64,000 nucleotides of DNA from Micromonospora sp. M71_S20. GTDB lineage: Bacteria; Actinomycetota; Actinomycetes; Mycobacteriales; Micromonosporaceae. Position numbers and translations under genes: made by a program. The notes below the pieces were generated by a model. It did not search any database, had not been told where the DNA came from, and saw only the letters and a program-made list of their open reading frames with translations. Location: contig NZ_RCCV01000001.1 in the NCBI RefSeq assembly GCF_003664255.1, positions 4,464,001 to 4,528,000 of the forward strand. Direction: 5' to 3'. Positions within the stretch are counted from its first letter, which is position 1; every line of letters starts with the position of its first letter. Positions 1 through 64,000 of the stretch are shown here, piece by piece.

Positions 1-690
1 GCCCACCGCATCAACGCCGGCAAGCCGCCCCTGCTCCAGGGCCTCAGCGACTTCTTCCTGTTCGCCAGCGACGACACCGACGCCACCGCCGCCCTGACCG
101 TCGACGTCGCCTGCACCCGGATCCCCGCCCGCTTCGGCCTCGACCCGCGCCGCGACGTCCAGGTCCTCACCCCCATGCACCGCGGGCCCGCCGGCGCGGC
201 GGCCCTGAACACGCTGCTCCAGCAGCGGCTCACCCCGGCGCGCGAGGGCCAACCCGAGCGTCGCCTGGGTGGCCGGGTGTTCCGCGTCGGCGACAAGGTC
301 ACCCAGATCCGCAACAACTACGACAAGGGCCAGGCCGGCGTCTTCAACGGCACCGTCGGCATCGTCACGGCGCTGAGCACCGACGAGCAGACCCTGACGG
401 TACGCACCGACGAGGACGAGAGCATCGACTACGACTTCGACGAACTCGACGAACTCGCCCACGCGTACGCCATGACCATCCACCGCTCGCAGGGCTCCGA
501 GTACCCGGCCGTCGTCATCCCGCTGACCACCAGCGCCTGGATGATGCTGCAACGCAACCTGCTCTACACCGCCGTCACCCGCGCCAAGAAGCTCGTCGTC
601 CTGGTCGGTTCCCGCCGCGCCCTCGCCGCCGCCGTCCGTACCGTCGGCGCCGGACGCCGCCACACCGCCCTCGACCACCGCCTCGCCTGA
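1..690 (+). CDS. RecD-type superfamily I DNA helicase, C-terminal part (5' end outside window)
   Basis: The gene enters from the left edge, so only the last 229 codons are visible and the Walker A region is missing. What remains is the C-terminal UvrD_C_2-type domain of a RecD2-like ATP-dependent helicase. It contains a motif V-like segment (AMTIHRSQGSEYPAVVIP) and motif VI (YTAVTRAKKLVVLVG), which supplies the arginine finger. An SH3-like insertion typical of RecD2 lies between them and the RVGDKVTQIRNNY segment. The likely role is 5'-3' DNA unwinding in repair or recombination. The reading frame is intact to the TGA stop. The next gene converges on it after 46 nt. Confidence 0.85.
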   Translation, partial: AHRINAGKPPLLQGLSDFFLFASDDTDATAALTVDVACTRIPARFGLDPRRDVQVLTPMHRGPAGAAALNTLLQQRLTPAREGQPERRLGGRVFRVGDKVTQIRNNYDKGQAGVFNGTVGIVTALSTDEQTLTVRTDEDESIDYDFDELDELAHAYAMTIHRSQGSEYPAVVIPLTTSAWMMLQRNLLYTAVTRAKKLVVLVGSRRALAAAVRTVGAGRRHTALDHRLA

Positions 691-736
691 GCGCCTCGCC
701 GCCTCCGCACCGCCCGGCTCCGGGGCCGCCTGCCCC

Positions 737-2305
737 CTACGCCACGGGACGGGGCGCGGTCGGCGCGGGGCGCAGCGCCGCGAGCTGGATCTGCAACGCC
801 AGCCGCGTGCGTGGCGAGTCGAGATCCACGGGGACGACCTCGGTGAGGCGACGCAACCGGTACCGGAGCGTGTTGGGATGCACGTGCAGCTGCCGGGCGG
901 CCCGCTGCGGGTCGCCCTGCTGGTCGAGCCAGGCGGCGACCGTGGCGACGTAGTCGGTGCCGTGTTCCCGGTCGTGGGCCAGGAGATCGGGCAGGGGGCC
1001 GCCCACCAGCAGGTCCGCGGTCGGCACGGCGCCGACCACCCGGTGCACGACAACTTCCGCCCAGTGGTCCTCGAACCGCAGCACGGGGCCCCGCTGCCCG
1101 GTCGGACCGCGCAACGCGAGCAGCTCCGCCGCCTCGGCGCGGGAGCGCGGCAGGTCCGTCAGGCTCCGGGCGACACCGCCGGACGCGGCGTACAGCCCGG
1201 GGTCCTGCACGGCGACGTCGTGGACCAGCTTCTCCATCCACCGCCGGGACCCGGGCGAGGCCCCCTCGTCGACCAGGACGGCGAACAGGACGTCCCCGAC
1301 GTCCGCGAGCAGCGGCTGGCGCCAACCGTGCCGACGGGTGATCGACTCCCACAGGGCGAGGTTGTCGACCATCTCCCCCGTCCCGCCGAGGGCGACGACC
1401 CGCCACGGCCCCTCGGGGAGGGCCAGCTCCTCCCGGCCCATCCTCCCGGGGGCCCGCAGGACTGCCCGCAGGCGGTCGGCCGACACCCGGCGCGCGACGT
1501 CGGCCTGCACGCGCAGGCGGAGCAGGTGCAGGGCCAGCACGGACGCGGTGCCCTGGAGGTCGCGCAGCTGCCCCTGCGGCACCGGGCCCTCGACGACGGC
1601 CCAGATCGAGCCGAGCAGCTCGCCTCCGGCGCGGATCGGGATGACGAGGCGGGGCAACGTCCCGTCCGGGCCCTGCGGGACGAAGATCAGCTCGCTGCCC
1701 GTCGCGAGCTTGCGGAAGACGCCCCGGGAACGGAAGTGGGCGATCACGTTGCCGGGGGCGCGACGACCGACGATCGTCGACACGCGCGCCGGGTCGGTGC
1801 GGTCCTGGCGCGAGGAGTAGGCGAGCACCCGGGACCGGGCGTCCTCGATCGTCACCGGCGCGTCGACCACGGCGGCGGTCGCGTCGGCGAGGGCGAACAG
1901 CTCGTCGTACACGCCGGGCTCCCCGGTCTCCGGCGAGCCGGGCGCGACGGCCCGGTCGATCATCCCGCGGAGCAGCCAGACGAGCTGGGCCCAGGAGCCG
2001 TGACGCTGAAGCTCGACCAGGGTCAGGCGCCGTTCGGCGGCCGCCGTCGTCACGTCGGGGTGCGCGGCCAGCGGGGGCTTGAGCACCAGGCCGGCCGCCC
2101 CGGCCTCCTGGCAGCGGGCGACGACGGCGAGGGCCTGTTCCGGGGTCGCGACGCCCGCGCCGAGGACGAGGTCGCCGCTCTGGCCGGTCGTGGCGTCGTC
2201 GGGTTCGGCGAGGGTCACGTCGCGTACCTCCGCCTCGTCGGCGGCGACGACGACCTTGAGCAACGCGGCGCCGGCCGCGTCCACCACGCCAGCCACGGTG
2301 AGCAT
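737..2305 (-). CDS. PucR family transcriptional regulator
   Basis: A 522-aa CdaR/PucR-type regulator. The N-terminal part (about 1-120) is a PucR-like ligand-sensing region, followed by a GGDEF-like middle domain. The C-terminal HTH_30 DNA-binding domain (about 465-515) contains the family signature HPNTLRYRLRRLTEV. I place the start at the internal ATG (MLTVAGVV) rather than the ATG 23 codons upstream, because PucR proteins begin at this sequence and the longer form would run through the divergent promoter region. It is divergent from a D-amino-acid dehydrogenase gene, so it probably controls that gene in response to an amino acid or amine. Direct target and ligand are inferred. Confidence 0.88.
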   Translation of the reverse strand: MLTVAGVVDAAGAALLKVVVAADEAEVRDVTLAEPDDATTGQSGDLVLGAGVATPEQALAVVARCQEAGAAGLVLKPPLAAHPDVTTAAAERRLTLVELQRHGSWAQLVWLLRGMIDRAVAPGSPETGEPGVYDELFALADATAAVVDAPVTIEDARSRVLAYSSRQDRTDPARVSTIVGRRAPGNVIAHFRSRGVFRKLATGSELIFVPQGPDGTLPRLVIPIRAGGELLGSIWAVVEGPVPQGQLRDLQGTASVLALHLLRLRVQADVARRVSADRLRAVLRAPGRMGREELALPEGPWRVVALGGTGEMVDNLALWESITRRHGWRQPLLADVGDVLFAVLVDEGASPGSRRWMEKLVHDVAVQDPGLYAASGGVARSLTDLPRSRAEAAELLALRGPTGQRGPVLRFEDHWAEVVVHRVVGAVPTADLLVGGPLPDLLAHDREHGTDYVATVAAWLDQQGDPQRAARQLHVHPNTLRYRLRRLTEVVPVDLDSPRTRLALQIQLAALRPAPTAPRPVA

Positions 2306-2337
2306 GCCGCGATTGTGCCCCGATCTTGTGCGCCAGG

Positions 2338-2380
2338 GCCAATGACCTGGGCGATCGTTGGCCGGAACGGACAATGACCT
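2338..2380. promoter_or_regulatory. Candidate PucR operator region (direct and inverted repeats)
   Basis: The 134-nt gap between the divergent pucR-like and dadA-like genes holds CAATGACCT at 2340-2348 and again at 2372-2380 (32-nt spacing). It also holds an inverted GGCCAA/TTGGCC pair at 2338-2343 and 2358-2363. Repeats in a divergent regulator promoter suggest an operator; binding is inferred. Confidence 0.45.
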
Positions 2381-2439
2381 CCCGGCCCGGCGGGGACAGG
2401 ATTGCCGCGATCCCTGTCGCGCCCGAAGGAGAAGACGCC

Positions 2440-3702
2440 ATGTCCCCCGCCGAGTCAGTGCCCGCCCCCCAGCACGTCGCCGTCGTCGGCGCGGGGATGG
2501 TCGGGCTGGCCACCGCCTGGTTCCTGCAGGAGCGGGGGGTCCGGGTCACCGTGCTGGACCGTACGGGGGTCGCGGCGGGCGCGTCGTGGGGCAACGCGGG
2601 CTGGCTCACCCCCGGCATCACCACTCCCCTGCCGGAGCCGGCGGTGCTGCGGTACGGGGTGCGCGCCGTGCTGAGCCCGTCCTCGCCGGTCTACGTGCCG
2701 CCGCGCGCCGACCCCCGGCTGCTGCGGTTCCTGGCCGGCTTCGCGCGGCACAGCACCGCGTCGAGGTGGCAGAGCGCGATGCGGGCCCTCATCCCGGTGA
2801 ACCGGCGGGCGCTGGCGGCGTTCGACGCGCTGACCGCCGGTGGGGTCGCGGCGCCGACGCACGAGGCGAAGTCGTTCCTCGCCGCGTACCGGACCGAGGC
2901 CGAACGGTCGGTCCTGCTCGACGAGCTGGCGCACATCCACTCCGCCGGCCAGGGGATCGAGTTCGACGTCCTGACCGGGGCCGAGGCACGGGAGGTGGAG
3001 CCCTCCCTGTCGGACGCGGTCGGCGCCGCCATCCGCCTGCACGACCAGCGCTACGTCAACCCGGGGCAGTACGTGCATGCGCTGGCCGACTCCGTCCGCG
3101 CGCGGGGCGGGGCGATCGAGACCGGGGTGGACGTCGTGGACGTCCGCGACGAGGCGACCGGGGTCCGGGTGCTGACCTCCGCCGGCACGGACGAGCGCTA
3201 CGACGCGGTGGTGCTGGCGACCGGCACCTGGCTCGGCCAACTGGCCCGGCGCTTCGGCGTCCGCACCCTCGTGCAGGCCGGCCGCGGCTACAGCTTCAGC
3301 GTCGCGATCGAGCACCTGCCGGCCGGTCCGGTCTACTTCCCCGCGCAGCGCGTGGCCTGCACGCCGCTGGGCGACCGGCTGCGCGTCGCCGGGATGATGG
3401 AGTTCCGCAGCGCCGAGGCGCCGCTGGACCGGCGCCGCATCTCGGCCATCGCCGAGGCCGCCCGACCGCTGCTGCGGGGCGCCGACCTGGATGCCCGCAC
3501 CGACGAGTGGGTCGGCTCGCGGCCCTGCACCCCCGACGGCCTTCCCCTGATCGGCCGGACCAGGTCGCCGCGCGTCTACGCCGCCGGCGGCCACGGCATG
3601 TGGGGCATCACCCTCGGCCCGCTCACCGGCGAACTGCTCGCCGAGCAGATCACCGGCGGCGGGCAGCCCGTCGAGCTGCGCCCGTTCGACCCACTGCGCT
3701 GA
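2440..3702 (+). CDS. FAD-dependent D-amino-acid dehydrogenase-like oxidoreductase
   Basis: A 420-aa DAO-superfamily flavoprotein. The N-terminal dinucleotide fold is clear (VAVVGAGMVGLATAWFLQER), and the C-terminal FAD/substrate motif is present (GSRPCTPDGLPLIGRT, then GGHGMWGITLGP). Relatives (DadA) oxidise D-amino acids to 2-oxo acids and pass electrons to the respiratory chain. The start at ATG 2440 is set by an AAGGAG ribosome site at 2425-2431; a longer reading frame upstream has no ribosome site. It is divergent from the PucR gene, which is probably its regulator. A sarcosine or glycine oxidase-like activity cannot be excluded from sequence. Confidence 0.85.
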   Translation: MSPAESVPAPQHVAVVGAGMVGLATAWFLQERGVRVTVLDRTGVAAGASWGNAGWLTPGITTPLPEPAVLRYGVRAVLSPSSPVYVPPRADPRLLRFLAGFARHSTASRWQSAMRALIPVNRRALAAFDALTAGGVAAPTHEAKSFLAAYRTEAERSVLLDELAHIHSAGQGIEFDVLTGAEAREVEPSLSDAVGAAIRLHDQRYVNPGQYVHALADSVRARGGAIETGVDVVDVRDEATGVRVLTSAGTDERYDAVVLATGTWLGQLARRFGVRTLVQAGRGYSFSVAIEHLPAGPVYFPAQRVACTPLGDRLRVAGMMEFRSAEAPLDRRRISAIAEAARPLLRGADLDARTDEWVGSRPCTPDGLPLIGRTRSPRVYAAGGHGMWGITLGPLTGELLAEQITGGGQPVELRPFDPLR

Positions 3703-3769
3703 CGGGCACCGCCCGGAACCGACGAGCCGCCGGCTGGGCCTCGCTGCACACCGGACGGATACCGCAGGC

Positions 3770-3797
3770 AGGCGGGAGACGGGCGAGCCTCCCGCCT
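3770..3797. terminator. Hairpin terminator between convergent genes
   Basis: Perfect 9-bp arms AGGCGGGAG (3770-3778) and CTCCCGCCT (3789-3797) with a 10-nt loop lie in the 195-nt convergent gap after the oxidoreductase gene. There is no T-tract, which is common in actinomycetes. Nothing else was recognised in this gap. Confidence 0.5.
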
Positions 3798-3897
3798 CCC
3801 GCCCCGCGGCCACCGGATCAGCACAGCCGGACGTGCCAGCAGCCCAGAGCTTCCGGCGCCCGTCGAGGAAGCCCTGGTGGTCGGCAAGTCGCAGAGA

Positions 3898-4944
3898 TCA
3901 GGGGGCGGTCGCGACCGGCGAGGGGTTGAGCCTGGCGAAGCCCTCCTGCCGCTGGTAAGGGAAGTACGGGTAGGGCGCGGTGCGGGCGCTGGCGGTGTCG
4001 AGCCGGGCGATCTGTTCGGGTGTGAGTGACCAGCCGACGGCTCCGATGTTCTGCCGCAGTTGCTCCTCGTTGCGGGCGCCGATGATCACGGTGGCCACGG
4101 TGGGTCGTCGCAGCAGCCAGTTGACCGCGATCTGCGGCACTGCCCGGCCGGTCTCGCGGGACAGATCGTCGAGGACGTCCACGATGCGGAAGAGGTGCTC
4201 GTCGTCGACCGGCGGGCCGAACGCGGCGGTGGCGTGCAGCCGGCTCGCGGGCGGTGGCGGGGTGTCGCGGCGGATCCTGCCGGTGAGTCGTCCCCAGCCG
4301 AGCGGGCTCCACACGACGGCTCCGACGCCCTGGTCGAGGCCCAGGGGCAGCAGTTCCCATTCGTAGTCCCGGCCGACCAGGGAGTAGTAGACCTGGTGCG
4401 CCACGTACCGGCAACGGTGGTCCCGGTCGGCGGCGGAGAGGGACTTCATGAGTTGCCAGCCGGCGAAGTTGGAGGCGCCGACGTAGCGGATCTTGCCGGC
4501 CCGCACCAGGTCGTCCAGTGTCGCTACGACCTCCTCGACGGGCGTCGCGGCGTCGAAGGCGTGCAGCTGGAACAGGTCGATGTAGTCGGTGCCGAGTCGG
4601 CGCAGCGCCGCGTCGACCGATCGGATGAGCCGGGCTCGTGAGGTCCCCGCGTCGTTCGGTCCGTCGCCGGTCGGCAGGCCGCTCTTGGTGGAGATCAGGA
4701 CGGCGTCGCGTCGGCCTCTGATCGCCTGCCCCAGCACCTCCTCGGACGCGCCGTCGGAGTACACGTCCGCGGTGTCGAACATGGTTATCCCGGCGTCCAG
4801 GCAGATGTCCACGAGGCGCCTGGCCTCGCGCGCGTCCGTGTTGCCCCAGGCGCCGAAGAGCGGTCCGGAACCCCCGAAGGTGCCGGCACCGAAGCTCAGC
4901 GCGGGCACGGTGAGGCCGGATGCCCCCAGTCGTCGGTACTCCAC
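3898..4944 (-). CDS. Aldo/keto reductase
   Basis: A 348-aa AKR-family NAD(P)H-dependent oxidoreductase, a TIM barrel of typical length. Visible elements are the early barrel strand GITMFDTADVYSDG (catalytic Asp and Tyr), the Lys in LISTKSG, the His in FQLHAFD completing the D-Y-K-H tetrad, and the C-terminal cofactor-binding segment TVIIGARNEEQL. Two in-frame GTG codons compete. I chose the second (4944), because the AAAGGGG ribosome site is 7 nt upstream of it but only about 1 nt from the first. It is divergent from a TetR gene across an 91-nt region with an inverted repeat, so TetR repression is likely. Confidence 0.88.
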   Translation of the reverse strand: MEYRRLGASGLTVPALSFGAGTFGGSGPLFGAWGNTDAREARRLVDICLDAGITMFDTADVYSDGASEEVLGQAIRGRRDAVLISTKSGLPTGDGPNDAGTSRARLIRSVDAALRRLGTDYIDLFQLHAFDAATPVEEVVATLDDLVRAGKIRYVGASNFAGWQLMKSLSAADRDHRCRYVAHQVYYSLVGRDYEWELLPLGLDQGVGAVVWSPLGWGRLTGRIRRDTPPPPASRLHATAAFGPPVDDEHLFRIVDVLDDLSRETGRAVPQIAVNWLLRRPTVATVIIGARNEEQLRQNIGAVGWSLTPEQIARLDTASARTAPYPYFPYQRQEGFARLNPSPVATAP

Positions 4945-4958
4945 GATCACACCCCTTT

Positions 4959-5025
4959 GTTAACGGAACTGTGGTTCCTTTAAGATGTTGAGTACGATAG
5001 CAGCCATCCGCAGTTAAGGGAACTG
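4959..5025. promoter_or_regulatory. TetR operator candidates between aldo/keto reductase and tetR
   Basis: An inverted repeat TAACGGAAC (4961-4969) / GTTCCTTTA (4974-4982) matches in 8 of 9 positions around a TGTG centre. The half-site recurs directly as GTTAAGGGAACTG at 5013-5025, close to GTTAACGGAACTG at 4959-4971. The two sites, 54 nt apart, would cover both divergent promoters. Confidence 0.6.
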
Positions 5026-5035
5026 GAGACCCGTT

Positions 5036-5647
5036 ATGACCGTCGGTGCCATCCGGCCCGGAGGACGGACCGCCCGGGTACGCGCCGCCGTGCTCCGAGC
5101 CGCCAGTGACGCGCTCATCGAGCACGGCTTCGACCGTCTCGACCTCGCCGATGTGGCGCGCCGCGCCGAGGTGGGCAAAACGACGGTCTACCGCCGCTGG
5201 GGTACGGTCGCCGGCCTCGTCGCCGATCTGCTGGCGGACATGGCGGAGCAGTCGTCGCCCCGGGCCGACACCGGCTCGCTGATCGGGGACCTGCGCGCCA
5301 ATGCCCGGCTCGTGCAGCGCACCCTGGTCGATCCGCGCCAGGGCGCGCTGTTCCGGGCGGTCATCGTGGCCGCGACCTGCGACTCCCGTGCCGCCGAGGC
5401 GCTGCATCGCTTCTATGCCGTGCGCATCGCCGAGTGGGCTCCCTGCGTCGAGCAGGCCGTGCAGCGGGCGGAGCTGCCGGCGGGCACGGATGCGGCCGAA
5501 GTCATCCGCGCCGTCTCGGCCCCGCTCTACTACCGCCTGCTCGTCAGCGGAGATCCCGTCGACGAGGCCGCGGCGGACCGGGCTGCCGAAGGGGCAGCGG
5601 CAGCCGCCCGGGCCGGCGTCTACACGCCGACCAACGGTCGCAACTGA
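5036..5647 (+). CDS. TetR/AcrR family transcriptional regulator
   Basis: A 203-aa one-domain repressor. The N-terminal helix-turn-helix spans about residues 30-65 (LADVARRAEVGKTTVYRRWG, the classic TetR recognition helix). It is followed by a helical ligand-binding and dimerisation domain. The ATG at 5036 follows an AACTGGAGAC ribosome site. Being divergent from the aldo/keto reductase with an operator-like inverted repeat between them, it most likely represses itself and that enzyme. The effector is unknown, probably an aldehyde or ketone substrate of the reductase. Confidence 0.88.
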   Translation: MTVGAIRPGGRTARVRAAVLRAASDALIEHGFDRLDLADVARRAEVGKTTVYRRWGTVAGLVADLLADMAEQSSPRADTGSLIGDLRANARLVQRTLVDPRQGALFRAVIVAATCDSRAAEALHRFYAVRIAEWAPCVEQAVQRAELPAGTDAAEVIRAVSAPLYYRLLVSGDPVDEAAADRAAEGAAAAARAGVYTPTNGRN

Positions 5648-6046
5648 CGGTGCGCCACATCCTCGGCTGCCGCGCTCGTTGCCGGGTCGGAGGCGGGCCG
5701 CCGCGCTCGTTGCCGGGCCCGAGGCGGCACGACAGGGACGGGGCCCTCGTTCGCCTCGGCCTCAGGTACGCCCGGCGTGGCGAGACGCCTGCCTACGTTC
5801 CGCGACCGGCGCGGCACCGCAGACCAGCCGGACGGCGGCCGGCTCGCCGACGCGCGCGGGGCGTCAGGCACGGTTCTCGGCCAGGCCAGCTCGGCTGCGA
5901 GCCGTCCGGTGACACCGATGACGATTCGTTCGCAGCTCCATGACAGTTGTGTGAAGAAGCCGTGAAAGTAACCGTGAGTGGTTTCGCCGCCCTTCCGGCG
6001 GGGGCAACACCCCGCTCGACGACAACTCTCCGGAAGGACGGCTCCA
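5648..6046. other. 399-bp gap with a two-copy tandem repeat and candidate stress promoter
   Basis: No convincing gene lies here. A 29-nt unit starting GCCGCGCTCGTTGCCGGG occurs at 5669-5697 and 5700-5728 (period 31) with few differences. Upstream of glsB, GTTTCG at 5981-5986 and GGGCAA at 6002-6007 are spaced 15 nt. This resembles the SigB-type stress promoter pattern (GTTT / GGGTA) and would fit a stress gene. The promoter call is weak. Confidence 0.35.
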
Positions 6047-6319
6047 GTGGAAGTCACCGGTTTCTTCACTGCCATCATCATCGGTCTGATCATCGGGGCG
6101 TTGGGCCGCCTGGTCGTACCGGGCAAGCAGAACATCCCGATCTGGCTCACACTGCTCATCGGTGTGGTGGCGGCGATCCTCGGCACACTCGTCGCCGGGG
6201 CCCTGGGCGTCGACGACACCCGGGGGATCGACTGGATCGAGCTGGCCCTCCAGGTCGTCTTCGCCGCGATCGGCGTCGCCATCGCCGCTGGCGCCTACGG
6301 ACGCCGACGTATTCGCTGA
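6047..6319 (+). CDS. GlsB/YeaQ/YmgE family stress-response membrane protein
   Basis: A 90-aa three-helix membrane protein of the transglycosylase-associated family. Helices are near residues 5-22 (FFTAIIIGLIIGALGRLVVP, with the family glycine pattern), 29-50 and 63-82, and it ends in a basic tail. The start is the GTG at 6047, placed by GGAAGGA 8 nt upstream; an ATG 23 codons earlier lacks a ribosome site and would add an atypical basic extension. Members are induced by general stress but have no proven enzymatic role. Confidence 0.88.
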   Translation: MEVTGFFTAIIIGLIIGALGRLVVPGKQNIPIWLTLLIGVVAAILGTLVAGALGVDDTRGIDWIELALQVVFAAIGVAIAAGAYGRRRIR

Positions 6320-6329
6320 CCTGCGCGCC

Positions 6330-6363
6330 CGGCGCCGGCCCACCCTCCCGGTGGCCGGCGCCG
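6330..6363. terminator. Bidirectional hairpin terminator between glsB-like and dksA-like genes
   Basis: Perfect 11-bp arms CGGCGCCGGCC (6330-6340) and GGCCGGCGCCG (6353-6363) with a 12-nt loop sit in the 88-nt convergent gap, so the hairpin could stop transcription from both sides. Confidence 0.6.
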
Positions 6364-6407
6364 TCCTGTCCGCCGCGCTGCCCGAAGGACGAAGACAGGC
6401 GGCGCGC

Positions 6408-6770
6408 CTAGCTACGACAGTCGCAGCTGGTGCGGCCGTGGGCGGCGCGCCGGTGGGGCGCGGGCCGGCAGGTGGCGCAGTACCGGGCCGACGGGCGGTG
6501 CGCCAGCTCCTCGATCGGGATGTCGCGGTCGCACCCCTCGCAGGTGCCGTAGCGGCCCTGTTCCAGGTAGTGCAGCGCCCGGGCGATGTCACCGAGGGCC
6601 CGTCGCGTGGCGGCGGTCAACGCGGCGGCGGCCTCGAGATCGGCGCCGTCGGAGCGCACCTGGCGGGCCTGCCGGTCCAGCAGCGCCAACTGGGTGCTGT
6701 GCCGCTCGTACTGCTCCTCCAGCACGATCCGGAGCACCCCCAGCTCGTCCTGCCTGTTCACGACGTACAC
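6408..6770 (-). CDS. DksA/TraR-type C4 zinc-finger protein
   Basis: A 120-aa protein with an N-terminal coiled coil (about 5-70, heptads rich in Leu, Ala, Arg and Gln) and a C4 zinc finger (CEGC at about 83-86, CATC at about 104-107), the TraR/DksA arrangement. Such proteins bind the secondary channel of RNA polymerase, although many actinobacterial members are uncharacterised. The start is GTG 6770, with AAGGA 6 nt upstream; the open frame continues further upstream but through an intrinsic terminator, so the longer form is unlikely. The C-terminal tail carries two further cysteines. Confidence 0.85.
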   Translation of the reverse strand: MYVVNRQDELGVLRIVLEEQYERHSTQLALLDRQARQVRSDGADLEAAAALTAATRRALGDIARALHYLEQGRYGTCEGCDRDIPIEELAHRPSARYCATCRPAPHRRAAHGRTSCDCRS

Positions 6771-6797
6771 GATCGGTCCTTCTCCCTGCTCGGAACG

Positions 6798-6831
6798 AAA
6801 AGAAAGGGCGGAGCGCTGATGCGCTCCGCCC
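6798..6831 (-). terminator. Intrinsic terminator in the leader of the dksA-like gene (attenuator candidate)
   Basis: On the minus strand a perfect 11-bp stem GGGCGGAGCGC/GCGCTCCGCCC (6831-6821 and 6816-6806, 4-nt loop) is followed directly by TTTCTTTTC. It lies only 28 nt upstream of the ribosome-site/start region of the dksA-like gene and has no obvious minus-strand gene before it. It is either an attenuator or the end of an unrecognised small transcript. Confidence 0.6.
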
Positions 6832-7236
6832 GCCGTGTGCCGGTCCTGTGGATCTCGACCGGGTGGCGGCGGGCGGCCCTGGCGAGGCGCCCGCCGGGTC
6901 GGCGGCGCGACGATCGGCGCGACGGCGCCCCGGCGGGCGCGGACGACCGACGGCACGACGAGGCGACGGGTGATCGCGCCCGCGACGAGGCGGCTCCGCC
7001 GCCCGACCGTCGCGGCCGTGCGCGACGGCGCGGAAAGGTCCTGGTGCGCCGCGGTGCGGGGCTGCCGGGAGGGGCCGGGGGCGATCACGGCGTCACCATA
7101 GACCGAACGCCCGCGCACCGGCCAGCGTCCGCAGCCTCAGGGCCTCGTCGTGGGGTCGGCCGGGGCGGCCGTGACCCGTCGCACAGGCCCCGAAACTGAG
7201 GTGCGCGCGCCGGCCCCGGCGCTCTACGTTTCGGCC
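6832..7236. other. 405-bp region without a recognised gene
   Basis: A very GC-rich stretch (many CGRCG repeats) between the leader terminator and the acetyltransferase-like gene. The minus-strand frame is open but has an Arg/Pro/Ala composition with no recognisable domain, so I do not call a gene. TACGTT at 7225-7230, 6 nt before the GTG of the next gene, is a good -10 for a leaderless transcript. Confidence 0.4.
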
Positions 7237-7980
7237 GTGACCCTCGACATCGTGAGCCTGGCGGACCGCCCCGACCTCGCCCGTTCGCTCGACGAGGACT
7301 TCGACGGGGCGTGGCCGCCGTTCATGCTGTGGGACCCGATGGGCGCGCTGTACTACGGCGTCGCCCACGACCTGTACCCCGAGTTCGTGTTCGCCGCCGT
7401 CGACCCCGCCGATCCCGCACGCGCGGTCGCCCGGGCGTACGCGGTGCCGCTGCGCTGGACGGAACCCGAGCTTCCCGACGGTGGTTGGGACCGGGTGATC
7501 CAGCGATCCACCCTCAACCGCCTGACCGGCGCCGACCCGAACATCGTCTCGGCGTTGGAGATCTGCATCCGGCCCGACCGGCGGGGCACCGGGCTGTCCG
7601 CCGTGATGCTCGCCGCGATGCGGGAGGCTGTCGCGAAACTGGGATACGACACGCTGGTCGCGCCCGTCCGACCGAGCGGCAAGCACGCCCAGCCCGAACT
7701 GCCGACGGCGGAGTACGCGGCGCAGCTCCGCGAGGACGGCCTGCCGGTCGACCCCTGGCTGCGGGTGCACGTCCGCGCGGGCGGACGCATCGAACGCGTC
7801 GCCACCCGGTCGATGACGATCGCCGGGACCCTCGCCGACTGGCGTCGCTGGACGGGCCTGCCGTTCGACACCAGCGGGCCGGTCCACGTGCCCGGGGCCC
7901 TCGTGCCGGTGCACTGCGACGTGGCGCACGACCACGCCGTCTACGTCGAGCCCAACGTCTGGGTCAGGCACCGGCTCTAG
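7237..7980 (+). CDS. GNAT-like N-acetyltransferase superfamily protein
   Basis: A 247-aa protein with a central acetyl-CoA binding motif A (ALEICIRPDRRGTGLSAVML, the R-R-G-T-G-L pyrophosphate loop), followed by the motif B-type helix and a long C-terminal part ending WVRHRL. No substrate can be assigned. The GTG at 7237 is preferred over an ATG 29 codons upstream: the preceding codons are low-complexity, and a -10 hexamer TACGTT lies 6 nt before this GTG, suggesting a leaderless mRNA. It converges with the next tetR gene. Confidence 0.7.
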   Translation: MTLDIVSLADRPDLARSLDEDFDGAWPPFMLWDPMGALYYGVAHDLYPEFVFAAVDPADPARAVARAYAVPLRWTEPELPDGGWDRVIQRSTLNRLTGADPNIVSALEICIRPDRRGTGLSAVMLAAMREAVAKLGYDTLVAPVRPSGKHAQPELPTAEYAAQLREDGLPVDPWLRVHVRAGGRIERVATRSMTIAGTLADWRRWTGLPFDTSGPVHVPGALVPVHCDVAHDHAVYVEPNVWVRHRL

Positions 7981-7995
7981 GTCGTCGCGCCGCGC

Positions 7996-8586
7996 TCAGG
8001 GCGCGGGCCAGTTGCGCAGCAGGGCGTCGAGGGCGTCCAGGACCCGTGTCCAGGTCTCCTCGGTGTCGGGGGCGCTGTGGCTGAACCCGCCGCCCAACTC
8101 CAGGCTGACGTAGCCGTGGAAGACGCTGCCCAGCAGCCGGACCGCGTGCGTCTGGTCCGGCTCCGTCAGGTCGTAGCCGCGCAGCAACGCCCGGGTCATC
8201 TGCGCGTGCCTGCCGCCGGCGCTGGCGGCCGCCGTCTGCGGGTCGAGCCTGAGCTGGGCCGCGGCGTAGCGGCCGGGATGCTCCCGGGCGTAGTCGCGGT
8301 AGACGTTCGCGAGGGCGGTCAGGGCGTCCTTGCCGGCGCGCCCCGCCAGCGCGTCGGCGGCCCGGTCGGCGAGTTCCTCAAGGGCGAGCAGGGCGATCCT
8401 GGTCCTCAGGTCCTGGGAGCTCTTCAGGTGCGAGTACAGGCTCGCGACCTTGACGTCGAACCGCCTGGCGATCGCCGAGACGGTCACCTGGTCGAAGCCG
8501 ACCTCGTCGGCGAGTTCCGCCCCCGCCAGGGTCAGGCGTTCCGTGGTCAGCCCTGCCCGTGCCATGCTCCTCCGCCCGCTAGGCAT
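7996..8586 (-). CDS. TetR/AcrR family regulator (WHG-type C-terminal domain)
   Basis: A 196-aa regulator: HTH at about residues 30-60 (VSAIARRFDVKVASLYSHLK), then a TetR_C_33/WHG-type effector domain. Two starts are possible, ATG 8586 and ATG 8565 (MARAGLTT). The first lies inside a perfect palindrome, which would make the mRNA start essentially leaderless and directly autoregulated; the second has GGAGG only 3-4 nt upstream. It is divergent from the FBP-domain gene across about 50 nt filled with two palindromes, so it almost certainly controls both genes. Confidence 0.87.
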   Translation of the reverse strand: MPSGRRSMARAGLTTERLTLAGAELADEVGFDQVTVSAIARRFDVKVASLYSHLKSSQDLRTRIALLALEELADRAADALAGRAGKDALTALANVYRDYAREHPGRYAAAQLRLDPQTAAASAGGRHAQMTRALLRGYDLTEPDQTHAVRLLGSVFHGYVSLELGGGFSHSAPDTEETWTRVLDALDALLRNWPAP

Positions 8587-8623
8587 AACCGATTATGCAT
8601 TTGCCTAATGCATTTAGGCAAAT
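8583..8623. promoter_or_regulatory. Double palindromic operator between tetR and FBP gene
   Basis: Two palindromes are adjacent. GCATAA-CCGA-TTATGC (8583-8598) overlaps the tetR start codon. ATTTGCCTAA (8599-8608) / TTAGGCAAAT (8614-8623) has 10-bp perfect arms around a 5-nt centre. The AT-rich tract contrasts with its surroundings and ends 13 nt before the FBP start. Size and symmetry fit TetR dimer sites. Confidence 0.8.
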
Positions 8624-8636
8624 TAGCCTTCCTCGC

Positions 8637-9128
8637 ATGAAGCCGCTGACCGAGCAGGAGATCCGCGCCGCCTTCGTGAACTGCACCAGGGGCGAGGCGA
8701 AGCGCCTGTCCGTCCCCCGCGACCTGGCCGAGCGCCCCTGGGACGACCTGGACTACCTCGGCTGGCGAGATCCCCGGTCCCCCCAGCGCGCCTACCTCGT
8801 CGCCGAGCTGGACGGCCGGCCGAGAGCCCTCGCGCTGCGCTGCCCCAGCCCCACCCCCGCGCAGCCACGGCGCGGCATGTGCTCGATGTGCCTGACCGCC
8901 CCGAGCGGGGGCGTCTCCCTGATGGTCGCGCCCAGGGCGGGTAGGGCCGGGCAGCAGGGCAACACGGTCGGCACCTACGTGTGCAGCGACCTCGCCTGCT
9001 CGCTCTACGTGCGGGGCAAGAAGGACGCGGGAGCCGGCGCACGGCTGCAGGAGTCCCTCACCCTGGAGGAGAAGATCCAGCGGACCGTGGCGCACGTCGC
9101 CGCGTTCGTCGCCAACGTGACTGCCTGA
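8637..9128 (+). CDS. FBP-domain (FusB-type treble-clef zinc finger) protein
   Basis: A 163-aa protein matching the FBP C-terminal treble-clef zinc-finger family. The zinc ligands are Cys-x2-Cys at about 81-84 (MCSMCL) and Cys-x4-Cys at about 120-125 (VCSDLACSLYVRGKK), with the conserved GRAGQQGN stretch between them. The family includes FusB/FusC, which bind elongation factor G and rescue it from fusidic acid; actinobacterial homologues are mostly untested. The start at ATG 8637 is the first Met that gives the family N-terminus. The adjacent divergent TetR and palindromes suggest drug- or stress-inducible expression, which is inference. Confidence 0.85.
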   Translation: MKPLTEQEIRAAFVNCTRGEAKRLSVPRDLAERPWDDLDYLGWRDPRSPQRAYLVAELDGRPRALALRCPSPTPAQPRRGMCSMCLTAPSGGVSLMVAPRAGRAGQQGNTVGTYVCSDLACSLYVRGKKDAGAGARLQESLTLEEKIQRTVAHVAAFVANVTA

Positions 9129-9152
9129 TCCGCGGGGTGCGGCGACCCGAAC

Positions 9153-10352
9153 TCACGGCGCGGCGGGGGGCGGCCCGGTGTAACCGCTGTTCCAGCGGAA
9201 CCGATTGGGTGCCTGGGCGTACTCCTCGTTGACGTGCGCGAGCCAACCCGCCGTCCGGGCGACCGAGAAGATCACCTCGGCGGCGCCCGGCCCCATGCCG
9301 GCCGCGTGCGACAGCACGGCGACCGCGAAGTCGACGTTGGGCAGGACGCCCCGCCGCTGCGCCGTGGCCGTCAGGTCGTCCACGGCCCGCCGCAGGTCAC
9401 CCTCGATCGGCAGGTCCGCGACGAGGTCGAGCAGGGTCGCGCCACGCGGGTCGCCCGCCGGGTACAGCGGATGCCCGAACCCGGGCAGGTTGCCGGCCCG
9501 CAGCCACTCGACGATCGCGGCCGACGCCCCGTCCCGCCGGGCGGCCTCGATCATCCGGTGGACGCCGCTGCCGATGGCTCCGTGCATCGGCCCGTCCAGC
9601 GCCCCGAGGCCCGCCAGGACCGCCGCGTAGGGGTTCGCCCGGGTCGAGGCCGCGACGCGTACCGCGATGGTCGACGCGGCCAGGTCGTGGTCGGCGAGCA
9701 GGACGAGCGCGGCGTTGAGCGCCCGGAGACCGGCCGCGGACGGTGGCGTGCCCGTCAGCCGCGACCACAGCCGGGCCGCGAGGCGCTCGTCGGCGGGCGC
9801 CCGCCCGGCCAGGGGCAGGGCGTCGACCATGGTGGACAGCAGCGCCGGCGCGAGGGCCGTCACGGTCGCGGGCGCCAGGTCGAAGCGCAGCGGGTCCATC
9901 GCGGCGGCGACGGCGACGACCACCGGCAGGCGGTCGAACAGCCGCGCCCGGGCGGGCAGGTGGGCGCTCGCCAGCCTGGCCCTGTCGAGGGTCTCGGCGG
10001 ACGCCGCGAAGGCGCCCCGGTGCCGTTCCCCCGTCCACAGCCAGTGCACGACCTCCTCGAACGCGGTCGCCGGCGCGAGCGTGCCAACGTCCAGCCCCCG
10101 GTAGTGCAGCCGTCCGTAGGCGATCAACGTGGTGGCGGTCCGCATCGCGGGGGCCGCGTCGCGGTCCGGCCGGGTCGCCTGCGTCCGCGCGGCCAGCCGC
10201 TCGACGTCGGCGAGCCGGAACCGGCTGATCCGCTCGCCGGGGACCTTGACCCGGGGAATCAACCCGCGACTGACGTACGCGTAGATCGTCTCCGGCTTGA
10301 CGCGCAGGCGAAGCGCCGCCTCGACGGTCGTCAGCAGCTGTTCCCCGGACAT
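9153..10352 (-). CDS. Citrate synthase family protein with N-terminal DNA-binding (excisionase/MerR-like) domain
   Basis: A 399-aa fusion. Residues 1-55 form an excisionase-type winged helix (TTVEAALRLRVKPETIYAYV, then SRFRLADVERL); about 75-390 form a citrate synthase fold. Active-site elements are present: a substrate His in GPMHGAIG, a second His in GFGHPLY and the catalytic Asp in NVDFAVAVL. Citrate synthases condense acetyl-CoA or propionyl-CoA with oxaloacetate; a DNA-binding head suggests autoregulation or regulation of the neighbour. It is divergent from a second, single-domain citrate synthase gene. The fusion type is known in actinobacteria, but its DNA target is not. Confidence 0.85.
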   Translation of the reverse strand: MSGEQLLTTVEAALRLRVKPETIYAYVSRGLIPRVKVPGERISRFRLADVERLAARTQATRPDRDAAPAMRTATTLIAYGRLHYRGLDVGTLAPATAFEEVVHWLWTGERHRGAFAASAETLDRARLASAHLPARARLFDRLPVVVAVAAAMDPLRFDLAPATVTALAPALLSTMVDALPLAGRAPADERLAARLWSRLTGTPPSAAGLRALNAALVLLADHDLAASTIAVRVAASTRANPYAAVLAGLGALDGPMHGAIGSGVHRMIEAARRDGASAAIVEWLRAGNLPGFGHPLYPAGDPRGATLLDLVADLPIEGDLRRAVDDLTATAQRRGVLPNVDFAVAVLSHAAGMGPGAAEVIFSVARTAGWLAHVNEEYAQAPNRFRWNSGYTGPPPAAP

Positions 10353-10366
10353 GTGGGCATGGTCTC

Positions 10367-10390
10367 ACGTTGACTGAATCAACGTTGACT
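10367..10390. promoter_or_regulatory. Palindrome and direct repeat between the divergent citrate synthase genes
   Basis: ACGTTGA (10367-10373) and TCAACGT (10379-10385) form a perfect 7-bp inverted repeat around CTGAA. ACGTTGACT recurs directly at 10367-10375 and 10382-10390. The 68-nt gap has few other features, so this is the likely binding site for the DNA-binding citrate synthase or another regulator. Confidence 0.6.
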
Positions 10391-10420
10391 GTGCCCGTTC
10401 GACGGCGTGACGCTGCCCGC

Positions 10421-11578
10421 ATGCCTGACACCATCACCGTTCCGCGCGGGCTCGCCGGCGTCGTGGTCACCGACACCACGATCGGCCGCGTCCGCGGCGC
10501 CGAGGGCTTCTACCACTACCGGCAGTACTCCGCGATCGACCTGGCCGAGCAGCGCACCCTGGAGGACGTCTGGGCGCTGCTCCTCGACGGTCGCCTGCCC
10601 GCCGATCCCACGGCGCTGCGCCGCGAGATCGCGCCGCTGCGCCACATCCCGCCCGCCGTCGCCGCCGCGCTGCCCCACATCGCCACGGCGTCGACGTCGC
10701 CGGACCCGATGGGCGGGCTACGCGCCGCGCTGGCCGTCGCCGGCCTCGCCGCCGGGGCCCGCCCGCTGTACGACACCTCGCCGGCGCAGCGCCGGGCGCA
10801 GGCCATGGCGCTCTGCGCGCTCACGCCCAGCCTGCTGGCCGCGCTGTTCCGGCTGCGGGCGGGGCTGGAGCCGGTCGAGTCCCGCGACGACCTGTCGCAC
10901 GCGGCGAACTACCTGTACATGATCACCGGCGAGGAGCCGTCCGCCGCGCACGCCCGCGCGATCGAGCGCTACCTGATCGCGACCGTCGACCACGGCTTCA
11001 ACGCCTCCACCTTCACCGCCCGCGTCGTCGCCTCCACCGGCGCCGACATCTACGCCTGCGTCGGCGGCGCCCTCGGCGCGCTCTCCGGCCCGCTGCACGG
11101 CGGCGCGCCCAGCCGGGCCCTCGACACCCTCGACGCCATCGGCTCCCTCGACCGGGCCGACGCGTGGCTGCGCGAGCGGATCCTGAGGGGCGAGCGGATC
11201 ATGGGTTTCGGGCACCCCGTCTACCGCACCGAGGACCCCCGCTCGCGCCTGCTCAAGGGGATCGCCCGGTCCCTCGGCGGCGATCTGGTGGACTTCGCCG
11301 TGGCCGTCGAGGAGCGGGTCCTGTCGCTGCTGGCGGAACTGAAGCCGGGCCGGGAACTGCACACCAACGTGGAGTACTACGCCGGCGTGGTCATGCACCT
11401 GTGCGGGCTGCCCCGGGAGATGTTCACGCCGACGTTCGCCACCAGCCGGGTGATCGGATGGTGCGCCAACGTGCTGGAACAGGCCGAGGACTCGAAGATC
11501 ATCCGGCCGGACTCGCGCTACGTCGGCCCCAGGGCGCCCCAACCGCTGCCGACCACAGCCGCACCGCCGCGGGGCTAG
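10421..11578 (+). CDS. Citrate synthase / 2-methylcitrate synthase family protein
   Basis: A 385-aa single-domain citrate synthase homologue. It shows the two substrate histidines (SGPLHGGAPS and GFGHPVYRTEDPR) and the C-terminal FTPTFATSRVIGW segment. At the position where most citrate synthases have the catalytic Asp, this one reads NVEYYAGVV, i.e. Glu; I cannot say how common that is in close relatives. The ATG 10421 start gives the family N-terminus; an ATG 17 codons earlier lies within the operator region. Product could be citrate or 2-methylcitrate. Confidence 0.85.
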   Translation: MPDTITVPRGLAGVVVTDTTIGRVRGAEGFYHYRQYSAIDLAEQRTLEDVWALLLDGRLPADPTALRREIAPLRHIPPAVAAALPHIATASTSPDPMGGLRAALAVAGLAAGARPLYDTSPAQRRAQAMALCALTPSLLAALFRLRAGLEPVESRDDLSHAANYLYMITGEEPSAAHARAIERYLIATVDHGFNASTFTARVVASTGADIYACVGGALGALSGPLHGGAPSRALDTLDAIGSLDRADAWLRERILRGERIMGFGHPVYRTEDPRSRLLKGIARSLGGDLVDFAVAVEERVLSLLAELKPGRELHTNVEYYAGVVMHLCGLPREMFTPTFATSRVIGWCANVLEQAEDSKIIRPDSRYVGPRAPQPLPTTAAPPRG

Positions 11579-11623
11579 GCCCGGTCCGGTTCTCGTACGC
11601 GTCGCACGGCCGGCGCGACGACG

Positions 11624-12652
11624 TCACCCGGTTGCGGGCGCGGCCGGGCCACCGGGCCCGCCGGGCGGGCAGGCGATCCGCACCGGTGGCACCAGCGCAC
11701 CGGCCCCCGACCTCGCCGCGCCCGTCCTCCACGCCACCGGCCCGCCGGAGACGGCCGGCACGGTCGCGCCGAGAAGATCCGGCGTCGCGGCGGCGGGGGC
11801 GGTCGCGACGAAAAGGTCCGACGTCACGGCGGGGGTGCTGCGCCGAGCGGCCTCCGCCCGGTACGGCGGGTCGACCCGCTCCGGTGCGGCCGTGCCGGCA
11901 GCGGCCAGCGCCACGAACGCCACCGCGACGACGGCGGCGGCGAGGGCCGCGCGAGGTTCGGCACGCAGCCCGCTCGACGGGGCCTGATCCGGGCGGACCG
12001 GCGGCGGTGGCACCGGCCGCGCACGCCGGTGGGCGGCCAGGAGCGCCTCGAGCTGCGCGGTGACGACGGCCCGTCCGCCCGTGGCGGCGGCGAAGGCGAG
12101 GGTGAGGTAGAAGCGGAAGTTAACGGTCCCGGCGGCGGGCACCCGCAGCCCGGCGAGCCGCCGCCCGTCGGTGGCGTGCAGCAGGGTGAGCGGGAGCGCC
12201 CGGTGGTGCGCGGGCCCCACCAGGTCCGCGTACCTCCACTCGTGCCGCCGCCCGCGCTCCGAGGAGAAGGCGACGCGGCGGCTGGTCACGACGGCCAGTC
12301 CGGTGTCGAGGACCCGCGCGCCCCTCGGCAGCGCGCGGCCGGCGACGTCGTCCGTGGCGACGGTCAGACCCGGCGCGGGCAGCCTCGTGCCGTGCCGCGC
12401 GTCCACCTCGATCAGGTCCGCGACCGGCAGCACCCGGTAGACGACCTCGTCGTCGTCGAGGGCCACCGGCAGGCCGGCACGCGGCTGCGTACAGCCGAGG
12501 AACCCGGCCGCCTCGATCCGCAGCCGGACCAGGTGGTCGTGGCGCCGCTGCCAGGCCGCGGACCGCGCGTCGTACGCGCGCCGCCGCCGCTCGTTCTCGC
12601 GCTCCGCCCACCTGAGCCGCCACGCGGGCTGCGTCGACGCCGGGACCGCCAT
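11624..12652 (-). CDS. Hypothetical protein with C-terminal transmembrane helix
   Basis: An unrecognised 342-aa protein. An N-terminal Arg-rich helical segment (about 10-45, WRLRWAERENERRRRAYD) is followed by a globular region that resembles PH/GRAM-type domains (VLDTGLAVVTSRRVAFSS, then WRYADLVG), inferred only from pattern. A single hydrophobic helix follows near residues 245-265 (LAAAVVAVAFVALAAAG), then an Ala/Pro-rich exported tail. Start at ATG 12652 is uncertain because there is no clear ribosome site. It may be co-transcribed with the lipoprotein gene 119 nt upstream. Confidence 0.65.
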   Translation of the reverse strand: MAVPASTQPAWRLRWAERENERRRRAYDARSAAWQRRHDHLVRLRIEAAGFLGCTQPRAGLPVALDDDEVVYRVLPVADLIEVDARHGTRLPAPGLTVATDDVAGRALPRGARVLDTGLAVVTSRRVAFSSERGRRHEWRYADLVGPAHHRALPLTLLHATDGRRLAGLRVPAAGTVNFRFYLTLAFAAATGGRAVVTAQLEALLAAHRRARPVPPPPVRPDQAPSSGLRAEPRAALAAAVVAVAFVALAAAGTAAPERVDPPYRAEAARRSTPAVTSDLFVATAPAAATPDLLGATVPAVSGGPVAWRTGAARSGAGALVPPVRIACPPGGPGGPAAPATG

Positions 12653-12771
12653 GATGGAGTACGGGGCTGCCGTCACGTCTCGTACAACCACCGGCCGCGC
12701 GATGAGGAAACTGCGCCGGTCGATACTTCCCATTGTTACCGGTAGGAACGGTTCGACCCTTCGATCCCGGC

Positions 12772-13368
12772 CTACGGACCGTCCACGCCGCCGCACGGCG
12801 CTCCCACGCCCATCCGCACCTGCGCCTGCCGCCCGGCCGAGCGGAGCACCATCGGCACGCAGGCCGGCCGCGCCACCCAGGTCCCGCCGGCGAAGGCCAG
12901 CCACTGCGGCCGGCCCGTGCCGGGACCGCAGGCGTTCACCCGTACGCTCGGCGCGGGCGCGACCGCACCGCCCCAACCGATGCGGGCCTCGCCCTCCCGG
13001 CCCGGCGCCACCTGGATGTCGACCACCGCGCCGGAGCGCACCAGGAGCCCCCACTTGGCGAACAGCCTCAGGGCGGGATCGGCGTCCCCCGATTCCGCCA
13101 CCTGTAGGACAGGCGATTCGGGCACCGCGACGTCACCCAGGACGATCCGGTAGCCGGCCGGCGGCTCCGGCAGGGTGTCGATCGCGTACGCGCACGCCAC
13201 CTCGCCCGGACCGCCGGGTGTCGGGGCCGGCACCCCGCTGCCGGTACCGGCGGCCCGCGTCGGGGGCCGGGGATCCTCGGCCGGCTCCCGGGTGGACGTG
13301 CACGCCGCGAGCGACAGGAGCAGACAGCACACGACCGGCGCGCGACGCCACATGTCGTCGTCCCGCAT
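12772..13368 (-). CDS. Predicted lipoprotein, function unknown
   Basis: A 198-aa secreted protein with a short basic N-terminus, a hydrophobic core and a lipobox (LLSLAAC, Cys near residue 22), then a Pro/Thr-rich linker. The mature domain is rich in Val, Ala and Gly, with two further Cys (VNACGPG and ARPACVP) that may form a disulphide. No family recognised. ATG 13368 (MRDDDMWRR) and ATG 13353 are both possible starts; either leaves the signal peptide intact. Confidence 0.7.
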   Translation of the reverse strand: MRDDDMWRRAPVVCCLLLSLAACTSTREPAEDPRPPTRAAGTGSGVPAPTPGGPGEVACAYAIDTLPEPPAGYRIVLGDVAVPESPVLQVAESGDADPALRLFAKWGLLVRSGAVVDIQVAPGREGEARIGWGGAVAPAPSVRVNACGPGTGRPQWLAFAGGTWVARPACVPMVLRSAGRQAQVRMGVGAPCGGVDGP

Positions 13369-13485
13369 CACCCCATCCTGCCAGCTCGCCGGCCCGTCGA
13401 GGGTCGACGTCTTCTCCACCCGCGGCGGCTGCCGACGCGGGAGACGGATGGGAGGTCAGGCCCGGCCACGCAGTATCGTCGTCCG

Positions 13486-14253
13486 ATGCGCACGAGGGCG
13501 GAGCATGCGGTGAACCCCCACGGCGGAACCCCTCGGATCGTCGGGGAGGAGGACCTCGCCGGCTTCACCGCCGGGCAGTTCCTGGACGTGGTGAAGGCCC
13601 TCACGGCGATCCTCACGCTGCCCCCGTCGGCCGCCGACCGCGTCGACGCCCTCGTCGTGGCCACCGGCCAGGGCGAACAGTGGCGGCTCAGCCACGCGAT
13701 CCGCAGTTGGGAGACGAACCCCGGCCTGCGTCACCTTTTGGTGACGAACGGGAACCCGGCCGAGGAGACCTACGTCGAACTCACGCTCGACCACCTGCGC
13801 GGCCTCGGCCTCCGCCGCTGCGAGGGGGTCTGCCTCCAGGCCACACCCGCCCCCCACACCGGCCGACAGGCCGCCTGGATCGCCGACCAGGCACAGGGCC
13901 TCGGCCTCGCGAGCCTCGCGCTCGCCGTCTCCCCCTACCACCTGCCCCGCGCCTACCTCACGGTCCTCAAGGCACTGGACAGGAAGAGCCTCCGCCTGCC
14001 CGTCATCCCGGTCCCTGTGGCCGTCTCCCCCGACACGCCCGTCCCGGAGACCGGGGCCACCGCCTACGACCTCGTACCGGGGGAGGTGAAGCGGATCCTC
14101 ACCTACATGGACGAGGACCAGATCGCCACCCTCGGGGAACTCCAGCAGTACCTGCGGTGGCTGTGGAGTCGCCACGAGTCCCTCCTCGTCGGGGCCCCGG
14201 GCCGAGCCGGACGACCCGACGGTCCGTCGGCGGCCCGGGTCGCGCTGCCCTGA
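13486..14253 (+). CDS. YdcF/DUF218-like protein
   Basis: A 255-aa protein resembling the ElyC/SanA/YdcF (DUF218) fold: an early strand DALVVATGQG, the NGNPAEETYVELTLDHL helix, and the characteristic AVSPYHLPRAYLTVLKAL segment. It has no signal peptide or membrane anchor, so it is probably cytosolic, unlike SanA and ElyC. Members bind nucleotides such as S-adenosylmethionine, or act on envelope precursors, but no reaction is established here. It is divergent from the lipoprotein gene and 45 nt ahead of a methyltransferase gene, with which it may form an operon. Confidence 0.7.
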   Translation: MRTRAEHAVNPHGGTPRIVGEEDLAGFTAGQFLDVVKALTAILTLPPSAADRVDALVVATGQGEQWRLSHAIRSWETNPGLRHLLVTNGNPAEETYVELTLDHLRGLGLRRCEGVCLQATPAPHTGRQAAWIADQAQGLGLASLALAVSPYHLPRAYLTVLKALDRKSLRLPVIPVPVAVSPDTPVPETGATAYDLVPGEVKRILTYMDEDQIATLGELQQYLRWLWSRHESLLVGAPGRAGRPDGPSAARVALP

Positions 14254-14298
14254 GCAGAATCGCTCGCCTTCCGGGCCGTAGGGCCGGAGGCTGGCGGC

Positions 14299-15087
14299 AT
14301 GGGAACGGGCTTCAGCGGCGAGGTGGCCACCTACTACGCGAGGCACCGGCGCGGGTACCCGCCGGAAGTGATCGACGCCGTCGTCGGGGCCTTCGGTCTC
14401 GACGACGGCGACACGGTCGTCGACCTCGGCTGCGGCACCGGCCAGCTGAGCCTGCCGCTCGCCGCCCGGGTGGGCGCGGTCGTCGGCGTGGATCCGGAGC
14501 CGGACATGCTGGCGTTGGCCCGCCGGGCCGCCCTCGACGCGGGAGCGACCAACGCCGCGTGGCTGCTCGGCGCGGACACCGACCTGCCCGTCCTGGGCCG
14601 GCTGCTGGGTGACGGGGCGGTCGGCGCCCTGTCCGTGGCCGTCGCGATCCACTTCATGGACCGCGAGGCGCTGTTCCGGGCCGCCCGGCCGCTGCTGCGC
14701 CCCGGCGGCGGGATCGTCGTGATCACCAACGGCGACCCGCTCTGGTGGCAGGACGCCGAGTGGTCCCAGACCCTGCGCGGATGCCTGGAAGGGCTGCTCG
14801 GGCACCCCGTCACCGCGACGTGCCAGACCGACGCCGCCGGCCGCCGGCGCAACCGGGACGCCCTCGCCGCCGCCGGCTACCGGGTGGTGGAGTCGTCGGT
14901 GGAGTACGCCGCGCCGCTCACCGTGCACGACATGGTCGGCGGCGTCTTCTCCGCGATGTCAGCCCACCTGTTGCCCCCGCCACCGGAGCGGGCCGCGTTC
15001 ACCGCCGAGGTCCGCGACGCCCTCGGCGGGCGGGAGGCGGTCACCGAGCGGGTCCACGTCTCGCTCCAGTTCGGCCTGCCCGGCTGA
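14299..15087 (+). CDS. Class I SAM-dependent methyltransferase
   Basis: A 262-aa Rossmann-type methyltransferase. The SAM-binding motif I (VVDLGCGTGQLSLPLA) starts near residue 40, with motif II GVDPEPDMLALA. A post-motif segment (GGGIVVITNGDPLWWQ) is rich in aromatics that may contact the acceptor. The N-terminus (FSGEVATYYARHRRGYPP) is typical of small-molecule methyltransferases of the UbiE/Methyltransf_11 type. The acceptor is unknown. Confidence 0.82.
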   Translation: MGTGFSGEVATYYARHRRGYPPEVIDAVVGAFGLDDGDTVVDLGCGTGQLSLPLAARVGAVVGVDPEPDMLALARRAALDAGATNAAWLLGADTDLPVLGRLLGDGAVGALSVAVAIHFMDREALFRAARPLLRPGGGIVVITNGDPLWWQDAEWSQTLRGCLEGLLGHPVTATCQTDAAGRRRNRDALAAAGYRVVESSVEYAAPLTVHDMVGGVFSAMSAHLLPPPPERAAFTAEVRDALGGREAVTERVHVSLQFGLPG

Positions 15088-15113
15088 CCGCCGACGCCCG
15101 GCCGCCCACGAAG

Positions 15114-15148
15114 CGCAGGGACCCCGCCGAGATGGCGGAGCCCCTGCG
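15114..15148. terminator. Hairpin terminator between methyltransferase and M23 peptidase genes
   Basis: Arms 15114-15128 and 15134-15148 pair in 13 of 15 positions around the 5-nt loop GAGAT, in a convergent gap of 84 nt. Confidence 0.6.
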
Positions 15149-15171
15149 TCGACGCTACGGCCGGGTGCCGG

Positions 15172-16398
15172 TCAGCACCAGCCGTTGATCGGGCCGTTCA
15201 CCCCGCTCGCCAGGTAGGCGTCGGAGATCCAGGTGCCGTCGCTCAGCCGGTTCCACAGCGCGGTGGTGCCGTACCGCCCGGTGTGGGAGGTGCCGTTGGC
15301 GGAGCAGGAGACGGTGACCGTGGCGCCGTCGCCGACCGATCCCCGCACGGCGTAGCCGGTGCCGGGCCCGGACCGCTTGTTCACCGAGCCCCCACCGTTG
15401 GCGTCGACCACCGCCTGGTTGAAGCCCAGCGCCCCGTAGTTGTAGAGGCCGGCGCCGGGGCCGGCCCAGGCCGAGCCGTGCCGCGCGCCGCCCTGGTAGG
15501 GGCCGGCGCCGTTGACGAACTCCCACTTGCCGAGGCCGTGCCCGCCGATGGAGACGTAGGCGCTGTTCTGCCGCAGCCCGAAGTGGACGTGCCGGCCGGA
15601 GGCCGCCCCGCCGCAGGTGACGTCGGTGCCCGTGTAGCCCAGGTACGCGCCCTGGCCGACGGCGGCGCCGTTGACCGAGATGCTGCTCCACAGGTGGTAG
15701 TAGTCGGTGGAGTAGCCCCGGTCGTGGATCACCCGGATCCATCCCGTGCACATCGTGTACGCCGTGCCGGCCCGCGCCGCGCGGACCACCTGGTCACCGC
15801 CGGCCAGGTCGATCGAGCTGTACGGCGTCTCGGAGCCGCCCCAGCCGTGCGGGCCGCCGGTCAGCGTCCAGGTCTGGCCGACCGCGAAGGGCAGGGCCAT
15901 CCCGGTCCGGTAGTCGCCGCCCGCCTGCATGGTGCTCGGCGTACGCGTGAAGACCGCCTTCTCCTGCCTGTTCACCAGGGGCGACTCGGCGGCCAGCTCG
16001 CTGAACCCGGCCTCGCCGTCGAAGTTCACCCGCCACGTGCCGGCCTCCGCACGGGCGATGAAGATCGCCCCGGTCGGATGGACGTCCTTTTCGTGGGAGG
16101 TGACGGCGACGGCGGTGCCGAAGGCCCACTGGCCGTTCTTGCGGGTGACGGTCACGCGGGTCTCGGAGCTCTTGGCGTGCTCCGCCGCGGGGCTGTCGGC
16201 GTGCTCCCCCTCGTGGCTGTCGGCGTGCTCCGCCTCCGTGGCCCGGACCTGCGCGCGCAGCTTGGCGGTGACGGCGTCCTCGACGCTCACGCGGACCGGG
16301 TCCGGGGTGGGCGCGGCGTGCGCGGCGGTGCCCGCGACCAGGAGTTCCGTCGCCAGCAGGGCTGTGGCGATGCCTGCCCATCGTCTGATGTGCACCAT
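15172..16398 (-). CDS. Secreted M23 family (LasA/beta-lytic type) metallopeptidase with SH3-like C-terminus
   Basis: A 408-aa exported protein. A Sec signal peptide covers residues 1-28 (cleavage near AAHAAP). Residues 57-80 hold three degenerate 8-residue repeats (EHADSHEG, EHADSPAA, EHAKSSET). The M23 domain spans about 165-310: a His and Asp pair (GPHGWGG, then SIDLAGGD) and the later histidines DYYHLW and RHVHFGL are the zinc/catalytic ligands of the LasA-like group. An SH3b-like domain (about 320-408) ends in the conserved C-terminal WC. It probably cuts peptidoglycan cross-bridges. AAAGAGG precedes the ATG at good spacing. Confidence 0.88.
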   Translation of the reverse strand: MVHIRRWAGIATALLATELLVAGTAAHAAPTPDPVRVSVEDAVTAKLRAQVRATEAEHADSHEGEHADSPAAEHAKSSETRVTVTRKNGQWAFGTAVAVTSHEKDVHPTGAIFIARAEAGTWRVNFDGEAGFSELAAESPLVNRQEKAVFTRTPSTMQAGGDYRTGMALPFAVGQTWTLTGGPHGWGGSETPYSSIDLAGGDQVVRAARAGTAYTMCTGWIRVIHDRGYSTDYYHLWSSISVNGAAVGQGAYLGYTGTDVTCGGAASGRHVHFGLRQNSAYVSIGGHGLGKWEFVNGAGPYQGGARHGSAWAGPGAGLYNYGALGFNQAVVDANGGGSVNKRSGPGTGYAVRGSVGDGATVTVSCSANGTSHTGRYGTTALWNRLSDGTWISDAYLASGVNGPINGWC

Positions 16399-16441
16399 TG
16401 ACGACCTCTTTCAAATCGAAGGACATCGCTAAGTGGTGCTG

Positions 16442-16470
16442 ACGATAGACAGAACGAGGAAGATTGTCTA
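16442..16470 (-). promoter_or_regulatory. Promoter of the M23 peptidase gene
   Basis: Minus strand: -35 TAGACA (16470-16465), 17-nt spacer, -10 TATCGT (16447-16442), about 45 nt upstream of the ATG. The same stretch contains an inverted TAGACA/TGTCTA pair (16446-16451, 16465-16470) that may be an operator. Confidence 0.5.
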
Positions 16471-16640
16471 CATGTTGACCCGCCGGCAATGAAGGTATGT
16501 TTCGGCACGGGGGTCGAAGCTCCGCGGGCGGCGGGCGGGGGCCGGCCGGATCGGGGCGCCCCGCCGCACGAATCTGCTGGTCGACGCCCCTTTGCGCGGG
16601 TCGGGTGGAAGACTGGGGCTGTCGCCGAGGGGGATCCCGT

Positions 16641-17693
16641 ATGTCTGCTGGTCGCTATCTCGCGGTCGCCGGTCCGCGCGAACTCCGTGCGGGAGAGGTG
16701 TCCGGGACCGAGCCGGGGCCCGGTCGCGTCACCGTCGACATCACGTACACGGGCATCTGCGGCACGGACGTGCACGGTTACACCGACGGACACATGCTGC
16801 CGCCGGCGGTCTTCGGCCACGAGTGGACCGGTTCGGTCTCGGCCGTGGGCGCCGGCGTGGACGGGCTGCGGGTCGGCCAGCGCGTGGTGGGCGCGGTGGG
16901 GCCCGCGTGCGGCCGTTGCCGCCAGTGCGTCGCCGGGCACGCCCGCAACTGCGACACCGTGTTCGCCGAGGCCAACGGGGTCGACGCCGACGCACCGCCG
17001 CACGGCGCCTTCGCCACCCGGGCGCAGGTCACGGCGCGGCGGGTGATCCCGGTTCCGGAGAGCCTCTCGGCGGTGGAGGCGGCGCTCGTCGAGCCGGCCA
17101 CGGTCACCTTCCACGCCGTACGGCGGGTGGCGGCGGAGTACGGCAGCACCACCCTGGTCCAGGGCGCCGGCCCGATCGGGCTGCTCACCGCCCAGCACGC
17201 GCGCAACGCCGGGGCGGGGCCGATGATCATCTCGGAGCCCTCGGCGGCGCGTCGTGCGCTGGCCGGCAGGCTCGGCTTCGCCCACGTGGTCGAGCCCGCC
17301 GACCTGCGGGCCGCGCTGGACGAGCTCACCGCAGGCATGGGCGCCGACGTCGTGTACGAGTGCAGCGGCGTTCCGTCGCTGTTCCAACCGTCGGCGGAGC
17401 TGGTGCGCCGGGGCGGGACGCTCGCGTTGCTCGGCTACCCGCTGGAGAACTCGAGCGTCAGCTACGGCGACTGGCAGAGCCGGGAACTGACGGTCATCGG
17501 GTCGCTGGCCTACCACCACGAGGACTTCGTGGGCGCCATGCACGCGATCGCCGCACACCGCATCGACGTGGCGGCACTGCACACGGGCACCTTCGGGCTG
17601 TCGTCGTTGAAGGACGTCCTCGACGAACTCGACTCGGGACGCAGCGAGCACACCAAGGTGCTGATCGACCCGAACCAGCCGGACGGGGCCTGA
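16641..17693 (+). CDS. Zinc-dependent medium-chain alcohol dehydrogenase
   Basis: A 350-aa MDR enzyme of the threonine/sorbitol dehydrogenase type. Catalytic zinc ligands lie in CGTDVHG (Cys near 36) and FGHEWTG. The structural zinc loop is reduced to ACGRCRQCVAGHARNC (4 Cys). The Rossmann motif is VQGAGPIGLLTAQH, and ISEPSAARR follows at the cofactor-specificity strand. It oxidises a secondary alcohol or polyol with NAD(P)+; substrate unknown. Start at ATG 16641 follows GAGGGGGAT; an upstream in-frame ATG adds 48 low-complexity residues. Confidence 0.87.
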   Translation: MSAGRYLAVAGPRELRAGEVSGTEPGPGRVTVDITYTGICGTDVHGYTDGHMLPPAVFGHEWTGSVSAVGAGVDGLRVGQRVVGAVGPACGRCRQCVAGHARNCDTVFAEANGVDADAPPHGAFATRAQVTARRVIPVPESLSAVEAALVEPATVTFHAVRRVAAEYGSTTLVQGAGPIGLLTAQHARNAGAGPMIISEPSAARRALAGRLGFAHVVEPADLRAALDELTAGMGADVVYECSGVPSLFQPSAELVRRGGTLALLGYPLENSSVSYGDWQSRELTVIGSLAYHHEDFVGAMHAIAAHRIDVAALHTGTFGLSSLKDVLDELDSGRSEHTKVLIDPNQPDGA

Positions 17694-17713
17694 GTCGGCG
17701 GGCCGCGCGGCCG

Positions 17714-17737
17714 CCGGGTCGGTGCGGGAAGACCCGG
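17714..17737. terminator. Hairpin terminator between convergent genes
   Basis: CCGGGTC (17714-17720) pairs perfectly with GACCCGG (17731-17737), 10-nt loop, in the 60-nt convergent gap between the dehydrogenase and DUF72 genes. Confidence 0.45.
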
Positions 17738-17753
17738 GGCGGGGCGGGTCCGT

Positions 17754-18605
17754 TCAGAACAGCGTCGACGGCCCGATCGGCTCCGGCTCCGGCAGCGGCT
17801 CGACCTCCGGCAGGCGCGCCCGCACCTCGCCGTGGAACCGGCGGGCGAGCTCGGGCGCGTCGGCGTTGTCCGGGGTGTGCACGAACACCGTCGGCGATCG
17901 TCCCTCGCGCAGCCAGCCGGTCACCACGTCGAGCCACGGCTGCCAGCCCTCGACCGTGCGTGCGGGGTCGTCCCGGCCGAGGTACCGGACGATCGGCCGG
18001 TCGGTCAGCGCGCGGGTGCGCAGCGGCGTGCGCGGCTTCCTGGTCCACGCCTCGCGTTCCGCGTCGCTGGTCGGCGGGGTGCGGAAGAACGCGGTCGTGT
18101 CGAAGGGCACCCACTCCGCGCCGACGGTGGCGAGCGCCTCCTCCAGCGTCCGCGCCGCCCGGGGGTCGTCGAAGAACGCGGGGTGACGCACCTCCACGGC
18201 GTACCGGTGGGCGGCGGGCAGCCCGCGCAGGAAACGGGCCAGCGCGGGCACGTCGGCGGGGCCGAACGAGCCCGGCAGCTGGATCCAGAGAGCGTGGGCC
18301 CGTGGGCCGAGGGGTTCGACGGCGTCCAGGAAGGCCCGGAGTTCCTCGTCGGCGCCGGCGAGCCGCCGCTCGTGCGTGACGACCTTCGGCAGCTTGGGCA
18401 CGAACCGGAAGTCGGGGTCGGTCTGCCCAGCCCAGGACGCGACCGTCTCCCGGCTGGGGGTGGCGTAGAAGGTGGTGTTCCCCTCGACCGCCGTGCACCA
18501 GCCGGCGTACGCGCGCAGCCGCTCGTGGGCCGGCAGCGGGTGCGCCAGGTAGCGCCCCTGCCAGGACCTGTGCGTCCACATGGCGCACCCCACGTGCAGG
18601 CGCAT
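17754..18605 (-). CDS. DUF72 domain protein
   Basis: A 283-aa YecE/DUF72 TIM-barrel-like protein. It starts with the family signature (VGCAMWTHRSWQGRYL), then AVEGNTTFYATPS and the FRFVPKLPKVVTHE segment, and the central LWIQLPGSFGP. The biochemical role of DUF72 proteins is unknown. The barrel and conserved acidic/aromatic residues suggest an enzyme, but no activity can be assigned. Confidence 0.88.
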   Translation of the reverse strand: MRLHVGCAMWTHRSWQGRYLAHPLPAHERLRAYAGWCTAVEGNTTFYATPSRETVASWAGQTDPDFRFVPKLPKVVTHERRLAGADEELRAFLDAVEPLGPRAHALWIQLPGSFGPADVPALARFLRGLPAAHRYAVEVRHPAFFDDPRAARTLEEALATVGAEWVPFDTTAFFRTPPTSDAEREAWTRKPRTPLRTRALTDRPIVRYLGRDDPARTVEGWQPWLDVVTGWLREGRSPTVFVHTPDNADAPELARRFHGEVRARLPEVEPLPEPEPIGPSTLF

Positions 18606-18696
18606 CGGGTCCTCCCACCGCTCGACGGCGCGACCCGGGGTGACCCGCGCCGCCGGTACGGTATCCGGCCGCGCCGGCGGGGGCGAGCCCAGGCAC

Positions 18697-18733
18697 GGGC
18701 GCCGGCCGTACCCGCGCGGTACGGCCGGCGCCC
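18697..18733 (-). terminator. Strong hairpin terminator downstream of the beta-propeller gene
   Basis: Perfect 15-bp arms GGGCGCCGGCCGTAC (18697-18711) and GTACGGCCGGCGCCC (18719-18733) with a 7-nt loop, 18 nt after the stop codon of the minus-strand glycosidase-like gene. Confidence 0.75.
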
Positions 18734-18750
18734 AGGTGTCCCCGGTCCGG

Positions 18751-20109
18751 TCAGTCGCGGCCCCGGTCGTGCGGCACGGTGACCGTCACGGTGCAGCCGA
18801 CCGGGCGCCCGATCTCGTCGTGACCCGCGTACGTCAGGGTGTAGACCCTGTCCCCACCGGCGCCGTCGCGCTCCGCCCGCAGCCGGCCGCTGGTGTCCGG
18901 GGTGCCGACGGTGAAGCCGCTGACGTCCGCGGCGTCGCCGCCGGTCACCGCCGTCAGGTTGAGCGCGTACGGGCCGAGGACCCCGTCGCGCAGGTCCGCC
19001 GTCACGGTGACGTCGACCAATTGGTGGTTCGGCGGCCACAGCACCGGCCGGTCCACCACGCAGTCCACCTCGCGGGTGGGCACCGGCTGGTCCAGGGTGG
19101 CGACGGCGTGTCCGATCGTCGCGGTCAGCCGCCCGCCCGCCTCGTAGTACATGTGCGCGGTGCGCCCGTCGAAGTAGAACGTCGGCGCGGCCGAGCGCCC
19201 CAGGTCCGGCGCGGCGACCATCGAGTCGTGCACGACGCCGAGGTGGACCTCCCGGTCGAGGTCGTCGCCGACGTCGACGGCGTGCATGTTGCCGTCGGCC
19301 GCGTGGAAGATCACCAGGTTACGGCCGTTCCAGCGCAGGAAGAACGGGCCCGAGGCGTTCGGGCCCTGGACGCCCTGCGGGGTGACGATCGGGTCGGGCT
19401 GGATCGTCCAGGTCCGCGCGTCCGGGGAGACCGCCCAGCGGATCCGCCGGGACACCGGCCCGGTCGGCCCGGGCGGCGCGGCGGTCGGATTGTCCATGAA
19501 GAGCATCAGGTACCGGCTGCCCAGCCGCGGCACGGCGTGCTCGAACACCCGGGCGTAGGAGGTCTCCCCGCCGGTGCTGTCGTCGCGGCTGACCGCCGTC
19601 CCGCCGTAGTCGAAGTGGATGCCGTCCTCGGAGGTGGCGTACCGGGTGATCGAGTTCTCGCCGTGGAAGTAGAGGAACAGCTTGCGCTCCCCCTCCACCC
19701 AGATCGCATGCGGGGAGGAGATGTGGCTGACCGTGGAGTAGTGGGGCAGCCAGGTGTTGCCGATCAGCGGGTTGGCCCGGTACTCGGTCCACGGACCGTT
19801 GATCGAGTCCGCGTACGCCAGGGCGATCCCGCCGGGCCGCTCGTGGGGCGCGTAGTACAGGTAGTAGGTGCCCAACGGGTTGGGGAAGTAGTCGGCGGCC
19901 CGGATGACGCTCGGGAAGATGAACTCGTTGGTCGGGTTGTAGGTCAGGGCGCTCTTGTCGAACGCGGTGCCCGCGTAGGTGAAGCGCGGGAAGTCGGGGG
20001 CCGGGTCGGCGGCGGCCGGAGCCGCACCGGCCAGCGCGGTCACCAGCATGCCCGCGCCGGCTGCCGCCACGGCGGCGCGACCGGGCACTCGGACGGGTGC
20101 TTTCGTCAT
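18751..20109 (-). CDS. Secreted five-bladed beta-propeller protein, putative glycoside hydrolase (GH43/GH32-like)
   Basis: A 452-aa exported protein. Signal peptide 1-34 (AAAGAGMLVTALAGAAPAAA, cut before DPAPDF). Residues 35-365 show repeated propeller strands of the type found in GH43, GH32 and GH130: PHAIWVEGERKLFLYFHG, TSEDGIHFDY, VSPDARTWTI. Residues 370-452 are an Ig-like domain starting CVVDRPVLWPPNHQLVDV. It may release sugar from an extracellular glycan for the neighbouring importer. The exact family and catalytic residues are not certain. AGGA precedes ATG 20109, and a LacI operator lies downstream of its predicted promoter. Confidence 0.72.
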   Translation of the reverse strand: MTKAPVRVPGRAAVAAAGAGMLVTALAGAAPAAADPAPDFPRFTYAGTAFDKSALTYNPTNEFIFPSVIRAADYFPNPLGTYYLYYAPHERPGGIALAYADSINGPWTEYRANPLIGNTWLPHYSTVSHISSPHAIWVEGERKLFLYFHGENSITRYATSEDGIHFDYGGTAVSRDDSTGGETSYARVFEHAVPRLGSRYLMLFMDNPTAAPPGPTGPVSRRIRWAVSPDARTWTIQPDPIVTPQGVQGPNASGPFFLRWNGRNLVIFHAADGNMHAVDVGDDLDREVHLGVVHDSMVAAPDLGRSAAPTFYFDGRTAHMYYEAGGRLTATIGHAVATLDQPVPTREVDCVVDRPVLWPPNHQLVDVTVTADLRDGVLGPYALNLTAVTGGDAADVSGFTVGTPDTSGRLRAERDGAGGDRVYTLTYAGHDEIGRPVGCTVTVTVPHDRGRD

Positions 20110-20325
20110 CGCTGTTCCTGCTCTGTCGGTGGGTGGTGGGGTTCCCCGGCCGCCCGTACGGGCTGCCGGCGCACGGGCCGTCGACGGAAAGCTCAGGGGG
20201 CGGGGACGGGTCCCCACCGGTGACGACTGTGGACGTCGGGCGGCACGCCGCCGCAGGGCGGCACGAAGTCACGCTGCGTGAGACGGTCGGCCACCAGGAG
20301 GGTGAGCGGGCCGCCTACCTCAATT

Positions 20326-20340
20326 GCTAATACGTATTAC
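20326..20340. promoter_or_regulatory. LacI-type operator O1
   Basis: GCTAATACGTATTAC contains a perfect 12-bp palindrome TAATACGTATTA (20328-20339). It is the copy nearest the beta-propeller gene and one of three near-identical sites in this divergent region. The CG at the dyad centre fits LacI-family sites. Confidence 0.85.
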
Positions 20341-20356
20341 CATCTATGCTTCTCGA

Positions 20357-20386
20357 ATGTTGCTCGACCTGGACGAGTCTTGTCAA
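20357..20386 (-). promoter_or_regulatory. Promoter of the beta-propeller gene
   Basis: Minus strand: -35 TTGACA (20386-20381), 18-nt spacer, -10 CAACAT (20362-20357). Operator O1 (20340-20326) would sit just downstream of the transcription start, a roadblock position. Confidence 0.5.
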
Positions 20387-20470
20387 GAGGTCGGCCGCCG
20401 GCCCCGGCGGGACGGCCCGTCGGCCCTGGCGGGAGCCGCCCACCCCCGAAGGCCGCGTCGATCGACCTGA

Positions 20471-20485
20471 GCTAATCCGCATTAC
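20471..20485. promoter_or_regulatory. LacI-type operator O2
   Basis: GCTAATCCGCATTAC, matching O3 except for CCGC at the centre and one end base. It lies about 40 nt upstream of the predicted -35 of the lacI promoter and could support DNA looping with O1 or O3. Confidence 0.75.
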
Positions 20486-20525
20486 TCCAGGGACTTCATC
20501 TCGACGAAATCTCTGCGCCCACCCC

Positions 20526-20555
20526 TTGACACAAACCCGGTCGGCCCGCCAGGCT
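20526..20555 (+). promoter_or_regulatory. Promoter of the lacI-led sugar operon
   Basis: -35 TTGACA (20526-20531), 18-nt spacer, -10 CAGGCT (20550-20555). Operator O3 starts about 18 nt downstream, covering the initial transcribed region. Confidence 0.5.
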
Positions 20556-20572
20556 CCTCCCCAACGCCGAGC

Positions 20573-20588
20573 GCTAATACGCATTAGC
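20573..20588. promoter_or_regulatory. LacI-type operator O3
   Basis: GCTAATACGCATTAGC, arms GCTAAT/ATTAGC perfectly complementary around ACGC. It ends 19 nt before the lacI start codon, indicating autoregulation of the whole operon. Confidence 0.85.
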
Positions 20589-20607
20589 CGCACCGGAAGG
20601 ACCTGCT

Positions 20608-21660
20608 GTGCCCTCTACACCCCGACGCGTCACTCAGCGTGACATCGCGCGGCTGGCCGGCGTCAGTCAGGCGACCGTGTCGCTGGTGCTCAACAACCGG
20701 GCCGACGCCGACGTCCGCATCGCGCCCGAGACCCGCGACCGCGTGCTGCGGACCATCGCCGAGACCGGTTACGCCGCTGATCCCGTGGCCCGCCGGCTCG
20801 CCGCACGGTTCAACCGGATCATCGGCGTCTTCACCTACGAGCCCGCCTTCCCCAGCGGCAGCCGCGACTTCTTCCACCCCTTCCTGCTGGGCATCGAGGA
20901 GTACGCGGAGCGGGCCGGCTGCGACCTGCTGCTGTTCACCAGCGCCCCGGTGGTCGACGGGCGGCGACGCATCTTCCACCAGGACAACCGGCTCCGCCTC
21001 GCCGACGGCTGCATCCTGCTCGGGCGCGAGATCGACGCCGCGGAGCTGCACCGGCTCAACCGCGACGGCTTCCCGTACGTCGCCGTCGGGCGCCGCGACG
21101 ACGCGGGCGGCCCGGTGCCGTACGTCGGTGCCGACTACGCGGCGGCGGTGGGCGAGCTGGTGGCCCTGGCCCTCGCCCGCGGCCACCGGCGCCTGGCCTA
21201 CCTGAACACGGACCTGAGCGCGGAGTCCTCGGCGGACCGGCGGCGCGGGTTCGTCGAGGCCGCGACGGCCGCGGAGAGCGCCCGCCACCTGACGACCGTC
21301 GCCCGGGACGCCGAGGCCATCCTCGACGACCTGCTGGCCGACCGGACCACGGTGGCCTTCGTCGAGGACTTCGCCACCGCCGTGGCGCTGGAACTGGCCA
21401 GCCGGCGGCGCGGCCTGAGCGTGCCCGGCGACCTGTCGATCCTGACGCTCGGCGACCCGACGGTCCCGGTTCCGACCGACCTCGCGTTCACCGGATTCCG
21501 CATCCCCCGCGAGGAGATGGGCCGGCAGTCGGTCGAGGTGCTCGCCAGCGTCATCGACGGCAGCGCCGTCGGCGTCCAGCAGCGGCTCCTGCCCTGCGAA
21601 CTCGTCGAGGGCGACACCCTCGGCACCCCTGATCGGCGGTCCACCGCAGCTGAGCGGTGA
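20608..21660 (+). CDS. LacI family transcriptional regulator of the sugar operon
   Basis: A 350-aa repressor with the N-terminal LacI helix-turn-helix (TQRDIARLAGVSQATVSLVLNN, about 8-30) and hinge, followed by a periplasmic-binding-protein-like sensor domain (about 70-335). GTG 20608 is placed by GGAAGGA 7 nt upstream. It is the first gene of a tight operon (FAD enzyme, ABC importer, ROK kinase, NanE). Three palindromes GCTAATACGYATTAGC around it are its likely operators. The inducer is probably the imported amino sugar or its phosphate, which is inference from context. Confidence 0.9.
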   Translation: MPSTPRRVTQRDIARLAGVSQATVSLVLNNRADADVRIAPETRDRVLRTIAETGYAADPVARRLAARFNRIIGVFTYEPAFPSGSRDFFHPFLLGIEEYAERAGCDLLLFTSAPVVDGRRRIFHQDNRLRLADGCILLGREIDAAELHRLNRDGFPYVAVGRRDDAGGPVPYVGADYAAAVGELVALALARGHRRLAYLNTDLSAESSADRRRGFVEAATAAESARHLTTVARDAEAILDDLLADRTTVAFVEDFATAVALELASRRRGLSVPGDLSILTLGDPTVPVPTDLAFTGFRIPREEMGRQSVEVLASVIDGSAVGVQQRLLPCELVEGDTLGTPDRRSTAAER

Positions 21661-21683
21661 CCGTGCAACCCGGAAGGAAGCAA

Positions 21684-23288
21684 GTGGTACAGATGCGTGC
21701 GGACGTCCTCGTCGTCGGGGGCGGGCTGGGCGGGGTGGCGGCGGCGCTCGCCGCGGCCCGGGCCGGCCGGTCGGTCATCCTGACCGAGGAGTTCGACTGG
21801 CTCGGCGGACAGCTCACCAGCCAGGCCGTCCCGCCGGACGAGCACTCCTGGATCGAACAGTTCGGAGCCACCGCGAGCTACCGGGCCCTGCGCACCGGGA
21901 TCCGCGACTACTACCGCCGGCACTACCCGCTCACCGAGCGGTCGCGGGCCTGGACCGACCTCAACCCGGGAGCCGGCTGGGTGAGCCGGGTCTGCCACGA
22001 GCCCCGGGTGGCCGTCGCCGTCATCGAGCAGATGCTGGCGCCGTTCCTCGGCTCCGGCCGGCTGAGGGTGCTCCAGCCGTACCGGCCGGTCGCCGCGGAG
22101 ACCGACGGGGACCGGGTGGTCGGCGTGACCGTCGCGCACCGCGACCGCGACGAGCGGATCGACCTCGTCGCGCCGTACATCCTCGACGCGACGGAGACCG
22201 GCGAGCTGCTGCCGCTGACCGGCACCGAGTACGTCACCGGCTTCGAGTCGCAGGCCGACACCGGCGAGCCCAGCGCGCCGGCCGAGGCGCAGCCGATGAA
22301 CATGCAGGCCGTCTCCGTGTGCTTCGCCCTCGACCACGTCGACGGCGACCACACCATCGAGCGGCCGGCGAACTACGACTTCTGGCGCGACTACAAGCCC
22401 GACTTCTGGGGCGACCGGCTGCTGTCCTGGCGTTCGCCGCACCCGCGCACCCTGGAGATCGTCGAGCGCAGCTTCACCCCCAACCCGGACGACGACCCGC
22501 TGGCCGTCAACGCCGACCAGCGACTCAACCCCGGCGACGGCAACCTCTGGACGTTCCGGCGCATCGCCGCCCGGCGCAACTTCACCGACGGCGCGTACGA
22601 CAGCGACATCACGCTGGTGAACTGGCCGATGATCGACTACTTCGAGGGTCCGGTCATCGACGTGCCGAACGCGTCGTGGCACCTGAGCAAGGCCCGCGAG
22701 CTGTCGTACTCGGTGCTCTACTGGATGCAGACCGAGGCGCCCCGGCCGGACGGCGGGACCGGCTTCCCCGGCCTGCGCCTGCGCGGCGACGTGACCGGCA
22801 GCCGTGACGGCCTGGCGCAGGCGCCCTACATCCGGGAGTCGCGCCGCATCCGGGCCGAGTACACGGTGGTCGAGCAGGACCTGTCGCTGGCCGTGCGCGG
22901 CGAGCACGGCGCGGTCGCCTACCCGGACTCGATCGGCGTCGGGATGTACCGCATCGACCTGCACCCCTCCACCGGAGGCGACAACTACATCGACGTCGGG
23001 TCGTGCCCGTTCGAGATCCCGCTGGGCGCGCTGATCCCGCAGCGGGTCGAGAACCTGCTCCCGGCCGGCAAGAACATCGGCACCACCCACATCACCAACG
23101 GCAGCTACCGGCTGCACCCGGTCGAGTGGAACGTCGGCGAGGTCGCCGGCCTGCTCGCCGACTTCTGTCTGGCGCGGGGCGAGTCCCCGCGCGCGGTCCG
23201 CGGCACCCCCCGCCTGCTGGCCGACTTCCAGGACCGCCTCTCGGCGGCCGGCGTGGAACTGCGCTGGCCTCAGATCGCGGGCTACTGA
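21684..23288 (+). CDS. FAD-dependent oxidoreductase (FAD_oxidored family) in amino-sugar operon
   Basis: A 534-aa flavoprotein with an N-terminal FAD fold (ADVLVVGGGLGGVAAALAAA), the FDWLGGQLTSQ segment typical of PF12831 proteins, and a C-terminal FAD-contact region (LLPAGKNIGTTHITNGSYR). The start is GTG 21684, 5 nt after GGAAGGA, 24 nt beyond lacI. Members of this family are uncharacterised or act on sugars and other small molecules. Its place between lacI and the importer indicates a step in metabolism of the same carbohydrate, perhaps an oxidation before kinase and epimerase action. The substrate is unknown. Confidence 0.78.
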   Translation: MVQMRADVLVVGGGLGGVAAALAAARAGRSVILTEEFDWLGGQLTSQAVPPDEHSWIEQFGATASYRALRTGIRDYYRRHYPLTERSRAWTDLNPGAGWVSRVCHEPRVAVAVIEQMLAPFLGSGRLRVLQPYRPVAAETDGDRVVGVTVAHRDRDERIDLVAPYILDATETGELLPLTGTEYVTGFESQADTGEPSAPAEAQPMNMQAVSVCFALDHVDGDHTIERPANYDFWRDYKPDFWGDRLLSWRSPHPRTLEIVERSFTPNPDDDPLAVNADQRLNPGDGNLWTFRRIAARRNFTDGAYDSDITLVNWPMIDYFEGPVIDVPNASWHLSKARELSYSVLYWMQTEAPRPDGGTGFPGLRLRGDVTGSRDGLAQAPYIRESRRIRAEYTVVEQDLSLAVRGEHGAVAYPDSIGVGMYRIDLHPSTGGDNYIDVGSCPFEIPLGALIPQRVENLLPAGKNIGTTHITNGSYRLHPVEWNVGEVAGLLADFCLARGESPRAVRGTPRLLADFQDRLSAAGVELRWPQIAGY

Positions 23289-23311
23289 ACACCCCCGTTT
23301 AGGAGAAGATC

Positions 23312-24595
23312 ATGAGATTGGGAAAGGCTGTGCGCGGTGTCGCGGCGACACTGGCCGGTGTCCTCGCCCTGACCGCCTGCGGTGGCGGTGACGAGGCCGG
23401 GGACAAGGGTCCGGCCAGTCTGCGGATGACCGTCTGGTCCGCCAACGAGGCGCACCTCAAGCTGTTCAACGAGATCGCCGACGAGTACCGCAAGACCCAC
23501 CCGGATGTCGCGGCGATCACGTTCGACCCGCTGCCGTTCGAGAACTACACCACGACGCTGACCACGCAGATCGCCGGCGGCAACGCGCCCGACCTGGCCT
23601 GGGTGTTCGAGAACTCGGCCCCCGACTTCGTCGCCTCCGGCGCGCTGCTGCCGCTGGACGACAAGCTCAAGAAGACCGAGGGCTACCAGTTCGAGGACAT
23701 CTCCCCCGCCACGCTCAAGCTCTGGCAGGACGGCGGCAAGCTGTACGCGTACCCGTTCTCCACCTCGCCGTTCGGGGTCTTCGTCAACACCGACCTGCTC
23801 AAGAAGGCCGGGCAGAAGACCCCGGCCGAGCTGATCGCGGCCGGGCAGTGGAACTGGGACACCGCGCTGACCGTCGCCGGCGCCACCGCCGGCGCGACCG
23901 GCAAGGCCGGCCTGGTGATCCGCGACTTCGACTACAAGGGCTGGGACAACCTGTCGACCGTGTGGACGGGTTGGGGCGCCCAGGCCTGGAGCGAGGACGG
24001 CAAGTCCTGCGGCTTCGCCGCCCCGGAGATGGTCGAGGCGATGACCACCCTGCACAAGGCGATCTTCACCGGCAAGGCCCTGCCCGGCCCGGGTACGACC
24101 GCCGACTTCTTCGCCGGTGACGCCGCCATGACGGTCACCCAGATCTCCCGCGCCTCGCTGCTGAAGCCGGACGGCTTCGGCTGGGACCTGGTGCCGCTGC
24201 CGGCCGGGCCGAAGGGCAACTACTCCGTGGTCGGTCAGGCCGGCGTCGGCGTGATGAAGAAGAGCAAGAACGCGGACGCGGCGGCGGACTTCCTCGCCTT
24301 CCTGACGAACCCCACCAACTCGGCCAAGCTGGCCCAGTTCTTCCCGCCGCCGCGCCAGTCGCAGCTCACCGCGGAGACGCTGGCCAAGTCGAACCCGACG
24401 CTCAAGCCCGAGCAGTTGCAGAAGGTCGTCATCGACGGCATCACCAACGGCGTGGTCAAGCCCAGTCACGCCGGGCAGGCCGAGCTCAGCCAGCAGGTGC
24501 GCGCCGGGCTCGACCCGCTCTGGAAGGCCGACGCGGACGTCAAGGCCGTCCTCGACGGTGTCTGCACCAAGATCCAGCCGCTGCTGGCGAAGTAG
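23312..24595 (+). CDS. ABC sugar transporter, solute-binding lipoprotein
   Basis: A 427-aa family 1 extracellular solute-binding protein. The lipoprotein signal ends in the lipobox LALTAC (Cys 24). The mature protein has the SBP_bac_1 features MTVWSANEAHLKLFNEIADEY, NAPDLAWVFENSAPDF and YAYPFSTSPFGVFVNTDLLKK. AGGAG lies 7 nt before the ATG. It captures a mono- or oligosaccharide and delivers it to the two permeases downstream. No ATPase gene lies in the operon, so a shared MsiK-type ATPase encoded elsewhere is likely, as is usual in actinomycetes. Confidence 0.9.
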   Translation: MRLGKAVRGVAATLAGVLALTACGGGDEAGDKGPASLRMTVWSANEAHLKLFNEIADEYRKTHPDVAAITFDPLPFENYTTTLTTQIAGGNAPDLAWVFENSAPDFVASGALLPLDDKLKKTEGYQFEDISPATLKLWQDGGKLYAYPFSTSPFGVFVNTDLLKKAGQKTPAELIAAGQWNWDTALTVAGATAGATGKAGLVIRDFDYKGWDNLSTVWTGWGAQAWSEDGKSCGFAAPEMVEAMTTLHKAIFTGKALPGPGTTADFFAGDAAMTVTQISRASLLKPDGFGWDLVPLPAGPKGNYSVVGQAGVGVMKKSKNADAAADFLAFLTNPTNSAKLAQFFPPPRQSQLTAETLAKSNPTLKPEQLQKVVIDGITNGVVKPSHAGQAELSQQVRAGLDPLWKADADVKAVLDGVCTKIQPLLAK

Positions 24596-24607
24596 GGCAG
24601 CCTGACC

Positions 24608-25555
24608 ATGTCCCAGACGGACACGACGGTGGGCGGGGTCGAGGCCCCGCCCACCCGGGACCGGTCGCGGCCGTACTGGACCAGCCGCCGCCGCGACCAG
24701 CTCACCGGTTACCTGTTCATCGCTCCCCAACTGCTCGGCAGCGCCGTCTTCGTGATCCTGCCGCTGATCCTGGTGGTCTGGTACAGCCTGCACGAGTGGA
24801 ACGTGCTGGCCGGCACGTTCGAGTTCGTCGGCTCCGAGAACTACGCGAACCTCGCCGACGACACCAACCTCGGCTCGGTGCTGCGGGCCACCGGCCTCTT
24901 CTCGGTCGGGCTGGTGGTGTTCAACCTCGGCCTGGCCCTGCTGCTCGCCGTACTGCTCAACCAGAAGCTGCGCGGGACGATCGTGTTCCGCACCCTGTTC
25001 TTCTCCCCCGTGGTCGTCTCGCTGGTCGCCTGGACCATCGTGTGGGGGTTCCTGCTGCAGGACAACGGCGGCGTGAACGGTCTGCTCGACACGGTCGGCG
25101 TGGACGGGCCGAACTGGCTGCGCGGTGAGGGCACCGCCATGTTCTCGGTCGTCGTGGTGCAGGTGTTCAAGAACGTCGGCCTCAACATGGTGCTCTTCCT
25201 GGCCGCGCTCCAGGGCGTGCCGGCCGAGCTGTACGAGGCCGCCGAGGTGGACGGGGCGAGCCGGCTGCGCCAGTTCTGGCGGATCACCGTACCGATGATC
25301 AGCCCGACCATCCTGCTCACGTCGATCATCACGGTGGTCGGTTCGTTGCAGGTCTTCGCGCAGATCGCGGTGCTCACCCAGGGCGGCCCCGGCACCTCCA
25401 CCACGGTGCTCGTCTACTACCTGTACCAGCAGGCGTTCCAGTTCCACCACTTCGGTTACGGCGCCACCCTGTCGATCGTCCTGTTCGTCATCGTGCTCGC
25501 GCTCACCGTGCTCCAGTGGCAGATGCGTAAGAGGTGGGTCCACCATGAGTCGTGA
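24608..25555 (+). CDS. ABC sugar transporter permease (MalF type)
   Basis: A 315-aa inner-membrane protein with six predicted helices. The first is near residues 30-55 (LFIAPQLLGSAVFVILPLIL). The ATPase-coupling EAA loop is near 210-230 (YEAAEVDGASRLRQFWRITVP). It pairs with the next permease, whose start lies inside the end of this gene, indicating translational coupling. Confidence 0.92.
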   Translation: MSQTDTTVGGVEAPPTRDRSRPYWTSRRRDQLTGYLFIAPQLLGSAVFVILPLILVVWYSLHEWNVLAGTFEFVGSENYANLADDTNLGSVLRATGLFSVGLVVFNLGLALLLAVLLNQKLRGTIVFRTLFFSPVVVSLVAWTIVWGFLLQDNGGVNGLLDTVGVDGPNWLRGEGTAMFSVVVVQVFKNVGLNMVLFLAALQGVPAELYEAAEVDGASRLRQFWRITVPMISPTILLTSIITVVGSLQVFAQIAVLTQGGPGTSTTVLVYYLYQQAFQFHHFGYGATLSIVLFVIVLALTVLQWQMRKRWVHHES

Positions 25556-26387
25556 GCTGTCGCGCCGGACCAAGCTGGTGCTCTACGGGGTGCTGATGGT
25601 CCTGGCGGTCCCGTTCGTCTTCCCGACCTGGTGGATGGTCACCTCGTCGCTGAAGCCGGTGGCGGACATCTTCGCCTTCCCGCCGAAACTGCTGCCGGTC
25701 GACGCGGAGCTGGACGCGTACCGGCGGGTGTTCGAGTTGCAGCCGTTCGGCCAGCAGTACCTGAACAGCCTCTACATCGCGCTGGTGGTCACCGTCGGCA
25801 CCCTGGCCGTGGCGGCGCTGGCCGGGTACGCCTTCGCCCGGATCCGCTTCCGTGGCCAGAACGTGCTCTTCCTGGTGATCCTCGCCGGCCTGCTCATCCC
25901 GAGCGAGGTGACGATCGTGCCGCTGTTCCAGATGTTCTTCAAGCTGGGCCTGGTCGACACCCACTGGCCACTGATCCTGGTGCCGATCCTCGGCGCGCCG
26001 AGCGTGCTGGCGACCTTCATCATGCGGCAGTTCTTCATCAGCTTCCCCGGCGAACTGGAGGAGGCGGCCCGGGTGGACGGGCTGGGTCGGTTCGCCACCT
26101 TCTGGAAGATCGCCCTGCCGCTGTCCCGGCCCGCGCTGGGCGCGGTCGCCATCTTCACCTTCCTGCACAGCTGGAACCTCTACCTGGAACCGATCGTGTT
26201 CCTCTCCTCGCCGGAGAAGTTCACCCTGCCGCAGGCGCTCACCCAGTTCGTCGACGCCTACGGCGGCCCGATGTGGAACGTCCAGCTCGCCGCGGCGTCG
26301 ATGACCGCGCTGCCGGTCCTGGTGGTCTTCGTCATCGCGCAGAAGCAGTTCGTCGAGGGCCTGGCGCACACCGGGCTCAAGGGATGA
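25545..26387 (+). CDS. ABC sugar transporter permease (MalG type)
   Basis: A 280-aa membrane protein of the carbohydrate uptake type 1 permease family, six helices. The EAA loop ELEEAARVDGLGRFATFWKI lies near residues 165-185. Its ATG lies 11 nt inside the preceding permease gene, and its TGA overlaps the ATG of the kinase gene (ATGA). No frame defects. Confidence 0.92.
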   Translation: MSRELSRRTKLVLYGVLMVLAVPFVFPTWWMVTSSLKPVADIFAFPPKLLPVDAELDAYRRVFELQPFGQQYLNSLYIALVVTVGTLAVAALAGYAFARIRFRGQNVLFLVILAGLLIPSEVTIVPLFQMFFKLGLVDTHWPLILVPILGAPSVLATFIMRQFFISFPGELEEAARVDGLGRFATFWKIALPLSRPALGAVAIFTFLHSWNLYLEPIVFLSSPEKFTLPQALTQFVDAYGGPMWNVQLAAASMTALPVLVVFVIAQKQFVEGLAHTGLKG

Positions 26388-27346
26388 CGGTGCCGGTGCC
26401 CCTGGTGGGCCTCGACATCGGCGGCACCAAGACGGCGGCGGCGCTGGTCGGACCCGACGGGGCGGTGCTCGGGCGTCGCCTGGCACCCACCCCTGCCGCG
26501 TCGGGGCCGGCCGCCGTGCTGGACACCGCCGCGCGGCTCGCCCGGGAACTGCTCGACCCGGGCGGCGCCGGCCCGGTCGGCGTGGGCACCGCCGGCACGG
26601 TCGATCCGGCCACCGGCACCATCCGGTACGCCACCGACAGCCTGCCCGGCTGGTCCGGCACGCCGGTCGCCGACGAGTTGGCCGAGCGGCTGGCCCGACC
26701 GGTCCGGGTCACCAACGACGTGAACGCCGCCGCGCTCGGCGAGAGCTGGGTCGGCGCGGGCCGGGACCGGCGGGACCTGCTGCTGGTCGCGGTCGGCACG
26801 GGCCTGGGCGGCGCGATGCTCCAGCACGGCCGGATCGCCACGGGCGCCCGGGGCGGGGCCGGCGAGGTCGGGCACCTCCCGGCTCCCGGCGCCGAGCGGT
26901 TGCGCTGCGGATGCGGCCGGTACGGGCACCTGGAGGGCGTCGCCTCGGGCACGGGACTGTCCGCCGCGTACGCCCTCGGGACCGGCCTGCGGATCACCGG
27001 ACGGGCCGTGGCCGACCGGGCGGCGGCCGGCGAACCGACCGCCCGGGAGGTGGTGGACCGTGCCGCCACGGCCCTCGGCCGGGCGCTCGCGGGGCTGGTC
27101 GCCCTGCTCGACCCGCAGGCGGTGGTGCTCGCGGGCGGGGCGGCCGACGCCCTGCTCCCCGGCGCCCGCGCCGCCTTCACCGCCGAACTGCCCGCGGCCT
27201 GGGCGGACGTGCCCCTGCTCGCCGCGGCGCTCGGCGCCGACGCGGTCGTCGTGGGCGCCGCCCGGCTGGCGGGCCACCACCCGGGCCACGGCCGGCTGGT
27301 GGGCGACAGCCCCGCCGTGGTCACCGACGAGAGGACGAGAGCGTGA
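26384..27346 (+). CDS. nanK: ROK family sugar kinase, probable N-acetylmannosamine kinase
   Basis: A 320-aa ROK kinase. The ATP-binding loop is GLDIGGTKTAAALVG (about 8-22), with the catalytic Asp in VTNDVNAAALGE and the phosphate loop VGTGLGGA. The ROK zinc site has His in GEVGHLP and CGCG, but the usual third Cys (CGxxGC) is His here (CGRYGHLEG). ATGA overlap with the permease and GTGA overlap with the next gene show tight coupling. Because the next gene is nanE, the likely reaction is ATP-dependent 6-phosphorylation of N-acetylmannosamine. Glucokinase activity is the alternative. Confidence 0.82.
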   Translation: MTVPVPLVGLDIGGTKTAAALVGPDGAVLGRRLAPTPAASGPAAVLDTAARLARELLDPGGAGPVGVGTAGTVDPATGTIRYATDSLPGWSGTPVADELAERLARPVRVTNDVNAAALGESWVGAGRDRRDLLLVAVGTGLGGAMLQHGRIATGARGGAGEVGHLPAPGAERLRCGCGRYGHLEGVASGTGLSAAYALGTGLRITGRAVADRAAAGEPTAREVVDRAATALGRALAGLVALLDPQAVVLAGGAADALLPGARAAFTAELPAAWADVPLLAAALGADAVVVGAARLAGHHPGHGRLVGDSPAVVTDERTRA

Positions 27347-28038
27347 ACGTGTTCGACGAGCTGGCCGGCGGCCTCGTGGTCTCCTGCCAGCCGGTGCTCG
27401 ACGATCCCGACGACCCGATGCGCGACCCGTACGTCCAGGCCCGGGTGGCCGCGGCGGTGGTACGGGGCGGCGCGGTGGCCGTCCGGGCCAACGGCACCGC
27501 CGACGTCCGCGCGATCCGCGCCGCCGTCGACGTGCCGGTCATCGGGTTGCACAAGCAGGGCGTCGACGGGGTGTTCATCACCCCCACGGCGGCGCACGCG
27601 CTCGACGTCGCCGCTGCCGGCGCGCACATCGTCGCCGTCGACGCCACCGACCGTCCCCGCCCGGACGGGCGCAGCTTCGCCGACACCGTCCGGGCGGTCC
27701 GGGAACGGACCGACGCGCTGATCCTCGCCGACGTCTCCACCCTCGAGGAGGGCGTGGCCGCCGTGCGGGACGGTGCGGACGCCGTCGCGACCACCCTCTC
27801 CGGCTACACCCCGGCCAGCCCGCCGACCGACGGACCGGACCTGACGCTGCTGGCCCGGCTCGCCGGCGTGCTGTCCGTGCCGGTGATCGCCGAGGGCCGC
27901 TACCGCAGCGCCGAGCAGATCGGGCAGGCGTTCGCGGCGGGCGCCCACTCGGTGGTGATGGGCAACGCGGTCACCTCGCCGCTGTGGATCACCCGTCGCC
28001 TGGTGCCGGCCACCCCGGCGGGGGCCCGGCTCATCTGA
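27343..28038 (+). CDS. nanE: N-acetylmannosamine-6-phosphate 2-epimerase
   Basis: A 231-aa TIM-barrel NanE. Family features are seen in order: GGLVVSCQPVLDDPDDPM, VPVIGLHKQ with the catalytic Lys, VAVDATDRPRPDG, LADVSTLEEG, TTLSGYTP, IAEGRYRSAEQ and VVMGNAVTSPLWITRR. It converts ManNAc-6-phosphate to GlcNAc-6-phosphate. GTG 27343 overlaps the kinase stop. It is the last gene of the operon; no sialate lyase (NanA), deacetylase (NagA) or deaminase (NagB) is present in the window. Confidence 0.92.
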   Translation: MNVFDELAGGLVVSCQPVLDDPDDPMRDPYVQARVAAAVVRGGAVAVRANGTADVRAIRAAVDVPVIGLHKQGVDGVFITPTAAHALDVAAAGAHIVAVDATDRPRPDGRSFADTVRAVRERTDALILADVSTLEEGVAAVRDGADAVATTLSGYTPASPPTDGPDLTLLARLAGVLSVPVIAEGRYRSAEQIGQAFAAGAHSVVMGNAVTSPLWITRRLVPATPAGARLI

Positions 28039-28116
28039 CGCCACCGGAGCGGGCTCAGGTTCCAGCGGTCCTCACAACAGACACACCTGATCAGGAGTTG
28101 TCGGGACCATCCCCGG

Positions 28117-28506
28117 TCAACGATGAGCAGACTCCCACCACCGCCCATTGGCGGCGGCGTGGGCCACCGGTTCGATGATCTCCCATGCCTCCGCGATGAA
28201 CCCGTCGGCGATACGCAAGACGTCGACGACCACGATCTCCGGTCCCGCGTCGGGTAGCCCGCGTCGCGAGTGCACCACGACGTGATCGCCGTCGGCCAGC
28301 AGGTGAAGGATTTCGACCCGCATGCCGGCGGTCGGGCCCAGCGCGGCGCGGACGGCGGCGAGCCATTCCGCCTTGGTCGAGGTTGTCGAATCCGGCCGGT
28401 GGTGGATGAACTCGTCGCTGAGGAACGAGGCGAGCGTATCGACGTCGCCCGTCTCGACCAGCCCCGCCAGCGCATGTTGGACGATGCCCTTGTTCTCCTT
28501 GGTCAT
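28117..28506 (-). CDS. SnoaL-like / nuclear transport factor 2-fold protein
   Basis: A 129-aa single-domain protein with the SnoaL/NTF2 cone fold pattern: N-terminal helices (NKGIVQHALAGLVETGDVDTL), FLSDEFIHHRPD, then the beta-sheet LLADGDHVVVHSRRG and VVDVLRIADGFIAEAWEI. Such proteins act as ester cyclases, isomerases or hydrolases on small hydrophobic molecules; no specific reaction can be given. Divergent from an XRE regulator that probably controls it. Confidence 0.8.
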   Translation of the reverse strand: MTKENKGIVQHALAGLVETGDVDTLASFLSDEFIHHRPDSTTSTKAEWLAAVRAALGPTAGMRVEILHLLADGDHVVVHSRRGLPDAGPEIVVVDVLRIADGFIAEAWEIIEPVAHAAANGRWWESAHR

Positions 28507-28574
28507 GGGATCAAGTGTTTGCCCGGCCCGTTCGGTTGTCGATGAACTCGCACTTCATGGCGCCCGGCGCGACG

Positions 28575-29354
28575 ATGAGTACGCTCATGATCGTGTCTAC
28601 GGTCGGGGAACTCCTGCGGCAGTGGCGGCGGCGCCGGGGACTCAGCCAACTCCACCTGGCGATCGCCGCGGATGTCTCGGCTCGTCACGTCAGCCTGGTC
28701 GAGACCGGCAAGTCCAGGCCGAGCGCGGACATGATCCTCCGGCTTGCCGATCAGCTCCATGTGCCGCTGCGTGATCGCAATCGGCTGTTGCTCGCCGCCG
28801 GCTTCGCCCCCCGGTACGCGGAGCGCCCGCTCGACGGCACCGCTCTGTCGGCTGCCCTCGAAGCGGTCCGCAGGGTGCTCCAGGCGCATGAGCCGTATCC
28901 GGCGCTGGTCTTCGACCGCCGGTGGAACATCGTGATGACCAACCGCGCGGTCGACCCGTTCTTCGCGCAGGTCGCTCCCGATCTGTTGCGGCCACCGGTG
29001 AACCTCGTTCGCCTGGGCCTGGACCCGCGCGGGCTCGCTCCCCTGGTCGTCAACCTGGCAGACGTGCGTGCGGTGTTCCGCAACCGGATCTCGCGCCAGC
29101 TCGCCACCGCTCCCGACGCGGAACTCACCGCACTCTACGACGAACTGCTGAACCCTCTGCCCGAAGAACCGACGGGCCAGCGGGTCGACGGCGACGTGGT
29201 GATCCCGATGATCCTCCGGATCGGCGGACGAGAGCTGCGGCTGTTCTCGACCATCACCACCTTCGGCACTCCGATGGACATCACGATCGACGAAATCGCG
29301 ATCGAGTCCTACTACCCGGCAGACCCGCAGAGCGCCGCCTACTTCACGGGGTAG
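28575..29354 (+). CDS. XRE family regulator with MmyB-like ligand-binding domain
   Basis: A regulator of about 259 aa. The N-terminal HTH_31 (VGELLRQWRRRRGLSQLHLA, recognition part VSARHVSLVETGKSRPS) is followed by a PAS-like MmyB domain (about 110-255) with the family signature VFDRRWNIVMTNRAVDPFF. MmyB-type proteins bind fatty acids or small ligands. The start is uncertain: ATG 28575 and 28587 both precede the conserved VGELL, and in-frame ATGs at 28542 and 28557 also exist. It is divergent from the SnoaL-like gene, its most likely target. Confidence 0.85.
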   Translation: MSTLMIVSTVGELLRQWRRRRGLSQLHLAIAADVSARHVSLVETGKSRPSADMILRLADQLHVPLRDRNRLLLAAGFAPRYAERPLDGTALSAALEAVRRVLQAHEPYPALVFDRRWNIVMTNRAVDPFFAQVAPDLLRPPVNLVRLGLDPRGLAPLVVNLADVRAVFRNRISRQLATAPDAELTALYDELLNPLPEEPTGQRVDGDVVIPMILRIGGRELRLFSTITTFGTPMDITIDEIAIESYYPADPQSAAYFTG

Positions 29355-29426
29355 CGCACTGTCATGCCGTCCGACGTGCGCACTGGCGGCTCGGACAGCG
29401 CCCGCCTCTGACGATCCGCACCGCGA

Positions 29427-30359
29427 TCAGGAGACGGGTTCGGGGCAGCAGACCGTCAACGCGCCGGGCACCACCCGCACCTTGAGCCTGGTGACCTCCC
29501 CGCGCGCACCGCCGTCCAGCTCACACGTGCGCGGCGCGGCGAGCCGGACCTTGATCCTGCGGCCCCGGGTGATCCGCACGAACGGCGACTCCTCCGAGCG
29601 GCCGGCCGCCATCCGGCCGAGGGTGCGCGCCCAGTCCACCGCGCCGTCGGCGGTGGACACGCCGACTTCCAGGCAGCCGTCGTCGGGGCGGGCGTCGTCG
29701 AACGCCGGGATGCCACCGGTGATCGTGCCGACGTTGCCGAACAGCACGCAGCTCGCGTCGCCGTCGAACCAGTCCGCGCCGTCGACCGTGATCCGCGTGC
29801 GGACCAGTTCGCCGCGGACGTGCCGCAGCCCCGTCCACATGTAGGCCAGGCGCCCGAGCTTGCCCTTGAGCGTGCGGTCCGCCTCGCGGATCAGGTCGCC
29901 GTCGAAGCCGGCACCGGCCATCACGGCGAAGTGCTCGCCGTTGATCCTGCCCAGGTCGAGGGCGCGGCGCCGGCCGTGCAGGCCGATGCGGACGGCCTCG
30001 GGAAGGTCCTCCGGGACGCCCAGGTTGGCGGCGAAGAGGTTGGCGGTGCCGGCGGGCATGATCGCCATCGGGATGCCGGAGCCGGCGAGGGTGTCGGCGC
30101 AGCGCTGCACCATGCCGTCGCCGCCCCACACGAAGACCAGCTCGGCACCCTTCTTCAGCGCCTTACGGACCTTCTTCGGCGCCCTGCGGCTCTTCGGCAC
30201 CTCGTACCAGACGAGGTCCTCGACGCCCGCGTCCGCCAGCTCCGCGCGCAGTTCGTCGAGGCCGCCGCCGAGGGTCTTCCTCCGGTGGGCGACGACCGCG
30301 ACCGTGCCCACCCGGACGGCGGTCGCCGGCTCGTCGCCCACCACGCTGCTCGTGCTCAT
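29427..30359 (-). CDS. Diacylglycerol kinase-like lipid kinase
   Basis: A 310-aa DAGK catalytic-domain protein. The nucleotide-binding signature GGDGMVQRCADTLAG (about 94-108) and PAGTANLFAANLG are clear, followed by the beta-sandwich domain with GAGFDGDLIREADRTLKG. It phosphorylates diacylglycerol or a related lipid on the inner face of the membrane. It is soluble with no membrane helix, typical of the YegS/DgkB group. It ends 78 nt from the methyltransferase gene, and is separately transcribed or the tail of the long minus-strand operon. Confidence 0.87.
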   Translation of the reverse strand: MSTSSVVGDEPATAVRVGTVAVVAHRRKTLGGGLDELRAELADAGVEDLVWYEVPKSRRAPKKVRKALKKGAELVFVWGGDGMVQRCADTLAGSGIPMAIMPAGTANLFAANLGVPEDLPEAVRIGLHGRRRALDLGRINGEHFAVMAGAGFDGDLIREADRTLKGKLGRLAYMWTGLRHVRGELVRTRITVDGADWFDGDASCVLFGNVGTITGGIPAFDDARPDDGCLEVGVSTADGAVDWARTLGRMAAGRSEESPFVRITRGRRIKVRLAAPRTCELDGGARGEVTRLKVRVVPGALTVCCPEPVS

Positions 30360-30437
30360 GACCGCCGGGAATACCCGACCCGCGGGTTCCCACGCCCCGA
30401 GGGCCGGTCGGTGCGGTCTGCGGCGAGGCGGTCGGCC

Positions 30438-31227
30438 TCACCGTCGGGCCGGACGCCGCCCCCGGGTCGACACGAACTGGTACGACATCACGACGAACCC
30501 GGGATCGCGCAGGAGCCGGCGGAACGCCTCCAACTGCCCCGGGGACACCCCCGCCTCGATCAGCTCCGGCTCCAGCTGCCGGGAGTTCGTCTCGTAGAGC
30601 GAGGCGCCGAGCGAGCCGCCGGGCCAGCTCTGCGAGTGGGTGACCGTGTCGACCTCGACCAGTCCCGCCGACGCGAGGTGCCCGTGCACGTCCTGCGCCC
30701 AGGCCAGGTCCGCGCCGTTGCTCTGCAGGACGCCGAGCATCGCGTCCGTCACGTGGGCGAAGAGCTTCGCCGCGTCGTCGCTCGGCGCGGTCAGCACGCG
30801 CAGCGGGGCGGTGCAGTCGAACTCCTCGACCACCAGCCACCCGCCCGGGGCCAGCGCGCCGGTCAGCGAGGCCAGCACGCGCCGCCGCTCCGGCAGGTGG
30901 AGCAGCACCAGCCGGGCGTGGATGAGGTCGAAGGCGTCGCCGGGCGGCGGCTCGCTGCGCACGTCGTGCCGACGGACGTCGAGATTGGCCGCGGGGGCGA
31001 GGCGCGCGACGTCGATGTCGGTCGCCAGCACGCGCCCCGCCGGGCCGACCGCCTCGGCCATGCTCCGGGCGACCGAGCCCCCGCCGGCGCCGATCTCCCA
31101 GCACACCGCGCCCGGGGCGAGCACCGGGGCGCCGATCCGGGCCGCCGTGATCGGATCCAGGAAGGACTCCAGCGCCCGCAGCTGGGGCACCGCCTCCGGG
31201 GAACCGTTGTCGAAGGTGTACTCGGTG

Positions 31228-31247
<20 letters not shown>
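30438..31247 (-). CDS. Class I SAM-dependent methyltransferase at the end of the ABC operon
   Basis: A 269-aa methyltransferase. SAM motif I is AVCWEIGAGGGSVARSMAEA (about 48-67), then LATDIDVARLA, the DAFDLIHARLVLLHLPER motif IV and GGWLVVEEFD. A C-terminal helical lid follows. The start overlaps the preceding livF-like gene by 20 nt, so it is translated from the same mRNA. A methyltransferase is not a normal component of an amino-acid ABC operon. The acceptor is unknown. Confidence 0.82.
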
Positions 31248-32051
<804 letters not shown>

Positions 32052-32052
<1 letters not shown>

Positions 32053-32795
32053 CACGACACCCCTTCCGCGTAGGCCTGCCGGACCGGACCGGAGGCACGG
32101 ATCTCGGCCGGCGTCCCGGTGGCCACCGTCCGGCCGTCCCGCAGCACGGTCACCTGGTCGCAGAGCGCGTACACCAGGTCCAGCCGGTGCTCGACCAGCA
32201 GCACCGCGACGGCGCGCGGCAGGGTCCGCAGGAACTCCACCAGCCGGCCGACCTCGACGACGGACAGGCCGGCGGCCGGCTCGTCGAGCAGCAGCAGCCG
32301 CGGGCGACCGGCCAGCGCCATGGCGATCTCGAGTTGCCGGCGCTGTCCGTGGGCGAGCTGACCGGCGGGAGTCGCGCCGAGCTCGCGCAGGCCCATCCGC
32401 TCCAACCACGCGCCCGCCGTACGCTCGGCGGCGCACCGCCGCGCGCCCGGCCGCCACCGGCCGGGCCGCACCGCGTGGGGCAGCGCGGCGACCACCACGT
32501 TCTCGGTGGCGGTCAGGGTCGACCAGACGGCGGGACGCTGGTGGATCCGGCCGATGCCCCGCCGGGCCCGGGCGGCCGGGCCGAGCCGGGTGACGTCCCG
32601 GCCGGCGAGGAGCACCCGGCCGCCGCCCGCCGGGGTCGCCCCGCCGAGCACGTCGAGCAACGTGCTCTTGCCGGCGCCGTTGGGCCCGATCAGGGCGTGC
32701 CGCTGCCCGTGGTCGATCCGCAGGTCGACCCCGTCCAGCGCGACCAGCGACCCGTAGCGGACCGTGACGCCCCGGGCGGACAGCAGCGGCGTCAT
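32052..32795 (-). CDS. livG: Branched-chain amino-acid type ABC transporter ATPase
   Basis: A 247-aa LivG-type ATPase: Walker [10 protein letters not shown], family [21 protein letters not shown], signature [11 protein letters not shown] (LAHGQ in place of LSGGQ, common in LivG), Walker [12 protein letters not shown] and [11 protein letters not shown]. Its stop overlaps livF, and its start overlaps the livM end, showing coupled translation. Confidence 0.92.
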
Positions 32796-33805
32796 GCGCG
32801 TGCCCCCGTCGGCGCCGGCCGCTCCGCACCAGGAGGCTCCGCCGGCAGTCCCGGCAGCAGCCGGCCCCGCACGCCCGCCGGCCGGCGTCCGTCGCCGGGC
32901 AGCAGGTAGACGGTGGCGACGAACGCCACCCCCAGCACCAGGGGCGCGTGCCCGGGGAGCACGCCGAACAGCCAGTCCCGGGCGGCGATCACGATCGCGG
33001 TGCCGACCAGGGCGCCACCCACGGACGCGACGCCGCCGACCACCACCCCGAGCAGCAGGAGGGCGGAGGTGTCGAAGCCGAAGTCGGCCGGCGAGACGAA
33101 TTGTTGCGCGACCACCAGCAGCGAGCCCGCGGCGCCCGCGACCGCCCCCGCGGCCACGTGCACGGCCGCCACGTGGGCCGACACCCGGTGGCCGCTGGCC
33201 CGCAGCCGCGCCTCGTCGTCGCGGCCGGCCCGCAGCAGCAGGCCGACCCGGGTGCGCAGGATCAGCAGCACCGCGCCGACCAGTACGGCGACGACCGCCA
33301 GGGCGTACAGGTAGCGCGCCCGGTCGGTGGCCAGCACCGGCAGCCCCCACAGGGGACGCACCGGCGGAACCCCGGCGAGCCCGTCGGTGCCGCCGGTCAC
33401 CGAACGCCACCGCCCCACGACGGTCACCACCAGCTCGCCGATCGCCAGGGTGATCATCAGGACGATCACACCGCGGGCGTACACCACGAGCGGGACGGTC
33501 GCCGCCGCCAGCGCCGCCCCGGCCGCCGCCGCGACGACCAGGTGCACCACCGCCACGTCGGAGAGCCGGCTGCCGACGACCGCGCTGGCGTACGCGCCCG
33601 CCGCGTAGGGCGCGGTCTGCCCCAGGGTGGGCAGCCCCGCGACGCCGGTGAGCAGGGCGACGCTCACCCCCACCAGGCCCAGCGCGAGGGTACGGGCCAG
33701 CAGGGCCACGGTGTAGTCGTCGACCGCCCACGGCGCCAGCACCAGGCCGGCCAGGACGAGGACGGCGACACCGCGCCGCAGCGCGCGTACCGCCTCGTCC
33801 CTCAC
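32792..33805 (-). CDS. livM: Branched-chain amino-acid type ABC transporter permease
   Basis: A 337-aa membrane permease with about 9 helices. Characteristic LivM segments are [21 protein letters not shown] and the coupling loop with [20 protein letters not shown] 33805 overlaps the livH stop. The C-terminus has a short Pro/Arg-rich cytosolic tail. Confidence 0.9.
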
Positions 33806-34695
33806 GTCGCCCTCCGGGCCGTGGCCAGGCTCCGTGCCCGCACCGCGAGGACGGCGGCCATGGCGGCGAAGAGCAGGAACGGGGCGGCCGACGGGGCGAG
33901 CGCCACCCCGAGGGTCTGGATCTGCCCGACCGCCAGGGCCGCGAGCAGCGTGCCGGTCATCGACCCGAGCCCGCCGAGGACGACGACCACCAGCGACAGC
34001 AGCAGCACCGCGTCGGCGGTGTCCGGCCCGGGACCGATGATCGGCGCGCCGAGCACGCCCGCGGCGCCGGCCAGCGCCCCGGCGACGGCGAGCACGCCGA
34101 CGCGGATCCACGCCGGGTTCACGCCGAGCACGGCGACCATCTCGGCGTCGTCGACGGCCGCGCGGACCAGCATCCCGGCCCGGGTGCGGCGCACCGCGAC
34201 GTGGAGCAGGCCGGCGAGCACGGCGGCGACGACGATGAAGACCAGCCGGTACGCCGCGTAACGGTGCCCGGCCACGACCACCGACCCGTCCACCGCCGCC
34301 GGCACGCGCACCGGCGGGTCGTCCGGCCCGAACGCCCCCACGAGCAGGCTGCCCCCGGCCAGCGCCACCCCGAAGGTCAGCAGCGCCTGGGTGAGATGAC
34401 TGCGCGCGGCGACCCGGGTGAGCAGGCCGGCGACCAGCGCGCCGGCCGCGGTGGCGGCGACGGTCCCGACGGCCAGCGCCAGCACCAGGCTCGGCCAGCC
34501 GCCGTCCAGCAGCGCGGCGGCGGTGTACCCGCCGATCGCGTACAGGGTGCCGTGCGCCAGGTTCAGGATGCCGGCGACGCCGAAGCAGAGCACCAGTCCC
34601 GCCGCGGCGACGAAGACCAGCAGCCCGTAGGCCACCCCGTCCAGGGCCGGGACCAGGTACGGGTCGATCCGGATGCCGCCCGCCACGGCGCTCAC
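33802..34695 (-). CDS. livH: Branched-chain amino-acid type ABC transporter permease
   Basis: A 297-aa LivH-type permease with about 8 membrane helices; the early [19 protein letters not shown] segment is diagnostic, as is [20 protein letters not shown] in the cytoplasmic loop. It forms a heterodimeric channel with the next permease. Overlaps the solute-binding protein gene by 4 nt. Confidence 0.92.
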
Positions 34696-35885
34696 CCGCC
34701 GATGGTGGCGAGGTCACCCACGACGGTGTTGGACAGCGCCCGGCCGTCCTGGCGCACCTGGCGCAGGTACCACTTCTGCACCGGCGCGTGCGTGCTCGGC
34801 GAGAACTGCCAGGTGCCGCGCGGGCTGGCGATCTGGCCCAGCTGGCCGATCGCCGCGTTGATGCTCTCCGGGGTCGGGTCGTCCCCGGCCGCCGCGATGG
34901 CCCGGTCCAGCACGGCCGCGGCGTCGTAGGAGGCCATGGCGTACGTGGTCGGGGAGCCGTCGTTCTTCGCCTTCCAGGCGGCCACGAAGGCGCGGTTCTC
35001 CGCGTTGTCCAGGTCCGGCGAGTAGTTGAGCACCGAGTAGACGTCGCGGGCGGCCTCGCCCTGGGCGTCGAGCACCCCGCCCTCGGTCAGGAACCCGGCG
35101 GCGTAGAGCGGCAGGTCGCTGATCTCCGACTGCGCGTACTGCTTGACGAAGTCGACGGCCGCGCTGCCCGCGTAGAACGTGTAGACGGCGTCCGCCCCGG
35201 AGGCCTTGATCCGGGCGAAGTACGGGGTGAAGTTGGTGGTCGTCGGGAACGGGGTGAAGGTGGTCTTGCCGTCGGCGTTGGCGAGCCTGCCGCCCTCCTT
35301 GACGAAGGCGTCGGTGAAGCCGCGCAGCTCGTCCCAGCCGCCCTGGTAGTCGGGGCCGATGGCGTAGACGCTGCCCTCGACGTTGTCGCGCACGTGGCGG
35401 GCGATCGCCTCGCCGGGCTCGTCGGAGAGGTACGAGGTGTGCCAGATCCGGGACACGTCCTTGAGTTCCGGGCGGCCGTTCGAGCCGACGAACGGCACCT
35501 TGGTCTCGTTGAGCAGCGGATAGACCGCGGCCACCGATCCACCGCCGACGATCCCGGTGAGCGCGACCACGCGGTCCTGCTTGAGCAGTTTCGTCGCGGC
35601 GGGCACCGCGGTCGCGGCGCCGTTGCCCTCGTCGGCGACGACGAGTTCCACCTGTCGTCCGCCGAGCTTGCCGTCGTGGGTGGCCAGGTAGAGCTCGAAG
35701 CCGGCGCGGATCTCCTTGCCGACCGCCTGGTACGTGCCGGACAGCGACGCCAGCAGGCCGATCTTGATCGATCCGGCGGCGCCGGCACCGCGCCCGCCGT
35801 CGGCACAGGCGGTCGCGGCGAACAGGACGAGGGCGAGCAGGGCCGCGGTGCGGGCACGGCTGCGCCGGGGGATGGTCAGCGACAT
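34692..35885 (-). CDS. livK: ABC transporter solute-binding lipoprotein (Leu/Ile/Val-binding type)
   Basis: A 397-aa type I periplasmic-binding-fold lipoprotein. The lipobox is LFAATAC (Cys 27). The mature protein begins IKIGLLASLSGTYQAVGKEI and contains DEGNGAATAVPAATKLLKQD and the GIVGGGSVAAVYPLLNE strand typical of Peripla_BP_6. The ligand could be an amino acid, amide or urea. It is preceded by a Roadblock gene and a sensor kinase gene in the same orientation, an arrangement that suggests a ligand-sensing role as well as transport. Confidence 0.88.
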   Translation of the reverse strand: MSLTIPRRSRARTAALLALVLFAATACADGGRGAGAAGSIKIGLLASLSGTYQAVGKEIRAGFELYLATHDGKLGGRQVELVVADEGNGAATAVPAATKLLKQDRVVALTGIVGGGSVAAVYPLLNETKVPFVGSNGRPELKDVSRIWHTSYLSDEPGEAIARHVRDNVEGSVYAIGPDYQGGWDELRGFTDAFVKEGGRLANADGKTTFTPFPTTTNFTPYFARIKASGADAVYTFYAGSAAVDFVKQYAQSEISDLPLYAAGFLTEGGVLDAQGEAARDVYSVLNYSPDLDNAENRAFVAAWKAKNDGSPTTYAMASYDAAAVLDRAIAAAGDDPTPESINAAIGQLGQIASPRGTWQFSPSTHAPVQKWYLRQVRQDGRALSNTVVGDLATIGG

Positions 35886-35931
35886 GTCTTCTCCAGGAGG
35901 GATGGGGGTTCCGGCGTGAGGTGCCGGGGTG

Positions 35932-36336
35932 TCAGCGGCTGCGGCTGAGTGCCGCCCGCGCCGCCGGGGTCAGCGCGTCGCCGATGCGGTTCGCCAGCTC
36001 GGTCATCTCGTAGGAGACCTTGCCGACGTCGCACTGCGGGTCGGCGAGCACGAGCAGGGACGCGCCGTCGTTGAAGGCCATCGAGAACATGAAGCCGCCC
36101 TCGAGCTGGGTCACGTTGGAGATCACCGCGCCGGCGTCGAAGAAGGCCGCCGCGCCGCGCAGCAGGCTCACCAGCCCGCTGCCGGTCGCCGCCAACTGGT
36201 CCGCCCGGTCAGGCGGGAGGCCCCTGGTGGCGGCCACCATCAGGCCGTCGCTGGAGATCGCGATCGCATGGCTGACCTCGGTGGCGCGCTCGGCGAAGGC
36301 ATCCAGCAGCCAGCCGAGATCCTGGTGGTCGGTCAC
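35932..36336 (-). CDS. Roadblock/LC7 domain protein (conservon CvnB type)
   Basis: A 134-aa Roadblock/LC7 protein: LGWLLDAFAERATEVSHAIA, SSDGLMVAATRGLPPDRAD and the hydrophobic strand GGFMFSMAFNDGASLLVLAD. In actinomycete conservons CvnB works with sensor kinase CvnA, DUF742 protein CvnC and small GTPase CvnD. Here the kinase precedes it but the CvnC and CvnD genes are missing. GTG 36336 follows AGGGAG at 5 nt. Confidence 0.88.
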   Translation of the reverse strand: MTDHQDLGWLLDAFAERATEVSHAIAISSDGLMVAATRGLPPDRADQLAATGSGLVSLLRGAAAFFDAGAVISNVTQLEGGFMFSMAFNDGASLLVLADPQCDVGKVSYEMTELANRIGDALTPAARAALSRSR

Positions 36337-36353
36337 GTGCTCTCCCTGTCGGA

Positions 36354-38882
36354 TCAGTTGTTGATCAGGTTGGGCCGGCGGCCCGCGACGCCCCGCGCGT
36401 ACGCGGCCATCGCGGTGGCCACCTGGGTCGGGTCGCGGTGCGCGGAGCGCTGCTGCGGCACGGCGACGCCGCCCGGGACGAGGTGCTGTTGCGGCTGACG
36501 CCGCGGCAGACCGGACGTGGTGGTGGCGACCACCTCGGGCGCGTCGGCCCGGGCGGCGGTCCGCCAGGCCTCGTCGGCGGGGCTGGCCCACGGCCCGCCG
36601 TTCGTGGCGTCGTCGTGGCCGGCCTGGAACCAGTGGTTGACCTGCTCGAAGATGACGAGTTCCTCGGTGGGCTCGTCACCTCGCCCGGCCGGCGTGGGTG
36701 CGGGCCGGAACACCGGCGCCACCGGCAGTGCCCGCTCGGCCGGCGGCCTGCCCGCCCACGGTTGCGCCGGGCTCCCCGCCCACGGTTCCGGGGCGGCGGT
36801 GTACGCCGGCGACGCGAGGGTGGTCCGCGCCGCGCGCCGCGACGGCCTGGTGGGCGTGAGCAGGAACTCCTCCGGGGGCAGCGGTCGGATGATCGCCCCC
36901 GGGAGCGCCGCCTCGGCGATGGTGCCGCGGCGGGGGCCCGGACGGAGCTGGACGGCCACGCCCAGCCGGGCGGCGAGCTGTCCCACGACGACCAGCCCCA
37001 TCGCCCGTACGGCCGCGACGTCGATGGCGGGCGGGCGGGCCAGCAGGTCGTTGAGCTGTTGCCGGCGCTGCGGGGACAGCCCCACGCCCTCGTCGCTGAC
37101 CTGGACGATCACCCGGTCGCCGAGGCTGCGGCCGGTCACCCACGCCTCGGTACCCGGCGCGGAGTAGCCGGTGGCGTTGTCCATCAGCTCGGCCAGCAGG
37201 TGCACGACCTCGTCGACGGAGTCGGCCGCGACGGCGACGTCGCCGTCGACCATGCCGAGGCGGATCCTGGCGTAGTGCTCGATCTGGCTCTGCGCGGCCT
37301 GGCACACCTGTTGCAGCGGCACGTCGTGCTGGCGTACCCGCCCGACCCCCACCCCGCCCAGCACCAGCAGGCTGGCGTTGATCCGTCCCATCCGGGTGGC
37401 GAGGTTGTCCAGCGTGTAGAGCTGGTCCAGCCGCTCGGGGTCGGTCTCGTCCCGCTCGACCTTGTCGACCTGGGCCAGCACCGCGTCGACCAGCCGCTGC
37501 TCGCGGCGACTGAGGTGGATGAAGATGTCGGCCGTGTTGGCCCGCATGACCGCCTGCTCGGCCGCGGTACGCACGGCCGCGCGGTGCACGGCCGCGAACG
37601 CCTCCCCCACCTCGCCGATCTCGTCGCCGCGAGACGGCTCCAGGGCGTCCTCGGACTGCCGGCGGGCCAGCTCGTCCGGGTCCACCGACGAGCTGTCCGG
37701 GTGCTGGAGCCGGGCCACCACCTGCGGCAGCCGTTCGAAGGCGACGGCATTCGCCGCGTCCCGCAGCCGACGTAGGCGCCGCGTGATCTGCCGAGCCACC
37801 GCCCAGGTGACCAGGGCCGTGAGCAGCAGGGCCAGCACCACGGCCGCCGCCTCCACGGCCGTGCGCCGCCGCTGGTCGGCGTGGGCGGAGCGGATGTCGT
37901 CGAGCACCGCCGCGTCGACCCGTTGACGCAGCTCGGCCAGGCGGACGGACCACTGCTGGGTCGCGGCGATCCAGGCGCCGAGGTCCAGCCGCAACCGGCT
38001 CCCCGCGCGGGTCCTGGACACCTCGTCCTGCAGCCGTTGCAGCAGCAGGGCGTCCTCGCCGCTGCCGGCCTGCTCCCACCAGCCCCGCCAGGCGGGCCGG
38101 GCGAGGGCCAGGAAGGACAGGCTGGACTCGGTGAAGCCGGACCGGGCGGCGGTGATGTCCTGCTGCATGGCGGGGGTCAGCTGGTCGGCGGCGACCGCGC
38201 GCAGGACGGCGACCTGCTGCTGGCCGGCCGCCTCGGCCGCCTTGGACAGCGCCGCCGAGGCCCGCATGCCGTCGGTGATCCGGGCGTTGACCGCGCCGAG
38301 GGTGACGCTCTCGCGGAGGCTGAGCAGGTCGGCGATCACGATCCGGTAGCTGAAGGTCATCGCCGACACCGAGGCGTGCGCCGCCGTACGCACCTGCGCG
38401 CGCAGCGGCGGCAGGCCCTCCAGCGCCAGGTCGATCCGCTGGAGCGCGGTCTGGCCGGCGGCGGGTCCGGGGGGCACCGTCGCCCGCTGCCGGCGGTAGC
38501 GGGCGACGGCGTCGTCGGTGCTCCCGGTGGCGTCGGCGAAGGCTTCCTGCTGCTCGGCCGCGCCCCGGCTGAGCAGGTCGGCGGCGACGACGCGCTCACG
38601 TTGCAGCCGGTGGGCCAGGTCGCCCGCGTCGGCGCCGAGGTGCGCCAGGAGTCCGAGGTCGCTCGCGCGGGTCGTCTGGCGGACGCTCTCGGTCAGCGCG
38701 AGCCCGGCGAATCCCATCACGGCGACCAGCGGGGCCGCCACGATGAGGCGCATCCGGGTGCCGATCTTCCAGCCGCGGCGGCCGGTCGGGTAGGGTCGGG
38801 CCGCGTGGGACCTCGTGCTCGACGCCAAGACTGACTCCCGCGACTCATCCAAGACGGCCAATGCGCACCTTGCCATTTGCAC
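36354..38882 (-). CDS. Conservon-type sensor histidine kinase with nitrate/nitrite-sensing extracellular domain
   Basis: An 842-aa CvnA-like kinase. Helix 1 is near 44-66 ([20 protein letters not shown]), an extracellular NIT domain spans about 70-335, helix 2 is near 346-366, then HAMP, a helical dimerisation segment and a HATPase domain (about 525-650, [12 protein letters not shown] as N box, DEGVGLSPQ as G1 box). A Pro-rich cytosolic tail follows. The usual LDHLATR motif reads LDNLATR: codon 37406-37404 is AAC (Asn 493), so the expected phosphoacceptor His is absent. GTG 38882 or ATG 38876 could start translation. It heads an eight-gene minus-strand unit. Confidence 0.87.
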
Positions 38883-39006
38883 GTCTCATTCCGCCGGAAC
38901 CCGCGCCCGCAGAGAAGACCTGACGGTGGTACAAACGGCCCGTACCGGCATCTGTACCCAGCGTCAGCAGCGCCGGTCCCGCCCCGCGATCCCGACCCCC
39001 GGCAGG

Positions 39007-39477
39007 TCAGGGGCGTCCGGACCGCTCGCCTGACGGGTGCGGCGGGAGGTCCGCCTCCGACTGTCCGCCGAGCACCTGGCCGATCAACTCCCGCAGTTCG
39101 TCGATCGCGGCCACGACCGCCTCCGGGTCGCGCGCGTCCCGCCGCGCCACCGGCGGCGCGGGGATCTGGTCGAGCCCAGCCACCGCGAACCGGGGGCCCC
39201 GGCGGCCGTCCGCCGCCAGCTGCTCCGCCGCGACCTGCGGCCACAACGCCGCCAGGCAACCGCCGGTGCCGAGCACCTCGTCGCAGCGGACGGCGAACTC
39301 GTGACTGCCGTACCGGCGACCGGACTCGACCGCGGCCACCGTCTCGCGGCTGAACCGCACCCGCTCCGCGAGCGCCCGCTGGGTCAACCCCTGACGGGTA
39401 CGCCAGGTGCGCAGCTCGGAGCGGAACCGGTGGATGGCACCGGAGCGGTCGGCGCTCGACGGGGGCGTGCGATCCAT
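39007..39477 (-). CDS. XRE family helix-turn-helix regulator
   Basis: A 156-aa protein with one HTH_31 domain (about 20-75: FRSELRTWRTRQGLTQRALA, then RFSRETVAAVESGRRYGS) and a C-terminal helical part with no recognised ligand domain. ATG 39477 is set by GAAGGTG 5-6 nt upstream. Actinomycete genes of this shape often sit beside an unlinked DUF397-type partner, but none is seen. It is 124 nt upstream of the sensor kinase gene and downstream of the P450 gene, all on the same strand. Confidence 0.82.
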   Translation of the reverse strand: MDRTPPSSADRSGAIHRFRSELRTWRTRQGLTQRALAERVRFSRETVAAVESGRRYGSHEFAVRCDEVLGTGGCLAALWPQVAAEQLAADGRRGPRFAVAGLDQIPAPPVARRDARDPEAVVAAIDELRELIGQVLGGQSEADLPPHPSGERSGRP

Positions 39478-39738
39478 GTGTTCACCTTCACGACGCCGAC
39501 CGGCCGGCGTCGGCATCAATAGACATTGGGCGATGAATGGGTATTCGCAGGGGACAATTCTTAACCCATCAGCCGACGGGTGTGAAGACGTGACTTCGGA
39601 GGGTAGTCGCCCGCCGGAGGCCACCGGGCCGGGCCCACCGACCCGACGGGGCCGCGCACAGCCGGCCCAGCGCCGCACGGCACGGGCCGACGCACACCCG
39701 CCCGGGGATCAGGACCGGCGCAACCGCGAGGCGACCGG

Positions 39739-41010
39739 TCACCCGGCGACGGGCGCCGCCGGAGGACCGGACGGCACCGTCGCGTCGATGACCACCGGCA
39801 GGCTCCGGTGCGCGCGGAAGGCGATGTTGACCTTGTACGAACGGCGATGGCCGGGGGTCAGGCGCAGTCCGGGAACCGCCCGGCAGAGCCGGGTCAACGC
39901 CATCCTCGCCTCCAGCCGGGCCAGCGCCGCACCGATGCAGAAGTGCGGCCCGTGCCCGAACGACAGGTGCCCGTCCGCGTCGGACCGGTGCGGATCGAAT
40001 TGCTCCGGACGGGCGAACACCGCCGGATCCCGATTCGCGGCGCCGATCAGCAGCAGGCAGCGCGCACCCGCCGGAATGGTGACGCCGTCCAGGGTCACGG
40101 ATCGACGGGTCACCCGCAGCCAACCGTCGATGGCGGGCGCGAAGCGCAGCGTCTCGGTCAGGAACGCGGGTATCCGTCGCGGGTCCTCGCCGAGCTCCCG
40201 CCACCTGTCCGGGCTCGACAGCGCCTGGTCCAGCGCGTGGGCGAGCAGCCCGGCAGTGGTCTCGTGCCCGGCGACCAGGAGGTTGAACACGATGCTCGAC
40301 ACCTCGGCCACCGTGAGCACCTCGTCGTCGCCGTCGCGGTACGCCAGCAACTGGCTGACGTAGTCGTCGCCGTACCGGCCACCGCCGAGCCGGGCGCCGA
40401 CCAACTGCTCGCAGTAGCACCAGAACTCCCACAGACCCCGGGCCAGCCGGACCTGTTCGGCCGGCTCCGGCCGCCCCCAGAGCAACGCGATCTGACCGTC
40501 CCCCCAGGCCCTGACCCGCCCGACGTCCTCCTCCGGTACGCCGAGGATGTCGAGCAGGACCAGCAGGGGCAGCTCGGTGGTGAACTCGCCGACGAGGTCC
40601 GCCCGCCCGTCGGGGCGGTCGACGAGCCGGGACACCAGCTCGTCGACCCGACGCTGGACGATCGCACCGTAGCGGCGCTCCACGCGTTCGGCGGTGTTGG
40701 CGAAGGTCGCCCGCAGGGCCCGGCGGGTCCGGGGGTGCACCGGGGGGTCCGCGGCGGCGGTGGTGGGCGGCGCGTCGATGCGGGCGATGAACTCCATCGC
40801 CTCGGGGCAGAGGTCGTAGATCGGAGCGAGGGTGAGGGCGTTGCCGAAGGCCTCCGCGTCACTCAGCGCGCGGCGGACGTCGGCGTGCCGGGTGATCAGC
40901 CACAGCCCCAGATCCGGGTCGTGGTGCACCCTCTCGGGCTCGTCGAGCAGCCGCCGCCACACCTGCGCCGGATCGACGAGATACGCCCCCGCGAACGGAT
41001 CCAATCGCAT
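39739..41010 (-). CDS. Cytochrome P450
   Basis: A 423-aa soluble bacterial P450. I-helix motif LVAGHETTAG (oxygen-activating Glu/Thr), K-helix ExxR in TETLRFAP, PEQFDPHR, and the heme loop FGHGPHFCIGAALARLE with the proximal Cys. The start ATG 41010 has GGAGG at ideal spacing. No ferredoxin or biosynthetic cluster lies next to it, so the substrate is unknown; redox partners must be encoded elsewhere. Confidence 0.92.
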   Translation of the reverse strand: MRLDPFAGAYLVDPAQVWRRLLDEPERVHHDPDLGLWLITRHADVRRALSDAEAFGNALTLAPIYDLCPEAMEFIARIDAPPTTAAADPPVHPRTRRALRATFANTAERVERRYGAIVQRRVDELVSRLVDRPDGRADLVGEFTTELPLLVLLDILGVPEEDVGRVRAWGDGQIALLWGRPEPAEQVRLARGLWEFWCYCEQLVGARLGGGRYGDDYVSQLLAYRDGDDEVLTVAEVSSIVFNLLVAGHETTAGLLAHALDQALSSPDRWRELGEDPRRIPAFLTETLRFAPAIDGWLRVTRRSVTLDGVTIPAGARCLLLIGAANRDPAVFARPEQFDPHRSDADGHLSFGHGPHFCIGAALARLEARMALTRLCRAVPGLRLTPGHRRSYKVNIAFRAHRSLPVVIDATVPSGPPAAPVAG

Positions 41011-41089
41011 GACCGCCTCCTGGAGTGCCATGGCCACGAACGGAATTGCCGAACGACTTCCGAGGATCCGGTTATCGCCGCACGCCTTC

Positions 41090-41118
41090 ACGGTGCGCCC
41101 ATTCCGAGAGCAAGTCAA
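41090..41118 (-). promoter_or_regulatory. Candidate promoter of the P450 gene
   Basis: Minus strand: -35 TTGACT (41118-41113), 17-nt spacer, -10 CACCGT (41095-41090), in an unusually AT-rich patch about 80 nt upstream of the start codon. Confidence 0.4.
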
Positions 41119-41588
41119 TATCAGCGTTCTTCAATGTGCCGATGTGCAATTTCCACGCCTTCGGTCAGGCGCGCACCGCGTCGTGCTGCAAGTTGCGGGG
41201 TGTTCCTTGCTCGCCGGTCGCGGCGATGAACAGGGTAGACGACGCAGCCGCCGACTTCGGGCACTCCGTCGCGCCACGGCCCCGCGTGTCCCGGGCGGCC
41301 GGGCGGAAAGGCAGTGCGACATCGGCCGATGGGGTGGCCGTGAAAGGCCGACGGGCGTCCGTACGCGTACCAGAAACAGGGCTCACGATGCGTTGCGTGA
41401 ACGGCCGCCCGAATGCCGGCAGGAGTTTTCCCCGGTAGGACGCGGCGGATTCCGGAGGACGACTCGGGTCCGCGCGCCGCGACGCGGGCGCGGTGTGCTC
41501 GTCGAGCAGGACGACGCGCGGTCGGCGGCGCTCCGGCGACCGGCGACGGGCCGTCCGCGGTCCGCCGGGGCGTGGGAGCCGACCGGTC
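41119..41588. other. About 470-bp stretch without a recognised gene
   Basis: Between the P450 promoter and the htpG terminator. The first 40 nt are relatively AT-rich. The rest is Arg/Pro-coding-like in every frame, with no ribosome site, signal peptide or domain, so no gene is called. Confidence 0.4.
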
Positions 41589-41624
41589 ACGGGCCGGCCG
41601 GCGGCGCTCCGCCGACCGGCCCGT
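41589..41624 (-). terminator. Hairpin terminator downstream of htpG
   Basis: ACGGGCCGGCCGGCG (41589-41603) pairs with CGCCGACCGGCCCGT (41610-41624) in 14 of 15 positions, 6-nt loop, starting 8 nt after the htpG stop on the minus strand. Confidence 0.75.
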
Positions 41625-41632
41625 GCGTGGTG

Positions 41633-43546
41633 CTAGAGGGTACGGGCGAGGCGGTCGGCGAGCACGCGGGTGAACCGGGCCGGATCGGCCAGCTCCCCGC
41701 CCTCGGCGAGCAGCGCCAGACCGTGGAGCAGCTCGGCGGTCTCCTTCAGCGACTCCTCGGCACCGCCCTGCTCGTGTGCCTTGCGCAGGCCGTTGACCAG
41801 CGGGTGCCCGGGGTTGAGCTCCAGGATCCGCTTCACCGTCGGCACCTCGTGCCCCATCGCCCGGTACATCTTCTCCAGGGTCGGGGTGATGTCGTGGGCG
41901 TCGCCGACGACGCAGGCGGGCGAGGTGGTCAGCCGGGAGGAGAGGCGGACCTCCTTGACGGAGTCGGCGAGGGTGGCGCCCATCCAGGTGAGCAGGTCGG
42001 CGAAGTCCTTGCGCTGCTGCTCGCGCTCGGCCTCGGCCTCCTTCTTCTCCTCCTCGGTGTCCAGGTCGACCTGGCCCTTGGCGATGGAGCGCAGCGTCCT
42101 GCCGTCGTACTGGCCGACGCGCTCGATCCACACCTCGTCGACCGGGTCGGTGAGCAGCAGCACCTCGTAGCCCTTGGCGCGGAACGCCTCCATGTGCGGC
42201 GAGTTCTCGATCATGGTGCGCGAGTCGCCGGTGGCGTAGTAGATGTCGGTCTGCCCGTCCTTCATCCGGCCGACGTAGCCGGCGAGGTCGGTGGGCTCGG
42301 CCGGGTCGTGGGTGGAGGCGACCGACAGGATCTCCAGGAGGGTGTCCCGGTTCTCCGTGTCGTCGATCAGGCCCTCCTTGACGGCGGCCCCGAACTCGGT
42401 CCAGAAGGTCCGGTAGCGCTCGGCGTGGTTGGCCTTCATGTCCTTGACGGTGGACAGGATCTTCTTGACCAGCCGGCGGCGGACGACCTGGATCTGCCGG
42501 TCCTGCTGGAGGATCTCCCGGGAGATGTTCAGCGACAGGTCGTGCGCGTCCACGACGCCCTTGACGAAGCGCAGGTAGTTCGGCATGAGCGCTTCGCAGT
42601 CGTCCATGATGAAGACGCGCTTGACGTAGAGCTGCACGCCGCGGCGGCCCTGCGGGGCGAACAGGTCCAGCGGCGCGTGCGACGGGATGAACAGCAGGGC
42701 CTCGTACTCGAAGGTGCCCTCGCCCTTCATGTGCACGATGTCCAGCGGGTCGGCCCAGTCGTGGCTGACGTGCTTGTAGAACTCCTTGTACTCGGCCTCG
42801 TCGACCTCGTCGCGGGACCGGGCCCAGAGCGCCTTCATCGAGTTGAGCGTCTGGGTCTCGGTGCTGGTCTGGTCGCCCTCGCCGGGGCGCTCGACGGTCA
42901 TCCGGATCGGCCAGGCGATGAAGTCCGAGTACCGCTTGACGATCTCCCGGATCGTCCACTCGGCGGTGTAGTCGTGCAGGTTGTCCTCGTCGTCGGCCGG
43001 CTTGAGGTGCAGGGTCACCGAGGTGCCCTGCGGCGCCTGTTCAACCGACTCGACGGAGTACGTGCCCTCACCGGCCGACTCCCACCGGGTGCCACCGCTC
43101 TCCCCCGCCCGGCGGGTCACCAGCTCCACCCGGTCGGCGACCATGAACGCCGCGTAGAAGCCCACGCCGAACTGGCCGATCAGCTCCTGCCGCGCCCCGG
43201 CGTCGGAGGACTCGCGCAGCTTGCGCAGCAGCTCGGCGGTCCCGGACTTGGCGATCGTGCCGATCACCTGGACCACCTCGTCGCGGGACATGCCGATGCC
43301 GTTGTCCCGCACGGTCAGCGTGCGCGCCGCCTTGTCGACCTCGATCTCGATGTGCAGGTCGGAGGTGTCGACCTCCAGCTCCTTGTCGACCATCGACGCC
43401 AGGCGCAGCTTGTCCAGCGCGTCCGAGGCGTTCGAGATCAGTTCACGCAGGAAGACGTCCTTGTTCGAATAGATCGAGTGGACCATCAGCTGGAGCAGCT
43501 GACGCGCCTCGGCCTGGAACTCCAACGTCTCGGCCCGGTTGCTCAC
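41633..43546 (-). CDS. htpG: Molecular chaperone HtpG (Hsp90)
   Basis: A 637-aa Hsp90. The N-terminal ATPase domain has ELISNASDALDKLR, DNGIGMSRDEV and GQFGVGFYAAFMVAD. The middle domain has VFIMDDCEALMPNYLRFVKG and LNISREILQQ. The C-terminal dimerisation domain is complete, and there is no MEEVD tail, as expected in bacteria. I start at GTG 43546 (SNRAETLEF), 6 nt after AAAGGA; the ATG five codons upstream sits on top of that ribosome site. A -10 TATCCT lies at 43596-43591. Confidence 0.95.
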   Translation of the reverse strand: MSNRAETLEFQAEARQLLQLMVHSIYSNKDVFLRELISNASDALDKLRLASMVDKELEVDTSDLHIEIEVDKAARTLTVRDNGIGMSRDEVVQVIGTIAKSGTAELLRKLRESSDAGARQELIGQFGVGFYAAFMVADRVELVTRRAGESGGTRWESAGEGTYSVESVEQAPQGTSVTLHLKPADDEDNLHDYTAEWTIREIVKRYSDFIAWPIRMTVERPGEGDQTSTETQTLNSMKALWARSRDEVDEAEYKEFYKHVSHDWADPLDIVHMKGEGTFEYEALLFIPSHAPLDLFAPQGRRGVQLYVKRVFIMDDCEALMPNYLRFVKGVVDAHDLSLNISREILQQDRQIQVVRRRLVKKILSTVKDMKANHAERYRTFWTEFGAAVKEGLIDDTENRDTLLEILSVASTHDPAEPTDLAGYVGRMKDGQTDIYYATGDSRTMIENSPHMEAFRAKGYEVLLLTDPVDEVWIERVGQYDGRTLRSIAKGQVDLDTEEEKKEAEAEREQQRKDFADLLTWMGATLADSVKEVRLSSRLTTSPACVVGDAHDITPTLEKMYRAMGHEVPTVKRILELNPGHPLVNGLRKAHEQGGAEESLKETAELLHGLALLAEGGELADPARFTRVLADRLARTL

Positions 43547-43752
43547 ACCGTGTCCTTTCATCCTCGAAAGCCCACCGAAGGTTCGCGGAAAGGATACGAG
43601 CCGTCGCCGACGGCGAGACGACGGGACCGCTGAGCGTCGACTGGCGTCGCGTTGCCCCCGCGCCCTACCGTCGGGGGTGGCGTCGACGTGGCCGCCGGGA
43701 GAAGCCGAGGGCTGGTGCGACCGCCGCGGCGGGCGGTCAGTACGGTAGGGAT

Positions 43753-44121
43753 GTGTCTCTATGGATGGCCGCGATGTGGGGACTGGTCGGCAGCGCGGTG
43801 GCCGAGGCGCTGAACCTCTCCGGGATGATGCGCCCGACCAGCGAGTCCGGGGGCCGGTGGCAGTGGCCGTGGCGGGACCGGCGGGACGCCCCGATCGTCG
43901 TGTTCGCGGTGCTGCTCAGGACCGTGGCCGGCACCGGCCTCGCCGCCGCGGCCGGGGCGGGTGGCCTGGCCACCACGGCCTTCGCCAGCTTCACGTTCGG
44001 GGTCGCGGCCCCGCTGGTGATCGCCAAGATGTTCGACCAGGTACGGGTGGCGGAACGACCGGCCGACAGCGGTCGGGACGGCACGAGCGGCACGAGCGGC
44101 GAGCACGATGACGCCGCGTGA
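43753..44121 (+). CDS. Small membrane protein, function unknown
   Basis: A 122-aa protein with two or three hydrophobic helices (about 2-25 weak, 46-70 IVVFAVLLRTVAGTGLAAAAG, 72-92 ATTAFASFTFGVAAPLVIAK) and a charged C-terminal tail. No family recognised. The GTG at 43753 is 6 nt after a -10-like TACGGT (43741-43746), suggesting a leaderless message. Its 3' end overlaps the following gene by 14 nt, so the two are translationally coupled and may work together. Confidence 0.7.
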   Translation: MSLWMAAMWGLVGSAVAEALNLSGMMRPTSESGGRWQWPWRDRRDAPIVVFAVLLRTVAGTGLAAAAGAGGLATTAFASFTFGVAAPLVIAKMFDQVRVAERPADSGRDGTSGTSGEHDDAA

Positions 44122-45139
44122 TGACCTGCTGGGCAGGTTCGTCTCCGCGCTGGCCGCCCGCCCGGCCACCACCGCCACGGCCGTTCCCGTACCGGCCCGG
44201 ACGAGGCTCGCCGCCGCGCTGGCCGCGCGCCCGGTCACCGCCCGCAGCACCGGCCCGCTCCCCCACTCCGACGCCGAGGACGACGGCGGCGGGAAGCTGA
44301 CCCACCGGGTCAGGGCGGTGCTCGCCGGCCTCCTCGGCGTCACCACCGACCAGTTGCGCGTCGACGCCGACGGCGACGTCGGCATCCGCGCCGGCTCGGC
44401 CATGATCTTCGTACGGGCGCAGGACGACCCGCCGCTGGTCGACGTGTTCTCCCCGCTGCTCACCGGCGTCGACCCGACCGAGTCCCTGTACCGGCGGCTC
44501 TCCGACCTCACCAACGGGCTCGTGGTCGGGCGCGTCTACTGCACCGGCGACACCGTCTGGGCGTCCATCCCCGTCTTCGGGCAGGACTTCGCCCCCACCC
44601 ACCTGCTGCTGGCCCTGCGGGCCATGATCGCGCTCGCCGACGACCTCGACGACCAGCTCCGGCGGGAGTTCGGCGGCAGCCGCTTCTTCGGCCCGGAGTC
44701 CGCCGGGCTGGTGGCGGTGCCCGACCCGACCGGTTACCTGCGCGACCTCGACCGGGCCGGCGCGAACGGGGCGGGCAGCGTCCTGGTCGACCTGCTGGCG
44801 GACCGAGGGCGGACGGATGAGCTGCGGATCCGCGCCGAGCACGGCGACTGGCACGCCGCCGCCCGGCTCGCCGCGCTGCTCGCCGGGGAGGGCCGCACCA
44901 ACGAGGCCGAACGGTACTGGCGGATCGCCGCCGAGCAGGGTGATCCGCGCGCCCGGGACGAGCTGGCCGCCCTGCTGGCCGCCCGGGGCCGGCGCGACGA
45001 GGCAATCGATCTGCTGCGGCAGGCCGTCGACGGCGGCGACTGGCGGCACCTGCCGCTGCTGCTGACGCTGCTCACCGAAGGCGGCCTGGTCGACGAGGCG
45101 GTCGAGCTGCTGCGCCGCCGGGCGGCCGCCGAGGGCTGA
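44108..45139 (+). CDS. YbjN-type chaperone-fold protein with TPR/Sel1-like repeats
   Basis: A 343-aa protein. Residues about 65-190 resemble the T3SS-chaperone/YbjN fold (VRAVLAGLLGVTTDQLRVDADGDVGIRAGS, then FVRAQDDPPLVDVFSPLL). Residues about 215-340 form TPR- or Sel1-like helical repeats (GDWHAAARLAALLAGEGR, AERYWRIAAEQGDPRARDELAALL, EAIDLLRQAVDGGDW). Such proteins bind peptides or other proteins; no partner is known. The gene overlaps the small membrane protein gene upstream and lies 171 nt before the hybrid kinase. Confidence 0.7.
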   Translation: MTPRDDLLGRFVSALAARPATTATAVPVPARTRLAAALAARPVTARSTGPLPHSDAEDDGGGKLTHRVRAVLAGLLGVTTDQLRVDADGDVGIRAGSAMIFVRAQDDPPLVDVFSPLLTGVDPTESLYRRLSDLTNGLVVGRVYCTGDTVWASIPVFGQDFAPTHLLLALRAMIALADDLDDQLRREFGGSRFFGPESAGLVAVPDPTGYLRDLDRAGANGAGSVLVDLLADRGRTDELRIRAEHGDWHAAARLAALLAGEGRTNEAERYWRIAAEQGDPRARDELAALLAARGRRDEAIDLLRQAVDGGDWRHLPLLLTLLTEGGLVDEAVELLRRRAAAEG

Positions 45140-45177
45140 CCCCCGTCCGCCCCTGCGACCCGACCTGGTGGGTCGAG

Positions 45178-45203
45178 GTGTGGAAACGCGGAGGCCTGGG
45201 TAC
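45178..45203 (+). promoter_or_regulatory. Possible SigB-type promoter of the hybrid kinase gene
   Basis: GTGT near 45178 and GGGTAC at 45198-45203 are spaced 16 nt, resembling the GNNT/GGGTA stress-sigma pattern of actinomycetes. About 108 nt upstream of the GTG start. Confidence 0.3.
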
Positions 45204-45310
45204 AGACACCCGCTGGGGTGCCGGCGGACGTGCAGCTGAAGCCGGGTGCCAGGATGTGCGGGTAACACCAGCAAGGGTCGTCGGGGCCCGGAAGTGAGGG
45301 CTGCGATGGG

Positions 45311-48319
<3,009 letters not shown>

Positions 48320-48868
48320 CCCGCCTCCCGCACGGCGCGGCTCCACCCGCGCAGCGGCACTGCCGGCGTGCGGCCCCGCCCAGTCCGCTCGTCCCCCCGC
48401 ACAACCCGGTTCGACCATGCGGTTGTGGTGGCGGCTAATGGCCGGTCTGGGCGTTTCGCGCCTCACCACGACCGGCACGCACTCGCCTCCGCCGCGACCG
48501 ATCGGGCCATGAGGCGCGTATGTCGGGTTTGTGGTGGTGGGCGCCACGGGTGGGGTGGGCATGGGCCGGGGTGCCGGGTCGTTGTAACCATCGTGGCCGC
48601 GTGACCCGGCCGCTCGCCGGCCCGGTGGTCGGCGGAATGCGGACCGGGCCGGCGTGGTTACATCCGGCGGACCACCGAGTACCCGCGTCGGGATGACCGG
48701 GTGCCGGGTCGCCGGAATGACGGGCCGCCCACGGTGGTTACATCCCCCGGGCCACCGAGCGGGTGACCGCATCCGGCCCTCTTGATATCTCGACCTTTCC
48801 TTTCCCGTGGCGCACCCGCCCCCCTTGGTGTGTGTCGCGTGCCCCCGATCGAAAGGTGCAGACGAATC
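48320..48868. repeat. 549-bp intergenic region with degenerate 80-bp tandem repeat
   Basis: No gene is recognised. GTGGTTACATCC...CCACCGAG occurs at 48654-48679 and 48734-48759 (80-nt period), each able to fold (GTGG/CCAC). The flanking GCCGGAATG-like segments repeat at the same period. GTGCCGGGTCG also recurs at 48571-48581 and 48701-48711. These are probably structured leader or regulator-binding repeats upstream of the secreted peptidase gene. Confidence 0.55.
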
Positions 48869-49522
48869 ATGCGTACCGACATGCTGCGTAAGACCGCCCT
48901 GACCGCTGCCGGGCTCGCCTTCACCGGCGGCGCCATCGCCGGCCCCGTCACCACCGCCTTCGCCGCCCCCGCCGAGGCCAAGCCCACGACGACGGTCAGC
49001 CAGGACCGCAAGGGTGGCGAGCGTGAGCTGGGCGTGCGCTACGAGGCCCAGCCCAACTTCTACTACTGCGGCCCCGCCGCCGCCCGCAACGCCCTCAGCG
49101 TCCAGGGCAAGAACATCGACGTCGACGGCATGGCCCAGCGCATGGGCACCACCGAAGCCGGCACCAACTCCATCAACGACATCACCCCCGTACTGAACAA
49201 GGAGACCGGCTCCGACGCCTACCAGTCCGTCGAGATCCGCGACCCCAAGGCCGACGACACGCAGACCGACAAGCTGCGCGCCGACATCGTCACCGCCATC
49301 GACGAAGGCCACGCCGTCGTCGCCAACATCGCCGGCACCGCCACCGACACCGACGGAGTCACCCACTCCTTCGAAGGCGGGCACTACATCAGCGTCGTCG
49401 GCTACCGCGACAACGGTGCGACCGTCACCATCGCCGACTCGGCCGACCCGAACCAGGCCTCCTACCGGATGAGCGTGGACAACCTGGCCGACTGGATCGC
49501 CACCCGCGGCTACACCGCCTGA
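48869..49522 (+). CDS. Secreted C39-like cysteine peptidase
   Basis: A 217-aa exported protein. Signal peptide 1-33 (RKTALTAAGLAFTGGAIAG, AFA-AP cleavage). The mature domain is the Peptidase_C39_2 fold: catalytic Cys in NFYYCGPAAARNAL, His in EGGHYISVVGY and Asp in IADSADPNQ. ATG 48869 is preceded by GAAAGG at rather long spacing; an ATG 29 codons upstream would disrupt the signal peptide. Probably cuts peptides or crosslinks at the cell surface; substrate unknown. An intrinsic terminator follows. Confidence 0.85.
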   Translation: MRTDMLRKTALTAAGLAFTGGAIAGPVTTAFAAPAEAKPTTTVSQDRKGGERELGVRYEAQPNFYYCGPAAARNALSVQGKNIDVDGMAQRMGTTEAGTNSINDITPVLNKETGSDAYQSVEIRDPKADDTQTDKLRADIVTAIDEGHAVVANIAGTATDTDGVTHSFEGGHYISVVGYRDNGATVTIADSADPNQASYRMSVDNLADWIATRGYTA

Positions 49523-49550
49523 CCGACGACAACACCCACACGAAGACGAC

Positions 49551-49586
49551 AAGGGCCGGACCCCACACAGGGGTCCGGCCCTTTCG
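49551..49586 (+). terminator. Intrinsic terminator after the C39-like peptidase gene
   Basis: Perfect 14-bp stem AAGGGCCGGACCCC (49551-49564) / GGGGTCCGGCCCTT (49570-49583), loop ACACA, followed by T-C. One of the clearest terminators in the window. Confidence 0.85.
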
Positions 49587-49623
49587 CCATGCCCGGGGCG
49601 CTGGCCCGCCCTGCCCGCCCCGC

Positions 49624-50289
49624 TCAGGACCGGCGGTTGCGCTCCTGACTGAGCCGCTCGTCGAGCCGGCCGAGTTCGTAGATCGCGTTCAGTTCCGTCG
49701 GCAGGTGGGTCACGTTGTCGACCACGGGTTCGTCGTCCGGCTCGGGGTCGAGGGCGGTGACGGGGGCGGGGACCGGTGGGCCGGCCGGCCCGGCCGGGCC
49801 GGTAGCCGCAGCGGCGGGCCGGCGCCGCCGGTTCGGGACGAACAGCACCGGCACCGCCAATCCAGCCAGCACCAGGCCGTAGACCAGCCAGCGGTCCATT
49901 CCTCCGTCGTCCTCGCGCGGTGGGGTCGCGACCGTCGAGGGGGCATCGGAGGCGGCCCCCCGCCCGGGCGGGGCGTCGGCCCCGCGTTCGGCCGGTCGCC
50001 CGGCAGGCCGGTCGCCGGCGGGTGCGGGCGCGGACGTACCCCCGGGGCTGGGCGCGGGCGCGGACCGGCCCGGTGCCGACGGGCCGGCCGGGGACGGGAC
50101 GGGGGCCGCCGAGCTGGACGGCGCGGGTGTCGGGGAGGCGCCCGGAGTGGCCTTGCCGCCTCCCTGGAGCAGGTCGTCGACGACCCGCCCGACGCCGTCG
50201 AGCAGGTCACCGACCGGCCCGCCGGAGGCCGTCGGCGTCGGCGCGGGAGCGAGCGCCAGGGTCAGGGCGAGCGCGGCCACGACACGCAT
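49624..50289 (-). CDS. Exported single-pass membrane protein, function unknown
   Basis: A 221-aa protein with a signal peptide (1-20), a short amphipathic part (VGDLLDGVGRVVDDLLQGG), a long extracellular Pro/Ala/Ser/Gly linker (about 45-130), one membrane helix near 133-150 (WLVYGLVLAGLAVPVLFVP) with an RRRR stop-transfer motif, and a charged cytosolic tail (LPTELNAIYELGRLDERLSQE). No family recognised; the build resembles a wall-spanning anchor or sensor. Confidence 0.7.
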   Translation of the reverse strand: MRVVAALALTLALAPAPTPTASGGPVGDLLDGVGRVVDDLLQGGGKATPGASPTPAPSSSAAPVPSPAGPSAPGRSAPAPSPGGTSAPAPAGDRPAGRPAERGADAPPGRGAASDAPSTVATPPREDDGGMDRWLVYGLVLAGLAVPVLFVPNRRRRPAAAATGPAGPAGPPVPAPVTALDPEPDDEPVVDNVTHLPTELNAIYELGRLDERLSQERNRRS

Positions 50290-50384
50290 GGTTCACCTCG
50301 GAAGGGGTCGATGTGCCAGGCACCGTACCGCACTCCGGGTGCTCGCCGCGTGACGCCCCGGCGGCACGGCCGGGGCGACGACGC

Positions 50385-50414
50385 ACGGGGGACGCCGCAC
50401 GCGGCGTCCCCCGT
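50385..50414 (-). terminator. Hairpin terminator downstream of the fusion protease gene
   Basis: ACGGGGGACGCCGC (50385-50398) and GCGGCGTCCCCCGT (50401-50414) are perfectly complementary over 14 bp, 13 nt past the protease stop on the minus strand. Confidence 0.7.
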
Positions 50415-50426
50415 ACCGGGGTGGGG

Positions 50427-51635
50427 TCAGACCGGCAGGCCGCCGACCTGGGTGTTGATCCAGGTGCGGATGGACGGCAGGTCCACGTAGATGGACGGGC
50501 CGGTGGCGCAGGTGGAGTTGTTGTTGCCGGCCCGGCTGGTGGCGCCGATCAGGGCCCACGCCCCGTTGATCCGGCGCACCTGCGGGCCGCCCGAGTCGCC
50601 GTAGCAGGCGCCCGCGTTGCCGTTGGTGTTGTTGGTGCAGATCTCGTACGGGCCGTTGATGCCGAGGCAGCGGCTGTCCGCGACGATCGAGGTGTCCAGC
50701 TCGTGCGCGACGGTGGGGGCGCTACCGCAGCCCCGGGGGGCGCAGGTCTGGCCCCAGCCGATGATCCGGGTGGCGGTGCCGACCGCGCCGGAGGTGCTCG
50801 GGATCGGCGCCGGGGCGTAGCTGACCGAGCTGCCGAGCTGGAGCAGCTTCACGTCGACGCTCGGGTGGCCGACCGCCCGGATCACCGAGACGACGGTGCC
50901 GCCGCTGGTGCGGTTGATGCTGCCGACCCGCACCGAGGAGGGCGTCCCGCAGTGCTTGGCGGTGACCGCCCAGTTGGCCTTGATCAGGGTGCCGGTGCAG
51001 CCGGAGACGTACACCATCCACGGGTAGTTCTCGCTCGCCGGCCGGCCGTTGACCACCTGCGGCGAGATGTCGTCGGTGTCGTTCCACGTGAACGTGCCGG
51101 TGGGCGCCTCCGCCGCGGCGAGACCACCGGCGAAGAGCTGGTTCACCCTGGACGCCTCGGCGGCGCTCGGGTACGCGTTGGTGCAGGAGACCGGCGCGCT
51201 GCTGCCCGACATCAGGTCGGAGCAGAGCCCGGTACGCCGGTCGGGCAGGCCGAGGATGTGGCCGAGCTCGTGGGTGGCGATGCGGGTGCGGTTGTACCCC
51301 TGGTTGACGGCGGTCCAGCCCATCCAGACCCGGCCGGCGCCGAGGCTGGTGACCTGAGCGCGCGGCCAGCCGCTGTCGACGTAGATGGTGACGTTGCCCG
51401 GCGTGCGGGCGACCAGCTGGACGTTGCTGACCTGGCTGTTCCAGATGGCGGCGGCCTGGTCGAAGTTGGTGCGGAACTCGCCGGCGCGGCTCGCGTCGTA
51501 GTAGACGGTCCGGGCGGCGGACGCGCCCGGGTCGGCGGCGGACGCGCTCGTGCCGGTGGCGACCTGCATTCCGGTTGCGGCCAGCACCGCCGCCAGCGCG
51601 GCGGTCGCCGCGTGCAGCAGTTGTCGTCGGAACAT
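50427..51635 (-). CDS. Secreted fusion protease: snapalysin-type (M7) metalloprotease plus trypsin-like (S1) serine protease
   Basis: A 402-aa exported protein with two protease domains. Signal peptide 1-33. Residues about 38-175 are snapalysin-like, with zinc motif THELGHILGLPD (HExxHxxGxxD) and the following CSDLMSG Met-turn. Residues about 195-400 are a chymotrypsin-fold S1 domain: His in VTAKHCG, Asp in SVDVKLLQL, and Ser in ACYGDSGGPQV. Cys pairs fit the S1 disulphides. All catalytic residues of both domains are intact. ATG 51635 has AGGGAG 7 nt upstream; an upstream in-frame ATG lacks a site. Confidence 0.88.
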   Translation of the reverse strand: MFRRQLLHAATAALAAVLAATGMQVATGTSASAADPGASAARTVYYDASRAGEFRTNFDQAAAIWNSQVSNVQLVARTPGNVTIYVDSGWPRAQVTSLGAGRVWMGWTAVNQGYNRTRIATHELGHILGLPDRRTGLCSDLMSGSSAPVSCTNAYPSAAEASRVNQLFAGGLAAAEAPTGTFTWNDTDDISPQVVNGRPASENYPWMVYVSGCTGTLIKANWAVTAKHCGTPSSVRVGSINRTSGGTVVSVIRAVGHPSVDVKLLQLGSSVSYAPAPIPSTSGAVGTATRIIGWGQTCAPRGCGSAPTVAHELDTSIVADSRCLGINGPYEICTNNTNGNAGACYGDSGGPQVRRINGAWALIGATSRAGNNNSTCATGPSIYVDLPSIRTWINTQVGGLPV

Positions 51636-51893
51636 ACACGCACTCCCTGAGGTTGTCCGGCGGCGTGCCACCGCCAGTCATCGATGTACGTGAATGCTAG
51701 AGCGAGGGCCGCCGATATGCGGCATAACGGAACCGTCATACCGGCGACACCGCCGCGCGCCGCACGGGCCGGATCGGCGCGCGGCCGCGGGCGGCGCGCC
51801 GGCCGCCGGGAAGACCGCCCTCCGCCCCCTCGGCGCCACCCGCTCGTCAGCCGACCGGGCCAGGCGGCGCCCCGAGCGGATCGGCCCCGGCGC

Positions 51894-52373
51894 TCATCCG
51901 GCTGACGACGCGGCGGTCCGCTCCGACGAGCGGGCGGCCCGGCGGACGTCGCCGGCCGCCAGCGCGAACAGCGCGAGTGCACCGGCGAGGGCCGCGTCCA
52001 CCCCGATCACGAATCCGCGCTCCGACCCGGCCGGCGCCACAGCGACACCGGCGGCAAGCGCCACCGCCGCCGCGAGCGCCATGCCCAGGCGGGCCGACGC
52101 CTCCCACCGCACGGCCCACCGGGTCCCCGGCGACCGCCCCGAGGCGAGGGCCGCGCGTAGTCGCCACGCGGCGGCGGCGATGAGCGACGCACCGAGCGCG
52201 CCGGCGGCCCCGATCACCAGCCACGGCACGGCGAACGCCCCCGCCCGCCCGGCGGGCGACGACACGCCGCCCGCCGCGAGCAGCGCGAACCCCGCCGAGA
52301 ACGCGACATGGACGAGGATCACCCGCGACAGGCGACGCCGCAGCTCACTCAGCTCGGTGACGGGTATCGACAC
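51894..52373 (-). CDS. Four-helix membrane protein, function unknown
   Basis: A 159-aa protein with four predicted helices in two pairs: VILVHVAFSAGFALLAAGG, AVPWLVIGAAGALGASLIAA, LGMALAAAVALAAGVAVA and VDAALAGALALFALAAGD. It has a short Ser/Ala tail. GTG 52373 is chosen because GGAGG lies 6 nt upstream; longer versions start within low-complexity sequence. No family recognised. Confidence 0.65.
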   Translation of the reverse strand: MSIPVTELSELRRRLSRVILVHVAFSAGFALLAAGGVSSPAGRAGAFAVPWLVIGAAGALGASLIAAAAWRLRAALASGRSPGTRWAVRWEASARLGMALAAAVALAAGVAVAPAGSERGFVIGVDAALAGALALFALAAGDVRRAARSSERTAASSAG

Positions 52374-52453
52374 TGCTGCCTCCCCCTGCTCGGGTCCACC
52401 CCGCATCGTGCCACGTCGCGCGCCACCCACCCAGGGGTGACCGGCCCGGACGT

Positions 52454-52482
52454 TTGACAGCCAATCGACGCACTGCTATTTG
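52454..52482 (+). promoter_or_regulatory. Promoter of the chitosanase gene
   Basis: -35 TTGACA (52454-52459), 17-nt spacer, -10 TATTTG (52477-52482), in an AT-rich patch with TTAATACAGTTTCCTGAA immediately downstream, a possible repressor site. Start codon about 100 nt further on. Confidence 0.5.
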
Positions 52483-52584
52483 TTAATACAGTTTCCTGAA
52501 GCTCCTGGTGGCCGTCCGGCACGTCCCACGGCGCCGCGGCTCACCTACCGAGGCGGCGCGCCGCCATCCCATCCGAGGAGCGCC

Positions 52585-53790
52585 ATGCCTCGCAAGCGGA
52601 CAGTCGCCCAGCTCTCGGGGGCCCTCGCCGTCACCGTCGCCGCGATCGGCTACGGCCTGCCCTCGGCCAGCGCCGCGGCGGCCGGGCCGGTCACCGGCCT
52701 CGGCGGCAAGTGCGTCGACGTCGCCGGGGCCAACCCGGCCAACGGCACGCCGATCCAGCTCTGGGACTGCAACGGCACCGCGGCCCAGGTCTGGACGGTC
52801 GGCAACGCCGACGGATCTGTCCGCGCGCTCGGCAAGTGCCTGGACGTCACCGCCGCGTCGACCGCCGACGGCGCCAAGGTGCAGCTGTACGACTGCAACG
52901 GCACCGGCGCACAGAAGTGGACCGCCAGCAACGGCACGCTGGTCAACACCGGCTCGGGCAAGTGCCTCGACGCCACGGACTGGAGCACGGCCAACGGCGC
53001 CCGGTTGCAGATCTGGAGCTGCGCCGGCACCGCCAACCAGCGGTGGACCCTGCCCGGCGGCGGCGCCACCCCCACCCCGTCCGCCCCGGCCGGCGCGCCC
53101 CTCGACGACCCGGCCAAGAAGGACGTCGCCATGCAGCTCGTGTCGGCGGCGGAGAACTCCTCGCTCGACTGGCGCGCGCAGTTCTCCTACATCGAGGACA
53201 TCGGCGACGGGCGGGGCTACACCGCCGGCATCATCGGCTTCTGCTCCGGCACCGGCGACATGCTCGAACTGGTGGAGGCGTACACGCGGACCAAGCCCGG
53301 CAACGTGTTGGCCGGCTACCTGCCGGCGCTGCGCGCCGTCAACGGCAGCGACTCGCACGCCGGCCTCGACCCGTACTTCCCCCGCGACTGGCGCACCGCC
53401 GCCGCCGACCCGGTGTTCCGGGCCGCGCAGGAGGCCGAGCGGGACCGCGTCTACTTCAACCCGTCCGTCCGCGACGGCAAGGCCGACGGGGTACGGGCGC
53501 TCGGGCAGTTCGCCTACTACGACGCGGCCGTGATGCACGGCTACGAGGGCATGCGCGCGATCCGCAGCCGCGCCCTGGCCCGGGCGAAGCCCCCGGCCCA
53601 GGGCGGCGACGAGCGGACCTGGCTGCACGCCTTCCTCGACGAGCGGGTCGCCGAGATGAGGAAGGAACCCGCCCACTCGGACACCTCCCGCGTGGACACC
53701 GCGCAGCGGGTCTTCCTCAACAACGGCAACTTCAACCTGGACACGCCGCTGGTGTTCGCCGTCTACGGCGACCAGTACCGCATCGGCTGA
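52585..53790 (+). CDS. Secreted chitosanase (GH46) with N-terminal ricin-type beta-trefoil (CBM13)
   Basis: A 401-aa exported enzyme. Signal peptide 1-33. Residues about 35-160 form a beta-trefoil with three related repeats (GGKCVDVAGANPANGTPIQL, GKCLDVTAASTADGAKVQ, GKCLDATDWSTANGARLQ; each with a QxW-type core). A short Pro linker follows. Residues about 175-401 are GH46: the acid Glu in SAAENSSLDW and the base Asp in YIEDIGDGRGYTAGIIGF. It hydrolyses chitosan outside the cell; the trefoil binds carbohydrate. GAGGAG precedes ATG 52585. Its domain order (binding domain first) is worth noting. Confidence 0.92.
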   Translation: MPRKRTVAQLSGALAVTVAAIGYGLPSASAAAAGPVTGLGGKCVDVAGANPANGTPIQLWDCNGTAAQVWTVGNADGSVRALGKCLDVTAASTADGAKVQLYDCNGTGAQKWTASNGTLVNTGSGKCLDATDWSTANGARLQIWSCAGTANQRWTLPGGGATPTPSAPAGAPLDDPAKKDVAMQLVSAAENSSLDWRAQFSYIEDIGDGRGYTAGIIGFCSGTGDMLELVEAYTRTKPGNVLAGYLPALRAVNGSDSHAGLDPYFPRDWRTAAADPVFRAAQEAERDRVYFNPSVRDGKADGVRALGQFAYYDAAVMHGYEGMRAIRSRALARAKPPAQGGDERTWLHAFLDERVAEMRKEPAHSDTSRVDTAQRVFLNNGNFNLDTPLVFAVYGDQYRIG

Positions 53791-53799
53791 CGTCCCGGG

Positions 53800-55443
53800 T
53801 CACGACTCCGACGCGACGCCGGCGCCGGTCTCCCGCAGCCGGCCGTCGGCGAGCCGCAGCCAGCGGTCCACGCCGATCGCCGCGAGGAACCGTTCGTCGT
53901 GGCTGATCACGACGAACGCGCCCTCGTACGCGTCGAGCGCGCTCTCCAACTGGCCGACGCTGACCAGGTCCAGGTTGTTGGTCGGCTCGTCGAGCAGGAG
54001 CAACTGCGGTGCCGGTTCGGCGAACAGCACGCAGGCCAGGGTGGCGCGGAGCCGCTCGCCGCCGGAGAGCGCCCCGACCGGGAGGTGGGCGCGGGAGCCC
54101 CGGAACAGGAAGCGGGCGAGCAGGGTCATCCGCTGCGCCTCCGGCATCGCGGGCGCGTACGCGGCCAGGCTCTCCGCCACCGTGCGGTCGAGGTCCAGCA
54201 GGTCCAGCCGCTGGGACAGGTACGCGATCCGGCCGTCGGCCCGCCTGGTCCGACCGCCCTCCGGCTGCACGTCGCCGCTGACCAGGCGCAGCAGGGTGGA
54301 TTTGCCGGCGCCGTTCGGACCGGTGAGCGCGATCCGCTCCGGCCCCCGGATCGTGAGGTCCACGCCGTCACCGGCGAACAGGGCACGCTCGCCGTAGCGG
54401 ACCTGCATCGCCTCGCCGTGGAAGACCGTGCGACCGGCCGGAAGGTTGGTGCCGGGCAACTCCAGCGTGATCCGCTGCTCCTCGCGCAGCGCGCGGCCCG
54501 CCTCGTCGAGCCGGGCCTTGGCGTCGCCGACCCGCGCGGCGTGCGTCTCGTTCGACCGGCCCGCCGACTCCTGGGCGCCCCGCTTCATGGTGCCGGCGAA
54601 GATTTTCGGCAGGCCGGCGCTCTTCAGGTTGCGGGCGGCGTTGCCGGCCCGGCGCTCGGCCCGCTCGCGCGCCTGCTGCATCTCCCGCTTCTCCCGCTTG
54701 ACCTCCTGCTCGGCGTGGCGGACGTTCTTCTCCGCGACCTCCCGCTCGGCGCGCACCGCCTCCTCGTACGCGGTGTAGTTGCCGCCGTAGGAGCGGACCT
54801 CGCTCCGGTCGAGTTCGAGGATGCGGTCCATCCGGTCCAGCAGCGCCCGGTCGTGGCTGACCAACAGCAGGCAACCGCTCCAGTCCTCCAGCACGGCGTG
54901 CAGCTTGCGGCGGGCGTCGAGGTCCAGGTTGTTGGTGGGCTCGTCGAGCAGCAGGACGTCGGGGCGCCGCAGCAGTTGCGCCGCCAGGCCGAGGGAGACG
55001 ACCTGACCGCCGCTGAGGGTGTGCAGGGGCCGGCCGAGGGAGACGTCGTCGAGGCCGAGCCGGTCCAGTTGGGCTCGGGTGCGCTCCTCGATGTCCCAGT
55101 CGTTGCCGATCGTGGTGAAGTGCCTCTCGTCGGCGTCCCCGGACTCGATGGCGTGCAGCGCCCCGAGTACCGGCGCGATCCCCATGACCTCGGCCACGGT
55201 CAGGTCGCCGGCCAGCGGAAGGCTCTGCGGCAGGTAGCCGAGCAGCCCGTCGACGGTCACGGAGCCGCCGGTGGGCCGGTGCTCGCCGGCGATCAGCTTG
55301 AGCAGCGTGGTCTTGCCGGCGCCGTTCGGCGCGACGAGGCCGGTGCGGCCGGCGCCCACCGTGAAGGACAGGCCCTCGAAGACCGGGGTGTCGTCCGGCC
55401 AGGAGAAGGAGAGGCGCGAACAGATGATGAACGCATCGGACAT
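53800..55443 (-). CDS. ABC-F family ribosome-associated ATPase (antibiotic-resistance type candidate)
   Basis: A 547-aa soluble protein with two ABC domains: Walker A APNGAGKTT and GPNGAGKST, signatures LSGGQVVSLGL and LSGGERLRATL, Walker B VLLLDEPTNNLDL and LLLLDEPTNNLDL. Between them is a long charged coiled-coil linker (about 225-310, rich in Arg/Glu, with KIFAGTMKRG), the ABC-F interdomain arm that reaches the ribosome peptidyl-transferase centre. No membrane part. ATG 55443 follows AAGGG. A 170-nt leader with a short peptide ORF and hairpins precedes it, as in antibiotic-inducible ABC-F genes. Confidence 0.88.
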   Translation of the reverse strand: MSDAFIICSRLSFSWPDDTPVFEGLSFTVGAGRTGLVAPNGAGKTTLLKLIAGEHRPTGGSVTVDGLLGYLPQSLPLAGDLTVAEVMGIAPVLGALHAIESGDADERHFTTIGNDWDIEERTRAQLDRLGLDDVSLGRPLHTLSGGQVVSLGLAAQLLRRPDVLLLDEPTNNLDLDARRKLHAVLEDWSGCLLLVSHDRALLDRMDRILELDRSEVRSYGGNYTAYEEAVRAEREVAEKNVRHAEQEVKREKREMQQARERAERRAGNAARNLKSAGLPKIFAGTMKRGAQESAGRSNETHAARVGDAKARLDEAGRALREEQRITLELPGTNLPAGRTVFHGEAMQVRYGERALFAGDGVDLTIRGPERIALTGPNGAGKSTLLRLVSGDVQPEGGRTRRADGRIAYLSQRLDLLDLDRTVAESLAAYAPAMPEAQRMTLLARFLFRGSRAHLPVGALSGGERLRATLACVLFAEPAPQLLLLDEPTNNLDLVSVGQLESALDAYEGAFVVISHDERFLAAIGVDRWLRLADGRLRETGAGVASES

Positions 55444-55511
55444 GCGGAAACCCTTGGTGTGACGTGGGCGCGCGGGGCGCCCTGGGGACGGGATTCGGGA
55501 ACGACGGCCCG

Positions 55512-55547
55512 CGGCCACGGCGGCGGTCGACCGCCTGCCGCTGGCCG
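55512..55547 (-). promoter_or_regulatory. Leader hairpin (attenuator candidate) upstream of the ABC-F gene
   Basis: Outer arms CGGCCA/TGGCCG (55512-55517, 55542-55547) enclose the palindrome GGCGGTCGACCGCC (55522-55535). A second stem GGGCGC/GCGCCC (55466-55471, 55477-55482) lies nearer the start codon. Both are downstream of the leader peptide ORF. Confidence 0.5.
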
Positions 55548-55560
55548 GGCACTTCCGGTG

Positions 55561-55590
55561 TCACCCGGAGATGTCGTCGTCACCCGCCAC
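55561..55590 (-). CDS. Nine-residue leader peptide candidate upstream of the ABC-F gene
   Basis: GTG GCG GGT GAC GAC GAC ATC TCC GGG TGA encodes M-A-G-D-D-D-I-S-G. AGGGAG lies 7 nt upstream, and a -10-like TAGGAT (55628-55623) would start transcription about 26 nt before it. Too short for homology; the call rests on the ribosome site and its position in a structured leader of a likely ribosome-protection gene. Confidence 0.45.
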   Translation of the reverse strand: MAGDDDISG

Positions 55591-55666
55591 GTCTGGTCTC
55601 CCTGTCCCGATCACTCGCGCCCATCCTAACAGCGCGGGCCCGGTGCCACGGGCACCCGCGACGGCG

Positions 55667-56761
55667 TCAGAGACCCGCGCACGGGTCGCCGCCCAGCGAG
55701 CAGTCCTCGGGCGCCCTGGTGAGCTGGTCGACGTCGCGCACGGCGAACGTGAAGGTCCGCGAGCGACCGGCCGGCACGGGCGGCCCGGTGAAGGTGACGA
55801 CCTGCCCGTCCCGCCGCCAGTCCGCCCCGCTGACGTCGGTCAGCGTGCCGCCCTCGGCCAGCGTGACGACCACCGCCCAGCCGTTCACCGCCGTGCTGCC
55901 GGGATTGTCGACGACCACCTCGCCGGTGAAGCCGAGCAGCCGCGTCGACACGGTCTCGTAGCGGGCGGTCATGGCGGGGGCCGACGGCGCGTTCGAGGTG
56001 GGCGTACGCGAGGGCGTCGCCGAGGGGCTCGCCGACGGCGTCCGGCTCGGGCGCGACGGGGTAGGCGTGGCGCTTCGCGTGGGGCGGGCCGACGGGGTCG
56101 CCCGCGGCGTACGGCTCGGGGTGGGCGCGGCGGTCGGCGACGGCGTCGCGACCGGGCCGGCGACCGGGTCCGGCTCGGCGGGCAGGACCGCCCACACCGC
56201 CGCCCCGGCGGCCAGCGCGACGCCGGCCAGCCCCGCGACCAGCAGCGGCCAGCGGCGGCGGCCGGCCGGTGCCGGCTCGTCGCCGACCACCTCGGTCACC
56301 GGCATCTCGGCGGTCATCCCGGCCTCGCCGCGACGCAGGTCGACCTGCCGGAAGGCCAGCCAGTCGAGGATCGCCGGCAGGCGTCCCGTCAACGCCTGCC
56401 GGTAGGACTCCTCGCGGCGCTCGCGCTGCTCCGCGCTCCAGCTGCCGTGCTCCAGCACCTCGCGGACCGACAGCCGGCACCCCTCGGCGGTGGGGGCGAC
56501 GGCACAGGCCAGCCGGCTGCGCCGGCCGCCCTCGAGGCACCGCAACGCGATCAGCTCCGGTTCCCGCCGGTCGGTCACCTCCGCGTCGACGGCGGCGTCG
56601 AACCCGGGCAGGCCGGCGGTGAACAGCAGCAGCCGGCCGCGCGACCCGGCCATCGGCTCGACCTCGGTGAACCACCGGGCGAGCAGAGCGCGATCTGTCA
56701 ATGCGTGCCACACCCGGTCCGCCGGGTGGAACAGGTCGACCTGCACGTCGATCTCGATCAC
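55667..56761 (-). CDS. SRPBCC/AHSA1-domain protein fused through a membrane helix to a CBM2-like exported domain
   Basis: A 364-aa chimera. Residues 1-135 are an SRPBCC (AHSA1/START-like) domain (HPADRVWHALTDRALLARWF). Residues about 168-190 form a membrane helix (LLVAGLAGVALAAGAAVWAV). About 195-265 are a Pro/Ser/Thr/Arg linker, and about 268-360 a CBM2-type beta-sandwich (GFTGEVVVDNPGSTAVNGWAV, then GADWRRDGQVVTFTG). The topology puts the lipid- or ligand-binding domain inside and the carbohydrate-binding-like domain outside. Function unknown; possibly a surface sensor. Confidence 0.78.
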   Translation of the reverse strand: MIEIDVQVDLFHPADRVWHALTDRALLARWFTEVEPMAGSRGRLLLFTAGLPGFDAAVDAEVTDRREPELIALRCLEGGRRSRLACAVAPTAEGCRLSVREVLEHGSWSAEQRERREESYRQALTGRLPAILDWLAFRQVDLRRGEAGMTAEMPVTEVVGDEPAPAGRRRWPLLVAGLAGVALAAGAAVWAVLPAEPDPVAGPVATPSPTAAPTPSRTPRATPSARPTRSATPTPSRPSRTPSASPSATPSRTPTSNAPSAPAMTARYETVSTRLLGFTGEVVVDNPGSTAVNGWAVVVTLAEGGTLTDVSGADWRRDGQVVTFTGPPVPAGRSRTFTFAVRDVDQLTRAPEDCSLGGDPCAGL

Positions 56762-56853
56762 GGCGAGACTCTACGGGTATCGATCGCGGGCCGACCCGGA
56801 CGGGGGGATCCCCAACCGGGCGTGGTCGGCATCGCGCGGGCCGTCGGGGTGTG

Positions 56854-56886
56854 CGACCGGCGCCCTCCCCTCCCGGGCGCCGGTCG
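56854..56886 (-). terminator. Hairpin terminator downstream of rtcB
   Basis: Perfect 12-bp arms CGACCGGCGCCC (56854-56865) and GGGCGCCGGTCG (56875-56886), 9-nt loop, beginning 4 nt after the rtcB stop codon. Confidence 0.7.
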
Positions 56887-56890
56887 GCGG

Positions 56891-58090
56891 TCATCCCTTC
56901 ACGCAGACCACCTGCTTGAGGTGCGCCACCACCTCGACCAGGTCCTCCTGCTGCGCCATCACCTGGGTGATGTCCTTGTACGCTCCCGGGATCTCGTCGA
57001 CCACCCCGGCGTCCTTGCGGCACTCCACGCCGGCGGTCTGCGCGGCCAGGTCGGCGGTGCTGTACGTCCGCTTCGCCTGCGCCCGGGACATCCGCCGTCC
57101 CGCCCCGTGCGAGGCGGAGCAGTACGCGTCCGGGTTCCCCCTGCCCCGCACGACGTACGAGCCGGTGCCCATCGATCCCGGGATGATGCCCAGGTCCCCC
57201 CGACCGGCCCGGATCGCCCCCTTGCGGGTGACCAGCACGTCGACGCCGTCGTAGCTCTCCTCCGCCACGTAGTTGTGGTGGCAGCTGATCGGCTCGTCGT
57301 AGCCGACGTGCGGGAACTGCTCCCGGACCACCCCGCAGAGCAGGGCGAGCATGACCGCCCGGTTGCGCCGCGCGTACTCCTGCGCCCACCACAGGTCCCG
57401 GCGGTAGGCGTCCATCTCCGGCGTGCCGGCGAGGAACACCGCGAGGTCGCGGTCGGGCAGGTCGGTGTTGTGCGGCAGCCGCCGGGCGACCGCGATGTGC
57501 CGCTCCGCCAGCTCCTTGCCGATGTTGCGGGAGCCGGAGTGCAGCATCAGCCACACCCGTCCCTCGTCGGCGCCGCCCTGCTCCAGGCAGACCTCGATGA
57601 AGTGGTTGCCGCCGCCGAGCGTGCCCATCTGCCGCTGGGCCCGCGTCTCCAACTGCGCCACCCGCCGGTCGAGGTCGGCGAACCGGCGCCAGAAGTCGTC
57701 CCAGCCGGCCTGCTCCAGGCCACGGACCCGGCGCGGGTCGACCGGCTTCTCCCGCTGGTTGAACCCGACCGGGATCGTGGCCTCGATCGCCGAGCGCAGC
57801 CCCGCCAGGTCGTCCGGGAGATCGGCGGCGGTCAGCGAGGTGCGCACCGCGGACATGCCGCAGCCGATGTCGACGCCGACCGCCGCCGGCGAGACGGCCT
57901 GCCGCATCGCGATGACCGAGCCGACCGTGGCGCCCTTGCCGAAGTGCACGTCGGGCATGACCGCGACGCCCTGCACCCACGGGAGCGCGCCGATGTTGCG
58001 CAGTTGCTGGGCGGCCTGCGGCTCGATGCCGTACGGGTCGGTCCAGACCCGGACCGGCGCGCGGGTGCCCGCGAGCGGGGTGTAGCTCAT
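56891..58090 (-). CDS. rtcB: RtcB family RNA ligase
   Basis: A 399-aa RtcB. Metal/guanylate-site motifs are intact: MPDVHFGKGATVGSV, the Cys-containing VGVDIGCGMSAVRT, GGGNHFIEVC, LHSGSRNIGKELAE, the CHHNYV histidines, KGAIRAG and the nucleophile His in CSASHGAGRRMSR. RtcB joins 2',3'-cyclic-phosphate RNA ends to 5'-OH ends with GTP and Mn2+, repairing or splicing tRNA. GAGGAG precedes ATG 58090. No archease gene is nearby. Immediately upstream on the same strand are a tRNA-like RNA, hairpins and a tRNA gene, probably one transcript. Confidence 0.93.
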   Translation of the reverse strand: MSYTPLAGTRAPVRVWTDPYGIEPQAAQQLRNIGALPWVQGVAVMPDVHFGKGATVGSVIAMRQAVSPAAVGVDIGCGMSAVRTSLTAADLPDDLAGLRSAIEATIPVGFNQREKPVDPRRVRGLEQAGWDDFWRRFADLDRRVAQLETRAQRQMGTLGGGNHFIEVCLEQGGADEGRVWLMLHSGSRNIGKELAERHIAVARRLPHNTDLPDRDLAVFLAGTPEMDAYRRDLWWAQEYARRNRAVMLALLCGVVREQFPHVGYDEPISCHHNYVAEESYDGVDVLVTRKGAIRAGRGDLGIIPGSMGTGSYVVRGRGNPDAYCSASHGAGRRMSRAQAKRTYSTADLAAQTAGVECRKDAGVVDEIPGAYKDITQVMAQQEDLVEVVAHLKQVVCVKG

Positions 58091-58148
58091 CGTCGTCTCC
58101 TCGTGTCGTCGGCTGGTCGCCGCCGTGGGGCGGGACCTGAAGGCATCG

Positions 58149-58216
58149 ACGACCGCCCGGGAATCGAACCCGGAGGGAGTGGCCTGCACGGCCTCTCCGC
58201 GCCCAGCGCGCGGCCG
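58149..58216 (-). ncRNA. tRNA-like RNA with reduced D-arm upstream of rtcB
   Basis: Read on the minus strand from 58216: acceptor CGGCCGC pairs over 7 bp with GCGGTCG (58156-58150, one G-U). A short D-like hairpin GCGC-TGG-GCGC follows, then an anticodon-like arm GAGGC-CGTGCAG-GCCAC (one A-A mismatch; anticodon position TGC but G instead of U33), a 5-nt variable loop and a perfect T-arm CCGGG-TTCGATT-CCCGG. Total 68 nt; no encoded CCA. The missing D-arm nucleotides and G33 argue against normal decoding. It ends 59 nt before the rtcB start. Confidence 0.65.
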
Positions 58217-58249
58217 GCCCGCCGGGCGGGGCCCGACGGGTGCAGCGGT

Positions 58250-58294
58250 GGGCCGGTTCGGCACCGGGTGAGCCTCCCGGTGCTCCGACGGCCC
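58250..58294 (-). ncRNA. Structured RNA element between the two tRNA-like genes
   Basis: An outer stem GGGCCG/CGGCCC (58250-58255, 58289-58294), a symmetric 5x5 internal loop and a perfect 8-bp inner stem GCACCGGG/CCCGGTGC (58261-58268, 58276-58283) with a 7-nt loop. The strand is assigned from the flanking RNAs; the fold itself is symmetric and could form on either. Confidence 0.5.
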
Positions 58295-58298
58295 GTGT

Positions 58299-58325
58299 CA
58301 GGGCAGGGCCGAACGCCCTGCCCTG
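58299..58325 (-). terminator. Perfect 11-bp hairpin just downstream of the tRNA
   Basis: CAGGGCAGGGC (58299-58309) / GCCCTGCCCTG (58315-58325), 5-nt loop, 3 nt beyond the tRNA 3' end on the minus strand. It could be a terminator for the tRNA or a processing/protection structure in a longer rtcB transcript. Confidence 0.6.
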
Positions 58326-58328
58326 CCG

Positions 58329-58401
58329 TCCGGGACCGGGGAATCGAACCCCGTGTCTCTCGCGCCCAAGGCGAGCGGGTCAGCCAGCTCCCTCGTCCCG
58401 G
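58329..58401 (-). tRNA. tRNA-Pro (anticodon TGG), supernumerary type
   Basis: A complete 73-nt cloverleaf from 58401: acceptor CCGGGAC/GTCCCGG (7 bp), GA, D-arm GGG-AGCTGGCTGA-CCC, G26, anticodon stem CTCGC/GCGAG with loop CTTGGGC (U33, anticodon TGG), 5-nt variable loop AGACA, T-arm CGGGG-TTCGATT-CCCCG, discriminator A. No encoded CCA. The three-pair D-stem and overall sequence look unlike what I recall of the housekeeping actinobacterial tRNA-Pro. Its position upstream of rtcB suggests a specialised role. On sequence alone it could also decode CCA codons. Confidence 0.85.
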
Positions 58402-58525
58402 TGACGGTCGTGCTCCCGGTCGGCCCGTGGCGGGCGACCGGGTCGTTGCTTCCACTGTGGAGTTGGGAACGGGTGGCGTCGCCGGGTGTGGCCGGCACGG
58501 AGGTGGACGGCGGTCGGGGTGGACG

Positions 58526-58559
58526 AAAAAGCCGCCCGGCCCCGGTGGGGTGGGCGGCT
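58526..58559 (-). terminator. Intrinsic terminator of the small basic ORF
   Basis: Minus strand: AGCCGCCC (58559-58552) pairs with GGGCGGCT (58537-58530), then TTTT. It lies 18 nt after the stop codon of the 43-codon ORF, separating it from the tRNA-rtcB unit. Confidence 0.8.
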
Positions 58560-58576
58560 GCGCGTACGCGCGGGCG

Positions 58577-58708
58577 CTAGACGCGCCGCCACCCCCGTTG
58601 CCGCCCCTGTCCGGGACGGCGCCGCCCGCAGGCTGGTGTGCCCGTGGGCAGCGGGGCACCACCGCGCGGCGTCGGCCACACGGCGTCGGTGCGGGTGCGC
58701 TGCGACAC
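58577..58708 (-). CDS. Small basic 43-aa protein, function unknown
   Basis: GTG 58708 to TAG 58577 encodes 43 residues beginning MSQRTRTDAVWPTPRGGAP and ending GRQRGWRRV: rich in Arg (11), Gly and Pro, three Trp, one Cys, no acidic residues after Asp 8. Support is unusually good for such a short ORF: AGGGGAG 6 nt before the GTG, a well-spaced promoter (58779-58750) and an intrinsic terminator just after the stop. The basic, Trp-containing composition would suit RNA binding, which is speculation. No family recognised. Confidence 0.65.
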   Translation of the reverse strand: MSQRTRTDAVWPTPRGGAPLPTGTPACGRRRPGQGRQRGWRRV

Positions 58709-58749
58709 GGCGTACTCCCCTGGGTCGTTCGGTTGACCTTGCGCCGATG

Positions 58750-58779
58750 ACGGTAGGTGGGCCGGGACGGTGGCCGCAA
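58750..58779 (-). promoter_or_regulatory. Promoter of the small basic ORF
   Basis: Minus strand: -35 TTGCGG (58779-58774), 18-nt spacer, -10 TACCGT (58755-58750); start of transcription expected near 58743, about 35 nt before the GTG. Confidence 0.55.
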
Positions 58780-58844
58780 TGGATATTCGCGTTCCGTTCG
58801 GCCGGCACCGGCGCGGGCGGGATCGACGCCTTCATCACAACGGC

Positions 58845-58880
58845 TTCCCTATCCTTCCCCTCCGGGGCTAGATTAGGGAA
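58845..58880 (+). promoter_or_regulatory. Promoter and operator of the HTH-DUF4180 genes
   Basis: TTCCCTA (58845-58851) and TAGGGAA (58874-58880) are a perfect inverted repeat separated by 22 nt. The -10 TAGATT (58869-58874) is 8 nt before ATG 58883, indicating a leaderless mRNA. The left arm overlaps the -35 region and the right arm the start site, as expected for autoregulation. Confidence 0.6.
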
Positions 58881-58882
58881 CG

Positions 58883-59341
58883 ATGAGTGAGGAAATGTAC
58901 TCGGTCGAGCAGGTGGCCGAGCGGCTGGGCCTGCACGTGCGCACCGTGCGGGGCTACATCCGCGCCGGTCGGCTCAGGGCGGTGCGGATCGGCAAGCAGT
59001 ACCGGATCGCCCGCGCCGACCTCGACGCGCTGACCGGTCGGCCGGCACCCGCCCGTCCCGCCGGCGGTGCGGCGGTGGAGGTGTCGAGCATCGTGCAGAT
59101 CGACGGCGTCGACCGGGCCGCGGCCGACCGGCTGGCCACGCTCGTCCTGGCCGCGGCGAACAGCACCCACCACCACCCCGCGCACCCGCTGCGCATCCAG
59201 ACCGTCCACGACGAGGAGCGCAACCGCATGAAGATCGTGATCCTGGGCGGCGCCTCGGCCACCGCCGACGTGCTGCACCTGGTCGATGCCGTGCTCGACG
59301 GCGACAACGGCCTGCTCACCGGGGAGGCCGGCGATGCCTGA
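58883..59341 (+). CDS. Excisionase/MerR-type helix-turn-helix protein
   Basis: A 152-aa protein with an N-terminal winged HTH (SVEQVAERLGLHVRTVRGYI, then IGKQYRIARADLDALTG; about 5-55). The C-terminal domain (about 65-150) has a VSSIVQIDGVDRAAADRLATL segment and a His-rich turn (NSTHHHPAHP). The second domain belongs with HTH proteins found next to DUF4180 genes; its ligand is unknown. Its stop overlaps the DUF4180 start. Probably leaderless and autoregulated. Confidence 0.82.
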   Translation: MSEEMYSVEQVAERLGLHVRTVRGYIRAGRLRAVRIGKQYRIARADLDALTGRPAPARPAGGAAVEVSSIVQIDGVDRAAADRLATLVLAAANSTHHHPAHPLRIQTVHDEERNRMKIVILGGASATADVLHLVDAVLDGDNGLLTGEAGDA

Positions 59342-59750
59342 CGTCATCCAGGAGCGAGCCGGGGTGCCGGTGCTGGTGTGCGACCCGGACGGGCCGCCGG
59401 TGACCACCGAGCAGGACGCGCTGGACCTGATCGGCTCGGCCTTCCTCGGCGCCCAGGTGGTGGCCGTGCCGGTGAGCCGGCTCGACGCCTCCTTCTTCGC
59501 CCTCGGCACCCGCTTCGCCGGCGAGATCATGCAGAAGTTCGTCAACTACCGGCTGCGCCTGGTCGTCGTCGGCGACATCGGTGAGCACCTCGCGGCCAGT
59601 TCGGCCCTGCGCGCCCTCGTCCACGAGTCGAACCGCTCCGGCCACGTGTGGTTCGTTGCCGACCTCGACGCCCTCGACGCCCGCCTGGCGCCGGCGGCGC
59701 GACCCGGTGGGGGCACGCCCGCGCCGGACGGGGCGCCGACGCGCGGCTGA
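59334..59750 (+). CDS. DUF4180 family protein
   Basis: A 138-aa DUF4180 protein, with the family core QDALDLIGSAFLGAQVVAVP, LDASFFALGTRFAGEIMQKF and YRLRLVVVGDIG. DUF4180 proteins have no assigned activity. ATG 59334 overlaps the end of the HTH gene by 8 nt, with GGGGAGG 6 nt upstream: the two are an obligate pair in translation, suggesting the HTH protein senses or is modulated by DUF4180. Confidence 0.85.
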   Translation: MPDVIQERAGVPVLVCDPDGPPVTTEQDALDLIGSAFLGAQVVAVPVSRLDASFFALGTRFAGEIMQKFVNYRLRLVVVGDIGEHLAASSALRALVHESNRSGHVWFVADLDALDARLAPAARPGGGTPAPDGAPTRG

Positions 59751-59794
59751 CCGCACCGGGGGTTGCCGGCGCGCGGGGCGGGTAACCGGCGCGG

Positions 59795-60985
59795 ATGAGG
59801 CCGGAGGCCGAGCCGGTGGACGTCGACGAGCCGCTGGCCGTCGACGTACCGCCCGCGCCGCACGACGCCAGCGGCGAGCGCGTGCCGACCCGCGACCTGG
59901 CCGGGCTGGCGCCGGCGGCGCGGCCGGCGCGGAGATGGACGCCGCGCCGGGTGGTCGCCACGCCGGCCGCGCTGGAGCACCCGCACGGCCGACGGATCGC
60001 CCGGCGGGTCGAGGCCTTGGGCATCGAGGTCGAGCGGCTGCGCGCCAACCGGCTCACCGGCGTCCGCGGCGCCACCGAGCGGGAGACGTACGCGCGGGCG
60101 AAGGCGACCATGGCGATCGTGGTCAGCCCGCCGTCGCGCCGGAAGCTGCAACCCATCGCGCCCAGCGCGGACTGGCGCTTCGACCTGGCGGAGGGCTGCC
60201 CGGCCCACTGCCAGTACTGCTACCTGGCCGGCTCGCTGTCGGGGCCACCGGTGACGCGGGTGTACGCCGACCTGGACGAGATCCTCGCCGGCCTGGCCGA
60301 CTACGCCGGGCGGGGCACGGTCACCAGCCGCAACGCCGGACGGGCCGCCGAGGGCACCACCTTCGAGGCGTCCTGCTACACGGACCCGCTGGCCCTGGAG
60401 CACCTCACCGGCAGCTGGCGGCGGGCGGTGGAGCACTTCGCCGGCTGGGACGCCCCGGTGCAGCTGCGCTGGACCACCAAGTACGCCGACGTCGACACGT
60501 TCGTGGGGCTGCCGCACGCCGGCCGCACCCGCGTGCGGTTCAGCGTCAACTGCCGCCCGGTCAGCGAGCGGATGGAGGGCGGCACGGCCACGGTCGCGCA
60601 CCGGCTGGCGGCGCTGCGCCGGCTCGCCCTCGACGACTACCCCGTGGGATTGACGGTCGCACCGATCATGCCGCTGCCCGGCTGGCGGGAGCACTACGGC
60701 GAGCTGCTCGACGCGGTCGCGGACGCCGTCGCCGGGGTGCCCGGGCTCGACCTGACCGCCGAGCTGATCACCCACCGGTTCACCCCGGGCAGCAAGGAGG
60801 TGCTGCTCGGCTGGTACCCGCGCACGAGGCTGGAGATGGACGAGTCCGTCCGCAGCCGCAAGTACGGCAGGTTCGGCGCGGTGAAGTACGTCTACCCGCG
60901 CGACACCATGGCCGAGCTGCGCACCTGGTTCGAGCGCGAGCTGGCCGCCCGGCTGCCGGCCTGCCGGGTCCTGTACTGGACCTGA
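59795..60985 (+). CDS. Radical SAM protein of the spore-photoproduct-lyase-like (Rv2578c) family
   Basis: A 396-aa radical SAM enzyme. The 4Fe-4S cluster motif is CPAHCQYC (CxxxCxxC, about 138-145) as in spore photoproduct lyase rather than the common CxxxCxxC spacing of other subgroups with Met. Downstream are [12 protein letters not shown] and the C-terminal [13 protein letters not shown]. An N-terminal extension of about 90 residues (acidic, then [15 protein letters not shown]) is typical of Rv2578c. The substrate is unknown; DNA lesion repair is an extrapolation. Co-directional with the HTH-DUF4180 pair (44-nt gap). Confidence 0.83.
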
Positions 60986-61007
60986 CGATCCGCTACGGTC
61001 GACGACC

Positions 61008-61790
61008 GTGGCCCTGACGCGTGTCGACTTCTACTCCGAGGTGCTCGGTCTCAGCACCTCGATGACGGTGATCCTGCCCCAGCAGACCACCACGCAGATC
61101 GGCATGTCCGGCAGCGCCGGGCAGGGCGAACCGCCCGTGCTCTACCTGCTGCACGGGCTGTCCGACGACGACACGATCTGGCTGCGCCGCACCTCGATCG
61201 AGCGGTACGTGGCGCCGCTCGGCCTGGCCGTGGTGATGCCCCAGGTCGGGCGCAGCTTCTACACCGACGAGGAGCACGGCAACCGGTACTGGACCTTCCT
61301 CACCGACGAGCTGCCCCGGCTGTGCCATGGGTTCTTCCGGCTCTCGGCGCGTCGGGAGGACACCTTCGTCGCCGGGCTCTCGATGGGCGGCTACGGGGCG
61401 CTGAAGTGGGCGCTGCGTGACCCGGGCCGGTTCGCCGCGGCGGTGAGCCTGTCCGGGGCGCTCGACGTCGCCAACCGCCGCCACCATCCGACCGCGCCCC
61501 TCGACACCGCCGTCTGGCACACCGTCTTCGGCGAGCGCACGGTGACCGGCACCGACGACGACACCGTCGCCCTGCTCGACGCGGCGGCGGGCGCCGACCT
61601 GCCCGCGCTCTACGTCGCCTGCGGCACCGAGGACTTCCTGTACGAGGACAATTTCACCTTCGTCACGGCGGCCCGCGAGCGCGGCGTCCCGCTCACCGTG
61701 GACTTCTCCCCCGGCGCGCACGACTGGGCGTACTGGGACGCGAAGATCCAGGACGTGCTGGCCTGGCTGCCGCTGCGCACCGGCGGCTGA
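61008..61790 (+). CDS. Alpha/beta-hydrolase esterase (EstA/FrmB-like)
   Basis: A 260-aa esterase-D family hydrolase without a signal peptide. Oxyanion region [16 protein letters not shown], nucleophile elbow GLSMGGYG (Ser near 126), Asp in [10 protein letters not shown] and His in PGAHDWAYW complete the triad. Homologues include S-formylglutathione hydrolase-like and tributyrin esterases. GTG 61008 is 8 nt after a -10 hexamer TACGGT (60994-60999), suggesting a leaderless transcript inside the downstream end of the radical SAM gene. Confidence 0.86.
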
Positions 61791-61876
61791 CCCGACCGGC
61801 CCCCGGTGCCGGCTGAGCGGCGCCGGTGCCGGTGACCGGGCGGCCCGGCGCGGGTGGCGCCGCTGGCGTCGTACGC

Positions 61877-62420
61877 CCCTGGAAGTCGCCGGAGTCCGAC
61901 CGGACCGGCGGCACGTCCTCGCCGTCGACGGTCCGGCGGAACCAGGCCCGCTCCGCCTCCGCCATCTGCCGGGCCGGGCCGAGCAGCGACAGCGCGGACG
62001 GGGGCACCGACTGTCGGCGCGGGTCCTCGTCGGACCGCCCGTCGCACCTCATCGCGAGGGACGCGGGGAGGGTGTCGGCTTCGGGGAAGCGGCGGGCGGC
62101 AGCCGGAGGAACGGGGTGCGAGGTCTGGTGAGGCCAGGGCCCGGAGCGCGGGGGTGGCCCTGTCCGCGCTGTCGAGCTGCCCCGTTGATGAGACCAATCG
62201 TCACCGCCGTGTGCCGCCGCGCCATCGGGGAGTCCGGGACGGCCGCCCTGCCCCGTCCATGGGGGCAGCTCGACAGCGCGAGCGCGGCGACTGCGCCCAC
62301 AGGCGCGGCGCCGGGCGAGACGGTTCGGGCGGCGCCGGGGGTCGCCCGGTGGTGGTCGAGGGCGCGCAGCATCTCGCGCTCGTCCCCGGTGACGGGCGGC
62401 CCGATCCGATCGGTGGCCAC
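61877..62420 (-). pseudogene. DUF664/DinB-family pseudogene split by an insertion
   Basis: Two fragments of one gene are readable on the minus strand. From GTG 62420 (after GGGGGGAG) comes MATDRIGPPVTGDEREML, ending HHRAT near 62342. The matching continuation LAMRCDGRSDEDPRRQSVPP, then LSLLGPARQMAEAERAWFRR, starts near 62058 and runs to DSGDFQG near 61877. The two parts match the start and middle of the DinB_2/DUF664 family. About 283 bp of unrelated, GC-rich sequence with a 19-bp inverted repeat lie between them. The 3' third of the gene is missing too. Boundaries are approximate. Confidence 0.75.
62165..62280. repeat. 116-bp element with 19-bp perfect inverted repeats
   Basis: CGCGCTGTCGAGCTGCCCC (62165-62183) is the exact reverse complement of 62262-62280. 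The 78-nt interior has no open gene. It lies inside the insertion that splits the DUF664 pseudogene, but not at its ends. Target duplications were not found. Confidence 0.8.
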
Positions 62421-62682
62421 GGCTCCCCCCCTCGCCTGACGGCACGTGCGACGGTCGCCCGGCTGCGCGGCGGAGCCCCGCTGCGGGTGATCATGCCGGG
62501 CGCCGGCGGGCCGTGGCGCGCGGCCTTCCCGCCGCCCCGACCCGCAGGACCCGGAGGATCCCCACGGCCAGCAGGAACTGTCCGATTTGTTCCGTGATGC
62601 TCCCCTGAGGCGAGTCGCGATCCATAAGAATGACGAAATTCGTCGCTCAGGAACCAATATTTGACGAGTTCGCCAGGATCTA

Positions 62683-62711
62683 TGGACAGGAACCGGCGGC
62701 ACTCGTAGGGT
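62683..62711 (+). promoter_or_regulatory. Promoter of the dipeptidase gene
   Basis: -35 TGGACA (62683-62688), 17-nt spacer, -10 TAGGGT (62706-62711), about 33 nt upstream of the GTG start, preceded by an AT-rich patch (62620-62680). Confidence 0.6.
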
Positions 62712-62743
62712 CTCACCCATCTTCCGATGATCCTGGAGATGAT

Positions 62744-63793
62744 GTGAACACTGCCGTCACGGAAATTCCCGCCAACCAGGCGACCGAGCTGCACGCCGCC
62801 GCCACCGTGGTGGACGGGAGCACGGTCATCGAACTCAGCGACGCCCACCTCGACCGGATCCGGCGAGGTGGCGTAACCGCCGTCAACCACACGGTCACCA
62901 GGCCGTACGCGGACACGGTCACCGCCCTGCGGGAGGTGAACCGGTGCCGCAGGTGGATCGACGAGCACTCCGACGACGTGCTGCTCGCGCTGACCGTCGC
63001 CGACATCGAGCGGGCCAAGGCCGAGGGCAAGGAAGCCGTCATCTTCGGTCCGCAGGACACCGAGATGATCGGTGTCGATCTCGACCTGCTCGGCACCTTC
63101 TACGATCTCGGCGTCCGCATCCTGCAGCTGACCTATCAGCGGCAGAACCTGCTCGGCGCCGGCTGCGGCGAGGAGACCGACTCGGGCCTGACCCACCGGG
63201 GCCGCCGCTTCGTCCAGGCGATGGACGAGCTGGGCATCCTGGTCGACGTCTCGCACTGCGGCGAGCGCACCGGCCTGGACGCCATGGAGGCCTCCGCCAA
63301 GCCGGTCGTCGTCACCCATTCCTTCTGCGACGCCATGTCGCCGCACATCCGGGCCAAGTCCGACGGCTACCTGCGCCGCCTCGGCGAGCAGGGCGGCGTC
63401 ATGGGTATCACCACCCTGTCCGGTTTCCTGTACTACCCGGAGGACCCGTCCCGGCGTCCGGATCTGGCCCGCTTCGTCGAGCACGTCAGCCGCGTGGTCG
63501 AGGTGGCCGGCATCGACCACGTCGCGATCGCCACCGACTACGACGAGACGTGGACCGAGCCGATGCGGGTCGCGCAGCTGAAGTCCATCGCGCGGTCGAA
63601 CTCCAAGGAGCACCAGAACCTCCTCGGTGACTTCGGTTGGACCGAGCGCCGGGCGATCGGGATGGACGACGCCGCGGACTTCCCCAACTTCACCCAGGCC
63701 CTGCTCAACGGCGGCTTCTCACCGGCGGACGTGACCAAGATCCTCGGCGGCAACTGGCTCCGGGTCTACGGACAGACGTGGAAGCCGGCCTGA
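62744..63793 (+). CDS. Membrane-dipeptidase-like (M19) metallopeptidase
   Basis: A 349-aa renal-dipeptidase-type TIM barrel without a signal peptide. Elements of the binuclear zinc site are visible: the bridging Glu in AVIFGPQDTEM is replaced by the Gln/Asp context, then ILVDVSHCGERTGLDAM and VVVTHSFCDAMSPH supply histidines, and ATDYDETW the final Asp. The usual N-terminal HxD motif reads LSDAHLDRIRRGGVTAVNHT. GTG 62744 is fixed by GGAG 6 nt upstream and a promoter just before; a longer frame would start before that promoter. Likely dipeptide hydrolysis, coupled to the transporter protein that follows. Confidence 0.82.
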   Translation: MNTAVTEIPANQATELHAAATVVDGSTVIELSDAHLDRIRRGGVTAVNHTVTRPYADTVTALREVNRCRRWIDEHSDDVLLALTVADIERAKAEGKEAVIFGPQDTEMIGVDLDLLGTFYDLGVRILQLTYQRQNLLGAGCGEETDSGLTHRGRRFVQAMDELGILVDVSHCGERTGLDAMEASAKPVVVTHSFCDAMSPHIRAKSDGYLRRLGEQGGVMGITTLSGFLYYPEDPSRRPDLARFVEHVSRVVEVAGIDHVAIATDYDETWTEPMRVAQLKSIARSNSKEHQNLLGDFGWTERRAIGMDDAADFPNFTQALLNGGFSPADVTKILGGNWLRVYGQTWKPA

Positions 63794-63831
63794 CCTGTAA
63801 GTGCTGATCGTGACACCAGCCAAGGAGACCA

Positions 63832-64000
63832 ATGCGTACTCGTGTTTTGACCAAGGTGCTGGCAGTGGGCGTCATCTCGGCGCTCGCCGCCGGCTGCGGA
63901 GGCGGTGAGCCTCCGTCCAAGAACAGCGGCAGCAGCTCCAACGACGGCCTGAGCGGCAGCGTCCGCCTCCAGGACGAGTCGCAGCCGGCAGGCACCCCGA
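63832..64000 (+). CDS. ABC transporter solute-binding lipoprotein, N-terminus only (runs off right edge)
   Basis: Only 56 codons are inside the window. The N-terminus is a lipoprotein signal (RTRVLTKVLAVGVISALAAG, Cys 22 in the lipobox ALAAGC) followed by a Ser/Gly/Asn linker and SGSVRLQDESQPAG. AAGGAG lies 7 nt before the ATG. The 38-nt distance from the dipeptidase gene suggests an operon, probably for peptide uptake and hydrolysis. The transporter class cannot be fixed from this fragment. Confidence 0.6.
   Translation, partial: MRTRVLTKVLAVGVISALAAGCGGGEPPSKNSGSSSNDGLSGSVRLQDESQPAGTP

Follow-up and report, generated by a model that had tools for sequence, protein, structure and literature searches.

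Several systems have been described in which the RNA ligase RtcB is associated with tRNA-like RNAs or with supernumerary tRNAs. The Salmonella rsr-yrlBA-rtcBA operon joins the RtcB gene and a tRNA-like Y RNA under regulation by damaged tRNAs, and one possibility raised for the tRNA-like RNA is that it competitively inhibits a nuclease (PMC7790460). Anabaena possesses an extra tRNA set, the trn operon, which is normally silent and induced by translational stress, and its rtcB gene is controlled by the same repressor as part of the TrcR regulon (PMC10272220). Rhodococcus phages encode tRNAs near RtcB, and tRNAs and RtcB have been viewed as counters to tRNA-cutting defence (PMC13313380; PMC7824862), while changes in the anticodon loops of phage tRNAs have been proposed as a form of nuclease escape (PMC10264068). 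Giant plasmids of Mycobacterium avium carry tRNA array units containing redundant tRNAs with an altered anticodon domain (PMC12803027). Phage tRNAs near RtcB and the co-regulation of the Anabaena tRNA operon with rtcB are therefore already published. Among the matches listed in a search of the open-licence literature, which leaves most subscription papers outside, we found no paper describing a bacterial chromosomal rtcB operon that contains tRNA genes.

We analysed a 64,000-nt stretch of the Micromonospora sp. M71_S20 chromosome (contig NZ_RCCV01000001.1, positions 4,464,001 to 4,528,000; hereafter the window), in which the minus strand reads, in order, a promoter-like site, a leader ORF, an intrinsic terminator, a short palindrome, a tRNA-Pro-like RNA, a hairpin, a tRNA-Glu relic, a tRNA-Ala-like RNA, a ribosome-binding site and rtcB. 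This is a worn, partly decayed copy of a larger unit consisting of promoter, leader ORF, intrinsic terminator, extra tRNA genes and rtcB, and in this genome the unit may now be little more than rtcB and two odd RNAs. Like the Salmonella operon, the unit brings an rtcB gene together with tRNA-like RNA, but it differs in having many isoacceptor tRNAs as well as a leader and terminator, in the lack of any match to TROVE/Rsr (PF05731) in the whole genome, and in the absence of RtcA and RtcR among the neighbouring ORFs scanned, some of which are possibly in wrong frames. The earlier note on this DNA had seen no RtcR, TROVE or archease; for TROVE this extends to the entire genome, whereas archease is encoded in it, adjoining a different rtcB paralogue. 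In Anabaena the 26 tRNAs are on a megaplasmid, rtcB is on the chromosome and a protein repressor connects them (PMC10272220), whereas here tRNAs and ligase form physically one unit. By comparison with the phage combinations of tRNAs and RNA ligase, the present unit lies on a bacterial chromosome, is conserved within a genus and has a leader and terminator. The M. avium arrays are alike in presenting redundant tRNAs with an altered anticodon domain in an actinobacterium, but they are plasmid-borne and the paper, in its accessible text, contains neither the word RtcB nor RNA ligase (PMC12803027).

The rtcB gene (56891-58090, minus strand) encodes a predicted RNA 3'-phosphate/5'-OH ligase of 399 amino acids that matches PF01139 with 422 bits over residues 29-399. 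The product is full length, and its alignment to a solved RtcB, spanning residues 26-399, brings GNHF, HtGSR/HSGSR, HGAGR and other motifs of the two proteins into line. By homology, then, it is a PF01139 RtcB with a full-length domain and active-site motifs. A putative ribosome-binding site, GAGGAG (58097-58102, minus strand), was read directly in the sequence, and a GGAG-type sequence is found ahead of rtcB in most of the Micromonospora loci printed. The hairpin on the 3' side of the gene (56854-56886), previously taken as a terminator, has no T-run and does not appear in the terminator scan output.

Between leader and ligase gene, folded RNAs had been noticed before and they are real: ARAGORN finds two of them, and an 11-bp inter-tRNA hairpin (58299-58325, minus strand) has a folding z of -5.1. 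The first is a tRNA-Pro(UGG)-like RNA with G8 and a 3-bp D stem (58329-58401, minus strand; ARAGORN 58401-58328), which remains almost unchanged despite the partial decay of the unit. The second is a tRNA-Ala(UGC)-like RNA with a stunted D arm (58149-58216, minus strand), called by ARAGORN as 'tRNA-Gln' at 58242-58148; we rejected that label since the fold on 58216-58149 has the anticodon UGC and the alanine pair G3·U70. This RNA keeps G3·U70 and has lost U33, replaced by G, and A73, its discriminator being U73. The corresponding Ala-type RNAs of loci L142, L145 and L151 retain both G3·U70 and A73, while that of L115 no longer has the G·U pair; all four fall below the Rfam tRNA cut-off. The cloverleaf, the hairpin and the tRNA-like RNA of the initial description all stand, whereas its 'two-stem structured element' is better explained as a decayed full-length tRNA-Glu(CUC) (58221-58294, minus strand), lying at the proper array position of that gene; its full-length alignment to array tRNA-Glu scores 60, compared with at most 48 among 1000 mononucleotide shuffles (0/1000 reach 60). 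A palindrome, TCCACAGTGGA (58451-58461, minus strand), lies between the Trp and Pro positions of the array. It is found in 21 of 312 loci (two being duplicates), every one an rtcB locus; a role as an operator specific to rtcB was ruled out by its five copies genome-wide.

Taken by themselves the RNAs of the window make a modest case. Both are called by ARAGORN and both fall short of the Rfam tRNA cut-off. The Pro RNA has a folding z of -1.6 and at minimum energy forms a rod rather than a cloverleaf; the Ala-like RNA folds as a cloverleaf with z of -1.0 (73 nt) or -2.7 (95 nt). It is comparison with relatives that removes doubt that these predicted RNAs are real. The Rfam search returned 50 other tRNA matches in the genome, and ARAGORN identified 49 tRNAs on those stretches, including Pro(UGG), Ala(UGC) and Glu(CUC). 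Housekeeping Pro(UGG) and Ala(UGC) are therefore present elsewhere, making both window RNAs extra.

For the comparison we gathered loci from Micromonospora and its family, 80 named actinobacterial loci, 30 class-level loci and 80 viral contigs, leaving out L209 and L211, in which the rtcB start was not found, and six duplicates. A cloverleaf scan of the 207 distinct regions upstream of rtcB gave 127 matches, where shuffled sequence gives 7.3. The full order in Micromonospora is Trp(CCA)-Pro(UGG)-Glu(CUC)-Gly(GCC)-(rarely Ala(UGC))-rtcB, often followed downstream of rtcB by Arg(ACG), Gln(CUG), Leu, Arg(CCG) and Cys, and most Micromonospora loci have only a subset of the full array. Upstream tRNA-like RNAs within 700 nt occur in 44 of 133 distinct Micromonosporaceae loci, a tally that excludes L210 and L212-L215 (all without cloverleaf hits), and the other 89, including that of the near relative L002, have rtcB without upstream tRNAs. 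Where enough sequence was available on both sides, a tRNA-like RNA was found on either flank in 25 of 62 Micromonosporaceae loci. Of the 69 named loci outside the family, five from Kribbella and one from a Pseudonocardiaceae genome have arrays; in the others (among them Amycolatopsis, Streptomyces, Nocardia and Nonomuraea) the scan found no tRNAs within 700 nt of rtcB, nor were any found near the rtcB loci carried on plasmids in one Arthrobacter and one Curtobacterium. At the class level, 113 genomes have an rtcB of this type and 30 loci were scanned, of which eight have tRNAs, three of them Micromonospora already counted. In three loci of family f41, of another order, an odd Arg(GCG)-labelled tRNA stops 87-96 nt short of rtcB, in a fourth an Arg(ACG) stops 54 nt short of it, and family f42, also of another order, has one locus with six tRNAs after rtcB. 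Across 20 array-bearing loci, 56 of 84 array members pass the Rfam tRNA cut-off and 28 fail, the Micromonospora Pro and Ala types missing it in every scanned array locus that has them. Since tRNA genes are common landmarks, ordinary tRNA genes might adjoin rtcB by accident, but the counts contradict this reading and make it scarcely credible: 122 of 126 nearby ARAGORN tRNAs are on the same strand as rtcB, the association recurs in several actinobacterial families and in phages, and the window RNAs fall outside the Rfam-detected housekeeping set of the genome. The proposal in the earlier note that the RNAs and rtcB form one unit is thus borne out by a conserved, same-strand unit in relatives.

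The array RNAs appear to be under selection as RNAs. The tRNA bodies are 87-99% identical between species and the adjoining short spacers 60-74%, with a shuffled baseline of 54%; longer spacers are more conserved (Trp-Pro 86%, Trp-Glu 81%). Thirteen Micromonospora copies of the Pro RNA are 99.4% identical, and the sole difference between the window copy and the commonest sequence is a compensatory C:G to G:C swap at T-stem pair 51:63. All 189 of 189 cells are paired in the Gln family (nine sequences; covariation score 0.209 versus 0.070 shuffled), as are 210 of 210 in the Arg family (10 sequences with ACG and CCG types pooled; 0.357 versus 0.121), and the Gln acceptor stem is invariant. Both scores were reached by 0 of 500 shuffles and slid structures fail, which we regard as support rather than proof, as shuffles ignore relatedness and kinship alone can beat them. 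Conservation and covariation of the tRNA-like/rtcB order, which had been put forward as a check on the initial observation, hold in Micromonospora. The Pro-Glu and Glu-Gly spacers contain hairpins in 32 of 32 cases, all of distinct sequence (mean z -4.1 and -3.3, respectively, against mononucleotide shuffles), and the 11-bp hairpin of the window is therefore part of the layout.

The array RNAs are, on the predicted structures and anticodons, extra tRNA isoacceptors of many kinds and not Y-RNA-like regulators. No match to the Y RNA family was obtained in the window with Rfam, a library that may hold no bacterial Y RNA model, and a Y RNA/TROVE version of the operon was rejected on the grounds that the genome has no TROVE and that relatives carry isoacceptor tRNAs, two-thirds of them over the Rfam cut-off (56/84). 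The earlier suggestion of substrates, decoys or regulators of RtcB needs correcting in this respect. A housekeeping tRNA with the same anticodon is present in the window genome, used as the housekeeping reference for all genera, for 35 of 36 parsed isoacceptor-by-genus families, the parsing having excluded matches whose T or acceptor stems were weak. Two RNAs of Kribbella make up the exception, AAC, which is probably misparsed, as is GTC (L115), one of the families counted. Codon compensation as the purpose of the arrays is disfavoured by this duplication of housekeeping anticodons.

The array tRNAs follow their isotypes at the acceptor end. Positions 1:72, 2:71, 3:70 and 73, which we take to be synthetase identity elements, match the isotype of the anticodon in 179 of 245 comparisons over 35 families, versus 96 expected from other isotypes, with examples including G3·U70 in Ala, U1:A72 and G73 in Gln, A1:U72 and G73 in Trp, and C73 in His. 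Around the anticodon, 47 of 136 comparisons at loop positions 32, 33, 37 and 38 (34 families, nine of them identical) show a difference from the housekeeping tRNA, as against 14 of 116 between the housekeeping tRNAs of two genomes, a control that uses one other genome (30 of its 68 tRNA loci) and in which Gln and Leu(CAG) contribute six of the 14 differences. A tRNA-Sec-model RNA with a Cys anticodon was also observed in two genomes. The main rival to a decoding role is that the RNAs act as decoys, that is, mimics of the anticodon arm that soak up nucleases or keep RtcB close to its substrates, with no decoding intended. Anticodon triplets are kept while the bodies are remodelled: in addition to the stunted D arm of the Ala-like RNA, the anticodon stem is broken in the array Trp, where 39 of 60 cells pair, the array Leu RNAs, 74-77 nt long, are without the long variable arm in Rhizocola, in Kribbella and in the phage of L313 (housekeeping Leu 82-86 nt), and some anticodon loops have C33 or G33. 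The Trp and Leu peculiarities, like the tRNA-Sec-model RNA, also speak against a simple tRNA function. We nevertheless consider decoys somewhat unlikely, because acceptor-end identity bases follow the anticodon and the Gln acceptor stem never varies, neither of which a decoy needs. Substrate, decoy and spare tRNA are inseparable by sequence, and the preserved acceptor identity leans towards spare tRNAs.

Similar arrays are found in phages. A tRNA lies within 700 nt of rtcB in 16 of 80 viral contigs, on the same strand in every case shown. The phage record L313, with portal, large terminase and integrase genes, contains 29 tRNA matches, 24 ARAGORN tRNAs occupying the 2.6 kb before rtcB, and its RtcB is 80% identical to that of the window. 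Its Gln, Leu(UAG), Arg and Cys tRNAs have similarities of 0.82-0.88 to the chromosomal array versus 0.55-0.76 to housekeeping tRNAs, and its Ala, Asp and His tRNAs are closer to housekeeping ones. The array was the nearer of the two, with the array side represented by the best of several sequences, in 8 of 11 comparisons for L313, 3 of 4 for L314, 1 of 7 for L315 and 6 of 12 for L366, so that with regard to a phage origin of all arrays the nearest-sequence comparison is mixed between phages. An RtcB tree of 51 of 57 chosen loci (L142, L188, L190, L192, L201 and L204 being too short) makes Micromonosporaceae the sister group of the two closest phages (100/97), with bacteria mostly following host families. 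On the best tree the presence of an array changes 14 times, at least nine of these changes being forced by well-supported branches, and array presence clusters no more strongly than shuffled labels do, 76 of 500 shuffles giving a count as low. This patchiness, the decayed Glu gene in the window and the phage rtcB-tRNA arrays with closely related RtcB are what would be expected if arrays arrived beside rtcB with phages or plasmids and were decaying without function on the chromosome. We judge such relics distinctly unlikely, considering the conserved order, the near-identity of the odd Pro RNA in 13 copies, the compensatory changes and an RtcB tree that mostly tracks host families, with the two closest phages sister to Micromonosporaceae.

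Upstream of the RNAs, a scan for a combined promoter and leader arrangement identified a promoter-like site, TTGCGG-18-TACCGT (58750-58779, minus strand), which is absent from the output of a generic scan with the sigma-70 consensus. The arrangement is found in 106 of 145 loci of the Micromonosporaceae set (five of the 106 being duplicates), with or without tRNAs, compared with 0 or 1 of 145 in ten shuffled sets. The predicted leader ORF of 43 codons (58577-58708, minus strand) has a GTG start and a Shine-Dalgarno-like GGGGAG and ends in GWRRV*. Selection on the leader peptide at the protein level was rejected as the codon-position test was negative (1024, 1008 and 742 substitutions at positions 1, 2 and 3), and the other two frames are likewise open in 73 and 80 of 90 leaders. 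Behind the ORF lies an intrinsic terminator hairpin followed by TTTTT (58526-58559, minus strand; -23.5 kcal/mol), a candidate attenuator that the generic terminator scan misses, its loop exceeding the loop limit of that scan. This terminator had been assigned to the upstream neighbour, but actually stands behind the short leader ORF of the rtcB unit itself. A hairpin with a T tail is present behind 82 of 90 leaders, and the succession of leader ORF and intrinsic terminator characteristic of an attenuator was thus found.

Over 121 nt of the window, the structure of lowest energy has the leader end paired to the 5' arm of the terminator in an antiterminator-like manner. When a shorter stretch was folded, in which the window does not form this pairing, the alternative leader-terminator fold was obtained in 20 of 82 loci versus 150 of 1640 shuffles, and pairing of leaders with their own rather than foreign terminators gave p 0.056 (mean z -0.9, 76 loci); strong antiterminator covariation was not found by either comparison. 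The arrangement suggests that the rtcB unit may be controlled by ribosome-mediated attenuation. In a further rival reading of the arrays, their tRNAs would be sacrificed as substrates, and the resulting fragments, or the repair itself, would signal tRNA damage to a regulator, by analogy with the Salmonella rtc operon, which is regulated by damaged tRNAs via RtcR (PMC7790460). We regard this sensor role as very improbable, as no regulator was identified at the locus and the leader and terminator also precede rtcB in loci without tRNAs.

What the sequences themselves establish is the layout and its conservation, selection at the RNA level, the duplication of housekeeping anticodons, an acceptor identity that is preserved, altered flanks in the anticodon loop and a layout shared with phages. 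The reading we prefer, with a probability of roughly 0.5, is that the unit, seen in soil actinobacteria and some phages, is a translation-stress operon that would co-deliver spare, possibly cleavage-resistant tRNAs with a repair ligase. Counting against it are the array members below the Rfam cut-off, the 89 Micromonosporaceae loci whose rtcB has no tRNAs upstream, the Trp and Leu peculiarities, and the weak or negative outcomes of the leader comparisons. A single transcript would start upstream of the leader ORF, pass the intrinsic terminator and cover the extra tRNA genes, separated by hairpins, together with rtcB and, in many relatives, further tRNA genes after it. The trigger would be the cutting of tRNAs by toxins or phage-triggered nucleases, leaving 2',3'-cyclic phosphate and 5'-OH ends. 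As translation stalls, ribosomes would stall in the leader and the terminator would be bypassed, whereupon the cell would make RtcB to reseal its tRNAs, along with replacement isoacceptors that the nuclease cuts poorly. More tentatively, and with doubt on our part, the unit could be thought of as a 'first-aid kit', a chromosomal operon that releases a ligase and a bank of cleavage-resistant replacement tRNAs covering several isoacceptors on ribosome stalling, is exchanged between actinobacteria and temperate phages, and serves either side of tRNA-cutting defence.

A translation-stress operon of this kind would join two responses, the repair of cut tRNAs by RtcB and their replacement by altered spares, which are treated apart for bacterial chromosomes in the papers found. 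It would also connect repair operons on chromosomes with the tRNA arrays of phages, the purpose of which is still debated. The locus would offer a genetically tractable means of finding the targets of RtcB repair in actinobacteria and the isoacceptors hit by their tRNA-cutting toxins, with the contents of the arrays themselves a readout of the isoacceptors that those toxins target.

The window's rtcB is flanked on its 3' side, at a distance of a few kb, by a gene for an ABC-F ribosomal protection-like protein (NF000355; window 53800-55518, minus strand). A spore photoproduct lyase-like radical SAM protein is encoded on the plus strand at 59795-60985, the host of this gene being an actinobacterium. 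Two further RtcB paralogues are present in the same genome, the second adjoining archease (G000:C1:4225367-4226695) and the third at G000:C1:3442179-3443207, and no Rfam tRNA match of this genome is listed near either of them. In another genome, three weak tRNA matches in tandem (33-40 bits; G690:C1:7902092-7902347) lie distant from its own rtcB and perhaps represent another degenerate tRNA array.

Of the 80 viral contigs with an RtcB gene (L313-L392), 16 have a tRNA no more than 700 nt from rtcB, and in 9 of these 16 loci a tRNA-Pro(UGG), the isoacceptor also present in the window's rtcB unit, lies in that interval. Two of the contigs counted, L380 and L381, look like one virus. At the rtcB loci of two other genomes, L201 and L204, the RNA immediately upstream of rtcB scores 49-52 bits with the tRNA-Sec model yet carries a GCA (Cys) anticodon and C33.

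The palindrome TCCACAGTGGA (window 58451-58461) recurs at the Rhizocola locus L041, at L188 and at other rtcB loci, and is placed 3' of the Trp tRNA in arrays from several genera. A possible -10-like TATGA follows it downstream in Rhizocola L041. The palindrome is possibly a second promoter or an operator.
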